Assembly (NCBI GenBank): GCA_009843635.1
Contig: VYDB01000006.1
Span: 1 to 48,624, forward strand
DNA from: Gammaproteobacteria bacterium
Lineage (GTDB): Bacteria; Pseudomonadota; Gammaproteobacteria; Pseudomonadales; Azotimanducaceae
Length of the DNA: 48,624 bases
Direction of reading: 5' to 3'
In this document: piece after piece, positions 1-48,624 of the stretch
Layout of the letters: the number at the start of each line of letters is the position of its first letter
Position numbering within the stretch: the stretch's first letter is position 1
Notes under the pieces: model-generated
Database searches by the model: none
Told to the model about the DNA's origin: nothing
What the model saw: only the letters and a program-made list of their open reading frames with translations
Made by a program: the position numbers and the translations under genes

Positions 1-73
1 CATGCCCCCCCACTCAGGCGTCAGCCAAAGGCGCGGGGGTGCGAGTAGTTACGCCAAAACTAGGAACCTGTGC

Positions 74-799
74 ATGCCCAACTTTCAGACCGGAGCCATC
101 AACATCCACTACGAGGAGTCCGGGCCAGCCGACGGCTTCCCCATCCTGCTCATTGCCCCAGGGGGCATGAAGTCCGCCATTCCGTTCTGGGCCAACGCGC
201 CCTGGAACCCGATTGAGCATCTGGCCGGGGATTTCCGGGTCATCGCCATGGACCAGCGCAACGCCGGGCAGTCCAGCGCCCCGGTGACCGCCGAGGACTC
301 TTGGGCGAGCTACGCAGCGGACCAACTCGGGCTGATGGACCACTTGGGTGCAGAGCGCTTCCTAGTGGCCGGCATGTGCATCGGCGGCGCCTACGGCATG
401 GGCTTGATCGAGGCGGCACCGGAACGGATCGCCGCCGCGGTGCTGTTCCAGCCCATCGGCCTCGAAGGCAATCGCGATGCCTTCTACCAGATGTACGACG
501 GCTGGGCGGCCGAGCTTGCGCCGCAGCGCCCTGAAGTGGACGAGGGCGCTTGGGCCGCCTTTCGGGAGAACATGTACGGCGGCGACTTTCTGTTCAACGT
601 CTCCCGCGAGTTCACCGCTACCGTGACCACCCCGCTGCTGGTCCTGAAAGGCAACGACATCTACCATCCCGAAGCCATATCTCGCGAAGTCGCTGCGCTG
701 GCCGTCAACGCAACGCTCATCGAGGACTGGAAGGAGGGCGACGCCGTGGCCAGCGCCCGGCAACAAACAATCGCCTTCCTGAAGGAGCACGCCAATTAA
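74..799 (+). CDS. alpha/beta hydrolase with cysteine nucleophile
   Basis: A 241-residue alpha/beta-hydrolase-fold protein of unknown substrate. The start at 74 is chosen because the protein then begins directly with the first fold strands (MPNFQTGAINIHYEE); an in-frame opening further upstream adds low-complexity sequence. The oxyanion region reads LIAPGG and the nucleophile elbow reads G-M-C-I-G-G, placing Cys102 where most relatives carry serine. The acidic triad residue is probably the Asp in LKGNDIYHP. No obvious late histidine of the usual triad is visible near the C-terminus. From memory, some uncharacterised hydrolases share a GGCIGG-type elbow, so the cysteine may be a family trait and not a mutation. 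Its stop codon overlaps the apparent start of the next gene, so the two are probably translated together. Confidence 0.8.
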   Translation: MPNFQTGAINIHYEESGPADGFPILLIAPGGMKSAIPFWANAPWNPIEHLAGDFRVIAMDQRNAGQSSAPVTAEDSWASYAADQLGLMDHLGAERFLVAGMCIGGAYGMGLIEAAPERIAAAVLFQPIGLEGNRDAFYQMYDGWAAELAPQRPEVDEGAWAAFRENMYGGDFLFNVSREFTATVTTPLLVLKGNDIYHPEAISREVAALAVNATLIEDWKEGDAVASARQQTIAFLKEHAN

Positions 800-1379
800 A
801 ATCGGCCTGATTTCCGACACCCATCTCCCGGAAGCCGCCAAGTTCCTCTGGCCGCAGGTGTTCGACGCCTTCGCCGGCGTTGACGCCATCTTCCACGGCG
901 GCGACATCCACGAATTCTGGGTGCTCGACGAGCTGGAGCGCGTCGCCCCGGTCTATGCCGCCCGAGGGAACGGCGAGGACGGCAGCGGCGGCCGCCCGGT
1001 GCAGCCCGAGGACGCCCGGGTGAAGCCGGCTTGGCTGCTGGAACTGGAAGGCATGTGGGTGGGCCTGACCCACTACGTGCCGGTGCCGGAGCGCCCCCCC
1101 AACTTCACCTTGGCCCGTTGGATTGAGCGCTTCTTCCCTGAGCGCAAGCCCGATGTCATCGTTTCCGGCGACACCCACGTCGAGCGCATCGCCACCATCG
1201 ACGGGGTGCTCTGCGTCAATCCCGGCTCGGCCACCTATCCGCACAACTACGACACCCAATTCGGCACCATCGGCTTTCTTGATCTCAAGGACGGCTCCGC
1301 CTCCGCCAGCGTCTGGCAACTCTGCGACGATGGCATCGAGCCCTTCGATTGGGACGGTGTGCCGCCTTGGCGGCGTTGA
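795..1379 (+). CDS. YfcE-like metallophosphoesterase, apparent ATT start
   Basis: A calcineurin-like phosphoesterase of about 194 residues (YfcE/MJ0936 type), expected to hydrolyse phosphodiesters with a two-metal centre. The metal-binding motifs are all present in frame: ISDTH near the N-terminus, FHGGDIH, the ARGN region (normally GNCD/GNHD, here GNGED), and SGDTH. The first motif lies upstream of the first canonical start codon (GTG at 858). Between the in-frame stop at 780-782 and that GTG there is no ATG, GTG or TTG. The best start is ATT at 795, giving (M)KIGLISDTH, with AAGGAG at 782-787 seven bases upstream. It overlaps the stop of the preceding hydrolase. A sequencing error at the start codon is the alternative. 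Confidence 0.75.
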   Translation: MKIGLISDTHLPEAAKFLWPQVFDAFAGVDAIFHGGDIHEFWVLDELERVAPVYAARGNGEDGSGGRPVQPEDARVKPAWLLELEGMWVGLTHYVPVPERPPNFTLARWIERFFPERKPDVIVSGDTHVERIATIDGVLCVNPGSATYPHNYDTQFGTIGFLDLKDGSASASVWQLCDDGIEPFDWDGVPPWRR

Positions 1380-1388
1380 GCGAGTCAG

Positions 1389-2918
1389 TTGCCGAAGGCC
1401 CTGGTCCTTCTTGCCGCCCTAGCCTGCGGGGCGCTGCTGCCCTTGACCTTGGCGCCCTTCGACTGGTGGCCGCTGGGGCTGGTGTCGATCGGCGGCTGGT
1501 TTTGGCTGCTCAACCGTCGGGCGGCACCGGCTTGGGCCTTGGGGTTGGCCTACGGCCTCGGCAAGTTCGGCGTCGGCGTGAGCTGGGTGTACGTGAGCAT
1601 TCACACCTACGGCAACGCGTCGCCGCCCTTGGCCACCTTGCTGGTACTCATCTTCGTCGCTGGGCTGTCGTTGTTCACCCTGGCCCACGCTCGGCTGTAC
1701 GCCTGGCTGCGGATCGCACCCCAATCGGGAGTGCGCCAGCGATCCGCACGGCTGTCCAACGCTTGGCTCTTCGCCGCCAGTTGGGTGGCCTTTGAGTGGG
1801 TTCTGAACTGGTTTCTCACCGGCTTTCCTTGGCTCTATCCGGGCTACGGCCACTTGCAGACGCCGCTGGCAAACTTGCTGCCGGTCGGTGGCGTGAGCTT
1901 GGCGAGCCTTGGCATCGTCGTGACGGCCTGCTTCCTCGTCTCAGCCCTGTTCGACAGGCATCCTCCCGCCGTCCGCGCCGCGTCCGCCGCCATCGCCGCC
2001 ACGCCCTGGCTGATCGGTCTGGTGCTCTCCGCAACGCAGTGGGTGGAACCGCAGGCGACGCGGTCCGCCGCGCTGGTGCAGGGCAACGTCGATCAGGCGG
2101 TGAAGTGGAATCGCGAAAACCGAATGCCCATCATCAACCGCTACCAGGACTTGACCGAACCGCACTGGGGCCGGGATCTGATCCTTTGGCCGGAGGCCGC
2201 CATCACGTTATTCGAACATGAAGCGACGCCTTGGCTGCAACGTTGGGGCGAGCGCGGCCAAGCGTCAGGCACCAGCCTGGTGCTGGGCGTTCCCAGCGTG
2301 GAAACGGCAGCGGATGGGGATTACCAATTCCAAAACGCGGCCATCGCCATTGGCCAAGGCGATGGCCGCTACGTCAAGCGGCGCCTGGTGCCGTTCGGCG
2401 ACTACGTTCCGTTCGAGAGCACCCTGCGCGGACTGATCGAGTTCTTTGACCTGCCCATGTCCAGGGCCGCGCCCGGGCCTTGGCAGCAGCCTCCCCTCAC
2501 CTTGGGCGAGGATCGGGCGGCGATGGCCATCTGCTACGAAATCGCCTACGCCAACCTGACGCGGAACGCCGCCAAGCAAGCCGACCTGATCTTGACCATC
2601 ACCAACGACACATGGTTCGGTCGCAGCATCGGTCCCCTGCAGCATCTGCAAATCGCCCAGGCGCGGGCGCTGGAGAACGGCCGTTGGCTGTTGCGGGCAG
2701 CCAACAACGGCGTCACGGCCTTCATCGATCACCGCGGACGGGTGCGGGGCAGGCTTGCGCAATTCGAGCGCGGGGTGCTGGTCGGCGACTTCCAGATCAT
2801 GGCGGGACGCACGCCCTACAGCCGCTTCGGCGACGGCTGGCTGGTGGCGGTGTGCCTAGGCAGCCTACTGGTCTTGGCTTTTATGCGAGGGGTAGCCCCC
2901 TCGCGCACCCCAAGCTGA
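1389..2918 (+). CDS. lnt: apolipoprotein N-acyltransferase Lnt
   Basis: A 509-residue inner-membrane enzyme that adds the third acyl chain to the N-terminal cysteine of lipoproteins, the last step of lipoprotein maturation. The N-terminal ~200 residues are hydrophobic membrane helices. The C-terminal nitrilase-like (CN hydrolase) domain shows the catalytic triad: Glu in WPEAAI (about residue 268), Lys in YVKRRLVPFGDYVPFE (about 330) and Cys in AICYEIAYA (about 382). The start is TTG at 1389, which fits the usual short N-terminus before the first helix; the ribosome-binding site is weak. The extreme C-terminus (RGVAPSRTPS) is encoded by a palindrome at 2885-2904 also found at 23224-23243. It clears the way for lipoproteins such as LptE downstream. 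Confidence 0.95.
   Translation: MPKALVLLAALACGALLPLTLAPFDWWPLGLVSIGGWFWLLNRRAAPAWALGLAYGLGKFGVGVSWVYVSIHTYGNASPPLATLLVLIFVAGLSLFTLAHARLYAWLRIAPQSGVRQRSARLSNAWLFAASWVAFEWVLNWFLTGFPWLYPGYGHLQTPLANLLPVGGVSLASLGIVVTACFLVSALFDRHPPAVRAASAAIAATPWLIGLVLSATQWVEPQATRSAALVQGNVDQAVKWNRENRMPIINRYQDLTEPHWGRDLILWPEAAITLFEHEATPWLQRWGERGQASGTSLVLGVPSVETAADGDYQFQNAAIAIGQGDGRYVKRRLVPFGDYVPFESTLRGLIEFFDLPMSRAAPGPWQQPPLTLGEDRAAMAICYEIAYANLTRNAAKQADLILTITNDTWFGRSIGPLQHLQIAQARALENGRWLLRAANNGVTAFIDHRGRVRGRLAQFERGVLVGDFQIMAGRTPYSRFGDGWLVAVCLGSLLVLAFMRGVAPSRTPS
2885..2904. repeat. REP-like palindrome, copy 1 (inside lnt 3' end)
   Basis: A perfect 8-bp stem (GCGAGGGG / CCCCTCGC) with the 4-base loop TAGC, lying inside the last codons of lnt. 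The same stem occurs at 23224-23243. In both copies one outer flank reads CAT followed by an A-rich tract (on the minus strand here, on the plus strand at the other site). Two copies with related flanks suggest a dispersed palindromic element. Confidence 0.5.
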
Positions 2919-3002
2919 GGGCTTCTTGACACCCACAGGAAGCGTTGGCGCGAGCTGCCCTAGACGGTCGTTTTGCAGCGTCGCTGCGGGTGGCTCGGAC
3001 GA

Positions 3003-3031
3003 TTCAGAATCCCGCTCCCGGCCTCTAAGAT
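3003..3031 (+). promoter_or_regulatory. possible promoter for leuS-lptE-holA
   Basis: TTCAGA (3003-3008) and TAAGAT (3026-3031) are spaced by 17 bases in the gap upstream of leuS and resemble a weak sigma-70 promoter. Each hexamer matches consensus only partly, so this is a weak call based on spacing and position. Confidence 0.25.
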
Positions 3032-3064
3032 GGTATCGTTACTTGTTTGGCTACCAACCCGACC

Positions 3065-5551
3065 ATGACCAACGAACACGACCGCTATTCGCCCGAAGCC
3101 GTGGAGCGCAAGTGGCGGGAGCGATGGGAGCGCGATGGCGTCAATCGCCTGACCGAGGCGCAATTGGCGAACGCCGAGAACCCTTACTACAACCTGATGA
3201 TGTTCCCCTACCCTTCCGCGGAAGGGCTGCACATCGGCAACATCTACGCCTACACCGGTGCCGACGTGAACGGACGCTTCCAGCGGCTCAACGGCAAGGA
3301 CGTCTTCCAGCCCATCGGCTTTGACGCCTTCGGCATCCATTCCGAAAACCATGCCCTGAAGGTCGGCAGCAACCCCTACGACCTGATCCCCAAGAACATC
3401 GAGAACTTCACCCGCACCCTGAAGCGCTTCGGGGGCATGTTCGACTGGAACCATACCGTGGACACCACCCACGTCAGCTACTACCGCTGGACCCAGTGGG
3501 TGTTTCTCAAGCTCTACAAGGCCGGCCTCGTGGAGCGCCGGGAGGCGCCGGTCAACTGGTGCCCGTCGTGCATGACGGTACTGGCCAACGAGCAGGTGCT
3601 AAGCGGCTTGTGCGAACGCTGCGAAGCAACGGTCGAGCAGCGCCAGTTGCCGCAATGGTTCTTCCGCATCACGGATTACGCCGGCCAACTGCTCGACAAC
3701 CTAGCCGACATGGACTGGTCCGACGTCACCAAGAAAGCGCAAGCCGCTTGGATCGGCCGCAGCCAAGGCGCCGATGTCAGCTTCGCCATCGCTGGAAGCA
3801 GCGGCGTCGCCGATGGCGCCGTGGATGCCGAAGACGGCAGGGGCGCCCGTATCCGCGTGTTCACCACCCGGCCTGACACCCTGTTCGGGGCCACCTACAT
3901 GGTGCTGGCCCCGGAGCATCCGTTGGTGGACGCCATCACCGCTGCCGATGCGCAGCCGGAAGTGAATGCCTATCGGGCCGAAGTCGCCCGCCGGGACCTC
4001 GTGGAACGGCAGAAGACCGACAAGGAAAAGACCGGCGTGTTCACCGGCGGCTACGCCGTCAATCCGGTGAACGGCGCCCAGATTCCCGTCTGGATAGCCG
4101 ACTACGTGCTCATGGGCTACGGCACCGGGGCGATCATGGCGGTGCCTGGCCATGACGCCCGCGACTTCGAGTTCGCCCAAGCCTTCGGCCTGCCCATCGT
4201 GCGCGTGATCGCCGGACCGGGGGAGGATGCCGAAACGCCCTTGGCCGAGGCCTATTCGGGCGAAGGCACCTTGGTGAACTCCGGCGAATTCGACGGCTTG
4301 GCGGTGGCGGACGCCAAGCGGGCCATCGTTGCAAGGCTCGAAGCCGAGGGCGGCGCCAAGGCGCAGACCAACTACCGGCTGCACGACTGGTGCGTGTCCC
4401 GGCAGCGGTACTGGGGACCGCCCATTCCCATCATCCACTGCTCCGATTGCGGCGCGGTGCCGGTGCCGGAAGGCGAATTGCCGGTGGAACTCCCCTACCT
4501 GCAGGACTTCCGCCCCGACAACAGCGGCCAAAGCCCCTTGGCGCGGGCCGAGGACTGGTTCAACGCCCCCTGCCCGGCCTGTGGCAAGGACGCCCATCGC
4601 GACACCGACGTCACCGACAACTTTCTGTGCAGCGGCTGGTACTTCCTCCGCTACCCCTCCACCGGCCGCGACGACCTCGCCATCGAGCCGCAATTGACGG
4701 CGAAGTGGCTGCCGGTGGACTGCTACATCGGCGGCAACGAGCACGCCGTGCTGCACCTGATGTACGCCCGCTTCCTCACCATGGCCCTGCATGAGCTCGG
4801 CATCGTCGGCTTCAGCGAGCCTTTCAAGCGGTTTCGTGCCCACGGCCTGCTGATTCGCGAAGGGCGCAAGATGTCCAAGAGCAAGGGCAACGTCATTTCG
4901 CCGGACGCCATCATCAACCAGTACGGCGCCGACACCCTGCGCCTCTACCTCATGTTCCTGGGCGCTTATGAACAGGGCGGCGACTACCGGGGCAGCGGCA
5001 TCCAGGGCCCGTTCAGCTTTCTGAACCGGCTCTGGCAGAGTGTCGCCGAGGCCGACCGCGACGCGGACCTGCCGCCGGAACCCCCGGTTGAACGGGCGTT
5101 GCACCGCACCATCCGGCAGGTGACCGAGCAACTGCCCGAGCAGCAGTTCAACACCGCCATCGCCGCCATGATGGAGTACATGAACGTGGTCCGCGCCGAC
5201 GGCCGCACCCCGCGCATCGCGGAACTTGAGCCCTTGGTGGTGATGGTGGCGCCCTTCGCGCCCCATGTTTGCGAGGAGCTTTACGAACGGTTAGGGTTCG
5301 AAGGCGGCCTGTTCGCCAGTGCCCGCTGGCCCGCTTACGACGCGTCCAAGGTGGTCGATGAGACCCTGAACATCGCCGTGCAAGTCAACGGCAAGCTGCG
5401 CGCACAAGTGACGGTGTCCCCCGAAGCGGGCGAGGACAGCGTCCGCGAGGCGGCCGAACTCGACAGCAACGTCGCCCGCCATCTGGCCGGCAAGCGCGTG
5501 CGCAAAGTGATCTACGTGCCCAACAAGCTCATCAACTTGGTCGCCGCGTGA
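3065..5551 (+). CDS. leuS: leucyl-tRNA synthetase, divergent HIGN type
   Basis: Class I leucyl-tRNA synthetase of 828 residues that charges tRNA-Leu. ATG at 3065 is preferred over the in-frame TTG at 3047 because the protein then starts MTNEHDRYSPEAVERKW, typical of the family. The catalytic signatures are HIGN (His56 onward) in place of the usual HMGH and KMSKS at about 602. A zinc pair (CPSC, then CERC) and the CP1 editing domain (TTRPDTLFG, GYGTGAIMAVPGHD) are present. The text around the first signature (GLHIGNIYAYTGADV, IGFDAFGIHSEN) differs clearly from the gammaproteobacterial form (RLHMGHVRNYTIGDV, WDAFGLPAEGAA) and resembles, from memory, LeuRS of Chloroflexi and relatives. It still sits in the conserved leuS-lptE-holA order, which suggests replacement in place by a foreign copy. 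Confidence 0.97.
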   Translation: MTNEHDRYSPEAVERKWRERWERDGVNRLTEAQLANAENPYYNLMMFPYPSAEGLHIGNIYAYTGADVNGRFQRLNGKDVFQPIGFDAFGIHSENHALKVGSNPYDLIPKNIENFTRTLKRFGGMFDWNHTVDTTHVSYYRWTQWVFLKLYKAGLVERREAPVNWCPSCMTVLANEQVLSGLCERCEATVEQRQLPQWFFRITDYAGQLLDNLADMDWSDVTKKAQAAWIGRSQGADVSFAIAGSSGVADGAVDAEDGRGARIRVFTTRPDTLFGATYMVLAPEHPLVDAITAADAQPEVNAYRAEVARRDLVERQKTDKEKTGVFTGGYAVNPVNGAQIPVWIADYVLMGYGTGAIMAVPGHDARDFEFAQAFGLPIVRVIAGPGEDAETPLAEAYSGEGTLVNSGEFDGLAVADAKRAIVARLEAEGGAKAQTNYRLHDWCVSRQRYWGPPIPIIHCSDCGAVPVPEGELPVELPYLQDFRPDNSGQSPLARAEDWFNAPCPACGKDAHRDTDVTDNFLCSGWYFLRYPSTGRDDLAIEPQLTAKWLPVDCYIGGNEHAVLHLMYARFLTMALHELGIVGFSEPFKRFRAHGLLIREGRKMSKSKGNVISPDAIINQYGADTLRLYLMFLGAYEQGGDYRGSGIQGPFSFLNRLWQSVAEADRDADLPPEPPVERALHRTIRQVTEQLPEQQFNTAIAAMMEYMNVVRADGRTPRIAELEPLVVMVAPFAPHVCEELYERLGFEGGLFASARWPAYDASKVVDETLNIAVQVNGKLRAQVTVSPEAGEDSVREAAELDSNVARHLAGKRVRKVIYVPNKLINLVAA

Positions 5552-6084
5552 CCGCCCGGCCACAGCGGTCGCTGACGGCATTGCTGCTTGCGGCAACGGC
5601 ACTTCTGGCCGCAGGCTGCGGCTTTCAGTTGCGCTCCTGGGACTTCTCGGATTCGGATCTCAGCGTCCGCGTCCAAGCCGACCCCTTAAGCCGCATGGCT
5701 GCGCCGCTGCGGGACGCCCTGCGTCAAGCCGGTGCCCTGGCGAGCCCCAGCGCCGACGACGCCGACCTGGTGGTCCAGATCGTCAACGAAAGCCGCAACC
5801 GCCGCGTGGCCTCATTGACCGCTGGCGCGCGGGCAGCGGAGTTTGAACTGACCCTGGGGGTACAGTTCGGCATCCGGGCCGGAGAGAGGAGCCTGATCAA
5901 CCCCGCTTGGATCAGGGCATCGAGGACCTTCCGCATCGACCGCGACAACCTGGCAGGCAGCAGCGAAGAGGAGGCCCTGATTGAACAGGAGCTGAAGTCC
6001 GCCCTCTCACAGCAAATCCTGCGCAGTTTGAACGCCGTGTCCGCAACGCTCAGCGGGGCCGAAACCGATGCAGATCAAGCCTGA
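5548..6084 (+). CDS. lptE: LPS-assembly lipoprotein LptE
   Basis: An outer-membrane lipoprotein of 178 residues that plugs the LptD barrel and helps insert lipopolysaccharide. It begins with a hydrophobic signal and lipobox LLAAGC at about residues 19-24, followed by GFQLRS, the usual LptE start of the mature protein. The GTG start overlaps the leuS stop as GTGA, and the 3' end overlaps holA by 17 bases. Identification rests on the lipobox, the GCGFQLR motif, length and the conserved position between leuS and holA; the rest of the family is poorly conserved. Confidence 0.92.
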   Translation: MTARPQRSLTALLLAATALLAAGCGFQLRSWDFSDSDLSVRVQADPLSRMAAPLRDALRQAGALASPSADDADLVVQIVNESRNRRVASLTAGARAAEFELTLGVQFGIRAGERSLINPAWIRASRTFRIDRDNLAGSSEEEALIEQELKSALSQQILRSLNAVSATLSGAETDADQA

Positions 6085-7081
6085 AGCCCTCAGGGGGCGC
6101 TTGGAGCGGGGACTTGCGCCCATCTACCTAGTGTCGGGCGATGAAACCCTGTTGGTCGAAGAAGCTTGCGACGCCATCCTCGCCGCTGCCCGCCGCCACG
6201 GCTACTCCGAACGCCGGGTTGTGCATGTCGAGAGCGGCTTCAACTGGAGCGAGCTCATCGCCGAGGCGGCCAGCCAGTCGCTGTTCGCGGAGCGCAAGGT
6301 GATCGATCTGCGCCCACCCGCCAACAAGATCGACCGCAAGGCATCCGACATCCTGCGCGAATACGCTGGGGCACAACACGAGGACGTGCTGTTGCTGATC
6401 CGCACCGGACGCCTCGAAGGGCGGCAGCGGTCAAGCGCCTGGTTCAAGGCCTTGGACAAGGCCGGCGTCATTGTCCTGGTCTGGCCCGTCGGCATCCGCG
6501 AACTGCCCCGTTGGCTGGCGGCGCGCCTTCGCGACGCAGGGCTTGAACTCAACCGCGAGGCCTTCGCCTATCTCGCCGAGCGGGTGGAGGGCAACTTGCT
6601 GGCGGCGGTGCAGGAAATTGAGAAGCTCAAGCTGCTCGACTTGCGCCAGCCCATCGATGCCCGCAGCATCGCCGCCGCCGTGGAGGACACCGCCCACTAC
6701 GATGCCTACGAATTGATCGACGCGGCCTTCGCTGGCGACGCCAAGCGGGTGCAGCGCGTGCAGCGCACCCTGCGCGAGGAGGGCGTCGCCATAATGGCCC
6801 TGCTCGGCGCCTTCACCAGCCAACTGCGCCGTCTTGAATCCGGTGGTTGGATGCCCGCCCACCGGCGCGGCGCGGCAGCCGACTTCAAGCGCCGAGCCGG
6901 CGGCGTCGAATCGGTGCTTGCGGAACTGGCCCTCATCGACCAGCAAGTCAAGGGCACCGTGCTCGGCGACCCCTGGCTATCACTGGAACGCTTGCTGCTG
7001 CGCCACTGCAAAACGAGGGCAAGGATGCCCGTCACGCCCTTGGAAGATGAATGGAGGCTCTTGCGGCGCAGCGATCTTTAG
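6068..7081 (+). CDS. holA: DNA polymerase III delta subunit
   Basis: The delta subunit of the clamp loader, 337 residues. It opens the beta clamp and belongs to the DnaX complex of the replisome. The N-terminus (MQIKPEALRGRLERGLAPIY) followed by LVSGDETLLVEEACD is characteristic of HolA, and FAERKVIDLR plus the C-terminal helical collar domain match the family. The ATG lies inside the lptE 3' end, giving a leuS-lptE-holA operon. Its TAG stop overlaps the stop of the convergent response-regulator gene by four bases, so there is no room for a conventional terminator between them. Confidence 0.95.
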   Translation: MQIKPEALRGRLERGLAPIYLVSGDETLLVEEACDAILAAARRHGYSERRVVHVESGFNWSELIAEAASQSLFAERKVIDLRPPANKIDRKASDILREYAGAQHEDVLLLIRTGRLEGRQRSSAWFKALDKAGVIVLVWPVGIRELPRWLAARLRDAGLELNREAFAYLAERVEGNLLAAVQEIEKLKLLDLRQPIDARSIAAAVEDTAHYDAYELIDAAFAGDAKRVQRVQRTLREEGVAIMALLGAFTSQLRRLESGGWMPAHRRGAAADFKRRAGGVESVLAELALIDQQVKGTVLGDPWLSLERLLLRHCKTRARMPVTPLEDEWRLLRRSDL

Positions 7082-7818
7082 GCCGGCTTGAACAGGTGAC
7101 CGTAGGCCCGGCTGGAGCGCAGTTTTTCGGGACGGTCGCGAAGGGTGAGCACGTAGCGGCCTCGCAGATCGCGCCTAGCGGAGGCGATCTGATCGACGCG
7201 CACGATGAGGCTGCGATGGATGCGCCAGAACTTGTCCGGGTCGAGTTGCGATTCCAACTGGCTGATGGCGCGCCGCACCAAGTGTTCACGCTCACGGGTC
7301 ATGACGCTGGTGTACTTGGCGTCGGCGCGGAAGTAGATCACTTCATCCACGGATACCAGCACCGTGGCATCGCCGATGCCGGCGCGAATCCACTGCAGAT
7401 GGCTGGGCGCCGCGCCAACGCCAATCCGCTGCAGGAGCGCAAGCAATTCCTCCCGGTTTTGGGCCTCGTCGCGGCGCAATCGCTTGATGGTGGCCGCAAG
7501 GCGCTCGCCGCTGACCGGTTTGAGGAGGTAGTCCACCGCAGCGGCGCGGAAGGCCTCCACGGCGAACTCATCGTGGGCGGTGACGAACACCACCTTGGTA
7601 TGGCCGGGCAACGCGGCCGCCACCTCCAGCCCGGACATGCCCGGCAAGCGGATGTCCATAAAGGCGATGTCCGGCTGAGTTTCCCGGGCCAAGCGCAGGG
7701 CCTCCCGGCCCTCTAGAGCCATGCCGACAATCTCAAGGTCCGGCCACAACTGCTGCAGCTTGTCGCGCAACTGTTCAGCCAGCAGGGGCTCGTCCTCAAG
7801 AATCAGGGCGCGGGTCAT
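7078..7818 (-). CDS. LytTR-family response regulator (AlgR-like)
   Basis: A 246-residue transcription regulator with an N-terminal receiver domain and a C-terminal LytTR DNA-binding domain. The receiver carries the acidic pocket (LEDE), phospho-acceptor Asp55 in AFMDIRLPG, and the switch Lys in LLKPVSGERL. The LytTR part is recognisable by DEVIYFRADAKYT, FWRIHRSLIV and the terminal segment containing GRYVLTLRD. It is co-translated with the histidine kinase upstream through an ATGA overlap, so they form a cognate pair resembling Pseudomonas AlgZ/AlgR. The regulated genes cannot be read from the sequence; the adjacent carotenoid oxygenase unit is one candidate. Confidence 0.93.
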   Translation of the reverse strand: MTRALILEDEPLLAEQLRDKLQQLWPDLEIVGMALEGREALRLARETQPDIAFMDIRLPGMSGLEVAAALPGHTKVVFVTAHDEFAVEAFRAAAVDYLLKPVSGERLAATIKRLRRDEAQNREELLALLQRIGVGAAPSHLQWIRAGIGDATVLVSVDEVIYFRADAKYTSVMTREREHLVRRAISQLESQLDPDKFWRIHRSLIVRVDQIASARRDLRGRYVLTLRDRPEKLRSSRAYGHLFKPA

Positions 7819-8846
7819 GGGGTTGCCAAGGGTATGAAGATCTCGGCGAGCAATCCGTCCGGGAAGGTGGCCGTCAAGGTGAGTTCCGCGTCCGTTCCGT
7901 AGCGCAGGCGAAGCCGCTCGCGCACGTTGCGCAACCCCGTGCCACTCGATAAGCCGTGTTCGCTGATGCCGGGTCCGGTGTCGCAGACGCTGAGCACCAC
8001 TTCATCGTCGAATTGCCGGGCGGTGAGTAGGATGTCACCGCCTTCCGGCAAGGGTTCAACGCCGTGGATGACCGCATTCTCAAGCAGGGGCTGAATCAGC
8101 AGCGGCGGCAGCGGAACGTCCCGAAGTTCCTCCGGCAGCTCGATCTCATAGCGCAACCGGCCCTGCAAGCGGGTGGCCTGGATCGCAAGATAGGCCTCGG
8201 CGAAATCGATTTCCTGACCGAGCGTGCTTTCACTGGAACGGGTGCGCGCCAGCGAGCCGCGCAGCAAGGTGGTGAGGTTTTCCAAGGTGCTTACGGCCAG
8301 ATCCGGATTCGAGCGAATCAGCTGCGTAATGTTGGACAGGGTGTTGAACAGGAAATGCGGTTCGATCTGCGCCTGCATCGACTTAAGTTCGGACTCCGCC
8401 AGCAGCTTTCCCTGCTGCGACTGCTTCAATTCCGCCTCAGCCAGCAACTCACGGGTTTCACGCAGGCGCTCACGGGTGCCAAAGATGAGGAAGCCAGTAA
8501 TCCCGAAGAACAATCCCAAGCCCAAGGTGCCGAAGTCCCCCGAGAAAAAGAACAGCGGCTGCCCCGCCACGAGCGCACCTGCCAATGGCAGCCCCAAAGC
8601 CAAGCCGAGCGCGACCACGGGCACCGGCGCAAGCCAAGGACCGAGCCACCGACTGAGCCTTTCGTGCGCCAACTCAAAGGCAAGATACACCGGCCAGCCG
8701 ATGCAGAGCGACACCGTCAAGATCTGCGGAAAGCTGCCGGCGTCGTCGGCCAGCCACCAAACCAAGACGGCGATGGCCAGCGAAAAGAGGCCGACGAGAA
8801 CAAACGACGTTAGACGCAAGCAATCACCCCGCCACGAACTTGCCAT
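7815..8846 (-). CDS. LytS/AlgZ-like sensor histidine kinase
   Basis: A membrane sensor kinase of about 343 residues. The N-terminal ~120 residues contain four or so hydrophobic segments with short loops and no large periplasmic domain; a short coiled linker rich in E, L and K follows. The His_kinase domain (PF06580 type) has the phospho-accepting His164 in QIEPHFLFNTLSNI, followed by the ATP-binding motifs PLLIQPLLENAVIHG and DTGPGI with a late GTGLRNVRERL. I chose the ATG at 8846, giving MASSWRGDCLRLTSF; the open frame continues further upstream but only antisense-like sequence is gained. This start lies 23 bases inside the end of the carotenoid oxygenase gene, so the two are probably on one transcript. 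Confidence 0.88.
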   Translation of the reverse strand: MASSWRGDCLRLTSFVLVGLFSLAIAVLVWWLADDAGSFPQILTVSLCIGWPVYLAFELAHERLSRWLGPWLAPVPVVALGLALGLPLAGALVAGQPLFFFSGDFGTLGLGLFFGITGFLIFGTRERLRETRELLAEAELKQSQQGKLLAESELKSMQAQIEPHFLFNTLSNITQLIRSNPDLAVSTLENLTTLLRGSLARTRSSESTLGQEIDFAEAYLAIQATRLQGRLRYEIELPEELRDVPLPPLLIQPLLENAVIHGVEPLPEGGDILLTARQFDDEVVLSVCDTGPGISEHGLSSGTGLRNVRERLRLRYGTDAELTLTATFPDGLLAEIFIPLATP

Positions 8847-10359
8847 GCAGGCCAAGCGGAATCGCATAGGGCAGCTCCGCTGCGGCCATCGGGCCATCGG
8901 CAATCCCCTCGGCATCGAACAGATTGAGCACATGCGCACGACGCTTCCAATCGTAAGCCGTGCCCAGAATCCAGCCACTGGTTTCCGGCTCGCTACCGGG
9001 CCGGGGCACATAGAGGTGCTCCTCGGGAATCTGCTCATCCGGATAGCGGAAGAAGCCGCGCTGGCCGTTTTCCATGTCAAACAAGCTTAGCTCGTTCAGC
9101 ATGCCATGGGCCGCCGGTACGCCCTCCCGTTGGGACAGAAACACGAGCTTGCGATAGCGCCGGCAACCCACCCGCGGGTCAATGCAGGGAAACTCGGAAT
9201 AAAGCCCCGGTTCCAGCATGGCTTCCTCGGCAATGGTGCGCTCCCGGGTATCGATTCGATAACGATAGTGCCGCGCCGGGCTGGTGTCGCGGAAATTTGG
9301 GTTGCCGCGCATGATGTCCGTGAACGTGTGCGTCATGATGCCTGGGTCCGGCGCTCGCGCGGCATCGAAGCGGATGACCCCGGCATCATCTTCCCAAGCG
9401 TTGCCGAAGTGAAAGATCCACTGCGCGGGCAACTCCAGGAAGTAGTGGCTCGACAAGTCGTTCTTGTCCACCACCAGAACCCGGCACGGGTCTTCGGGTC
9501 GCCATTCGTGCAGGTTCAGGAACCCTTCAGCCCGCCGCTCGGGCCGGTAATGAAAGGGCGGCAGCAACAGCACCAGATGGCTTTCGGTAACGACGAAGTC
9601 GTGCGGCATGGTCATCGGGTCCACCGCCACCCGCCCGGCGCTCAGCAGGGCGCCGTCGGCGCCGACGTGCCAGAGCACCATCAGGCCCGCCCCCGAAGCG
9701 TAGCCGAAATTCCAGACGCTGCCGTCCACATCCACCCGCGGATGAGCGGAAAACGGCACGCCGCGCATGCTTGAACCGCCTCGCGCATCGGCAAACGAGT
9801 AGGGACCGACCGTGGTCAAGCTCTCCGGGTCGATTTCATAGGGACTGCCCGCCTCCCAAAGCGCCAGCAGGCGCCCATGGTGGTGCAGAACGCTGATGTT
9901 CGCCAAGTTTAAGTCATCGGGGCCAGTCAGCCCGGCGGCGCCGGGTGGCGCAGCCATCATGCCAGGATACAAGGCCCGGCCCGCTGCGCGTTCCGCTTTC
10001 ACCTTGGCGGTTTCAACCAGCCGCGCCTGGTGGCGCACGCCATCCGCGCCAATCCGCCAAGCCTGCACCATGCCGTCGCCGTCGAACCAGTGATGGTTGC
10101 GATAGCCGTGAACCTCGTGCTGGGCTGGGCCGGTGCGATACAGCGTACCGCGCAGTTCCTCCGGCCAGCGGCCGGAAGTGGCCGCTTCGCCCTGATAGTG
10201 CTCACGGTCAATGTTGCCCCAGGCCGCCAGCCAAGGGCGCTCGCGTAAGGCCGCCGCGAAGCGTTCCGACCAGTCCGCATCCTCGCCTTGGGCAAAGGCG
10301 CCGGTCGGCCAAGGGCAGGCCAGCAGCGCCATCAGCTTCGAAAACTCTCGCCTTTGCAT
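8824..10359 (-). CDS. carotenoid cleavage oxygenase, possibly Tat-exported
   Basis: A 511-residue non-haem iron oxygenase of the RPE65/CCD family, which splits carotenoids, apocarotenoids or stilbene-like lignin fragments. The four iron-binding histidines expected of the seven-bladed propeller are visible in FSAHPRVDVDG, MPHDFVVTE, IFHFGNAWED and, near the C-terminus, LGLHGKFVAG. The start at 10359 is chosen because GGAG lies eight bases upstream and the protein then begins MQRREFSK, a good twin-arginine motif followed by a hydrophobic stretch and AFAQG. Export through Tat would be unusual for a family that is mostly cytoplasmic or membrane-associated. The gene follows a DUF2141 gene by 20 bases and overlaps the sensor kinase gene. 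Substrate is not predictable. Confidence 0.9.
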   Translation of the reverse strand: MQRREFSKLMALLACPWPTGAFAQGEDADWSERFAAALRERPWLAAWGNIDREHYQGEAATSGRWPEELRGTLYRTGPAQHEVHGYRNHHWFDGDGMVQAWRIGADGVRHQARLVETAKVKAERAAGRALYPGMMAAPPGAAGLTGPDDLNLANISVLHHHGRLLALWEAGSPYEIDPESLTTVGPYSFADARGGSSMRGVPFSAHPRVDVDGSVWNFGYASGAGLMVLWHVGADGALLSAGRVAVDPMTMPHDFVVTESHLVLLLPPFHYRPERRAEGFLNLHEWRPEDPCRVLVVDKNDLSSHYFLELPAQWIFHFGNAWEDDAGVIRFDAARAPDPGIMTHTFTDIMRGNPNFRDTSPARHYRYRIDTRERTIAEEAMLEPGLYSEFPCIDPRVGCRRYRKLVFLSQREGVPAAHGMLNELSLFDMENGQRGFFRYPDEQIPEEHLYVPRPGSEPETSGWILGTAYDWKRRAHVLNLFDAEGIADGPMAAAELPYAIPLGLHGKFVAG

Positions 10360-10379
10360 GTTTGTTGCTCCACTCACTT

Positions 10380-10808
10380 CTAATGGTTCAGGCGAATCAC
10401 TTGGGTGACATCGCCTTCAAGCGCGAAGCGTGCGTCCTTCCACTGAGCTGGGCCAAACTGGCCCTTGGCGTTGTTGGAGAAGGCGTAGGGCTCCGTGGGC
10501 ATACCGACGAAATTGGCATCAAGCTCGTCGTTGCCGTTCACGTCGTGCATGACTCGGATGGCATATTCCCCAGGGGGAAGGTCATCTGCAACCAGCGTCA
10601 CCGAACCCTCCACCGCTGGCTCGAGGAATTGCGCCACCGCACCGTCGCCTTCGAATTGCGCCTGTCCGGCGAGCACCTGCACTTGCACGGTGCCGCTGAC
10701 CTCGCGGATGTCTTCGATCACGATGGTTAGGGTGTCGGACGCGGCTTGGGCATGGAAGCCAAGGGCGGCAGCGAACAGGCACGAGTTGATGAGGTTGCTG
10801 GTTTTCAT
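10380..10808 (-). CDS. exported DUF2141-family protein
   Basis: A 142-residue secreted protein. ATG at 10808 is preceded by GGGAG with a seven-base gap and opens a signal peptide (MKTSNLINSCLFAAALGFHAQA) cut after about residue 22. The mature part fits DUF2141 (PF09912), a small beta-sandwich family of unknown function, with the typical motif DLPPGEYAIRVMHDVNGNDELD, FVGMPTEPYAFSNNA and a final strand. It is immediately upstream of the carotenoid oxygenase on the same strand, so the two products may work together in the periplasm. No biochemical role is established for the family to my knowledge. Confidence 0.85.
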   Translation of the reverse strand: MKTSNLINSCLFAAALGFHAQAASDTLTIVIEDIREVSGTVQVQVLAGQAQFEGDGAVAQFLEPAVEGSVTLVADDLPPGEYAIRVMHDVNGNDELDANFVGMPTEPYAFSNNAKGQFGPAQWKDARFALEGDVTQVIRLNH

Positions 10809-10967
10809 GACTGCGCTCCCACGGGTTGTTTGGTGATCTGCCATCCAACCTACCGTTGCCGAAGCCAAGTTGACAACAGCCATGCGACGAAACGGCAATC
10901 GCGGGAACGAAGCGGCAACGGGTGAGGACCAGCGGGCGCAGCCCACAAAAGGCAACGCCTTTTTGTC

Positions 10968-10973
10968 TATGAT
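10968..10973 (+). promoter_or_regulatory. possible -10 element for the TauD-like gene
   Basis: TATGAT matches the sigma-70 -10 consensus at five of six positions, 29 bases before the TauD-like start, in the 194-base gap between divergent genes. No convincing -35 is visible. Just upstream is a small dyad (AAAAGGC-aac-GCCTTTT, 10947-10963) that could be an operator or part of a bidirectional terminator. Confidence 0.25.
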
Positions 10974-11002
10974 GGGCATCCGAACGGAAGATTGCGAATG
11001 GC

Positions 11003-11755
11003 ATGAAAACTACGCCGCTCACCGGGAACATCGGTGCCGAAATCAGCGGAGTGCGCTTGGGCGAACTCGATGCGCCCACGTTTAGGGAAATCGCCCGTGC
11101 GCTATGGGCGCACCAAGTGTTGGTGTTCCGCGGGCAGGACATCGACAGCGAACAACAGATCGCGTTCGGTCGCCGATTTGGTGAGCTGCATGTGCACCCA
11201 GCGTTCAGCGGAGTGGATGGGCACCCGGAAATTCTGTTGATCAGGAACGAAGGCAAGGCCAAGACCATTACCGAGGTCTGGCACTCAGACGTGAGCTGCG
11301 ATGAACGGCCGCCCTCCATTTCCGTGCTGCGGGCGGTCGAAGTGCCATCCAAGGGCGGCGACACCCTGTGGGCCAGCCAATACGCTGCGTTGGAGTCCCT
11401 GTCGGAAGGCATGCGCCAGATGCTCGAACCGCTGCGGGCGGTGCACAGGAAATTCGATCTTGAAGCGACCCATCCGGTGCTGCGCACCCATCCGGAAACC
11501 GGGCGCAGGGCGCTGTACGTCAACCAAGGATTCACCGAAAGCTTCGAGCACATGACGCCCCAGGAAAGCCGCCCGCTGCTCGACTACTTGGTTGGCGCCG
11601 GCTCCAGGCCGGAACTCACCATGCGCCACAGATGGCAGCCCGCTGATGTGGTGGTGTGGGACAACCGATGCGTCATGCACTATGCCGTTCACGACTACGG
11701 TGACGCCCCTCGGGAAATGCACCGAGTCACGGTGCGCGGCGAGCGGCCGATGTGA
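11003..11755 (+). CDS. TauD/TfdA-family alpha-ketoglutarate dioxygenase
   Basis: A 250-residue Fe(II)/2-oxoglutarate-dependent dioxygenase. The iron triad is visible as H-x-D in EVWHSDVSC and the distal His in MHRVTVRGERP; the latter also supplies the 2-oxoglutarate-binding Arg. The GDTLWASQYAALE segment is typical of the TauD/TfdA group, whose members hydroxylate taurine, alkyl sulfates, aryloxyacetates or other small acids. The protein is about 30 residues shorter than E. coli TauD. It is a single-gene unit, divergent from the DUF2141-oxygenase operon and convergent with the M28 peptidase. The substrate cannot be assigned. Confidence 0.88.
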   Translation: MKTTPLTGNIGAEISGVRLGELDAPTFREIARALWAHQVLVFRGQDIDSEQQIAFGRRFGELHVHPAFSGVDGHPEILLIRNEGKAKTITEVWHSDVSCDERPPSISVLRAVEVPSKGGDTLWASQYAALESLSEGMRQMLEPLRAVHRKFDLEATHPVLRTHPETGRRALYVNQGFTESFEHMTPQESRPLLDYLVGAGSRPELTMRHRWQPADVVVWDNRCVMHYAVHDYGDAPREMHRVTVRGERPM

Positions 11756-11775
11756 GCATCCATCGCTCGGAGCAA

Positions 11776-11882
11776 GTGGGAGTGCGGTGCGGGCATCCGG
11801 CACGCCAGGCGGGCGCGTTGTGCTGAAATTCAAGGGCGCAGGGGTGCCTTAAAGGTGCCGGATGCCCGCACCGCACTCCCAC
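11776..11882. repeat. perfect 28-bp inverted repeat with 51-bp spacer
   Basis: The left arm (11776-11803, starting GTGGGAGTGCGGTGCGGGCA) and right arm (11855-11882) are exact reverse complements over 28 bases and stop matching just outside at both ends. The 107-bp unit fills the gap between two convergent genes and ends two bases before the peptidase stop codon. There is no U-tract, so it is not a classical intrinsic terminator. It could be a bidirectional RNA-structure terminator, a MITE-like element with terminal inverted repeats, or a dispersed palindromic repeat. I saw no second copy in this window. Confidence 0.8.
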
Positions 11883-11884
11883 GG

Positions 11885-13561
11885 CTAGGGCCCGCTGAGC
11901 CGTGCCAAGGCCTCGGCGCGGGCTGACTCAAACTCATCGCCAGGGTTCCAGGTCGGCATTTCGTCGGCTTGGGCAATCAGGTAGGTGGTCAGCAGCGCGA
12001 AGCGAGTGTCCGCCACCATGCCGTTGAACACCCAATCATCGGTGAGTTCATCGCTTGGCTGGTGGTAGTGGTTGAGGGTGTAGTCGTCGATGCGCTGCTT
12101 GCCCCAACCCGGCGGCTTGCCGATGATCTCGATGCCGCCGTCCAAGTAGAGGCCCGGCACGCCGATCTTGGCGAAGCTGAATTGATCGGAGCGGTAGTAG
12201 TAGCCCCGATCGGGAAAGGCATCGCCATGCAACGTTCTGCCCACATGGGCAGCGACGGTTTGGGCCACCCGGTCGAGGGACGACTTGCCCAAGCCCACGA
12301 AGATCATGTCCTTGGCCTCGCCCCAGATGTTGGCGCCATCGAGATTGACGTTGGCAGCGATGCGCCCCGCTTCGAAGGTTGGATTTTCGGCGTAGTGCCT
12401 TGAACCCAGCAAACCCTGTTCCTCAGCGCCGACCAAGGCAAAGACGATGGAACGGCGCGGCGGCGCCGGCAGGGCAGCCAGTGCCTCGGCAAGGGCCAGC
12501 ACCTGCGCCACGCCCGAGGCATTGTCCAGTGCGCCGTTGTAGATGACGTCCTCTTCCGGCGACCCCGCCACGCCCTTGCCCAAGTGGTCGTGATGGGCGG
12601 TGACCACCACGGCTTGGCGCTTGAGCGCCACATCGCAACCCGGCAGCACCCCAAGGACGTTGGCAGTCTCCACGGAACTGAGTTCCGCGCCTAACGCCAA
12701 GTTGGTGTGAAGCCCCAGGGGCACCGGCGCGAAGTCACGGCTGCGGGCCGCCTCGGTCAGGGTGGCCAGATCGTGGCCCGCCGACGCCAGCAGGGCAGCG
12801 GCGGCGGGTTGCGTCAGCCAAGCAGCCACCTCAAGCCGCGGCTCTCCTGTCCTGGGTAACTCAAACTGCGGGCCGGTCCATGAGGTCTCCACCACCTGCC
12901 ACGGATAGCCTGCCGAGGGTTCACTGTGAATGATGATGGCACCCGCAGCGCCCAAACGTGCGGCGACCTCGTACTTGTAGGTCCAACGCCCGTAATAGAG
13001 GCGCCGCTCGCCCTCGAAGAGCGCCGGGTCCCAGTCGGGGTCGTTGTTCAGCATGACCAGCACCTTGCCGCTCAGGTCCTGCCCCTTGTAGTCATCCCAA
13101 TCATGTTCGGGGGCTTGAATGCCGTAGCCGACAAAGACCAACTCGGCGTCCGACAGCCGTGCGCTGGCAGCCTGGTTGGCGACGTTAGCGACGAATTCGG
13201 AGCCGGCCGCGAAAGAGACCCCGGTCGAAAACAGCCACTCAGCCGGCAGCTCGGTGGCGACGCTGATAAGGCGAAATGTCTGCTGGTAGCCGTCATCAAA
13301 GCCCGGCGCCAGCCCCAGCGCAGCGAGCCGGGCCGCAATCCATTCTCGCGCCTTGCGGTCGCCCTCGGTGCCCGGCCCCCGGCCTTCGTAGGCATCGCTG
13401 GCCAACTCGGCCACCGTGGCCCGCAGCAGGTCGCCTTCGATCAGCGCGGCGACGGCATCGGCGTAGTCCAGTGCCTCCCGAGGCGTCGTGGGGCCGCACC
13501 GTTGGGATTCGGCACAGCCTGCGCCGCAGAGGATTAGCAGAATCAGAACGGCTTTATGCAT
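11885..13561 (-). CDS. M28-family zinc metallopeptidase, lipoprotein
   Basis: A 558-residue exported aminopeptidase-like enzyme with two zinc ions. The N-terminus has a lipoprotein signal with lipobox LCGAGC ending at about residue 16, so the enzyme should be membrane-anchored. A PA-type insert (about residues 130-250, with VFVGYGI and AAGAIIIHSEPS) precedes the catalytic part. Zinc-site motifs are in order: TAHHDHLG, NGALDNASG, VGAEEQGLLGS, NVNLDG and NHYHQPSDE. Members process N-terminal residues of peptides, often periplasmic. It lies 31 bases downstream of the acyl-CoA synthetase gene on the same strand, and its stop codon is next to the 28-bp inverted repeat. Confidence 0.92.
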   Translation of the reverse strand: MHKAVLILLILCGAGCAESQRCGPTTPREALDYADAVAALIEGDLLRATVAELASDAYEGRGPGTEGDRKAREWIAARLAALGLAPGFDDGYQQTFRLISVATELPAEWLFSTGVSFAAGSEFVANVANQAASARLSDAELVFVGYGIQAPEHDWDDYKGQDLSGKVLVMLNNDPDWDPALFEGERRLYYGRWTYKYEVAARLGAAGAIIIHSEPSAGYPWQVVETSWTGPQFELPRTGEPRLEVAAWLTQPAAAALLASAGHDLATLTEAARSRDFAPVPLGLHTNLALGAELSSVETANVLGVLPGCDVALKRQAVVVTAHHDHLGKGVAGSPEEDVIYNGALDNASGVAQVLALAEALAALPAPPRRSIVFALVGAEEQGLLGSRHYAENPTFEAGRIAANVNLDGANIWGEAKDMIFVGLGKSSLDRVAQTVAAHVGRTLHGDAFPDRGYYYRSDQFSFAKIGVPGLYLDGGIEIIGKPPGWGKQRIDDYTLNHYHQPSDELTDDWVFNGMVADTRFALLTTYLIAQADEMPTWNPGDEFESARAEALARLSGP

Positions 13562-13592
13562 GGGAGGCGGTGATCCAGCAACCTTGGCAAAT

Positions 13593-15146
13593 TCAAGAAA
13601 CCAACCGCTCCCGCCCTTCCCAATAGGGCTTGCGCAGCTCGACCTTTAGGATTTTGCCCGAGGGGTTGCGCGGCAGCTCGTCGATCCAGTCCACCGACGA
13701 GGGGCACTTGTAGTGCGCTAGCCGCTGACGGCAGAAACTGATCACGTCCTCCTCCGTCAGGCTGGGATCGGCGGGCTTGACGATGGCCTTCACCGCCTCG
13801 CCCCAGCGCTCGCTGGGCACGCCGATCACCGCGGCGTCGGCAATGCCCTCGTGCTGCATCAGCACGTTCTCGATTTCGGCGGGGTAAATGTTCTCGCCGC
13901 CAGAAATGATCATGTCCTTCACCCGATCATGGATGAACAGGTAGCCGTCCTGCAGGTAGCCCGCATCGCCCGTGCGGAACCACTCGCCCTCGAAGGCATC
14001 GCGAGTGGCGTCTGGGTTCTTCCAGTAGCCTTTCATGTTCTGCGGCCCCTTGACCCAGATTTCGCCCACTTCGCCTGGCGCTTGGTCCGCCAAGCTGGCG
14101 GCATCCACGATGCGGATCTCGTGGTTGGCGATGGCTTTGCCGCAGGAGCGCAGCAGATGCGCCCGCGCACCACCCGGATCATGGTCTTCGTCGTGCAGCA
14201 GCGCAATGGCGCCGGTGGTTTCCGTGAGGCCGTAGGCTTGATAGAACTTGCAGCCGAAGGTTTGCATGGCCTCGACGAGCACGCTTTCGGTGATGGGCGA
14301 GGCGCCATAGGTGATGGAGCGAAGCGAGGCGTAATCGGCATCGCGCACGCCGGGAACGGCCAGCAAAAACTGCAGAACGGCGGGCACGAAGAGCGCATGG
14401 GTGACCTGCTCCTCGCCGATCAGGCACAGGATCAACGGCAGGTCCACATCCTTGAGCAACAGGCTGCGGGCCCCGTGGTAGAGGCCCACCACGCCCCAGC
14501 CGCTGCCGGAAATGTGGAACAGCGGCATGCAGACCAGGTTCACCGATTCGCCGTCCATATCCAGCGCAGCGAGGCTGGTTGACAGGCAGTGGAGGAAGTT
14601 GGCGTGGGTCAGCTCGACGCCCTTGGGCAGCCCCGTGGTGCCGGACGTGTAGAGCTGGTAGCAGGTGTCTTCAGCGTCCACCGGCGTCTTGGGGTCGATG
14701 TTGGGATGCCCCGCCAGCCACTGGTCATAGGTCTGATGGCCCGAGTCCCCCGGATCGCCCAGCACGATGATGGTGGCCACCGCCGGCAACTCCATCTGGC
14801 CCAAGGCCTCGAGAAATTCCTCCCCCACCATGAGAATGGCGGCCTCGCTGTTGTTGAGAATGTACTCCATCTCCGGCGGTGCCAGACGCCAATTGACCGC
14901 CACGGAAACCGCATTGACCTTGGCGCCGCCGAACAGGTACAGGAAGTACTCGGGCGAATTGCGGTCCAAATAGGCGATGCGGTCCCCGGCGCCAATGCCT
15001 GCCGCCAGCAATGCCTGGGCCACCCGGTTCGATTCCGCGTCAAGCTCCGCATAGGTCCAGCTACGGCCATCGTTGACGTAGGTAAGCGCCGTGCGGTCCG
15101 GCCGCTTGGCCGCATTCTCCCGCGTTACATCCGCTAGTGTCTGCAT
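13593..15146 (-). CDS. acyl-CoA synthetase (AMP-binding)
   Basis: A 517-residue adenylate-forming ligase that activates a carboxylic acid to its AMP ester and then the CoA thioester. The start ATG has a strong AGGAGG in the untranslated leader. Core motifs are YTSGTTGLPKGVELTH (P-loop), the QAYGLTETTGA segment (A5), WFRTGDAGYLQDGYLFIHDRVKDMI (A7-A8, given here only as landmarks) and the catalytic lysine in NPSGKILKVELR near the C-terminus. It resembles medium- or long-chain fatty acyl-CoA ligases; the exact acid is not predictable. Downstream is the M28 peptidase, upstream the RES-type toxin, all close together on the minus strand. Confidence 0.92.
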   Translation of the reverse strand: MQTLADVTRENAAKRPDRTALTYVNDGRSWTYAELDAESNRVAQALLAAGIGAGDRIAYLDRNSPEYFLYLFGGAKVNAVSVAVNWRLAPPEMEYILNNSEAAILMVGEEFLEALGQMELPAVATIIVLGDPGDSGHQTYDQWLAGHPNIDPKTPVDAEDTCYQLYTSGTTGLPKGVELTHANFLHCLSTSLAALDMDGESVNLVCMPLFHISGSGWGVVGLYHGARSLLLKDVDLPLILCLIGEEQVTHALFVPAVLQFLLAVPGVRDADYASLRSITYGASPITESVLVEAMQTFGCKFYQAYGLTETTGAIALLHDEDHDPGGARAHLLRSCGKAIANHEIRIVDAASLADQAPGEVGEIWVKGPQNMKGYWKNPDATRDAFEGEWFRTGDAGYLQDGYLFIHDRVKDMIISGGENIYPAEIENVLMQHEGIADAAVIGVPSERWGEAVKAIVKPADPSLTEEDVISFCRQRLAHYKCPSSVDWIDELPRNPSGKILKVELRKPYWEGRERLVS

Positions 15147-15175
15147 GCTTTCCTCCTAAGACTCTCTAGACTCAA

Positions 15176-15814
15176 TCAGGCTAACGCAAAGCCTAAGGTT
15201 CGCGCCGCATTCTTCAGAAAGTCAAGGATGGCCGGATCGCCCAAGGCCCGGTGGAAGCTCGGCTGAGGCGGCAGTGCATCCAGCGCCTGCGCCCGATCCG
15301 TCAGAACGGCAGCGGGCTTATTGGCGTACATCGAGGAAGGATAGCGGAGCCCGCACGTTTGCGGATAACTGGCATAGAAGGCCCGCGCCCATTCCCGCGA
15401 TACGGAACGCGGGCCCGTCATCAGGCCCATCGACGCGCCTGCACGGGTGGGAAAGGCCCCCGTCAAGTCCAGCAAGGGGACAGGGGCTGCGAATTCGAAT
15501 CCCGCAAGCCAGGGCTCACGATCCCAGCGGTTAATGACGCGGCGTTGCTGGAACGCCTCCGCAAAACAGGTCACCGGCTCGATCGCAGCGTAGAGAACGC
15601 CCCGATTCTGTGCTGTGCGTTCATCGCCAAGGTGGTGGTCAAAGCGGGCGTCCACCGGACCGACAGTCCGAAACTCGCCCCAATTCGAGGGATGGTTGCC
15701 GCCGCGGAAATAGACCCGCCAAAGCAGCGTCCCTGGGCCGATGATCCTGACTTCCGGATCAAGGGATTCGAGGTGGCTGAGAGACGGGCTGCGAGGGACC
15801 TTGGGGCGTGGCAT
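15176..15814 (-). CDS. RES-domain toxin (NAD-degrading type)
   Basis: A 212-residue RES-domain protein, named for the conserved Arg, Glu and Ser. These are visible as Arg33 in LLWRVYFRGGNHPSNW, Tyr75 and Glu86 in LYAAIEPVTCFAEAFQ, and the Ser in LRYPSSMY. RES toxins of characterised systems (for example MbcT and Res) deplete NAD in the host cell. The ATG shares a base with the stop of the upstream gene (TGATG), the usual antitoxin-first order of RES/Xre systems. The protein begins with a proline- and serine-rich tail not typical of the core domain. All key residues are present, so the toxin looks intact. Confidence 0.88.
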   Translation of the reverse strand: MPRPKVPRSPSLSHLESLDPEVRIIGPGTLLWRVYFRGGNHPSNWGEFRTVGPVDARFDHHLGDERTAQNRGVLYAAIEPVTCFAEAFQQRRVINRWDREPWLAGFEFAAPVPLLDLTGAFPTRAGASMGLMTGPRSVSREWARAFYASYPQTCGLRYPSSMYANKPAAVLTDRAQALDALPPQPSFHRALGDPAILDFLKNAARTLGFALA

Positions 15815-16401
15815 CAAAGGTCACGGGCAATCTCGGCGACAGTGTCGGGGGCCATGCCGAGCTTCAGCCAATCCAACGGGCAGAGCGCACCATTTGACGT
15901 TGTCAGTTCAGGGTCCGGGGTGCGATACCAGCGCAAAGCGGAAACGGCGTCGATGGTGGGGGAAAGGGCCGCATTCACGACCCCGACGTTCGGCACCAAT
16001 CCAGCATCTTGGAACTGAAAAACGGGGATTTTCCAACGCCCCCCGCTACGAATGGCGAACAGCGCCCGATCAGCAATCAGCTGACGAACGCGAACGGCGG
16101 TCACGCCGCCTAGGCGCTTCGCTGCCTCGGCAACCGACAGGCTGGTGGCTAGGATGGCAGCGAATTCGGTGGCGTACTCCAAAAGTGGGTCCGAACGGTC
16201 CAGATGGTCGTCAAGGTCCGCGCCAGCTTTCCGAAGCAACGCCGCTTCCGACGCGGTCAATTCGCTGTTTGACGAGGCGTAGAGCGTCTGATGCAGGCTG
16301 TCGATGGCCTCGCGAAGCGCCTCATTCAGCGCCGATGGGGGTCGCACGGCCAGCCCATGCACTTGAAAGTAAGGCGCGGCCTGTTGTCGGTCCGGGGTCA
16401 T
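15814..16401 (-). CDS. antitoxin with MbcA/ParS/Xre-like C-terminus
   Basis: A 195-residue antitoxin candidate paired with the RES toxin. The start at 16401 is chosen for its AGGAAAGGAAAG leader; the frame is open further upstream but has no better start. The middle holds a helix-turn-helix-like segment (LSVAEAAKRLGGVTAVRVRQ), and the C-terminus (WYRTPDPEL, then PLDWLKLG) resembles the toxin-binding DUF2384 domain of Xre antitoxins, where PLDLL or similar is common. The N-terminal ~80 residues are not recognised. The upstream 16412-16442 stretch is unusually A+T-rich for this genome and is the likely promoter/operator. Autoregulation is inferred from family behaviour. Confidence 0.75.
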   Translation of the reverse strand: MTPDRQQAAPYFQVHGLAVRPPSALNEALREAIDSLHQTLYASSNSELTASEAALLRKAGADLDDHLDRSDPLLEYATEFAAILATSLSVAEAAKRLGGVTAVRVRQLIADRALFAIRSGGRWKIPVFQFQDAGLVPNVGVVNAALSPTIDAVSALRWYRTPDPELTTSNGALCPLDWLKLGMAPDTVAEIARDL

Positions 16402-16541
16402 GACGCCACTTTCCTTTCCTTTTGTAGAAACTAAAGAAAAGAATACCCGCCCAAGGTGCTGCTGGCAACACGCTTCGCCTACGGCGAAGTGATCGAGTTG
16501 CTGCGCAACTCGGCGCGACCGCGCAAACTCCGGTTGGCCTT

Positions 16542-17090
16542 TCAATTCACCTTGGTTGCCGCCTCACGGCCGAACTCAAGCAGGCGCAGTTCGCCGCCGT
16601 CGTTGTTGAACACGGTGACCGAGGCGTTGTCGGGTTGGAAGACCACCAATCGGTCGTCGCCTTGGGCGGCACCGGCAGCCACGTTGATGGCGATGAAATG
16701 GCAGAAAACCACGCAGTCGCGGTCGAGGTGGGTCACGCAATCCACCAATTCGCGGCGCCATGCCTGCAAGTCGTCGTCCAAGCTCGACCAACGCCCGGCC
16801 ATGGCTTGACGCAGCCATGCGCCCCGCTTGGCCAAGTCATTCATGGGAAATGGGATTTCCGCCACCCGGGGTTCGATGGTCACTTCCACCCCCCAAAGCT
16901 CAGCCAAGGCAGCAGCGGTCTCGCGGGCGCGGGCGAAGGGGCTGGAGTGGATGGGCAATGGTCCCTTGGGCGCCAGGACGGCTGCTGTCTCGCGGGCTTG
17001 CCGGCGACCCAGATCGTCCAAGCCCGGATCACGTGGGTCCAGAGCCATCGCATCCGCACGGCCATGCCGCACCATGTATATTGTCGCCAC
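16542..17090 (-). CDS. histidine phosphatase-family protein (SixA-like)
   Basis: A 182-residue member of the histidine phosphatase superfamily, with the phospho-accepting RHG motif in YMVRHGRAD, a second Arg in SSPFARARETA, and a late His in VVFCHFIAINV. Members remove phosphate from proteins, sugars or small metabolites; the target here is unknown. GTG at 17090 is chosen because it gives the usual MATIYMVRHG start and follows AGGGGGG closely. The gene diverges from cobS. A second member of the superfamily is at 32348-32851, with a different sequence and the RHAKSSW form of the motif. Confidence 0.85.
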   Translation of the reverse strand: MATIYMVRHGRADAMALDPRDPGLDDLGRRQARETAAVLAPKGPLPIHSSPFARARETAAALAELWGVEVTIEPRVAEIPFPMNDLAKRGAWLRQAMAGRWSSLDDDLQAWRRELVDCVTHLDRDCVVFCHFIAINVAAGAAQGDDRLVVFQPDNASVTVFNNDGGELRLLEFGREAATKVN

Positions 17091-17181
17091 CTACCCCCCT
17101 GTTGAACCGATTGGCCGGCCTTGCAAAGGGGTTTTACGCCCCGTTGAGCCGCGTTTTGCCGCCGTTCAGCGAATGATCCCG

Positions 17182-17187
17182 TACAAT
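17182..17187 (+). promoter_or_regulatory. possible -10 element for cobS-cobT
   Basis: TACAAT matches the -10 consensus at five of six positions, 31 bases before the cobS start. A TTGCCG at 17156-17161 is spaced 20 bases away, longer than ideal, so the -35 assignment is weak. Confidence 0.3.
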
Positions 17188-17218
17188 AGCGTGTTTTGCT
17201 CAAGCTCGGAAACCAAAA

Positions 17219-18211
17219 ATGGAGTCAGGCCTGCCCCCGGACCTCGCACCGGACACCACCGTCAACGCCCGTGAGGCATTTGGCATCGATCAGGACTTGG
17301 ACGTCCCGGCATTCTCCCGGCGCACGGACTATGTGCCCACCATCGATGACGACTACCTGTTCGACAGCGACACCACGCTGGCCATACTGGCCGGCTTCAC
17401 CCACAACCGGCGGGTGATGATCCAGGGCTACCACGGCACCGGCAAGTCCACCCACGTGGAACAGGTGGCGGCACGCCTCAACTGGCCCTGCATCCGCGTC
17501 AACCTGGACAGCCACATCAGCCGCATCGACTTGGTGGGCAAGGACGCCATCGTCATCGAAAACGGCCAGCAGATCACGCAATTCAAGGAGGGCATCCTGC
17601 CCTGGGCGCTGCAGCACCCGGTGGCGCTCTGCTTCGACGAGTACGATGCCGGCAGGCCGGACGTGATGTTCGTCATTCAGCGGGTGCTGGAGGTCGAGGG
17701 CAAGCTGACCTTGCTCGACCAGAACAAGGTGCTCGCCCCGCATCCCTACTTTCGGCTGTTCTCCACCACCAACACCGTCGGTCTCGGCGACACCACCGGC
17801 CTCTATCACGGCACCCAACAGATCAACCAAGGGCAGATGGACCGCTGGAGCATCGTCACCACGCTGAACTACTTGGAGCACGATGCGGAAACGCAGATCA
17901 TCCTCGGCAAGGCGAAGTCCTACGCCGCCACGGACGCCGGGCGCCGCACCGTCTCCAACATGGTGGCGGTGGCCGACCTCACCCGGCGCGGCTTCGTCAA
18001 CGGCGACGTATCGGTGGTCATGTCGCCGCGCACGGTGCTCACTTGGGCGCAGAACGCGGAGATCTTCGGCGACATGGGCTTCGCCTTCCGGGTCACCTTC
18101 CTGAACAAGTGCGATGAACTCGAGCGGCCCATCGTCGCCGAGTACTACCAGCGCTGCATCGGAACGGACCTCGGCGACGCCACCGCCGGGATCAGGCTGC
18201 AGGGCGCGTGA
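17219..18211 (+). CDS. cobS: cobaltochelatase-type AAA ATPase subunit CobS
   Basis: A 330-residue MoxR-class AAA+ ATPase. Walker A is GYHGTGKST (about 69-77) and Walker B reads [13 protein letters not shown]. The text is strikingly close to alphaproteobacterial Cob[37 protein letters not shown] and [20 protein letters not shown]. In the aerobic B12 pathway CobS and CobT form the chaperone ring that works with CobN to insert cobalt into hydrogenobyrinate diamide. Its stop overlaps cobT as GTGA. No cobN or other cobalamin genes are in this window, so the metal and partner here are uncertain. The strong alphaproteobacterial look may indicate transfer. Confidence 0.9.
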
Positions 18212-20046
18212 GCGACAAGCCCCTCGCCGGGGAACCCCACCCGCTCGAGCCGTTCAAGCGCGCCACCACCGCCACCATGCGGGCGCTGGCCGAAGACGAC
18301 GAGCTCGAAGTCTCCTTCGGCCAAGGCACGCCCACCGCCCGTGGCAATCGGCTGCGGGTGCCCTTGCCCACGCTCGGCTGCGACGACGACGAAATCAACG
18401 CCGTACGCGGCATGGGCGACGAGTTGGCGCTGCGGCTCAAGCACCATGACGACGCCGTGCACAACCGCTACGCGCCCAAGGGCGGCCCCGCCCAAGAGAT
18501 GTTTCAGTGGATCGAGGACGCCCGCATCGCCTCCATCGGCGCGCTGCGCATGGCGGGAGTGGCCGCCAACCTCGACGCCTCGCTGGAGGCGCAGTGCCGG
18601 CAAGCGGCGTTCGACGCCATCGTCGATGTGTCCGAAGCGCCCCTGCCCGTGGCGGTCGGGTTGCTGGTGCGCCAGGCGCTTACCGGCCGCGAGTTGCCGC
18701 CCTCCGCCGAAAACGTGGTCCGCTTTTGGCGCGACCATGTCCAGGAGCACGCCGGGGCCGACATCGAGGCGCTGCGCGGCTGCCTGCTCAACCAGCGGGA
18801 CTTCGCCTCGGTCTGCCGCGACATCATCGCCGACTTGGGGCTGGTCGCCGAATTCGACGACCCGCCGGACGAAAACCAGAACCAGGAAGACACGGAGACG
18901 ATCGATGAAGAGGCCGAGAGCGATTCGGAGCTGAACCCCGAGGACGTGGTTCTCGACGACGACAGCCTAACCGACGAATCCGCCGAGGGCGAAGCCGCCA
19001 TGATGGAGATGGACGCCGACCTCGACATGGACGAACTCGGCGCTGAAGCCGACCCCGACGAAGCGCCGGCCCCGACCCCCGACGAAGCCGGACGCATCCG
19101 CGTCGACGTCAACTACCAAGCCTTCACCGACGAGTTCGACGAGATCACCGCCGCCGAGGAGCTGTGCCCCGACGAGGAGCTCATCCGCCTGCGGGCCGTG
19201 CTTGACCAGCAGTTAGTAAGCCTGCAGTACGCCACCTCGAAGCTCGCCAACCGCCTGCAGCGGCGCCTGCTCGCCCGCCAAAACCGCACTTGGGAGTTCG
19301 ACCTCGAAGAGGGCATCCTCGACGCCTCCCGCCTGGCGCAAGTGGTGGTGGACCCCATGAATCCCTTAGCCTACAAGCAGGAAAAGGAGATGGACTTCCG
19401 CGACACCGTAGTGACGCTGCTGATCGACAGTTCCGGCTCCATGCGCGGGCGCTCGATCACCATCGCCGCCATGTGCGCCGACATCCTGGGCCGCACCCTG
19501 GAGCGCTGCTCGGTGCGGGTGGAAATCCTCGGCTTCACCACCCGCGCCTGGCGCGGCGGCCAGTCCCGGGAAAAGTGGATCGCCGCCAACAAGCCGCCCA
19601 GCCCCGGACGGCTCAACGACCTGCGCCACATCATCTACAAGGCCGCCGACGACACCTGGCACCGCACGCGCCGCAACCTCGGCCTGATGATGCGCGAGGA
19701 ACTGCTCAAGGAGAACATCGACGGCGAGGCGCTCATCTGGGCGCACAATCGCTTGGTCGTGCGTCCCGAGGAGCGCAAGGTGCTGATGGTCATCTCCGAC
19801 GGCCTGCCGGTGGACAACTCCACCCTGCTGGTGAACCCCAGCAACTACCTTGAGCAGCACTTGAAGTACGCCATCGACATGATCGAGTCCAAGTCCCCGG
19901 TGCAGCTCATCGCCATCGGCATCGGCCACGACGTCACCCACCACTACCGCCGGGCGGTCACCATCACCGACGCCGAGCAACTCGGCGGCGCGATGACCGA
20001 GCAACTCGCGGCGCTGTTCGAAGTTGAACGCGCACGTGCGCCGTAG
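18208..20046 (+). CDS. cobT: cobaltochelatase-type VWA subunit CobT
   Basis: A 612-residue partner of CobS with three regions: an N-terminal helical part with the RVPLPTLG segment, a long acidic linker (about residues 220-290, dense in Asp and Glu) and a C-terminal von Willebrand factor A domain. The metal-ion-dependent adhesion motif is DSSGSM, preceded by TVVTLLI, with later [10 protein letters not shown]. This domain order matches aerobic cobaltochelatase CobT. The GTG start is shared with the cobS stop. The nicotinate phosphoribosyltransferase gene follows after 70 bases, so this may be one transcript, but no functional link to NAD synthesis is known to me. Confidence 0.9.
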
Positions 20047-20116
20047 GCGCACGCCTTGACGCCCGGCCAAGCAAGGCGCAGATTGGGCCTCGTCGGACGG
20101 CAGCGGCCAGGACACG

Positions 20117-21238
20117 ATGAGCGGAGACGTCAAGGACAGCAGGCTGGATTGGGGCAAGCCCGGGGTTGGTGAGCCGATCGTCAGCGAGCGATTGGATCCG
20201 GCGCTGTTCAACCTGCCCGCGCAGCAGATTCGGGACGGCTTCTACTCCGACAAGTACTTCGTCCGCGCCGCCGAGATGCTGCGCCGCACGGGCGGTTCAC
20301 CCGAAGTGCTGATGCAGGTGTTCTGCAAATCCAACTGCGTGCTCTGCGGCGTGGACGAGGCCATTGCCATGCTCAAGCTCGCCAGCCACGACTGGGAGGC
20401 GCTCGAGGTCCGCGCCCGCCGCGACGGCGAGGCGGTCAAGGCATTCGACATCGTGATGACCATCAAGGGGCCCTACGAGGTCTTCGCCCACCTGGAAACC
20501 CTCTATCTGGGGGTGCTGGCCCGAAGCACCCGGGTCGCCACCAACACCCGCTTGGCCGTCAAGGCCGCAAGCGGCAAGGACGTGCTGTTCTTCCCCGCCC
20601 GCTTCGACCACTGGCTGGTGCAGGCCAGGGATGGCTACGCCGCCCACATCGGCGGCGCCAGGGCCGTTTCAACGGACGCCCAAGGCTCGTGGTGGGGCGG
20701 CGAAGGGGTCGGCACCATCCCCCACGCAGTCATCGCGGCCTGCGGCGGCGACACGGTGCTGGCGGCGCAAAGGTTCGCCGAATGCTTCCCGGAATCCATC
20801 CCCTTGGTGGTGCTGGTGGACTTCGAGAACGACTGCGTGCGCACCGCCTTGGAGGTCGCCCAGACCTTGGGACCGCGCCTGTTTGGGGTGCGCCTGGACA
20901 CTTCAGGCACCCTGGTTGACCTAAGCGTGCAGCCGATGATGGGGCAGTTCGATCCGCGAGGCGTCAATCTCGAACTGGTCTGGAACGTACGCAAGGCGCT
21001 GGATGCCGACGGCTTCCACGGCGTGCGCATCGTCGCCTCCGGTGGCTTCAACGCGGAAAAAATCCAAAGCTTCGAGGAGCGCCAAGCGCCGGTGGACGCT
21101 TACGGCGTTGGCTCATCGCTGTTCGCCAACGCCGGGCAGCACGACTTCACCGCCGACATCGTGCGCTGCGACGGCAAGGCGATCGCCAAGGTCGGGCGGG
21201 CCGAGCGCTTCATGCCCGACCTGGAGGCGGTCAAATGA
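20117..21238 (+). CDS. pncB: nicotinate phosphoribosyltransferase
   Basis: A 373-residue enzyme that converts nicotinate and PRPP to nicotinate mononucleotide, the first committed step of the Preiss-Handler NAD salvage route. Family landmarks are DGFYSDKYFVRAAEML at the start, KGPYEVFAHLETLYLG, an RFDHWLVQ segment, LVDFENDCVRTAL and the phosphate-binding ending IVASGGFNAEKI and YGVGSSLF. It is co-translated with an isochorismatase-fold gene through an ATGA overlap, which fits a nicotinamide-to-nicotinate-to-NaMN module. The gene symbol is by function; the sequence is closer to the shorter actinobacterial/thermophile style than to E. coli PncB. Confidence 0.85.
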   Translation: MSGDVKDSRLDWGKPGVGEPIVSERLDPALFNLPAQQIRDGFYSDKYFVRAAEMLRRTGGSPEVLMQVFCKSNCVLCGVDEAIAMLKLASHDWEALEVRARRDGEAVKAFDIVMTIKGPYEVFAHLETLYLGVLARSTRVATNTRLAVKAASGKDVLFFPARFDHWLVQARDGYAAHIGGARAVSTDAQGSWWGGEGVGTIPHAVIAACGGDTVLAAQRFAECFPESIPLVVLVDFENDCVRTALEVAQTLGPRLFGVRLDTSGTLVDLSVQPMMGQFDPRGVNLELVWNVRKALDADGFHGVRIVASGGFNAEKIQSFEERQAPVDAYGVGSSLFANAGQHDFTADIVRCDGKAIAKVGRAERFMPDLEAVK

Positions 21239-21846
21239 ACGCCGTGTTCTGGGACGTGGACACCCAAGCGGACTTCATGCAACCTAAAGGCAAGCTGTAC
21301 GTCCCCGGCGCCGAGACCATCGCGCCCAATCTCGCTCAACTCACCGACTACGCCCACGCCCGCGGCATCCGCATCATCGCCAGCGCCGACGACCACTCGG
21401 AGGACCACGAGGAGATTTCCGCCACCCCGGACTTCACGCGCACCTTCCCGCCCCACTGCCTGCGCGGCAGCGCCGGGCAGCGGCGCATACCCGAAACCGC
21501 GTTGCGGGATCCCCTGGTCATCGAACCTGACGGACCGTTGCCGAACCTGGCCGGCCATTCAGGGGACATCCTGTTCCACAAGCACCACTTCGACGTGTTC
21601 ACCAACCCCCACGTCAGTCCGGTGATTGAGGCGCTGGGCGTCGAGGACGTCACGCTGTACGGCGTGGCGCTCGACGTTTGCAACCGCTACGCGGTGGAGG
21701 GGCTGCGCCGGCATCACCCCAAGATCACCCTACGCGTGGTCGCCGATGCGGTTCAGGCCCTCGACCCAGCCAAGGGAGCGCAGCTGCTGGACGCTTGGGG
21801 CCGGCAGGGCGTTATCGTCACATCGACGGCCAACGTTGTACAATGA
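21235..21846 (+). CDS. nicotinamidase-like isochorismatase-fold hydrolase
   Basis: A 203-residue cysteine hydrolase. The catalytic triad of the nicotinamidase/isochorismatase fold is visible as Asp9 in WDVDTQADF, Lys in LFHKHHFDVF and Cys in ALDVCNRYAVEGL. A histidine-containing metal site like that of PncA is suggested by SADDHSEDHEE. The position directly after nicotinate phosphoribosyltransferase, with overlapping start and stop, supports nicotinamide deamidation as its role, though other amidohydrolase substrates cannot be excluded. A 70-residue middle region (HCLRGSAGQRRIPETAL) is also typical of nicotinamidase-like members. Confidence 0.82.
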   Translation: MNAVFWDVDTQADFMQPKGKLYVPGAETIAPNLAQLTDYAHARGIRIIASADDHSEDHEEISATPDFTRTFPPHCLRGSAGQRRIPETALRDPLVIEPDGPLPNLAGHSGDILFHKHHFDVFTNPHVSPVIEALGVEDVTLYGVALDVCNRYAVEGLRRHHPKITLRVVADAVQALDPAKGAQLLDAWGRQGVIVTSTANVVQ

Positions 21847-21929
21847 ATTGTTTTCGGCTGGAGAAGTTCGGCGCCGCCAGTGCCGCAGCTTCGATCATCT
21901 TAAGCAAGGGTTCATAGCACGGAGCCTAA

Positions 21930-23189
21930 GTGCAACTTCCAAACAAGAGTCCAATCAAGTGCGCAGTGGGCCTGTTCGGCCTGATCTGCACCCTAGCCAA
22001 CCCTGCACAGGCGGCTGAGCAGCCCGCTTGGACCCAAGGCGAGTGGGACCTGAACCTGCGCTACCGGTTTGAACAGGCCGACGACAAGTTCAACCGCAAG
22101 GCCAAGGCATCCACGTTGCGAGCCGGCTTCACCTACCGCAGCGCCGAAGTCGGCGGCTTCAGCGCCCTCGCCGAGGTGGAGCATGTCTCGACCATCGGCG
22201 GCGAGACCTACAACGACGGCGGCACCAACGACAAGACCGAATACGCGGTGATCCTGGATCCCGAAGGCACCGAGATCAACCAGGCCTACCTGCAGTTCAA
22301 CGGCCTGCCCAACACCACCCTGCGCTACGGCCGCCAGGAAATCTTCCACCGCAAGACGCCCTTCCACCGCTTCATCGGCACGGTGGCCTTCCGGCAGAAC
22401 CATCAGTCCATGGACGGCTTTCGGGTGCAGAGCAACCCCAACCCGAACCTCGCCTTCGACGGCGGGTACATCTACAACGTCAACCGCATCTTCGGCGAAG
22501 ACAACGACCTGCCCAACCGCAGCGACCATGACCTGGACGGCCTGCTGGCGCGCCTCGAATACACCGGCATCCAGGGCATGGCCATTGAAGGCTACTTCTA
22601 CGACCTCGACTTCACCAACGCCCTGACCCTGTCCACGCAAACCTTCGGGGCCAAGATTTGGGGCGACATTCCCATGGGCGATGGCTGGGTGGCGCATTAC
22701 TCCGCCGAGCGGGGCCAGCAGAACGACACCGGCGACAACCCCCACGACCTATCCCTCGCCTATTGGGCGGGCAGCGCCGGCTTCACCCTCAAGCAGTGGA
22801 ACGGCCTCACCGCCAAGCTCAGCCACGAACGCATGGAGGGCGACGGCACCATGGCCTTCCAATTCCCCTTGGCCACCCTGCACGCCCATCAAGGCTGGAC
22901 GGACAAGTTCCTCGCCATTCCGGGAACCGGCCTGCGCGACACCTACGTCACGCTCCAAGGCCAGGCCGGCCCCGTTGGCCTGCTGTTCGCCTGGCACGGC
23001 TTCAAGGCCGAGAAGGGCGGCTTTGACTATGGCTGGGAATGGGGCTTCCAAGCCACCGCCAAGCCCACCAAGCGACTCTCGGTGGGGTTCAAGTTCGCCG
23101 ACTACGAGGCCGACGGCAACCCCCTCAACACCGGCGCCACCGCCCGCGACACGACCAAGTTCTGGGCCTGGATGCAGCTAGCGCTCTAA
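21930..23189 (+). CDS. outer-membrane porin, alginate-export-like
   Basis: A 419-residue predicted beta-barrel of the outer membrane. GTG at 21930 follows GGAG with a five-base gap and starts a signal peptide ending ANPAQA (about residue 28). The mature chain has alternating hydrophobic strands and many aromatic residues, with motifs such as RYGRQEIFHRKTPFHRFIG and ALAEVEHVSTIGGETYNDG that recall the alginate-export/porin family (PF13372). It ends in a strand with aromatic residues (FWAWMQLAL), as barrels do for BAM recognition. Cargo is not predictable; it need not be alginate. Stands alone between the NAD-salvage genes and argD. Confidence 0.82.
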   Translation: MQLPNKSPIKCAVGLFGLICTLANPAQAAEQPAWTQGEWDLNLRYRFEQADDKFNRKAKASTLRAGFTYRSAEVGGFSALAEVEHVSTIGGETYNDGGTNDKTEYAVILDPEGTEINQAYLQFNGLPNTTLRYGRQEIFHRKTPFHRFIGTVAFRQNHQSMDGFRVQSNPNPNLAFDGGYIYNVNRIFGEDNDLPNRSDHDLDGLLARLEYTGIQGMAIEGYFYDLDFTNALTLSTQTFGAKIWGDIPMGDGWVAHYSAERGQQNDTGDNPHDLSLAYWAGSAGFTLKQWNGLTAKLSHERMEGDGTMAFQFPLATLHAHQGWTDKFLAIPGTGLRDTYVTLQGQAGPVGLLFAWHGFKAEKGGFDYGWEWGFQATAKPTKRLSVGFKFADYEADGNPLNTGATARDTTKFWAWMQLAL

Positions 23190-23223
23190 GCCGCAAAGAA
23201 GCACGAGCCATCAGCCGGGGAGC

Positions 23224-23243
23224 GCGAGGGGCCTGCCCCTCGC
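23224..23243. repeat. REP-like palindrome, copy 2
   Basis: GCGAGGGGC-CT-GCCCCTCGC, a 9-bp perfect stem in the 132-base gap between the porin gene and argD. It shares its 8-bp outer arm with copy 1 at 2885-2904 and, like it, is followed by CAT and an A-rich stretch. It is followed by A residues on the plus strand and so is not a typical rho-independent terminator for the porin gene. Confidence 0.5.
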
Positions 23244-23321
23244 ATGACAAAAAAAGCGCTGTCATTGCGCACCCAACTCTGATAGCGTTGCTGGTTTCCC
23301 GCTGATTCTGGAGTTCGGACG

Positions 23322-24482
<1,161 letters not shown>

Positions 24483-24494
24483 CAAGTTACCACC

Positions 24495-25403
24495 ATGGCG
24501 AAGCGCGATTTCCTCACGCTGCTCGACTGTTCCCCGGCGGAGCTTGGGGCGCTCACTGAGCGCGCCGCCGAACTCAAGCGCACGCACCTAGCCGGTGAGA
24601 ACCACCGTTCCCTGGCCGGACGCACCGGGGCGCTGATCCTGCAGGTGAGCAGCACCCGCACCCGGGTCGCCTTCGAGGCCGGAATGGCCCAACTCGGCGG
24701 CCAAGCCATCTTCCTGAGCCCGGCGGACACCCAGCTCGCGCGCGGGGAGCCGATCAGCGACACCGCCCGGGTCCTTTCGCAGATGGTGGATGTCGCCATG
24801 ATCCGCATCCTGAGCCACGACGACCTCGAGACCTTCGCCGCCGCCGCCGACATCCCGGTGATCAACGCCATGACCGCCCGCTACCATCCCTGCCAACTGC
24901 TAGCGGACGTGCAGACCTTCGAGGAACTGCGCGGCCCCATCGGCGGCCGTCGCGTCGCCTTTATCGGCGACGGCTACAACATGTGCAGCTCGTACATCAA
25001 TGCGGCGCGCCAATGGGGGTTTGAACTGCGCCTGGCCTGCCCGCCCGGCCACGAACCGCCTGCCTCCGCGCTGGCCACAGGCAACGCCCACTTGTTTGAA
25101 ACGCCCCAGGAAGCCGTCGAAGGGGCGCACCTAGTGGTCACGGACGTCTGGTCCTCCATCGGCCATGAGGAGGAGCAGGCCCAGCGGCGGGAGCGCTTTG
25201 CACCCTACCAGGTCAGCGAGGCCCTGCTCGACGGCGCTGCCGACGGGACCCTCTTCCTACACTGCCTGCCCGCGCACCGGGGCGAGGAAGTCAACGCCAC
25301 CGTGCTTGACGATCCCCGTAGCGGCGCCTGGGTGGCGGCTGGCAACCGGCTGCACAGCCAGAAGGCGCTGCTCGAATTCCTACTACTCGACCATTCTTCT
25401 TGA
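24495..25403 (+). CDS. argF: ornithine carbamoyltransferase
   Basis: A 302-residue enzyme that makes citrulline from ornithine and carbamoyl phosphate. The carbamoyl-phosphate site shows SSTRTRVAFE and the HPCQLLAD motif; the ornithine site shows the HCLPAHRGEEV loop with the catalytic Cys. The usual STRTRVSF has Ala for Ser here, a mild change. The protein starts MAKRDFLTLLD, normal for OTC. It is coupled to argD. Length and motifs fit an anabolic, not a catabolic, form; no arginine deiminase genes are nearby. Confidence 0.94.
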   Translation: MAKRDFLTLLDCSPAELGALTERAAELKRTHLAGENHRSLAGRTGALILQVSSTRTRVAFEAGMAQLGGQAIFLSPADTQLARGEPISDTARVLSQMVDVAMIRILSHDDLETFAAAADIPVINAMTARYHPCQLLADVQTFEELRGPIGGRRVAFIGDGYNMCSSYINAARQWGFELRLACPPGHEPPASALATGNAHLFETPQEAVEGAHLVVTDVWSSIGHEEEQAQRRERFAPYQVSEALLDGAADGTLFLHCLPAHRGEEVNATVLDDPRSGAWVAAGNRLHSQKALLEFLLLDHSS

Positions 25404-25480
25404 TCGCGGGATAAGGCCGCCGCATTAATCAACTCTTGCGCCCGGCGACCATCTTCTCATTGGTCTGAGGTATCGCTCCG

Positions 25481-26419
25481 TTAGCCCCCGGCAACAACGC
25501 ACTGCAGAGCGCCCTTGAGGCCGGACAAGGGGTCGAGCATGAGGTAGATGGGGATGGGCTCGACGTAGCCGCTTAGCTCGCCGCGCTCCTCAAAGCGGCG
25601 GCGCAAGGGGCTGGTGGGCGCGAAGTCCGCCAATTGGGGGATGATGCCGCCACCGATGTATAGGCCGCCGGTGGCGCAGAAGGTCAGGGCCAAGTTGCCG
25701 GCGGCGCTGCCTAGCAGACCAAAGAAGATCTCCAGTGTCTGGTGGCAGAGGGGATCCTCCACGCTCATCCCCAAGGCGCTGATCCGCGCCGGGGAGAGCG
25801 CCTCAACCGGCGTGCCCCAAAGTTCAGCAACCGCTTGGTGCAGACGCGCCAAGCCCGGGCCGCTGACCACTGTCTCCCAACAGACATGGCCGTGCCGGCG
25901 CTGCAGGACGCCCAGCAACTCCTGCTCCAAGGGCGACCCGGGCGCCAAGTCCGCATGACCGCCTTCCGACGCCAAGGGCCGCCAGCCGCTGGCAACCGGT
26001 ATCAGGCCCGCCATGCCGAGGCCCGAGCCCGGGCCGATGATCGCCTTCACCCCATCATCGCCAGCGCCGCCACCCACCTGCCGCACCGGATCCGCCACTG
26101 GCGCCATCATGGCCAAGGCGTGGAAATCATTCACCACTTGCACGGGGCAACCGAGCACGCCCTCAAGCTGCGCCGCATCAAATCGCAGTTCGGGATGCTT
26201 GGTCACCGCCGCCCGGCCCTGCATCGCCGGACCGGCCACGGCAAGGCATGCGCAATCCACGGCACCGGCCGCCAAGGCTTCGGTCGCCGCGGCCAACAGA
26301 TCGGTGGCGCAAGCGAAGTCGCCGGTGGCGAATTCCGCGTGACGCGCCACCCCGTCGTGGCCACCCAAGCCGAAACGGGCGCTGGTGGCGCCGATGTCGG
26401 CCACTAGCGCTCTGCTCAT
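25481..26419 (-). CDS. glk: glucokinase
   Basis: A 312-residue hexokinase-fold enzyme of the bacterial Glk family (PF02685), which phosphorylates glucose at C6 with ATP. The start ATG at 26419 gives MSRALVADIGATSARFG, the standard N-terminal phosphate loop; the frame is open further upstream but only as antisense of the neighbour. Further landmarks are VVNDFHALA (catalytic Asp), IGPGSGLGMA, EGGHADLAP and GGLYIGGGIIPQL. It overlaps the end of the reductase gene by four bases (ATGA), so it is the last gene of the minus-strand unit running from the cupin gene. Confidence 0.93.
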   Translation of the reverse strand: MSRALVADIGATSARFGLGGHDGVARHAEFATGDFACATDLLAAATEALAAGAVDCACLAVAGPAMQGRAAVTKHPELRFDAAQLEGVLGCPVQVVNDFHALAMMAPVADPVRQVGGGAGDDGVKAIIGPGSGLGMAGLIPVASGWRPLASEGGHADLAPGSPLEQELLGVLQRRHGHVCWETVVSGPGLARLHQAVAELWGTPVEALSPARISALGMSVEDPLCHQTLEIFFGLLGSAAGNLALTFCATGGLYIGGGIIPQLADFAPTSPLRRRFEERGELSGYVEPIPIYLMLDPLSGLKGALQCVVAGG

Positions 26420-27492
26420 GGCGGCAAAACCTTGTGCGCCTGCAGCGCCTTGAAGTGTTCGCGGAACATGGCCCCGGTGTCGATGCAGTCGGCAAAGCCG
26501 AACTGGCGCGCCTTGATGGCGCTGAGCAGGGTGGTCTGGCCACCATGGTAGCCGAACACGGCGTCGGCGAACTGCCAGGATGCGCCGATCAACTGGTCCA
26601 TCGAGTGGGGCGCCAGTCGGTGGCGGGCGACGATCCGTTCCCAAACCCCGTTGTGCTTGGGCATGGCTTCGCTGAGTTGCAAGGGCTCAGGAGCCGCGCA
26701 GCGCATCTGGAAGTGATCGGCAAATTCAGGGAACAGCGCACCCCAGTCGAGGATGTCGCCATTAGTGATGTTGAACGTTTCGCCCGCGCAACGGGGCTCG
26801 CTGCCCGCCCAGAGGATGGCGCGGGCCAGCAGCCGGGCATCCGTCGCCTCAGTGACGAAGCCCCCCCGGCCCGGAAAGCGCAGCGGCTGCCCGAGTTCAC
26901 GCAGCACGGCGGCGTGGACGCCGATGGCCGAGACCATGTTCATGGGGCTGCCCAAGGCGTGGCCGCAAACAATCTGGGGGCGCATGATGCTGAAGGTCCA
27001 ACCCGCCCCGGCGCTAGCCTCGCGCACGAGATCCTCCTGGCTCCAATAGAAGTTGGCACCCGGGTGGCGAGGGTCGCTCTCCTTGCCCGGCAGCTTCATG
27101 GGCGCCAGATGGGCACCGTAGGCCTTGGTGCCCTGCAGCAAGGTGAAATGGCGGGCAGGGACGACAAAATCCAACACGTTGGCGAGCATGCGGGTGTTGG
27201 TTTCAACCTGCTCGTCGTCGCGCCAGCCAGCGATGAGATCCGGCTTCTCGTAGAGCGCCGCATAGACGATATGGGTAACGCCCTCCAACCGGCCAAGCTG
27301 CTGTCGGCAGGCCTCCCGATCGGTCAGGTCCAATTGCAGGAACCCAGCCCGGGTGGGGAAGTCCGGCTGGCGGCGGCTCACCGCGACCACCTCGCAGCCA
27401 TCCTGGTCTTCAAGCGCCTCGACCACGGCGCGGCCCACCAGCCCCAAGGCGCCGACCACCAGATACTTCCGCTCTTCCCTAACTTCCGTCAT
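26416..27492 (-). CDS. PRISE-type SDR reductase (SDR a32)
   Basis: A 358-residue NAD(P)-dependent oxidoreductase of the atypical short-chain dehydrogenase family that includes plant progesterone 5-beta-reductase and iridoid synthase. The nucleotide-binding motif GALGLVGRAVVE is at the N-terminus; the family-specific NFYWSQEDLV motif, with the catalytic Tyr (the family has NFYY-type text), is near residue 155, and LLQGTKAYGAHL precedes it. Plant members reduce enones; bacterial members have diverse or unknown substrates. The gene lies between adenine deaminase and glucokinase genes on one strand, which gives no clear hint of its substrate. Confidence 0.85.
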   Translation of the reverse strand: MTEVREERKYLVVGALGLVGRAVVEALEDQDGCEVVAVSRRQPDFPTRAGFLQLDLTDREACRQQLGRLEGVTHIVYAALYEKPDLIAGWRDDEQVETNTRMLANVLDFVVPARHFTLLQGTKAYGAHLAPMKLPGKESDPRHPGANFYWSQEDLVREASAGAGWTFSIMRPQIVCGHALGSPMNMVSAIGVHAAVLRELGQPLRFPGRGGFVTEATDARLLARAILWAGSEPRCAGETFNITNGDILDWGALFPEFADHFQMRCAAPEPLQLSEAMPKHNGVWERIVARHRLAPHSMDQLIGASWQFADAVFGYHGGQTTLLSAIKARQFGFADCIDTGAMFREHFKALQAHKVLPP

Positions 27493-27532
27493 GGGGCGGC
27501 TAGTTTACCCAACGCCGGTGGCAGACGCAGAG

Positions 27533-28504
27533 CTAACCATCCGGCCCTTCAGTTGCTTGAAACGCTGCCTTGAAGCTGTTCGCGGCAATCGCTGCGAGTT
27601 CCGTTTGGCCGAGGTTCAGGGCCTGCGCTACGCGGGTGAAGTTGTCGTTGACGTAGCCTCCGAAGTAGGCAGGGTCGTCGGAATTGACGGTGACCAACAA
27701 CCCCTGGTCGAGCATTCGCTTGAGCGGATGCGCCCGCAGATCAGGCACCACGCGGAGCTTGAGATTGGATAGCGGGCACAGCGTCAGCGGCACTTGGTCT
27801 CGGCGCAGGCGGGCGACCAAGGCATCATCCTCCAAGGCCCGGTTGCCGTGATCGATGCGCTCGACGCCCAACACGTCAAGCGCCTCCCAAATGTACGCCG
27901 CAGGCCCTTCCTCCCCCGCATGGGCAGTTAGCTTGAACCCTAGGTCCCGCGCTGCTGCAAAGACATTCCTGAACTTTCTCGGCGGATGGCCAAGTTCGCT
28001 GGAATCGAGCCCAACGCCAATGAAGTCGCCGTGATAGGGCTCGGCGTCCTCAAGGGTTCCAAAGGCCTCCCGCTCGCTCAAGTGCCGCAAGAAACACAGG
28101 ATCAGCGACACCTCGAGGCCGCGGCCCGCGGCCTGGCGAGCCGCCTCGTTCAATCCCTGCATGAAGTCTTGGAACCGCACGCCACGGCAGAGATGCGCTT
28201 GCGGGTCGACAAAGCACTCAAGATGGGTGACGTTGTCGGCCCCGACCCGCCGAAAGCAGGCGTCCGCCAAGGCGAAGAAGTCCGACGCCGTGCGCAGCAC
28301 GCCCATGCCGGCATAGTAGAGATCCAGGAAGTCCTGCAGGTTGGAAAACTGGTAGGCCGCCTGCACCTCGGCGATGTCCGCATAGGGCAGTTCAACGCCA
28401 TTGCGGCCCGCCAAGTCGAGCATCATGGCGGGCTCCAGCGAACCTTCGATGTGCAGGTGCAGTTCGGCTTTCGGCAAGCCTTGAATGAAGGCCGTGCGAT
28501 CCAT
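27533..28504 (-). CDS. adenine deaminase (adenosine deaminase family)
   Basis: A 323-residue zinc-dependent deaminase. The metal motifs are AELHLHIEGSLEP (H-x-H), the HAGEEGPAAYIW segment with the catalytic Glu, DHGNR and NSDDPAYFGGY. The text LDLYYAGMGVLRT, FLRHLSE and GVGLDSSELGHPP, together with EEGPxxYIWEALD, corresponds to the Pseudomonas aeruginosa PA0148 group, which deaminates adenine to hypoxanthine; I assign adenine over adenosine on that basis. It is separated from ribokinase by three bases, so adenine and ribose handling are linked. Two other deaminases of the same superfamily occur in this window, at 35449 (MtaD type) and 46328. Confidence 0.88.
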   Translation of the reverse strand: MDRTAFIQGLPKAELHLHIEGSLEPAMMLDLAGRNGVELPYADIAEVQAAYQFSNLQDFLDLYYAGMGVLRTASDFFALADACFRRVGADNVTHLECFVDPQAHLCRGVRFQDFMQGLNEAARQAAGRGLEVSLILCFLRHLSEREAFGTLEDAEPYHGDFIGVGLDSSELGHPPRKFRNVFAAARDLGFKLTAHAGEEGPAAYIWEALDVLGVERIDHGNRALEDDALVARLRRDQVPLTLCPLSNLKLRVVPDLRAHPLKRMLDQGLLVTVNSDDPAYFGGYVNDNFTRVAQALNLGQTELAAIAANSFKAAFQATEGPDG

Positions 28505-28507
28505 CGG

Positions 28508-29410
28508 CTAAGCCGCTTCCACTTCAATCAGGGTGGGCATCGACGACCCAGCGCCAGGCCGCTGCACACAGATGGCCGCAGCCTTGTTGGCATAGGCAAG
28601 GCCCTCCGCCAAGCGGTCTCCAGCGCACAGGCGGGCGGCCAATGCACCCACGAAGCAGTCGCCGGCACCGGTGGTGTCCACGACGGGCACGGCATGCCCA
28701 GGGTGTTCAATGATCTGGTCCCCATCGATCGCGACCACGCCCTCCCGGCCCAAGGTCACGACGATGATCTGCTGCGGGAAGCAGCGCGCCGCAACAGCGG
28801 CTCTGGCAGCGCCCCGCCGGTCTTCCACCGGCGCCTTGGCAAAAAACTCAAGTTCGACTTCGTTCACCACCACGATGTCCGCCAATGGCCAAAGATCGTC
28901 TGCGCCGGCTATCGCTGGCGCGGCGTTGAGCACGTTCAGGGCCTTGGCAGCCCTACCCCGCGCGAAGAACGAGGCGACCGTCGGCACCGGAATCTCCAAT
29001 TGGCTGACCAGCACATCGCCGGCGCGAACGGGCACCTCGGCAATCGCGGCGGCATCGAGCGACCCGTTAGCGCCCGGAATCACGACGATGGAGTTTTCGC
29101 CCACCTCATCGACGAGAATCATGGCCGTGCCGGTCGGCGCCTCGGCCAGCTTGAGCGAGCAGGTGACACCGTTTTCCACGAGGTGCGCCCTCAAGTCCTG
29201 CCCGAAGGCGTCTTCGCCCACGCAGCCCACCAAGGTCGTAGCCGCGCCTAGCCTGGCCGCCGCCACCGCCTGGTTGGCGCCTTTGCCCCCCGGGTGCAGG
29301 GCAAAGCCCTCGCCGGGCAGTGTTTCGCCGGGCTGCGGCAGCCGGGGCACCGTGGCCACCAGGTCCACGTTCGCCGAGCCAGCGACAAGGACATTATTGA
29401 TTGGGTGCAA
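28508..29410 (-). CDS. rbsK: ribokinase
   Basis: A 300-residue PfkB-family kinase that phosphorylates ribose at C5. The N-terminal GSANVDLVATVPRLPQPGET, the GGKGANQAVAAARLG motif and the anion-hole/catalytic motif DTTGAGDCFVGALAARL are typical of RbsK. The start is TTG at 29410, seven bases after the cupin stop; no better upstream codon is visible. Next to adenine deaminase, it probably feeds ribose from nucleosides into the pentose phosphate pathway. A related PfkB nucleoside kinase is the alternative. Confidence 0.9.
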   Translation of the reverse strand: MHPINNVLVAGSANVDLVATVPRLPQPGETLPGEGFALHPGGKGANQAVAAARLGAATTLVGCVGEDAFGQDLRAHLVENGVTCSLKLAEAPTGTAMILVDEVGENSIVVIPGANGSLDAAAIAEVPVRAGDVLVSQLEIPVPTVASFFARGRAAKALNVLNAAPAIAGADDLWPLADIVVVNEVELEFFAKAPVEDRRGAARAAVAARCFPQQIIVVTLGREGVVAIDGDQIIEHPGHAVPVVDTTGAGDCFVGALAARLCAGDRLAEGLAYANKAAAICVQRPGAGSSMPTLIEVEAA

Positions 29411-29417
29411 GGGAGAC

Positions 29418-29786
29418 CTACGCCGGTCGATCAGCCGGATCGAGCAGAGTCAGCTTCTCGAATAGGTTGGCGGGCTCCGGTATGCCAACGATGTAAACCA
29501 TGCGCTCGGTGACCTCACCTTCCGCGTGCAAGGCCCCGGCGGGAATCAGCAGTTTGTCCCCCGGACCAAGGGGCAACTTGGTGCCGTGCTCATCGAGCAC
29601 ATAGCTGCGGCCGGCGAGCACGTAACCGTGGTTGTCAACGTCGTGCCAGTGCAGGGGCAACTCCTCCATGCGTTCAGACACATAGGTGGTGGGCCACAGG
29701 TCATGCTTCTTGATGTCGTCGAGCACCTGCTCCTTGGTGGTGAAGAAGTTGTGGATCACTTGCATGGGGCCTGGGGCGAGCGGCAT
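29418..29786 (-). CDS. small cupin-domain protein
   Basis: A 122-residue single-cupin protein, first gene of the minus-strand salvage unit. The start at 29786 has GGAGG nine bases upstream; ATG at 29765 is an alternative. The cupin metal site is visible as HWHDVDNHGYVLAGR (H-x-H, then a later His) and a second motif LGPGDKLLIPAGALHAEGEV. Small cupins bind a metal and often act as isomerases, epimerases or sensors; no reaction can be assigned. It precedes ribokinase by seven bases. Confidence 0.8.
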   Translation of the reverse strand: MPLAPGPMQVIHNFFTTKEQVLDDIKKHDLWPTTYVSERMEELPLHWHDVDNHGYVLAGRSYVLDEHGTKLPLGPGDKLLIPAGALHAEGEVTERMVYIVGIPEPANLFEKLTLLDPADRPA

Positions 29787-29991
29787 GGCTTGCTTCCTCC
29801 AATTTCCCTTGATGTTAGTCCCTGCCGTCGGCGTTGTCGCCACTTGCCGAGGGAACCTTGCCGAAGGACGCCACGCCACCCATTGTGGACCGGCTCGACT
29901 CGAAGTGGTGAAATGGCGCGGCACAGCGCAACCCATGCATAAGGCGGCCATCCTGCCGCTGGCCAAAACCGTAATCCAAAGGAGACGATTC

Positions 29992-30936
29992 ATGTCCGAT
30001 CTCGTCGTCTATGGTGCCCCCCTCTCGCCCTTCGCGCGCAAGGTGCTGGCGGCTTGCGTTGCGATGCTAGCCCCCTTGGCGCAGGCGGACTGCGTGGAAG
30101 TCATCGCCCACCGGGGCGCCTCGGGCTATGCGCCGGAACACACCCTCGCGGCGTATGCCTTGGCTTATGGTCAAGGCGCGCCCTGGATCGAGCCGGACTT
30201 GATATTGACCGCCGATGGGGTGCCGATCGCTCTGCACGATCTCACGCTGGACCGCACCACCAACGTGGCGGAGGTATTCGCCGGACGGGCACGCGCGGAC
30301 GGCCTCCACTACGCAGCGGACTTCACCATTGGGGAACTGCAACGGCTGGCCATGGTCGAGCGGCGAACCGGGCGGTTCCCGCATGTCTCGTCGCGCATCC
30401 CGACACTGAAGGAGACGCTCGACTTGATTGACGGCCTCAACCAGACTACCGGGCGGCGCGTAGGGGTCATCCCAGAGTTGAAGCACCCTGCCATGCAACC
30501 GGGGCTGGGCGATGCCACGCTCAAGGTCTTGGCCGCCTACGACCTGCCGGTACGGATTCAGTCATTCGACGCCGAGGCGTTGGCAGCGCTCGACACCGAA
30601 CATCCGCGGGTGTTGCTGATCCGGCACGAAGCCCAACTCACGCCCCAAGGTCTGGATGGCATCGCCCGTTGGGCCAGCGGCATCGGCTTGCCCAAGTCCA
30701 TTCTCACCCCCGCGGCGGCGAGCCCCTCGCGCCACCCGCCGGTCATCAGCTTGGCCCATGAACGCGACTTGGCGGTGTACGCCTACACGTTGCGGGCCGA
30801 CCAAGTTGGCGAGCCGTTCACCCGCTTTGCTGATGAAGTGACCGCCCTCGCCCAAGCGGGCGTTGACGCCCTGTTCACCGATCACCCCGACCAAGCCTTG
30901 GCAGCGCTCCAGCAAGCTGGCTTGCGATGCCGCTGA
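29992..30936 (+). CDS. glycerophosphodiester phosphodiesterase, GST-like N-terminus
   Basis: A 314-residue GDPD-family enzyme (glycerophosphodiester to glycerol-3-phosphate and alcohol). The TIM-barrel begins VEVIAHRGASGYAPEHTLAAY (H-R-G, P-E-x-T), then IEPDLILTADGVPIALHD and later VIPELKHP and FTDHPDQAL near the end. The first 23 residues, MSDLVVYGAPLSPFARKVLA, are a textbook first strand and helix of a glutathione S-transferase, directly joined to a signal-peptide-like AAxMLAPLAQA and the mature enzyme. AAGGAG lies seven bases before ATG 29992. I read this as a deletion that joined the start of a GST gene to a GDPD gene; a long signal peptide with this n-region is the alternative. GTG at 30043 could start a shorter form. 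Confidence 0.85.
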   Translation: MSDLVVYGAPLSPFARKVLAACVAMLAPLAQADCVEVIAHRGASGYAPEHTLAAYALAYGQGAPWIEPDLILTADGVPIALHDLTLDRTTNVAEVFAGRARADGLHYAADFTIGELQRLAMVERRTGRFPHVSSRIPTLKETLDLIDGLNQTTGRRVGVIPELKHPAMQPGLGDATLKVLAAYDLPVRIQSFDAEALAALDTEHPRVLLIRHEAQLTPQGLDGIARWASGIGLPKSILTPAAASPSRHPPVISLAHERDLAVYAYTLRADQVGEPFTRFADEVTALAQAGVDALFTDHPDQALAALQQAGLRCR

Positions 30937-30992
30937 CTTGCGAAGTGATATGATGCGTGGTTGAAATGACGACTAGACAGGGGAGAGTGGCG

Positions 30993-31412
30993 GTGAAAGT
31001 CATCAAAGTCCTTGCCATCGCGCTGGTGGCCTACGCATTGGTGGTCGCGGTGTTTGAGTCGCTGCTCGGGTACTTCCAGCCGCAATCCGACCAGACCCTG
31101 ATCATCACCACCTTCGATGGCGAAGCCCATGATCGGGTGCTCACCGAACTGAGCAGCGGCGGGCAATCCTATGTTGCCGTGAACCACTGGCCCCGGGCTT
31201 GGTACCACCGAACGTTGGACAATCCGAAGGTGCGCATCACCCGCAACGGCGAAACCGCGGACTACACGGCGGTCCCGGTTTCGGGCGAAGAGCGAAACCG
31301 GGTTGAGGCGGACTATCCCGCCGGCCTCGTGTTCCGAATTCTCACCGGTTTCCCGCCCCGGCACTTCCTTCGTCTCGACCCCCAGGCATCTGCCAGCCCC
31401 TCCGACCAATAG
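30993..31412 (+). CDS. membrane-anchored nitroreductase-family (DUF385-like) protein
   Basis: A 139-residue protein with one N-terminal hydrophobic segment (VIKVLAIALVAYALVVAVF), then a small split beta-barrel domain. Landmarks such as TLIITTFDGEAHDRVLTEL, VAVNHWPRAWYHRTLDNP and VRITRNG recall the deazaflavin-dependent nitroreductase (DUF385) fold, whose mycobacterial members use F420. The GTG at 30993 is chosen for its GGGGAG leader with a seven-base gap. The next gene codes for an LLM-type flavin oxidoreductase, so both may use the same cofactor class. FMN use, or no cofactor at all, cannot be excluded. Confidence 0.65.
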   Translation: MKVIKVLAIALVAYALVVAVFESLLGYFQPQSDQTLIITTFDGEAHDRVLTELSSGGQSYVAVNHWPRAWYHRTLDNPKVRITRNGETADYTAVPVSGEERNRVEADYPAGLVFRILTGFPPRHFLRLDPQASASPSDQ

Positions 31413-31435
31413 CTTCACCAACGCTGAGACGCCCC

Positions 31436-32341
31436 ATGCCAGACCGCCTGCCTGCCGTCAGCCTTGCCGCGGTGCCCGGACGCCGCTTGAAGACCCTTGC
31501 CATCGCCGAGGAAATCGAGCGCCGAGGCTTTCCCGGCATCTACGGCCCGAGCCTCGGCGACAACCTCTCTCTTTGCCTGGCCATCGCCCTGCGCACCAGT
31601 CGGATCGAATTCGGCACCAGCATCACGCCCATCTACGGCCGCCATGTCAACGAGTACGCGTCAGCCGCATCGTTCATCCACGAAGCATCCGGGGGGCGCT
31701 TCCGTTTCGGCATCGGCGTCAGCCACGAACCCGCCCTCAAGCGCTTGGGCCTCCGTGGCGGCAAGCCCTTAAGCGACATCCGCGAGTTCGTGGCGGATCT
31801 GCGCGCCGTGCCGCGGGCCGGAGAGCTGCCGCCCATAGTGCTCGCCACCATGCGCGACCGGATGATCCGCTTGGCGGAGGAAATCGGCGACGGCATGGTG
31901 TTCGCCAACGGCGCCCGCAGCCACATGGCGGCGTCGCTCGCCAATCTCAGCGACGAGGCGCGGCAAGGCGAGCGCTTCTTCATCGGCAACATGATCCCCA
32001 CCTGCATCAGCGACGACGAGGACGCCGCCAAGGCCGTGAACCGGCGCACCCTGACCAGCTACGCCTTCCTGCCGAACTACCGGAACTACTGGAAGGAGGC
32101 GGGCTACGTCGAGGAAATGGAAGGCGTGGAGGCGGCCATGGAGGCCGGCGACACGGCACAGGCAGCAGCCAGCCTATCGGACCGCTGGCTGGCCGACACC
32201 ACCCTGTTCGGCAGCGCCGCCAAGGTGCGGGAGGGCATAGAGGCCTGGTTCGATGCCGGCATCAAGACGCCCATCATCGTCCCCTCATCGGCCTCCGGAG
32301 GGCAGATGCAGGCCTTGGAGGAGTTCTTCGCCATCTGGTGA
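31436..32341 (+). CDS. LLM-class flavin-dependent oxidoreductase
   Basis: A 301-residue TIM-barrel oxidoreductase of the luciferase-like monooxygenase group. Landmarks include IAEEIERRGFPGIYGP, the IEFGTSITPIYGRHVNEYA strand with the family pattern of alternative flavin-binding residues, GGRFRFGIGVSHEP and FGSAAKVREGIEAWFDAG at the end. Members use FMN with a reductase or coenzyme F420; the sequence alone does not decide. It is 23 bases after the DUF385-like gene and 6 bases before the SixA-like gene. Confidence 0.85.
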   Translation: MPDRLPAVSLAAVPGRRLKTLAIAEEIERRGFPGIYGPSLGDNLSLCLAIALRTSRIEFGTSITPIYGRHVNEYASAASFIHEASGGRFRFGIGVSHEPALKRLGLRGGKPLSDIREFVADLRAVPRAGELPPIVLATMRDRMIRLAEEIGDGMVFANGARSHMAASLANLSDEARQGERFFIGNMIPTCISDDEDAAKAVNRRTLTSYAFLPNYRNYWKEAGYVEEMEGVEAAMEAGDTAQAAASLSDRWLADTTLFGSAAKVREGIEAWFDAGIKTPIIVPSSASGGQMQALEEFFAIW

Positions 32342-32347
32342 TTGGAA

Positions 32348-32851
32348 ATGCATCTTTGGTTGATTCGGCATGCCAAGTCCTCCTGGAGCAGTGCCGCCAA
32401 GAGCGACTTTGACCGCCCCCTGAATCAACGCGGTGAACGGGACGGCCCGAAAATGCGCGATTGGCTCGCCAGCCAATCCCACCCGATTCAATGGATCTGG
32501 ACCAGCGACGCCGCGAGGGCACTAGCCACCGCGGCGTTCGTGGCCGAGGCCTTCCCTAGCGCTACGCTCAAGGCAGATCATCGCCTCTACGGCGCGACCC
32601 CGGCCTCGATGGTCAGCGTGCTTCAAAATACGCCCCCCAACATTGAAACCGCCGCCATCGTCGCCCACAACCCGGGAATCACCGAGAGCGTCAACCTGCT
32701 TGTTGGAACGACGGTGATCGACAACATGCCCACTTTCGGCGCCGCGTTGCTGCGGTGGCCAGGCGGCCCCGATGCGCTGCAGGTTGGCGCTGCCCGATTG
32801 GAAGTCCTGATGAGCCCCAAGCGCCTGCCCGGTCGCCTCGCACTGGACTAA
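32348..32851 (+). CDS. SixA-like phosphohistidine phosphatase
   Basis: A 167-residue protein of the histidine phosphatase superfamily closest to SixA, which dephosphorylates phosphohistidine in signalling or PTS proteins. The motif is LIRHAKSSWSS (RHAKSSW form), the second Arg is in TSDAARALATA, and the late His is in VAHNPGITE. ATG 32348 is preferred over the TTG two codons upstream. Its substrate here is unknown; no PTS gene is in the window. Confidence 0.82.
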   Translation: MHLWLIRHAKSSWSSAAKSDFDRPLNQRGERDGPKMRDWLASQSHPIQWIWTSDAARALATAAFVAEAFPSATLKADHRLYGATPASMVSVLQNTPPNIETAAIVAHNPGITESVNLLVGTTVIDNMPTFGAALLRWPGGPDALQVGAARLEVLMSPKRLPGRLALD

Positions 32852-32905
32852 CCGCGTCCCAGCGCGTATATCTGTGCGCCGAAAGAGGAAACCCGGAGCT
32901 GTTCA

Positions 32906-33088
32906 ATGCAATTCTTGTCTTTCCTGGCGCTGCTCGGCATCGCCTACCTCCTGTGGCGGCTCACCGACCAGATTCCCGACATCGTGTTTCGCTTAAGCGA
33001 GATTCAACGGGACACCGCCGAACTGCTGCGCCTGTCCAAGGCCAAGGCAAACGACGCCGACGCCCCAGCGGCCGATTCCGAAGACTGA
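32906..33088 (+). CDS. small single-span membrane protein (60 aa)
   Basis: A 60-residue protein with one N-terminal hydrophobic segment (FLSFLALLGIAYLLW, residues 3-17) followed by a charged helix (LSEIQRDTAELLRLSKAKA) and an acidic tail ending DSED. No family recognised. It has GGAG upstream and is six bases from the next membrane protein gene, suggesting the two are partners. Coding status is supported by composition and spacing, not by a family match. Confidence 0.65.
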   Translation: MQFLSFLALLGIAYLLWRLTDQIPDIVFRLSEIQRDTAELLRLSKAKANDADAPAADSED

Positions 33089-33094
33089 TCCGCC

Positions 33095-33877
33095 ATGAGC
33101 AAGCCGTCCGCGCCGGAGCGGTTTGACTGGCGCATCTGGCTGGGCCTCGTCCTCACCTTCGCATGGCTGGCCCTCGGCGCTGCCTACATATCCGCGCGCA
33201 TCGGTTGGGGCCAAGTGGGTTCGTTGGATGCCGCCACGCTCGGCAACTTTCTCGAAGGCGCCTTTGCCCCCTTGGCGTTTCTGTGGCTGGTAATCGGCTA
33301 CTTCCTGCAACGCAAGGAACTCGAGCAGAACACCGAGGCCCTGCGCGCCCAATCGCTGGAAATCCAGCGCTCCGCCGACCAAGCCATCATCCAGTCGGAG
33401 CGCATGGTGGCCAGCGAACGGCATGCGCATCAAGAGGCGTTTCTGCGCCTCGCCGACACCGTGGGCAACCAACTTGGCGCGATTGCCGGACTGCTGTTCG
33501 TTTCCAGCCAGGGTGCGGCCGCCGACGGCAGCGTCAGCAACGAGGAAATCAGCAAGCTGTTCGCGACGGCCTCGGCCCAGGATCCGGAAGTCTTCTCGCG
33601 GCGCTTGCTTGAGCTGCATTTGCAGGAAAGCGACCCCGGCAAGCGATTCGCCCTGTTCTACGGCACGGAAGTCCGGGCACGGCACACCAACAACTTCATC
33701 CACACTTGCGAGCGACTGCTTGAGCGCGCCAAGGAAGTGGATCGTGAGAACATCCTGCGCGATGCCCTCATGGCCAACGGACACGGTTTCCTGTACCGCC
33801 TGATGAAGCAGCATCAGGCCAACGCGCCCGAGACGCTGGCCGACATCAAGGCGACCGGCACTTACATAGACTTCTGA
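33095..33877 (+). CDS. membrane protein with coiled coil, uncharacterised
   Basis: A 260-residue protein with two hydrophobic segments (about 13-34 and 56-70, WLGLVLTFAWLALGAAYI and FAPLAFLWLVIGYFL) and then a long charged helix (QRKELEQNTEALRAQSLEIQ) that could form a coiled coil, followed by a C-terminal region without clear motifs, including ALFYGTEVRARHTNNF. I do not recognise the family. It may assemble with the 60-residue protein just upstream. Confidence 0.7.
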   Translation: MSKPSAPERFDWRIWLGLVLTFAWLALGAAYISARIGWGQVGSLDAATLGNFLEGAFAPLAFLWLVIGYFLQRKELEQNTEALRAQSLEIQRSADQAIIQSERMVASERHAHQEAFLRLADTVGNQLGAIAGLLFVSSQGAAADGSVSNEEISKLFATASAQDPEVFSRRLLELHLQESDPGKRFALFYGTEVRARHTNNFIHTCERLLERAKEVDRENILRDALMANGHGFLYRLMKQHQANAPETLADIKATGTYIDF

Positions 33878-33954
33878 CCAACCCGGCGGTCTCCCGATGC
33901 GCAGCATCGGACCCCCGGCCAGCCGGCGCAAACCCTCACCAAGGAGGCAACGAC

Positions 33955-34833
33955 ATGACCAACCGCATCCACTCGACGCTGATCGCGGCGGCGCTTCTGT
34001 GCAGCGTCACGGCGAGCGCAGCGCCCGATCCCTTCGCCGAAGTCGAGGTCACGGCCACGGCGGTCGCGGGCCCGGTGCACATGCTGACCGGCGCCGGCGG
34101 CAACATCGCGGTGACCGTGGGCGAAGACGGTGTGCTGATCGTCGATGACCAGTTTTTGCCCTTGGCCGAGCGCATCCAAGCCGCCATCAACGAACTCGGC
34201 GGCGACCGACCCAAGTTCGTGCTCAACACCCACTACCACGGCGACCACGTTGGCGGCAATCCGCACTTCGGCCAAGCCGCCACGATCATCGCCCACCGCA
34301 ACGTGCGCACCCGCCTTGCCGCCGATGAAGCGCTGCCGCCCGTCGCCCTGCCGGTGGTGACCTTCGACGACGCGATGAGCGTGCATTTCAACGGCGAGGA
34401 AATCGCGCTCTTCCACCTGCCCGCCGGCCACACCGACGGGGACAGCGCGGTCTGGTTCAAATCCTCCAACGTGCTGCACCTGGGCGATCAACTGTTCAGC
34501 GGCCGCTTCCCCTACATCGACCTTGACGCCGGCGGCACGGTCCAAGGCTACATCGCCAACCTGGAGGCCGTTCTCGAAAGCGCGCCGAGCGACGTGCAAG
34601 TGATTCCCGGCCATGGGCCCCTAGGCACCCTGGACGCGGTTCGCCAAGCCGTCGCTGTCATTCGCACCACCCGCGCCGCGGTGGCCGAGGCCATTGCCGA
34701 CGGCACCGAAATCGACGCGATCATCGAGGCGGGCTTGGGGGACGAGTTCGCGGACCACTGGGGCAGCGGATTCATCAACGAGGAGAGGTGGATTCGCATC
34801 CTCGCCCGGGACATCGGGGAACGGGGCCATTGA
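33955..34833 (+). CDS. exported metallo-beta-lactamase-fold hydrolase
   Basis: A 292-residue MBL-fold protein with a signal peptide (MTNRIHSTLIAAALLCSVTASA) cut before APDP. The dinuclear zinc motifs are THYHGDHVGG (H-x-H-x-D-H), HLPAGHTDGD, LHLGDQLFSG and IPGHGPLG. A strong AAGGAGG precedes the ATG. Exported members include quinoprotein-type relatives and general hydrolases; nothing points to a beta-lactam substrate. The next gene overlaps its stop by a TTGA arrangement. Confidence 0.88.
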   Translation: MTNRIHSTLIAAALLCSVTASAAPDPFAEVEVTATAVAGPVHMLTGAGGNIAVTVGEDGVLIVDDQFLPLAERIQAAINELGGDRPKFVLNTHYHGDHVGGNPHFGQAATIIAHRNVRTRLAADEALPPVALPVVTFDDAMSVHFNGEEIALFHLPAGHTDGDSAVWFKSSNVLHLGDQLFSGRFPYIDLDAGGTVQGYIANLEAVLESAPSDVQVIPGHGPLGTLDAVRQAVAVIRTTRAAVAEAIADGTEIDAIIEAGLGDEFADHWGSGFINEERWIRILARDIGERGH

Positions 34834-35417
34834 ACCCCATCACCTGGTTCCACGAAGACCGGAAGCGGGCGAGGACTGAGCGCGACCCCTGCGCCGAACT
34901 CTGCGCCCTGGCCACGGTGAACGCGGACGGCGCGCCGGAGATCCGCACCTTGGTGCTGCGCGACCTCGAGGATCCGGCAAACCCAACCGAAGGAACCCGC
35001 CTCGCCGTGTTCATCAACGACAGCAGCCCCAAGTGGTCCGCCATGGCGCGGGTGTCAGCGCTCGCCTACTTTCCCGTCCTGAAAGTCCAGTACCGCCTCT
35101 CCTGCGCCACCGCGCCGGTGCCGGGGGCGCTGGTCCACGGGCGCTGGCAGGATCGGCCCGAGGCGCCGAAGCGAATGGACTGGTACTACGCCAGGCGTCC
35201 GCAAAGCTCGCCCGTCGCCAGCCGCAGCCAACTCATCGAGGAAGTGGGCGAACTCAACCTTCCTCAACCCCTAGTCGCCCCGCCATCCGCGCGCGGGCTC
35301 TACCTGCTTCCGTTCGCGATTGAACGGCTGGATCTCAACCAACCCGACGGCATCCACGACCGTCGCCGCTGGCACCGACCCGATACTGGCTGGAGGGAAA
35401 CCGTGTTGGTGCCTTAG
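34830..35417 (+). CDS. pyridoxamine 5'-phosphate oxidase-fold protein
   Basis: A 195-residue split-barrel flavoprotein. The TTG start shares its last two bases with the preceding TGA (TTGA). Landmarks are CALATVNADGAPEIRTLVLR (family FMN-binding segment), NDSSPKWSAM and YPVLKVQYRLS-like text; the C-terminus IHDRRRWHRPDTGWRETVLVP resembles the PNPOx dimerisation tail (RLHDRLRY...GW). It may oxidise PNP/PMP or act as a general FMN protein of the same fold; the catalytic substrate residues are not all clear. Confidence 0.75.
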   Translation: MNPITWFHEDRKRARTERDPCAELCALATVNADGAPEIRTLVLRDLEDPANPTEGTRLAVFINDSSPKWSAMARVSALAYFPVLKVQYRLSCATAPVPGALVHGRWQDRPEAPKRMDWYYARRPQSSPVASRSQLIEEVGELNLPQPLVAPPSARGLYLLPFAIERLDLNQPDGIHDRRRWHRPDTGWRETVLVP

Positions 35418-35442
35418 GAGCCTGTCCCAGCGTGGGTATAAT
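35414..35442 (+). promoter_or_regulatory. promoter of mtaD with exact TATAAT, leaderless
   Basis: A perfect TATAAT at 35437-35442 lies 17 bases after TTAGGA (35414-35419). The first base of the mtaD ATG (35449) is seven bases after the -10, exactly where transcription is expected to start, so the mRNA should be leaderless. The ATG has no ribosome-binding site, which fits. Confidence 0.6.
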
Positions 35443-35448
35443 CGGCCA

Positions 35449-36756
35449 ATGATCCCCTGCGACCTGATGATTCGCAGCCGCTGGTGCCTGCCCATCGCCC
35501 CGGACCCCAAGCCCATTGAACGGGGTGCGGTCGCCATTGAAGGCGGACGCATACTGGCCATCGGACCGGCGGCTGAACTCGATGCCAGCTACCAACCGAA
35601 TGCCGCCATTGACTTGGGCAATCACGCCGTGCTGCCTGGGCTGGTCAACGCCCACTGCCACGCCGCCATGAGCCTGCTGCGGGGCACCGCCGAAGACCTG
35701 GCGCTCGAGGCTTGGCTCAACGACGCCATCTGGCCCTTGGAGGGGCGGGTGGTTGCGCCGGAGTTCGTGCGCACCGGCACGGATCTCGCCATGGCCGAGA
35801 TGCTCGCCCGAGGCATCACCTGCTTCGCGGACATGTACTTTTTCCCCGAAGAGGCGGCACAACGCGTCTCCGTTGCCGGCCTGCGCGCCCAGATCGCGTT
35901 TCCGATCATCGACTATCCCAACCCTTGGAGCAGCGGATCGGCGGAAGGCTTCCACAAGGGCCTCGAACTGCACGATGCCTACCGCGATGACCCCCGAATC
36001 GGCATCGCCTTCGGCCCGCACGCGGCCTACAGCGTCGAAGAGGCCAACCTGGAGAAGACGCTGATGTTCTCCGAGGAGGTCGGCCGTCCGATTCAGATTC
36101 ATCTGCACGAAACCGCCGAGGAAGTGGCGGCTGCGGTGGCCCGCAACGGCCACTCCTGGGTGGTTCGCCTAGCCGACATCGGATTGCTGAACCCGTCCCT
36201 GCAGGCGGTCCACATGACGCAATTGAGCGACGACGACATCGAACGGGTGGCCGAGCACGGCGTTCAGGTCGTGCATTGCCCCACCTCCAACCTCAAGCTT
36301 GCCAGCGGCATCTGCCCGACGGCACGGCTGGCCGCGGCGGGGGTCAACGTTGCGCTTGGAACGGACGGCGCCGCCTCCAACAACGCCCTGGACCTCTTCG
36401 CCGAAGCTCGCCTGGCGGCGCTGCTCGCCAAGCATCTCGGCGGCGCGGCGGCGGGCAAGGTGGAGACCGCCCTGCGCATGGCCACCCTGAACGGCGCCGC
36501 CGCCTTAGGGCTAGCCGATGAAATCGGCTCCTTGGAGCCCGGCAAACAGGCCGACCTGATCGCCGTTGATCTGAGCGGGCCGTCCCTTTCACCGGTGCGC
36601 GACCCCGCCGCGGCGCTGGTGCACGGCCCCGCAAGCGAGGCAGTGAGCCACGTTTGGGTGGCCGGCCGATGCCTTTACGCGAACGGTGACTACCAGACCC
36701 TGGATCTGGCGGAAATCCAGCGCCGCGCCACACTGGCTGCGGAGAATTGCACATGA
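35449..36756 (+). CDS. mtaD: methylthioadenosine/S-adenosylhomocysteine deaminase-type amidohydrolase
   Basis: A 435-residue metal-dependent TRZ/ATZ-family deaminase. The MtaD-type sequence has VLPGLVNAHCHAAMSLLRG (H-x-H metal site), LHETAEEVA with the distal His, GPHAAYSVEEANL, CPTSNLKLASGICPTARL and LGTDGAASNNALDLF (Asp ligand). Pseudomonas MtaD deaminates 5'-methylthioadenosine, and the same gene lies directly before ubiG there, as here. The ATG is leaderless behind an exact TATAAT. The substrate range (adenosine, SAH, MTA) is inferred from family, not from sequence. Confidence 0.85.
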   Translation: MIPCDLMIRSRWCLPIAPDPKPIERGAVAIEGGRILAIGPAAELDASYQPNAAIDLGNHAVLPGLVNAHCHAAMSLLRGTAEDLALEAWLNDAIWPLEGRVVAPEFVRTGTDLAMAEMLARGITCFADMYFFPEEAAQRVSVAGLRAQIAFPIIDYPNPWSSGSAEGFHKGLELHDAYRDDPRIGIAFGPHAAYSVEEANLEKTLMFSEEVGRPIQIHLHETAEEVAAAVARNGHSWVVRLADIGLLNPSLQAVHMTQLSDDDIERVAEHGVQVVHCPTSNLKLASGICPTARLAAAGVNVALGTDGAASNNALDLFAEARLAALLAKHLGGAAAGKVETALRMATLNGAAALGLADEIGSLEPGKQADLIAVDLSGPSLSPVRDPAAALVHGPASEAVSHVWVAGRCLYANGDYQTLDLAEIQRRATLAAENCT

Positions 36757-37454
36757 CCGCGGAGAACATCGACCCTGCGGAGATTCGCAAGTTCGAGGCC
36801 TTGGCCAATCGATGGTGGGATCCGGAGGGCGACTTCAAGACGCTGCACGACATCAATCCGGTGCGCTTCGATTACATCGCCGAGCACGCGGACTTCCAAG
36901 CCGGCCCGGTGCTGGACGTCGGCTGCGGCGGCGGCATCCTCACCGAGTCGCTGGCCGCCGCCGGCGCCGACGTGACCGGCATCGACATGGCCGAGAAGCC
37001 GTTGGCGGTGGCCCGCCTGCATGCCTTGGAAAGCGGCTCAGGCGTATCCTACGCCGCCACTACCCCCGAGGCGCTGGCCACTGAGCAGCCCGGCGCATTC
37101 GCCACCGTCACCTGCCTCGAAATGCTGGAGCACGTCCCCGACTATGCCAGCACCATCCAAGCCTGCGCAGATTTGGCGGCAGCCGGCGGCGCGCTGTTCC
37201 TGTCCACCATCAACCGCCACCCCAAGGCTTATCTGCTGGCCGTTCTCGGCGCCGAGTACGTGCTCAACATCCTGCCCCAGGGCACCCACGACTACGAACG
37301 GTTCATTCGGCCATCGGAACTGGCCCGGGCCGTGCGCGGAGCCGGACTGCGCGTGGAGGAGATCATCGGCCTGCGCTACAACCCCTTCTCCCGCGTCGCC
37401 AAGCTGTCCTCCGACGTTGACGTCAACTACATGCTGCGGGCGGTTAAGCCTTGA
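36753..37454 (+). CDS. ubiG: ubiquinone biosynthesis O-methyltransferase UbiG
   Basis: A 233-residue SAM-dependent methyltransferase that performs the two O-methylations of ubiquinone. The N-terminus (IDPAEIRKFEALANRWWDPEGDFKTLHDIN) and the SAM-binding VLDVGCGGGILTESLAAAG are characteristic, followed by TCLEMLEHVPDYAS and the C-terminal GLRYNPF. The ATG overlaps the mtaD stop as ATGA. In Pseudomonas the order is mtaD-ubiG-mupP-yciK; here yciK follows directly and mupP is absent. Confidence 0.95.
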   Translation: MTAENIDPAEIRKFEALANRWWDPEGDFKTLHDINPVRFDYIAEHADFQAGPVLDVGCGGGILTESLAAAGADVTGIDMAEKPLAVARLHALESGSGVSYAATTPEALATEQPGAFATVTCLEMLEHVPDYASTIQACADLAAAGGALFLSTINRHPKAYLLAVLGAEYVLNILPQGTHDYERFIRPSELARAVRGAGLRVEEIIGLRYNPFSRVAKLSSDVDVNYMLRAVKP

Positions 37455-38260
37455 CCGCCTATCCCGAACTCGAGGACGCAAAAGCCAGTTGGCGGCACCA
37501 GCCCGCACCCGAGTGCCTCTCCGGCAAAGCCATCCTGGTCACAGGCGCCGGCGACGGCATCGGCCAAGCGCTGGCCAAAACAGCGGCCCTGTACGGCGCC
37601 GACCTGATTTTGCTCGGCAGGACGAGGGCCAAGCTGGAGGCGGTGTTCGATTGGATCGGCGAACACACCTCCACCCGGCCAGTGATCGTGCCCTGCGATC
37701 TCAGCCACCTAGGCCCGAGCAGCGCCGAGTCATTGGCGTCCCAAGCGCACGCTGAATACGGTCGCTTGGATGGCTTGGTGCACAACGCCTCCCTGCTCGG
37801 CGCCAAGACCCCGCTGGCGCACTATCCCATGAGCCAGTGGGAGGACGTGATGCGGGTCAACCTGTCCGCCGCCGCCGCGCTCACCCAGGCGCTCCTGCCA
37901 CTGATGATTGAAACCGCCGCAACCCACGGGCAGCAGGGGTCGATCCTCTTCACCTCCTCATCCGTGGGCCGCAAGGGACGCGCCTACTGGGGCGCCTACG
38001 CGGTCTCCAAGTTCGCCGTGGAAGGCCTGATGCAGGTGCTGGCCGACGAGTGCGCCGCCGAAGGCACGTTGCGCGTCAACAGCCTCAACCCCGGCGCCAC
38101 CCGCACCGCCATGCGCCGCCAAGCCTATCCGGCGGAAAACCCCGCCGATGTGCCGCCGCCGGAGGCGCGCTTGGACATCTACATCCACCTATTGAGCGAC
38201 GCCGCCGAAGGCGTGACCGGACAGGCCTTCGACGCCCGAACTTGGCCCGGCGCACCCTGA
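37451..38260 (+). CDS. yciK: YciK-like short-chain dehydrogenase
   Basis: A 269-residue SDR oxidoreductase. The nucleotide-binding motif is VTGAGDGIGQALA, the NAD(P) Asn motif is VHNASLLG, and the catalytic Ser-Tyr-Lys is SSSVGRKGRAYWGAYAVSK. The text LAHYPMSQWEDVMRVNLSAAA and DECAAEGTLRVNSLNPGATRTAMR is close to gammaproteobacterial YciK. The TTG start is shared with the ubiG stop (TTGA). Its substrate is unknown. Confidence 0.92.
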   Translation: MTAYPELEDAKASWRHQPAPECLSGKAILVTGAGDGIGQALAKTAALYGADLILLGRTRAKLEAVFDWIGEHTSTRPVIVPCDLSHLGPSSAESLASQAHAEYGRLDGLVHNASLLGAKTPLAHYPMSQWEDVMRVNLSAAAALTQALLPLMIETAATHGQQGSILFTSSSVGRKGRAYWGAYAVSKFAVEGLMQVLADECAAEGTLRVNSLNPGATRTAMRRQAYPAENPADVPPPEARLDIYIHLLSDAAEGVTGQAFDARTWPGAP

Positions 38261-38347
38261 AGGGCGAGCCACGCCAAAGTCGAATTCCGAAAACCCGGTG
38301 GTATGATCTCCGGAGCAGCCTTTTGGAAGAGCAAGGAGGAGCTCGAG

Positions 38348-38875
38348 ATGGTTGACTTCCACGATCCCCGCGCCGAAGTGGGCGTCAAGCGGGAGCCCTA
38401 TGGGCTGGCCGTTGACCTCAAGCGCATGAACGATCCCTGCGTGGCCTTCCTGGCCAACGGCTTCCCGGATTCGGAGCGATTTCTGGAGAAGATTGCCGAC
38501 GCCATGACCCGGTTGATGCCCCAGCTCAACGTGCGCATGTTCAACAAGGGCGATGCGTCGTCGCTCGCTCCAGCGGAAATGCTGAATGAAATCAGTGACG
38601 GCTGCCACGCGGCGGTCGCCGCCTACGGGCACTGAGGCAGTTGCACCACCGGCACCGTGCGTGACGGCATTGCAATCGCCCGGCTAGGCATCCCGGCGGT
38701 GGCCTTGGTGACCGAGAAGTTCTGGCCCCAAGGCGATTTCGTGGCCAATTCCCTCGGCATGCCGGACGCCCCCCGGGTGCGCCTGCCGCATCCGGTGGCG
38801 GGCACTGGCGAGGCCAATCTCGAACGCATCGCCGACGCCATAGCGCCAGCCATCATCGAGGCATTCGTCCATTGA
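38348..38875 (+). CDS. UGSC-family selenoprotein, Sec at in-frame UGA
   Basis: A 175-residue protein read through one in-frame TGA at 38633-38635, decoded as selenocysteine 96 to give A-A-Y-G-H-U-G-S-C-T-T-G-T. The ATG at 38348 has AAGGAGGA seven bases upstream. Before the TGA the chain (DFHDPRAEVG, LAVDLKRMNDPCVAFLANG, DGCHAAVAAYGH) and after it (VRDGIAIARLGIPAVALV, EKFWPQGDFVANSLGMPD, VRLPHPVAGTGEANL) form one continuous domain of the UGSC selenoprotein family known from metagenomes; Cys homologues exist. Sec and Cys99 form a U-x-x-C redox motif. A SECIS-like hairpin follows the TGA. The function is unknown; a redox reaction on an organic substrate is the inference. A plain stop codon would truncate the protein just before its signature motif. 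Confidence 0.93.
38641..38675 (+). promoter_or_regulatory. bacterial SECIS hairpin after UGA 38633
   Basis: Read as RNA, bases 641-645 (UUGCA) pair with 671-675 (UGCAA), 649-651 (CCG) with 665-667 (CGG), and 653-655 (CAC) with 661-663 (GUG), with small internal loops and one mismatch between, and apical loop CGUGC (656-660). The loop begins 20 bases after the UGA, and its second base is G; both fit the bacterial SECIS model (loop start 16-37 bases after UGA, G among the first two loop bases). Folding energy was not computed. Confidence 0.7.
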
Positions 38876-39954
38876 CGGGCATGCTGTCAGCCGCCAACGA
38901 GGCGGCGGCGCTTGAACGGCTGCACGAACTCAAGTGCACCGACGGCCTGCCCGTGGTGGTGCCGACCGAGGCGCGGGTGGCGCGCATGGCCCTGGCGAGC
39001 GGCTTGGACCGGGACTTGGCGCTCGGCGAGATGGGACCGGGCAAGGGCATTGCGACGGTGGAGAAGGTCGCCGTCGCCGCGGTCATGGCGGGCTGCTTGC
39101 CGGATTACATGCCGTTGGTCATCGCCTCGGTCAAGGCGGTGCTCGATCCGCGCTTCGATCTCACAGAGATGCAGGCGACCACCCACTGCACCGCGCCCCT
39201 GATCCTGGTCAACGGTCCGGCGCGGCACGGCATCGGCCCCATCGCCTGCGGCTTCGGCGCCTTGGGCCCCGGCCACCGCGCCAACGCCAGCATTGGGCGC
39301 GCCCTGCGCCTGGCGATGATCAACATCGGCGGCGGCCGCCCCGGTGAATCCGACATGGCGCTCCTGGGCCATCCCGGCAAGTTCACCTACTGCCTAGGGG
39401 AGGACGAGGAGGCCAGCCCCTTTTCGCCCCTGCACGTGGATCTCGGCTTCGCTCCCGAGGACAGCACGGTGACGGTGATTGGCGCCGAGGCACCCCACTC
39501 GGTGTTGTTCAGCGGAGACGGCGACGACCCCGAGAGCGCCAACCGGCTGCTCGGATGCCTGGCCATCGGTCTGGCCAACATCGCCACCAACAACGCGGTG
39601 CTGACCGGCGGCGCGGCCATGGTGCTGCTCAATCCCGAACACGCCGCGGTGCTGGCGGATGCCGGCCTCAACCGGCGCGGCATCGCCGAACGCCTGCACG
39701 GCCTGTGCGCCCATTCGCCGGACGAACTCGCCCGGTACGCTGCCGCCTTCGCGTCCCGGCGGACCGAGTCCGCAGCCGACAGCCGCAGAAGCTGCTTCGC
39801 CAGCCCTGACGACATCCTGATTGCGGTGGCTGGCGGCACCGGTCTCTACTCCATGGTCATGCCCACTTGGTGCGCCGGTCCGCACCGCAATCGGGCCGTC
39901 AGCGTCCAAGTGGAGATGGCCCAGTTTTGCGAAATTCCAACGGAAAACCCATGA
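38872..39954 (+). CDS. conserved uncharacterised partner of UGSC protein
   Basis: A 360-residue protein translated from TTG at 38872, overlapping the selenoprotein stop (TTGA); ATG at 38881 is an alternative. It starts with a conserved stretch LKCTDGLPVVVPTEARVARM and continues with GPGKGIATVEKVAVAAVMAG, FDLTEMQATTHCTAPLILVNG, GALGPGHRANASIGRALRL, MALLGHPGKFTYCLGEDEEAS and GFAPEDSTVTV. From memory this family recurs in other genomes near UGSC-type proteins; I know of no biochemical assignment. It has no signal peptide or membrane segment. Coupling by overlap implies the two products are needed together, perhaps as one enzyme. Confidence 0.8.
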   Translation: MTGMLSAANEAAALERLHELKCTDGLPVVVPTEARVARMALASGLDRDLALGEMGPGKGIATVEKVAVAAVMAGCLPDYMPLVIASVKAVLDPRFDLTEMQATTHCTAPLILVNGPARHGIGPIACGFGALGPGHRANASIGRALRLAMINIGGGRPGESDMALLGHPGKFTYCLGEDEEASPFSPLHVDLGFAPEDSTVTVIGAEAPHSVLFSGDGDDPESANRLLGCLAIGLANIATNNAVLTGGAAMVLLNPEHAAVLADAGLNRRGIAERLHGLCAHSPDELARYAAAFASRRTESAADSRRSCFASPDDILIAVAGGTGLYSMVMPTWCAGPHRNRAVSVQVEMAQFCEIPTENP

Positions 39955-39964
39955 CGGCCGTCCC

Positions 39965-41287
39965 ATGAGCAGCGCTTACGACAGCCTCCGCGAAAAGGCA
40001 GATGGCATCCGCGCCTCCCAGCAGCAAAGCCGCCGCCGCCAACGCATCCCCGTCGATCTGAATCTCGATCCCAGGGACATTCCGCTCGATACGCTCAACG
40101 TCGCCAACCCGGAGCTGTTCAAGCACGACGCCTTCGGGCCCTACTTCGCCCGCCTGCGCGCTGAGGCGCCAGTGCACTACTGCCGAGACAGCCAGTACGG
40201 CCCCTATTGGTCGATTACCCGCTACCGGGACATCGTCGCCATCGAGAAGGCGCACGGCATCTTCTCATCGGGCTACCACTTCGGGGGCGTCACCATCCAG
40301 GGCACACCCCAGGCGGCGTCGGAGACCCCGATGTTCATCGAGATGGATCCCCCAAAACACGACGTCCAGCGCAAGGCCGTGGCACCGCGCTTCACCCAAC
40401 GCAGCCTCATGGAGCTTGAAACCCTGATCCGAGGGCGGGCTGCGGACATCCTCGACGGCCTGCCCCGCAACGAGACCTTCGACTGGGTGAGCCAGGTCTC
40501 GGTCGAGCTGACGGGACGCATGCTGGCGAGCTTGTTTGGCCTGCCCCAGGAAGAGCGCCATCGGTTGATCCGCTGGTCCAACATCTTCAGCAACGGCGAC
40601 AATCCTGAACTGGTGGCGTCCACCGGCGATTACTACGAGGCGCTCGCCGAGTGCGGCGACTACTTCCAAGCAGTTTGGGCGGACCGCAAGCGACAGGCGC
40701 CCAGCGGCGACCTGATCTCGATGCTGGCCCACGGCAGCCAGACTGCCGACATCGGACCCAAGGAACTGCTCGGCAACGTGGTGCTGCTGCTGGTCGGCGG
40801 CAACGACACCACGCGCAACTCCATCAGCGGCGGCGTGCTGGCGCTGAACGAAAACCCCGCCGAGTACGCCAAGCTGCGCCGCGACCCCGGCCTCATTCCC
40901 AAGATGGTGCCGGAGATCATCCGCTGGCAGACGCCCCTGACCAACATGCGACGCACGGCGATCCGGGACGTGGTGTTTGGCGGGCAGACCATCCGCGCCA
41001 TGGACACGGTCATCCTCTGGTACATTTCCGGCAACCGTGACGAGGATGCCATCGACCGGGCCAGCGAGTTCATCATCGACCGACCACGGCCTAGGGAGCA
41101 CCTGTCGTTCGGCTTCGGCATCCACCGCTGCCTCGGCAACCGGCTGGCCGAAATGCAGTTGCGGGTGCTTTGGGAGGAGATCATGCGACGCTGCCCGAAG
41201 ATCGAAGTGACCGGACCGCCCGAGCGGGCCAACTCGGTGCTGTTCCGAGCCATTAACCGGTTGCCGGTGCGCATAAACGAGGCCTGA
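39965..41287 (+). CDS. cytochrome P450, CYP153-like
   Basis: A 440-residue bacterial P450. The haem-binding motif FGFGIHRCLGNRLAEMQ holds axial Cys389; the oxygen-activating helix reads LLLVGGNDTTRNSI; the ExxR pair is EIIRW and related text. Phrases such as FGPYFARLRAEAPVHY, MDPPKHDVQR, GGNDTTRNS and MVPEIIRWQTPL match CYP153 alkane/fatty-acid terminal hydroxylases from memory. It begins 10 bases after the partner gene and overlaps the next P450 by one base. CYP153 enzymes need a ferredoxin and a ferredoxin reductase; neither is nearby. Confidence 0.9.
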   Translation: MSSAYDSLREKADGIRASQQQSRRRQRIPVDLNLDPRDIPLDTLNVANPELFKHDAFGPYFARLRAEAPVHYCRDSQYGPYWSITRYRDIVAIEKAHGIFSSGYHFGGVTIQGTPQAASETPMFIEMDPPKHDVQRKAVAPRFTQRSLMELETLIRGRAADILDGLPRNETFDWVSQVSVELTGRMLASLFGLPQEERHRLIRWSNIFSNGDNPELVASTGDYYEALAECGDYFQAVWADRKRQAPSGDLISMLAHGSQTADIGPKELLGNVVLLLVGGNDTTRNSISGGVLALNENPAEYAKLRRDPGLIPKMVPEIIRWQTPLTNMRRTAIRDVVFGGQTIRAMDTVILWYISGNRDEDAIDRASEFIIDRPRPREHLSFGFGIHRCLGNRLAEMQLRVLWEEIMRRCPKIEVTGPPERANSVLFRAINRLPVRINEA

Positions 41288-42480
41288 TGGACGTCGGGAG
41301 CTTCGATCTCGCTGACCCGCCACCCGGCTTCGCCGACGATCCGTTTCCCTGGTACGCCGCCCTGCAGGCACGTTCCCCCGTTCACGGCTTGGGCGACGGC
41401 TCCTGGCTGCTCACCCGGCATGCGGACTGCGCCGCCGTGTACCGCGACGCCCGGTTCAGTTCCGACAAGACCGAGCTGTTCCGGCCCAAGTTCGGCAACT
41501 CACCGCTCTATGAACACCACACCACCAGCTTGGTGTTCAATGATCCGCCCTACCACACACGGGTGCGGCGGACCATCGCCGAGGCCTTGAAGCCGAAGAA
41601 CATCCAGCCCGTGGCGCGGCGATTGGAAGCCTTCGTGGCCGAACGATTGGCCGAATTGCGCCACCGGCGCGAGTGCGACCTGATCGAGCATTTCGCCGCC
41701 GCCGTGCCCGTGGAGATCATCTGCACCCTGCTCTCGGTGCCCGCCTCGGAACGCGGCCCCTTGCGGCGCTGGTCGCTGGCCATTCTCGGCGCCCTCGAGC
41801 CGTCCATCGACGCCGCCGCCCAATGCCGAGGCAATGCCGCCGTGCGGGAATTCCTAGCCTACCTGGGCGAACTCATCCGCCATCGCCGCCAGCATCCGCC
41901 CAAGGACCAAACCGGCGTGCTGCAATCGCTCATTGACCAAACGCGGGAAGGCGAACTCTCGGAACCCGAATTGCTGCACAACTGCATCTTTCTGCTCAAC
42001 GCTGGGCACGAGACCACCACCAACCTGATCGGCAACGGCATCCACATGCTCATCACCCATCCGGACAGCGCCCGCCAACTGCGCCGGGAACCTGGGCTGA
42101 TCCGTTCCGCGGTGGAGGAGGCGCTGCGCTACCAAAGCCCCAACCAACTCGGCAATCGAGTGGCTGCCGCATCCGTCGAAGTGGCGGGGCACCGCTTTCA
42201 GGCCGGCGACCAAATCACGCTGGGCATTGGCGCCGCCAACCGGGACGAGCGGGAGTTTCCGGACCCCCACCGCTTCGCCATCGACCGCTCCCCGAACCGG
42301 CATCTCGCCTTCGCCGCCGGGTCCCACACCTGCGCCGGAAACTCCCTGGCCCGCCTTGAAGGCCGCATCGCCATCGGCGGCTTCGTCAAGGCGTTCGAGG
42401 GCGCGGAACTGGCCGAAACGCCCCGCTACCAGCAGCGGCTGCGCTTTCGTGGCCTCGAATCCCTGCGGGTGCGGCTGTGA
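41287..42480 (+). CDS. cytochrome P450, second type
   Basis: A 397-residue P450 not of the CYP153 group. The haem motif is [18 protein letters not shown] with axial Cys349, the I-helix is [17 protein letters not shown] and the ExxR glutamate is in [10 protein letters not shown]. This is the soluble class I actinobacterial/proteobacterial style (like CYP107 relatives), which includes enzymes of many natural-product and catabolic pathways. The start overlaps the preceding stop (TGATG). The end overlaps hmgA (GTGA), so the P450s and hmgA are co-translated. Confidence 0.88.
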
Positions 42481-43766
42481 CCCGGCGCCACCTGCACGGC
42501 TTCGGCAACGAGCACGAGAGCGAAGCCCTCCCCGGCGCCCTGCCGGAGGGCCGCTTCAGCCCGCAACGCCCCCCTTTCGGGCTGTACGCCGAGCAATTCA
42601 GCAGCACCGCCTTCACCGCGCCGCGGGCGAAAAACCGGCGCACTTGGTTCTACCGCATTCGGCCCTCAGTGCGGCAGGGGAAATTCAAAGCCATCGACAA
42701 CGGCGCTTGGGCCACCGCGCCCCTAGGTGGCGAGCCGACGCCGCCGGAACCGATGCGCTGGAACCCGCCAACGCTGCCCGAGGCGGCAACTGACTTCGTG
42801 GACGGCCTGACCACCTACGCAGCGGCGGGCAACTGCGCGGACCAAGCCGGCTGCGCCATTCACCTCTACACGGCCAATCGGTCCATGGACCAGCGATACC
42901 TGAAAATCGCCGACGGCGAAGCCTTGATCGTGCCCCAGTTGGGCGCGTTGGGGCTGCGCACGGAATGCGGGGTGCTCGAAGTCGCGCCAGGTGAGATCGC
43001 GATCGTCCCCAAGGGCATGTGGTTCGCCGTTGATTTGCTCGGCGGCGCGGCCCGAGGCTACGTCTGCGAAAACTACGGCGCGCCGCTGGAACTGCCCGAG
43101 CGGGGGCCGGTGGGTGCCAACGGCTTCGCCAATGAACGGGACTTCCACTATCCGACCGCCGCCTTCGAGGATCTCGACGGCGAGTTCGAGCTCATCCTCA
43201 AGTTCGCCGGCCAGTTGCACAGCGCAGCCTTGGGCCATTCCCCCCTGGACGTCGTGGCCTGGACCGGCAACTCCGCCCCTTGCCAATACGATCTCGCCCG
43301 CTTCAACGCCATGGGTTCGGTGACCTTCGATCACCCGGACCCCAGCATCAACACCGTGCTGACCTCGCCTTCCAACACGCCCGGCGTGGCCAACCTGGAC
43401 TTCGTCGTGTTCCCGCCGCGCTGGAGCGTCGCCGAAGACACCTTCCGCCCGCCGTGGTTCCACCGCAACCTGATGAGCGAGTTCATGGGGCTAATCAGCG
43501 GCACCTACGACGCCAAGGCCGAGGGCTTTGTTCCGGGCGGCGCGAGCCTGCACAACGCCATGGTCCCCCACGGCCCCGACGCCGCCACCGTCGCGGCAGC
43601 CGAGGCGGCGGAGTTGGCGCCGCACTATCTAGACGGCGGCTTGGCCTTCATGTTCGAGTCGCGCACCCTCCTGACGCCGACCGCCCACGCCTGGTCCACG
43701 CCCAGCCGCCAGCGAGACTACGCCGATTGCTGGCAAGGGCTTGCAAAGCGGTTCAGTCCGCCGTAA
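42477..43766 (+). CDS. hmgA: homogentisate 1,2-dioxygenase
   Basis: A 429-residue ring-cleaving dioxygenase that opens homogentisate to maleylacetoacetate, the central step of tyrosine and phenylacetate breakdown. The N-terminus [19 protein letters not shown] is diagnostic. The iron ligands are visible as His and Glu in [14 protein letters not shown] and a His in AMVPHGPD. The GTG start overlaps the P450 stop (GTGA). No hppD, fahA or maiA is in this window, so the rest of the pathway must be elsewhere. Confidence 0.95.
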
Positions 43767-43846
43767 ACAGTCGTCATCCGACGCCCATTCCCGGATTTGA
43801 ATTCCCCACGATTCCCATTCAAGGTCAACTCAAGGAGCCCGCCACG

Positions 43847-44983
43847 ATGAACTCAAGAGTCTGCGAGATGCTCGGCATCGAATTCCCCCTGTTCGCCTTC
43901 AGCCATTGCCGCGACGTGGTGGCCGAGGTCAGCAAGGCCGGGGGCTTCGGCGTGCTCGGCGGCGCCGGCCACACGCCGGAGAGTCTGGACATCGAACTCA
44001 ACTGGATCGACGAGCAGGTCAACGGGGCGCCCTACGGCGTCGATATCATCGTGCCCACCAGCATGGACGCCAAGGAGGGCGGCCTGACGCCCGAGGAGGT
44101 CGAGGCCCGCATTCCCCCGGAGCACAAGGCCTACGTCGAGGGCATCTTGGCCAGCAACGGCATCGATTCCAGCGATCTCTGGCAGCGCGCCCCCAGCGAC
44201 TCCTTCGGCGACAGCATGCGTGAACAGGGCGCCGCGCTGGTCATGGATGCCGCCTTCGAGCATCCCATCAAGCTCATCGTCAACGCCCTCGGGGTGCCGC
44301 CGCCCGCCATGATGGAGCGGGCGCGGGCCGCTGGCGTGCCGGTGGGAGCCCTGACCGGCGCTCGGGAACACGCCATCAAGCACGCCGAAGCGGGAGTGGA
44401 CATCCTGGTGGTGGCCGGCACCGAGGCCGGCGGGCATTGCGGTGAAGTCTCCACCTTGGTGCTGGTGCCCGAGGTGGTGGAAGCGGTCAAGCCCTATGGC
44501 GACATCCCGGTGCTCGCCGCCGGCGGCATCGTCACCGGGCGGCAGATGGCGGCCTGCATGGCGATGGGCGCGGCGGGCGCTTGGACCGGTTCGGTGTGGC
44601 TGACCACCGCCGAGGCCGAGACCACCCCCTCGGTGAAGGAGAAGATGCTGGCTGCCAACTCCCGGCAAACGGTGCGTTCGCGCAGCCGCACCGGCAAGTA
44701 CACGCGCCAGTTGCGCTCGGCCTGGACCGACGCCTGGCAGGACGAAAACGCCCCCGACCCCTTGCCGATGCCGCTGCAAAGCCTGGTCAGCGAGCCGGCG
44801 CTCAGCAAGATCGACAAGCTCGCCGAGAGCGGTGACCCAGCCGCCAAGCGGCTCGCCACCTACTGGGTGGGCCAGGGCGTGGGGCTGATGAACAACCCCA
44901 CCTCCGTGCGCAACGTGGTCTTCGACTTCATGGAGGACTTCGCCGAAGCCGCCGAACGGTTGGGCGGGATGCTTAGCGAATGA
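43847..44983 (+). CDS. nitronate monooxygenase-like flavoprotein
   Basis: A 378-residue FMN-dependent TIM-barrel protein of the NMO/enoyl-ACP-reductase-like family. AAGGAG lies nine bases before the ATG. Family landmarks are MLGIEFPLFAFSHCRDVVAEVSKAGGFGVLGG, VVAGTEAGGHCGEVSTLVLVPEVV (FMN phosphate side), VLAAGGIVTGRQMAACMAMGA and VWLTTAEA. The AxEAGGH pattern fits class NPD proteins that oxidise nitronates, but class members also act on other substrates. It is 80 bases after hmgA and may belong to the same oxidative unit. Confidence 0.82.
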   Translation: MNSRVCEMLGIEFPLFAFSHCRDVVAEVSKAGGFGVLGGAGHTPESLDIELNWIDEQVNGAPYGVDIIVPTSMDAKEGGLTPEEVEARIPPEHKAYVEGILASNGIDSSDLWQRAPSDSFGDSMREQGAALVMDAAFEHPIKLIVNALGVPPPAMMERARAAGVPVGALTGAREHAIKHAEAGVDILVVAGTEAGGHCGEVSTLVLVPEVVEAVKPYGDIPVLAAGGIVTGRQMAACMAMGAAGAWTGSVWLTTAEAETTPSVKEKMLAANSRQTVRSRSRTGKYTRQLRSAWTDAWQDENAPDPLPMPLQSLVSEPALSKIDKLAESGDPAAKRLATYWVGQGVGLMNNPTSVRNVVFDFMEDFAEAAERLGGMLSE

Positions 44984-45383
44984 CGCCGTACACCCGTGTC
45001 GGCTTGATGCGCAGAATGACCCGCTGCTGCTCGGCGAGCCAGCCGGGGAGGTCCGCCGGTTCCTCGTAGCCGGTGCCTTCAATGGCCTTGAACACCAGCT
45101 TGGTGGTGCGCACCAAGTCCGTGCGCTCGATGTTGCAGCGGCCTTCTACCGCAACGAAGTTGAAGGGCTCCTGATTGCTGAACGCACAGAGGTTGACGCG
45201 CTCGTCACGGGCGATGGAGGCGTGCCGGAAGGTGGTTTGCGGTGTGCTGACCACCAGTTCATTTCCGTCGAGGGCGTAGGCCACCACGGCACTCACCGGC
45301 GAACCGCTGGTCCGCAACGTGGTCAACACCGCCCATCGGTGGCTGCGCAGAAACTCATCCCATGCCGGGTTTGCTGAAATCAT
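44973..45383 (-). CDS. PPOX-class split-barrel flavoprotein
   Basis: A 136-residue PNPOx-fold protein resembling the small PPOX group often annotated as F420-binding. Landmarks are WAVLTTLRTSGSPVSAVVAYALDG, FRHASIARDERVNLCAFS and FVAVEGRCNIERT. It overlaps the end of the nitronate-monooxygenase-like gene by 11 bases on the opposite strand. Whether it uses FMN, F420 or haem cannot be told from the sequence. Confidence 0.75.
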   Translation of the reverse strand: MISANPAWDEFLRSHRWAVLTTLRTSGSPVSAVVAYALDGNELVVSTPQTTFRHASIARDERVNLCAFSNQEPFNFVAVEGRCNIERTDLVRTTKLVFKAIEGTGYEEPADLPGWLAEQQRVILRIKPTRVYGVIR

Positions 45384-45399
45384 GGCTTGGACTCCTGTT

Positions 45400-46341
45400 T
45401 CATCCGACGGGTGCGCATGGGGTGAGCCAGTGGGCGAATTCCGGGTCTTGCCCGGACACGATGGCGGCGAATCGATCCCGTAGCCGGACGGTCAAGGGGC
45501 CAGGCTGGCCGTTGCCAATTCGGGTCTCGTCGATTTGCGCCACGGGCGCAACCGCCCTGGAGGTGGAGCATAGGAACACCTCGTCCGCGGCCAGCAGTTC
45601 GGCAACGTCCAACTCCCGCTTTTCGCAGGGCACATCCATGGCCTCGGCCAGCTCCAGGATGCTGGCCCGGGTGATGCCGAGCAGCACCCGCTCATCGCCC
45701 GGGGTCACCAAGGCCCCGTCCGAAATGGCGAAGAGGTTGGCGGTTGGCGCCTCTGCCACCGCCTCCGACTCGTCGAGCAGCAGGATTTCGTCGAAGCCCT
45801 CGCGCCGGGCTCGCCACTTGGCAAACGCCGGGCCGCTGTAGTTGGCTGCCATCTTGGCTTGCGGCGGCACGATGTCCTTGCGCCGATTGCGAATGCGGCG
45901 CTCGATCTTGAGCTTAAGGGCCAGCGGGGTGCGCACTTCGCCGGGGTGATGGGCGATGATGTCCGCCTGGTTGTCGTAGGCGGCGATGAACACGGCCACA
46001 TGGGGGTCCTGGGGCACCAGTTCGGCCTCCACCGAAGCGATCAGGGCGCTGATCTTGAGCGAGGTGGCGCCCGGATTGCGCCAAACCGTCTCGACGCAGG
46101 CCTCCACCAGATCCGCCTCGCGATGGCTGAGCGGCAGGCCCATGATGCGGCAGGTTTCAAACAGCCGCGCAACATGTTCGGCAAGCTTCAGAATGGCCGG
46201 GCCATCAGGCGTTTGGTGCACGCTCAGGTAGTCGAAGGCCAAGGTGCCCCGCTGCAGGCTCTGGGCGAGAATGTGGACGGTGGCGTCCGCCCAAGCGACA
46301 AACTCGCCATCGCGCCAGATCACTCGGTCAGCCGTTGCCAT
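45400..46341 (-). CDS. class IV (BCAT/DAAT-type) aminotransferase
   Basis: A 313-residue PLP enzyme of fold class IV. The start at 46341 gives MATADRVIWRDGEFVAWADA behind an AAGGAGGGGG leader. The Schiff-base lysine is in PPQAKMAANYSG, and the following EILLLDESEAVAEAPTANLF and VLLGITRASILELA are typical of branched-chain and D-amino-acid transaminases. It overlaps the end of the adenosine-deaminase-like gene by 14 bases. The substrate (branched-chain, D-amino acid or aminodeoxychorismate lyase type) is not resolved; IlvE-like is slightly favoured by length. Confidence 0.85.
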   Translation of the reverse strand: MATADRVIWRDGEFVAWADATVHILAQSLQRGTLAFDYLSVHQTPDGPAILKLAEHVARLFETCRIMGLPLSHREADLVEACVETVWRNPGATSLKISALIASVEAELVPQDPHVAVFIAAYDNQADIIAHHPGEVRTPLALKLKIERRIRNRRKDIVPPQAKMAANYSGPAFAKWRARREGFDEILLLDESEAVAEAPTANLFAISDGALVTPGDERVLLGITRASILELAEAMDVPCEKRELDVAELLAADEVFLCSTSRAVAPVAQIDETRIGNGQPGPLTVRLRDRFAAIVSGQDPEFAHWLTPCAPVG

Positions 46342-47779
46342 GACGAACCCCCTCCTTGTCGCCGTCTCCCTCGCACAGGCCATAATGCCGACAAATGAAC
46401 CCCCGCCGCAACGGCTGCACATCGCCCAGCGCTGCCACGCCCCGACGCTGGAAGTTCTTCGCAAACTGGTCCATGCGCCGTCCGTATTCCGCCAGCAATC
46501 GAGACTTTGTGGCGTCATCGAGAAAGCTGAACGCCAGGGAGTTGCGGCCCAACGTGCGCAGTTCCGCCCAACTCAGGCCGTATTCGCGCACGGCCACGAA
46601 AAACTCATCGGTCAGCGTTGAGTCCCACATGCCCCGGTCATCAGTGGACAGCGCCACCGGTACGCCGGTGCGCAAGTATTCGGGAAACGGGTGCGCAGCG
46701 AAGTCGTGCACGTAGCCCAGCAGCAGGTTGGATATCAAATTGACCTCCACCAGATAGGGACCGTGGCGGAAGTCGAGCAGGGTCTGCGGATCCTGGATGA
46801 GGTTGAGGCCGTGGCCGATGCGCTCCGCGCCGAGCAGCAGCGTGTCGCGCACATGGCTGTCAGGCCGAACCGACTCGCCGGCGTGGATGGACAGGCGCAC
46901 GCCCGGATAAGCTCGGCGCAAGTCCCGGAAGGTGTCCAGGAAGCGCAGCGGATGGCCGCGGTCGTGGTCTTCCCGCCCAACTAGGTTCACGGCCACGATG
47001 TCGGCGTGTTCAGAAGCCAACCGGTAGATTCGCCGCACCACCTGCTCCGCGTCCGGGTGAAAGCGTAGCGCGGAAACCTGAAACCGCACTGTCACGCCAG
47101 CGGTACGGGCATCTGCCTGCGCCAAGCGCTGCCGATACAGTGCCAGCACCTCTTCGGGGCCAAGCGGCGCGCCGTTCCGATCAAGGAAGCCAAACACCGG
47201 CACCTGTGGCTCGATGTAAACCACGCCCTCATCGGCGAATGCCCGCATGTTGCGGTAGAGGATCTCCGCCACCAAGTGGGGATTGCGCAGCAGGTCGCCC
47301 AAGCGCTGCCAATGGCGCTCGAAAAACTCATCCCGCCCCTCGTGGGCGGCATCAAGACGAATGCTGTTCATCCACGCCGCCCGCGCCTCCGCGTCCAAGG
47401 CGCTCAAGGCTTGGTATTCAACCCGCTCGCAATCGCTGAAGGTCGCCAAGCGGCGCTGGTCCACCGTGCGGTGGAGCATCAAGTATGCGTCGGCCTGATC
47501 GGCCTCCACCGCGCAGTTGTCAATGCGGGTCTTGACGTAGTAGGCAATCCCCTGAGCCGCCTCAGCCAAGGCGACTTCATGCAGCCACTCAGGAAACGCC
47601 GAGCCGGTCAGGTGCAGGTGCAGGTCGCCGCCCTTCGGCATGGCGTAGAGGAAGCGATGCAAGGCCGCGTCGGTGGCTTCGTCCTTGAAGCGTTCAAACC
47701 AATCGCCAGCCACCGCCGCGGGCGCGCCACACGCAAGCGCCAGCAGCAACGCGAGCCGATTCACCTTTCCACTTCCCAT
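46328..47779 (-). CDS. exported adenosine deaminase-like amidohydrolase (ADGF type)
   Basis: A 483-residue zinc deaminase with a signal peptide (LALLLALACGAPAAVAG), so likely periplasmic. Metal motifs are GGDLHLHLTGSAFPEW, SIHAGESVRPDSHVRD (with the catalytic Glu), GHGLNLIQDP and STDDRGMWDSTL. Extracellular adenosine deaminase growth factor-like proteins (CECR1 group) share this pattern. The start at 47779 has no clear ribosome-binding site; GTG at 47764, giving MNRLALLLALACG, is a reasonable alternative. It would degrade purine nucleosides before uptake, complementing the cytoplasmic deaminases. Confidence 0.85.
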   Translation of the reverse strand: MGSGKVNRLALLLALACGAPAAVAGDWFERFKDEATDAALHRFLYAMPKGGDLHLHLTGSAFPEWLHEVALAEAAQGIAYYVKTRIDNCAVEADQADAYLMLHRTVDQRRLATFSDCERVEYQALSALDAEARAAWMNSIRLDAAHEGRDEFFERHWQRLGDLLRNPHLVAEILYRNMRAFADEGVVYIEPQVPVFGFLDRNGAPLGPEEVLALYRQRLAQADARTAGVTVRFQVSALRFHPDAEQVVRRIYRLASEHADIVAVNLVGREDHDRGHPLRFLDTFRDLRRAYPGVRLSIHAGESVRPDSHVRDTLLLGAERIGHGLNLIQDPQTLLDFRHGPYLVEVNLISNLLLGYVHDFAAHPFPEYLRTGVPVALSTDDRGMWDSTLTDEFFVAVREYGLSWAELRTLGRNSLAFSFLDDATKSRLLAEYGRRMDQFAKNFQRRGVAALGDVQPLRRGFICRHYGLCEGDGDKEGVRHGNG

Positions 47780-47805
47780 GCAGCAAGCTTACTCGGTTCA
47801 AGACA

Positions 47806-47877
47806 AGGGCGGGACGCCCTAAATCCCAGACCCGCTGGCATTGGCGAGGTGACACGCCCTTTTTTGGACGAAGGGCG
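47806..47877. repeat. two short GC hairpins upstream of Rpn-like gene
   Basis: AGGGCG-gga-CGCCCT (47806-47820) and CGCCCTT-9 bases-AAGGGCG (47855-47877) lie in the 187-base gap between divergent genes. The second has a T-run in its loop. They share the AGGGCG/CGCCCT core; their role, if any, is unknown. Confidence 0.3.
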
Positions 47878-47966
47878 GATCTCCTACAACACTTGCAGAG
47901 ATTGGCCGTAGCGCGGGCAATACGGCTTGGCCGATGCTGTCCCCAAATCCAAACCGGGAAAGCCAG

Positions 47967-48593
47967 ATGGCGGGGCCAATCAGCCACGACCAGAACTTCA
48001 AGAACCTCATCGTTGACTATCCACGCGAGGCGCTGGCGTTCTTCGCGCCGGAGGAGGCACCGCGGCCTGCCGATGCCGTGCGCATCGTCCCCGTGCGCGA
48101 GGAGCAGCTGCAGGAACGCCTGGGCGGACGCTACCGCAGGCTCGACGTGCCGCTGCTTGCGGAGTGGGAGGACGGCACCCGCCAGGCGATTCTGTTCGCC
48201 TTTGAGGAGGAGTCCGACAGCCAGCGGTTCTCACCGCACCGGCTAGCGCACTACTGCCTCGACCTCGCCGAGATGTTCGGCACCCGCCGGGTGGTGCCGG
48301 TTGTGGTGTTCCTGCGCACCGGCGCGGTGCGGGGCACCTTGGCACTCGGCACTGGGCGGCGCGACTACCTGAGGTTCGACTACTTAGCCTGCGCCCTCGG
48401 CGACATGTCTGCCAGTGACTGGCTCGACAGCGACAACTTGGTGGCGCGGATAAACCTACCGAACATGCAGATCCGAGCGGGTAACAGGATGACGGCATAC
48501 GCGAGCGCCGTTCGCGGCCTGCTGAATCTGGAGCCGGACCCAAACCAGCGCGAGAAGTACGTGGACTTTAAGTGTTTTCCAATAAGGAAATGA
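47967..48593 (+). CDS. Rpn-like PD-(D/E)XK nuclease family protein, C-terminus atypical
   Basis: A 208-residue protein (ATG 47967 chosen; an in-frame ATG at 47934 is possible) resembling the Rpn recombination-promoting nuclease/transposase-related family. Landmarks are HDQNFKNLIVDYPREALAFF at the N-terminus and RYRRLDVPLLAEWEDGTRQAILFAFEEESD, where the acidic residues may form the nuclease site. Family members are usually longer and continue after YVDF with an Ile-Asp-rich segment; here the frame reads FKCFPIRK and stops. The tail may be truncated or rearranged. A second reading frame opens at 48589 with ATGAGCCTGAAGG and runs off the window. Confidence 0.6.
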   Translation: MAGPISHDQNFKNLIVDYPREALAFFAPEEAPRPADAVRIVPVREEQLQERLGGRYRRLDVPLLAEWEDGTRQAILFAFEEESDSQRFSPHRLAHYCLDLAEMFGTRRVVPVVVFLRTGAVRGTLALGTGRRDYLRFDYLACALGDMSASDWLDSDNLVARINLPNMQIRAGNRMTAYASAVRGLLNLEPDPNQREKYVDFKCFPIRK

Positions 48594-48624
48594 GCCTGAA
48601 GGAGGCGGGTTTCGGGGAAGCTCA

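Follow-up and report, generated by a model that had tools for sequence, protein, structure and literature searches.

An in-frame TGA in a UGSC-family gene and its conserved partner gene: an almost certain selenoprotein with an apparent kinship to GrdB and PrdB

The window analysed here is a stretch of 48,624 nucleotides, contig VYDB01000006.1 of assembly GCA_009843635.1, from a gammaproteobacterium of the family Azotimanducaceae. The genome to which this contig belongs comprises 4.49 Mb in 152 contigs and is 96% complete. We focus on a gene whose reading frame contains a TGA codon and on the gene that follows it. The features are as follows.

38333..38339, + strand: Shine-Dalgarno sequence AAGGAGG, 8 nt 5' of ATG 38348, identified by sequence
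38348..38875, + strand: UGSC-family gene, almost certainly encoding a selenoprotein; ATG 38348, 175 codons including Sec96, Pfam PF24696 at 140.8 bits
38633..38635, + strand: TGA almost certainly decoded as selenocysteine, residue 96 and first letter of U-G-S-C, from the comparison of 76 UGSC genes
38649..38667, + strand: SECIS-type hairpin, stem 38649-38655 / 38661-38667 with one G.A mismatch, loop CGUGC at 38656-38660
38873-38875, + strand: TGA, stop codon of the UGSC gene
38872..39954, + strand: conserved partner ORF, 360 aa from TTG 38872 (overlapping the UGSC stop), or starting from ATG 38881
39965-42480: two adjacent cytochrome P450 genes, directly 3' of the partner

Between its start and its stop, the UGSC gene contains a single in-frame TGA, at 38633-38635. 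When this codon is read as selenocysteine (Sec), the translation is a product of 175 residues containing ...AAYGH-U-G-S-C-TTG..., in which the Sec/Cys-Gly-Ser-Cys motif of the UGSC family is present. The first-pass annotation of this DNA had proposed a lone TGA breaking a continuous domain, a U-G-S-C signature once the TGA is taken as Sec, a strong ribosome-binding site and a normal stop at 38873, and each of these was borne out. In particular, Pfam PF24696 (UGSC) matches the read-through product over its full length at 140.8 bits against a cut-off of 25, and the two halves searched separately score 36.8 and 66.3 bits, both above the cut-off. It had also predicted that automatic annotation would leave a 95-residue stub and an orphan fragment; mechanical ORF calling indeed splits the gene into 38303-38635 and 38657-38875 (72 aa), where the 5' ORF has 110 aa from an upstream ATG at 38303, or 95 aa from 38348.

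The family assignment made at that stage is upheld by Pfam, whereas the NCBIfam equivalog model for UGSC, NF041046, gives the window protein 100 bits, under its cut-off of 125. Because of this score, we regard the window protein as belonging to a divergent branch of UGSC, although it has the length of the family (PF24696, NF041046), shares its Sec-Gly-Ser-Cys and matches it end to end. Within its branch, it shares 47-67% identity with the Sec proteins and 33-44% with four Cys relatives; the remaining rows of the alignment are 20-30% identical to it. The large alignments used in this work include 68 of the 76 UGSC rows and 71 of the 81 partner rows. A weak NCBIfam match of the window protein to MftE (13.5 bits) was dismissed as chance. 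In addition, the UGSC profile has four weak matches of 20-24 bits (G159:C7:279206-279346, G222:C1:955939-956055, L045 and L046), which cover profile positions 55-104 and lie inside stop-free frames of about 500-555 aa. Overall, the window gene is almost certainly a genuine member of UGSC, a known and uncharacterised selenoprotein family.

The TGA was compared across two sets of relatives. The first set consists of 244 genomes of the order, which were searched with profiles for UGSC and selB, matches over the cut-off being counted. UGSC is found in 21 of these genomes, in 28 copies; 27 copies have exactly one TGA, and the other, in genome G052, has Cys (TGT). SelB is found in 33 of the 244 genomes, including 20 of the 20 with the TGA form, and is not over the cut-off in G052, an assembly that is 75% complete. 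The association between UGSC-TGA and selB has a Fisher p of 5.5e-21, uncorrected for kinship among the genomes.

The second set was obtained by searching a collection of named genomes with the partner ORF as the sole query and keeping the best 80 of 568 confirmed relatives, of which 75 loci have a UGSC match. Together with the window, these give 76 UGSC genes, each represented by the best match per locus and by the matched stretch only. Exactly one in-frame TGA is present in 69 of them, none in seven, and two or more in none. All 69 TGAs fall at the TGA codon of the window, followed by GSC in 67 genes, by GGC in one and by GSS in one; the remaining seven genes have Cys (TGT or TGC) at this codon. 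UGA where homologues have Cys, the pattern by which a bacterial selenoprotein is recognised, is therefore present (69 TGA and seven Cys of 76).

In the named set, selB was checked in the genomes of all seven Cys forms, of 31 out of 68 named loci with the TGA form and of the five loci without UGSC. It is over the cut-off in 0/7, 29/31 and 4/5 of these, respectively (Fisher p 2.9e-6 for 29/31 against 0/7), where six of the 29 matches, all actinobacterial, span only about the first 340 of the 581 model positions. Of the two exceptions with TGA, G280 has selB in pieces across two contigs, and G277 has no clear selB in its 1.8 Mb assembly. Note that, since the completeness of the named genomes is not given, single absences of selB are weak evidence, while the overall pattern is not. 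The first-pass annotation had named a stop at this position in all homologues as a finding that would speak against it; instead, homologues continue past the TGA, or have Cys there where selB was not found.

It had likewise made its reading depend on selenocysteine machinery, and selA, selB, tRNA-Sec (selC) and selD are all detected in the genome of the window, selD as a fusion. The tRNA-Sec scores 75.2 bits and has a TCA anticodon according to ARAGORN; selB (419.7 bits) and selA (505 bits) are clustered with it on the same contig and the same strand. A SelD match of 255 bits is the sole SelD candidate over the cut-off in this genome. It lies at L021:307-2532 (G000:C129), in a 742-residue protein in which an N-terminal oxidoreductase is fused to SelD, and which also matches the NCBIfam model fusion_not_SelD ('oxidoreductase/SelD-related fusion protein'), under that model's cut-off. 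A second UGSC gene with one TGA is present on contig C58, and this copy clears the NF041046 cut-off at 160.9 bits. The same genome contains two PrdB-like genes, at G000:C62:24380-24754 (L136) and G000:C91:32080-32460 (L141), in which the PF07355 match stops two residues before an in-frame TGA that is followed by related sequence. Judging from these sequences, which are below the cut-off of TIGR04483, they are probably two further selenoproteins.

A selenocysteine codon of this type should be followed by a SECIS-type hairpin. In the window, the TGA is separated by 13 nt from the stem and by 20 nt from the loop of the hairpin listed above. Folding of the single sequence gives this region a stability no better than that of shuffles (z -0.87 to +1.41), and an Rfam scan of the window yielded nothing at gathering scores. 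Because single-sequence folding 3' of the TGA was not significant, a comparative test was needed. For this test, the Sec genes were divided into 25 of the window branch and 42 others; the sets omit L087 (GGC after the TGA) and L115 (GSS), since the script required G-[STNAP]-C.

In the window branch, 149 of the 150 pair cells are standard pairs, against 14-36% when the partners are slid, and at one pair four distinct rows have U-A in place of C-G. Three of the five covariation measures beat shuffles; the count of double-change pairs and the count of pair types do not. The other 42 Sec genes share an 8-pair hairpin that begins three positions earlier, in which 87.8% of the cells are paired, against 18-54% when slid, and five pairs are altered on both sides. 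As a control, other in-frame stretches of the same Sec genes pair in 40%. In the seven Cys genes, the window-branch pairs are present in 21/42 cells and those of the other hairpin in 32/56, and two of these genes, L117 (5/5) and L081 (4/5), retain most of the core pairs.

Codon usage is also constrained here. Codons +6 to +10 (GGC ACC GTG CGT GAC) show no synonymous change in the 25 window-branch Sec genes, the lone exception to identity being one gene with Ser for Arg. In the same genes, the commonest codon has a mean share of 84% at nine conserved codons from +1 to +13, compared with 54% at 29 conserved codons elsewhere (p 3.5e-4); the corresponding test in the rest of the family is uninformative (four versus two codons, p 0.4). 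These comparisons support a conserved, covarying hairpin 3' of the TGA, as expected of a SECIS element, and with it the Sec reading. SelB carrying Sec-tRNA(Sec) would bind the hairpin just 3' of UGA 38633-38635 and insert Sec96.

Two readings without selenocysteine have to be weighed against these data. If the TGA were a chance product of a pseudogene or a sequencing error, the ordinary folding energy of the single-sequence hairpin would be no surprise; what we observe is a TGA at one fixed codon in 69 of 76 genes, with no second one in the matched stretch, a frame that is intact on either side, a hairpin that covaries, and Cys in seven genes whose genomes have no selB over the cut-off. We give this explanation practically no credence. 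Generic read-through that places some other amino acid at the codon is inseparable from Sec insertion by sequence alone, and it is hardly more credible, since the genome has the Sec machinery, selB accompanies the TGA form in 20/20 genomes of the order, and Cys replaces the TGA in genomes where selB was not found. Decoding of the in-frame TGA as selenocysteine is almost certain.

The ORF that follows the UGSC gene has no Pfam or NCBIfam family, and no convincing match was obtained for any of 71 relatives. It is nevertheless tightly coupled to UGSC. In the order, all 27 fetched loci (of 28 copies) have the partner no more than 1.5 kb away from UGSC. In the 75 UGSC-bearing loci among the best 80 of 568, the two matches are at most 300 nt apart in 69, with UGSC first in 55 loci and the partner first in 20. 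In seven of the 75 (L084, L087, L105, L106, L111, L119 and L126), the two are fused in a single ORF, since there is no stop between both matches in one frame, and L047, a locus of the order, is a further fusion; L081 was ruled out as a fusion because a TGA lies between its UGSC and partner matches. The record titles of the best 80 partner loci include Pseudomonadota, Acidimicrobiia, Chloroflexi, Rokubacteria, Acidobacteria and others. A UGSC match is missing from five of these 80: in L088 and L121 the contig ends beside the partner, and L099 and L127, with at least 3 kb on both sides, look like real exceptions to the pairing. UGSC and its partner do not always form one operon, because in L024 they are adjacent on opposite strands.

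The partner of the second UGSC copy in the window's genome has an AhpC-TSA/Redoxin domain at its N-terminus (31.8 bits, cut-off 26). Two cysteines of the partner are nearly invariant, C75 in 70/71 and C174 in 67/71 rows. The AlphaFold2 model of the partner has a pLDDT of 93; its best Foldseek match, a chain of a two-subunit fumarate hydratase (E 7.9e-4), was set aside with a TM of 0.27 and an rmsd of 15 Å, and a sequence search of the PDB gave no match. Thirteen actinobacterial loci (L059-L063, L065-L068, L070, L071, L073 and L075), the titles of which are mostly Acidimicrobiia, carry a UGSC-partner pair of the window type. Their hairpin is nearly the same as that of the Pseudomonadales, and the UGSC identity is 50-58% in the ten of the 13 loci that are present in the alignment; transfer of the pair between phyla is possible. 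In metagenomic reads, UGSC has been described as fused to a domain called Unknown_1 (Zhang and Gladyshev 2008, PMC2398784), and the partner is probably this domain. In contrast to the fusion described there, the partner is here next to UGSC almost without exception and is in most loci encoded by a gene of its own.

Profile comparison links UGSC to GrdB and PrdB, which are selenoprotein B of glycine reductase and of D-proline reductase, respectively (PF07355, TIGR01918, TIGR04483). Direct searches with the window protein give no match to PF07355 (GRDB) among matches listed up to E 1, nor to the GrdB/PrdB models of NCBIfam up to E 0.1. PF07355 has 14 matches in eight genomes of the order. Some of these, in G226, are genuine GrdB genes, and the others are short and PrdB-like, including two from the genome of the window. 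Twelve of the 14 genes were read through, and in all 12 the frame runs into a TGA with related sequence beyond it; in 11 of them the Pfam match stops no more than three residues from this TGA. Two GrdB genes have U-G-T-C-T at the TGA and P-H-P or P-Y-P further 3'.

When the 68 UGSC rows were aligned with these 12 rows by hhalign, the probability was 91.7% (P 7.6e-7, score 46.9), and the Sec residues as well as the PHP motifs fell in the same columns. Column shuffling, repeated 100 times, never gave more than 19.5, and the reversed profile scored 17.0; once seven motif residues were masked in both profiles, the score was 38.5, with 18.0 as the maximum of 100 shuffles. The probability is 90.5% with the two GrdB rows and 23% (P 9e-4) with the PrdB-like rows when each set is used by itself, so that the link rests mainly on GrdB. 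The UGSC alignment retains Cys99 in 67/68 rows; in the PHP motif, H148 is retained in 62/68 and P149 in 66/68. UGSC thus looks like a distant cousin of the glycine and proline reductase selenoproteins, as far as profiles can tell: the Sec is equivalent, in U-G-S-C-T here and in U-G-T-C-T in GrdB, and the P-H-P motif 3' of Sec is common to both, whereas UGSC is without the N-terminal half of GrdB. UGSC is also accompanied by a different protein, which gave no profile match to the same GrdB/PrdB-like rows in an hhalign control (P 0.55). GrdE and PrdA of glycine and proline reductase use pyruvoyl chemistry.

The AlphaFold2 model of UGSC (pLDDT 95.5) contains five strands, each followed by a helix, and places Sec96 between strand 88-94 and helix 97-112. 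Foldseek returned weak matches to mixed alpha/beta folds with TM up to 0.54, including flavodoxin-like flavoproteins, TIR domains and GTPases, and none of the 50 matches listed is described as thioredoxin. Sequence searches of the PDB with the UGSC and GrdB/PrdB profiles gave no convincing relatives; the two rows obtained for UGSC are at chance level. The model predicts a flavodoxin-like fold, in place of the thioredoxin-like one that the literature suggests for UGSC-containing proteins (PMC2398784).

The wider surroundings were also considered. In the window, the UGSC gene is preceded by an amidohydrolase, a methyltransferase and an SDR, and further downstream lie the two P450s and a nitronate-monooxygenase-like gene. 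When 13 neighbour ORFs of the window were compared with the 80 named loci at a threshold of 1e-8, the SDR was matched in 12/80 loci (26-34% identity) and the P450s, which are not conserved neighbours, in five and six of 80 (26-30% identity); the other ORFs gave nothing at this threshold. Because only the SDR and the P450s matched anything, the neighbours in the window were not used for function. Among 75 same-strand neighbour ORFs scanned with Pfam, some of which may be spurious, ten are TctC uptake receptors, fewer are MaoC, aldo/keto reductase or CoA-transferase, and the remainder are mixed; the TctC neighbours are only a hint to function.

Sequence comparison supports Sec insertion, coupling to the partner and homology of the Sec domain. 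Our main reading, to which we assign a probability of roughly 0.6 as a whole, is that UGSC is a genuine selenoprotein, a relative of the Sec domain of GrdB and PrdB, and part of one Sec-dependent enzyme together with its partner. UGSC would be an independent protein related to the domain that carries Sec in these selenoprotein-B subunits, and would most likely form one enzyme with the product of the next ORF. The partner may hold and position a small substrate, which the Sec selenolate at the N-terminal tip of the helix would attack as a nucleophile. A selenenyl-sulphide would then form with Cys99 as the resolving residue and would be re-reduced by a thioredoxin-type donor; the partner that belongs to the second copy has such a domain fused to it. 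The enzyme would likely depend on a dithiol to reduce small organic compounds, or to cleave them reductively, in the course of their catabolism, and the best mechanism that we can infer for the pair is that of a two-part Sec-dependent thiol reductase.

Two other views accept the selenoprotein and differ in what it does. The U-x-x-C of UGSC resembles the CxxC of thioredoxin, and the protein might be a thioredoxin-like oxidoreductase whose neighbour is incidental or a redox substrate. We consider this improbable: the confident model with its five strand-helix units and the 50 listed matches, weak and of mixed alpha/beta folds, do not point to thioredoxin, the profile homology to GrdB/PrdB survives motif masking, and a partner near UGSC in 27/27 fetched loci of the order is at odds with an incidental neighbour. 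A GrdB/PrdB-superfamily selenoprotein with a role other than reductive cleavage is less easily set aside, and we rate it as unlikely rather than improbable. Here the selenol would detoxify, or bind metals or electrophiles, with the partner as carrier or sensor; the neighbour genes are varied, several record titles refer to marine, groundwater or soil samples, and PrdB-like genes with an in-frame TGA are also present in the window's genome, all of which would suit such a role. Against it stands the retention, as in GrdB, of Cys99, H148 and P149 in 67, 62 and 66 of the 68 rows. The conservation of Cys99 and of the PHP motif would be easier to reconcile with redox chemistry on a bound substrate than with the binding of metals.

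The GOS metagenome contained 255 Sec and 21 Cys forms of UGSC, one of the major families of selenoproteins in aquatic metagenomes, marine as well as nonmarine (PMC2398784), and a 2026 review lists the UGSC-containing protein with families of largely uncharacterised function (PMC13188914). In the passages of the open literature that we consulted, we found neither a placement of UGSC with GrdB/PrdB nor a description of the partner as a constant neighbour. To the first-pass annotation, the present analysis adds the conserved partner ORF, the other UGSC gene of this genome and the relation of UGSC to GrdB/PrdB. More tentatively, and at somewhat less than even odds, UGSC and its partner may constitute a distinct class of two-component reductases that depend on Sec, form a branch within the glycine/D-proline reductase superfamily and are widespread across several phyla, with thioredoxin-type donors sometimes fused and catabolic or uptake genes often adjoining. 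The superfamily assignment and the near-constant partner gene together make UGSC a testable enzyme problem.
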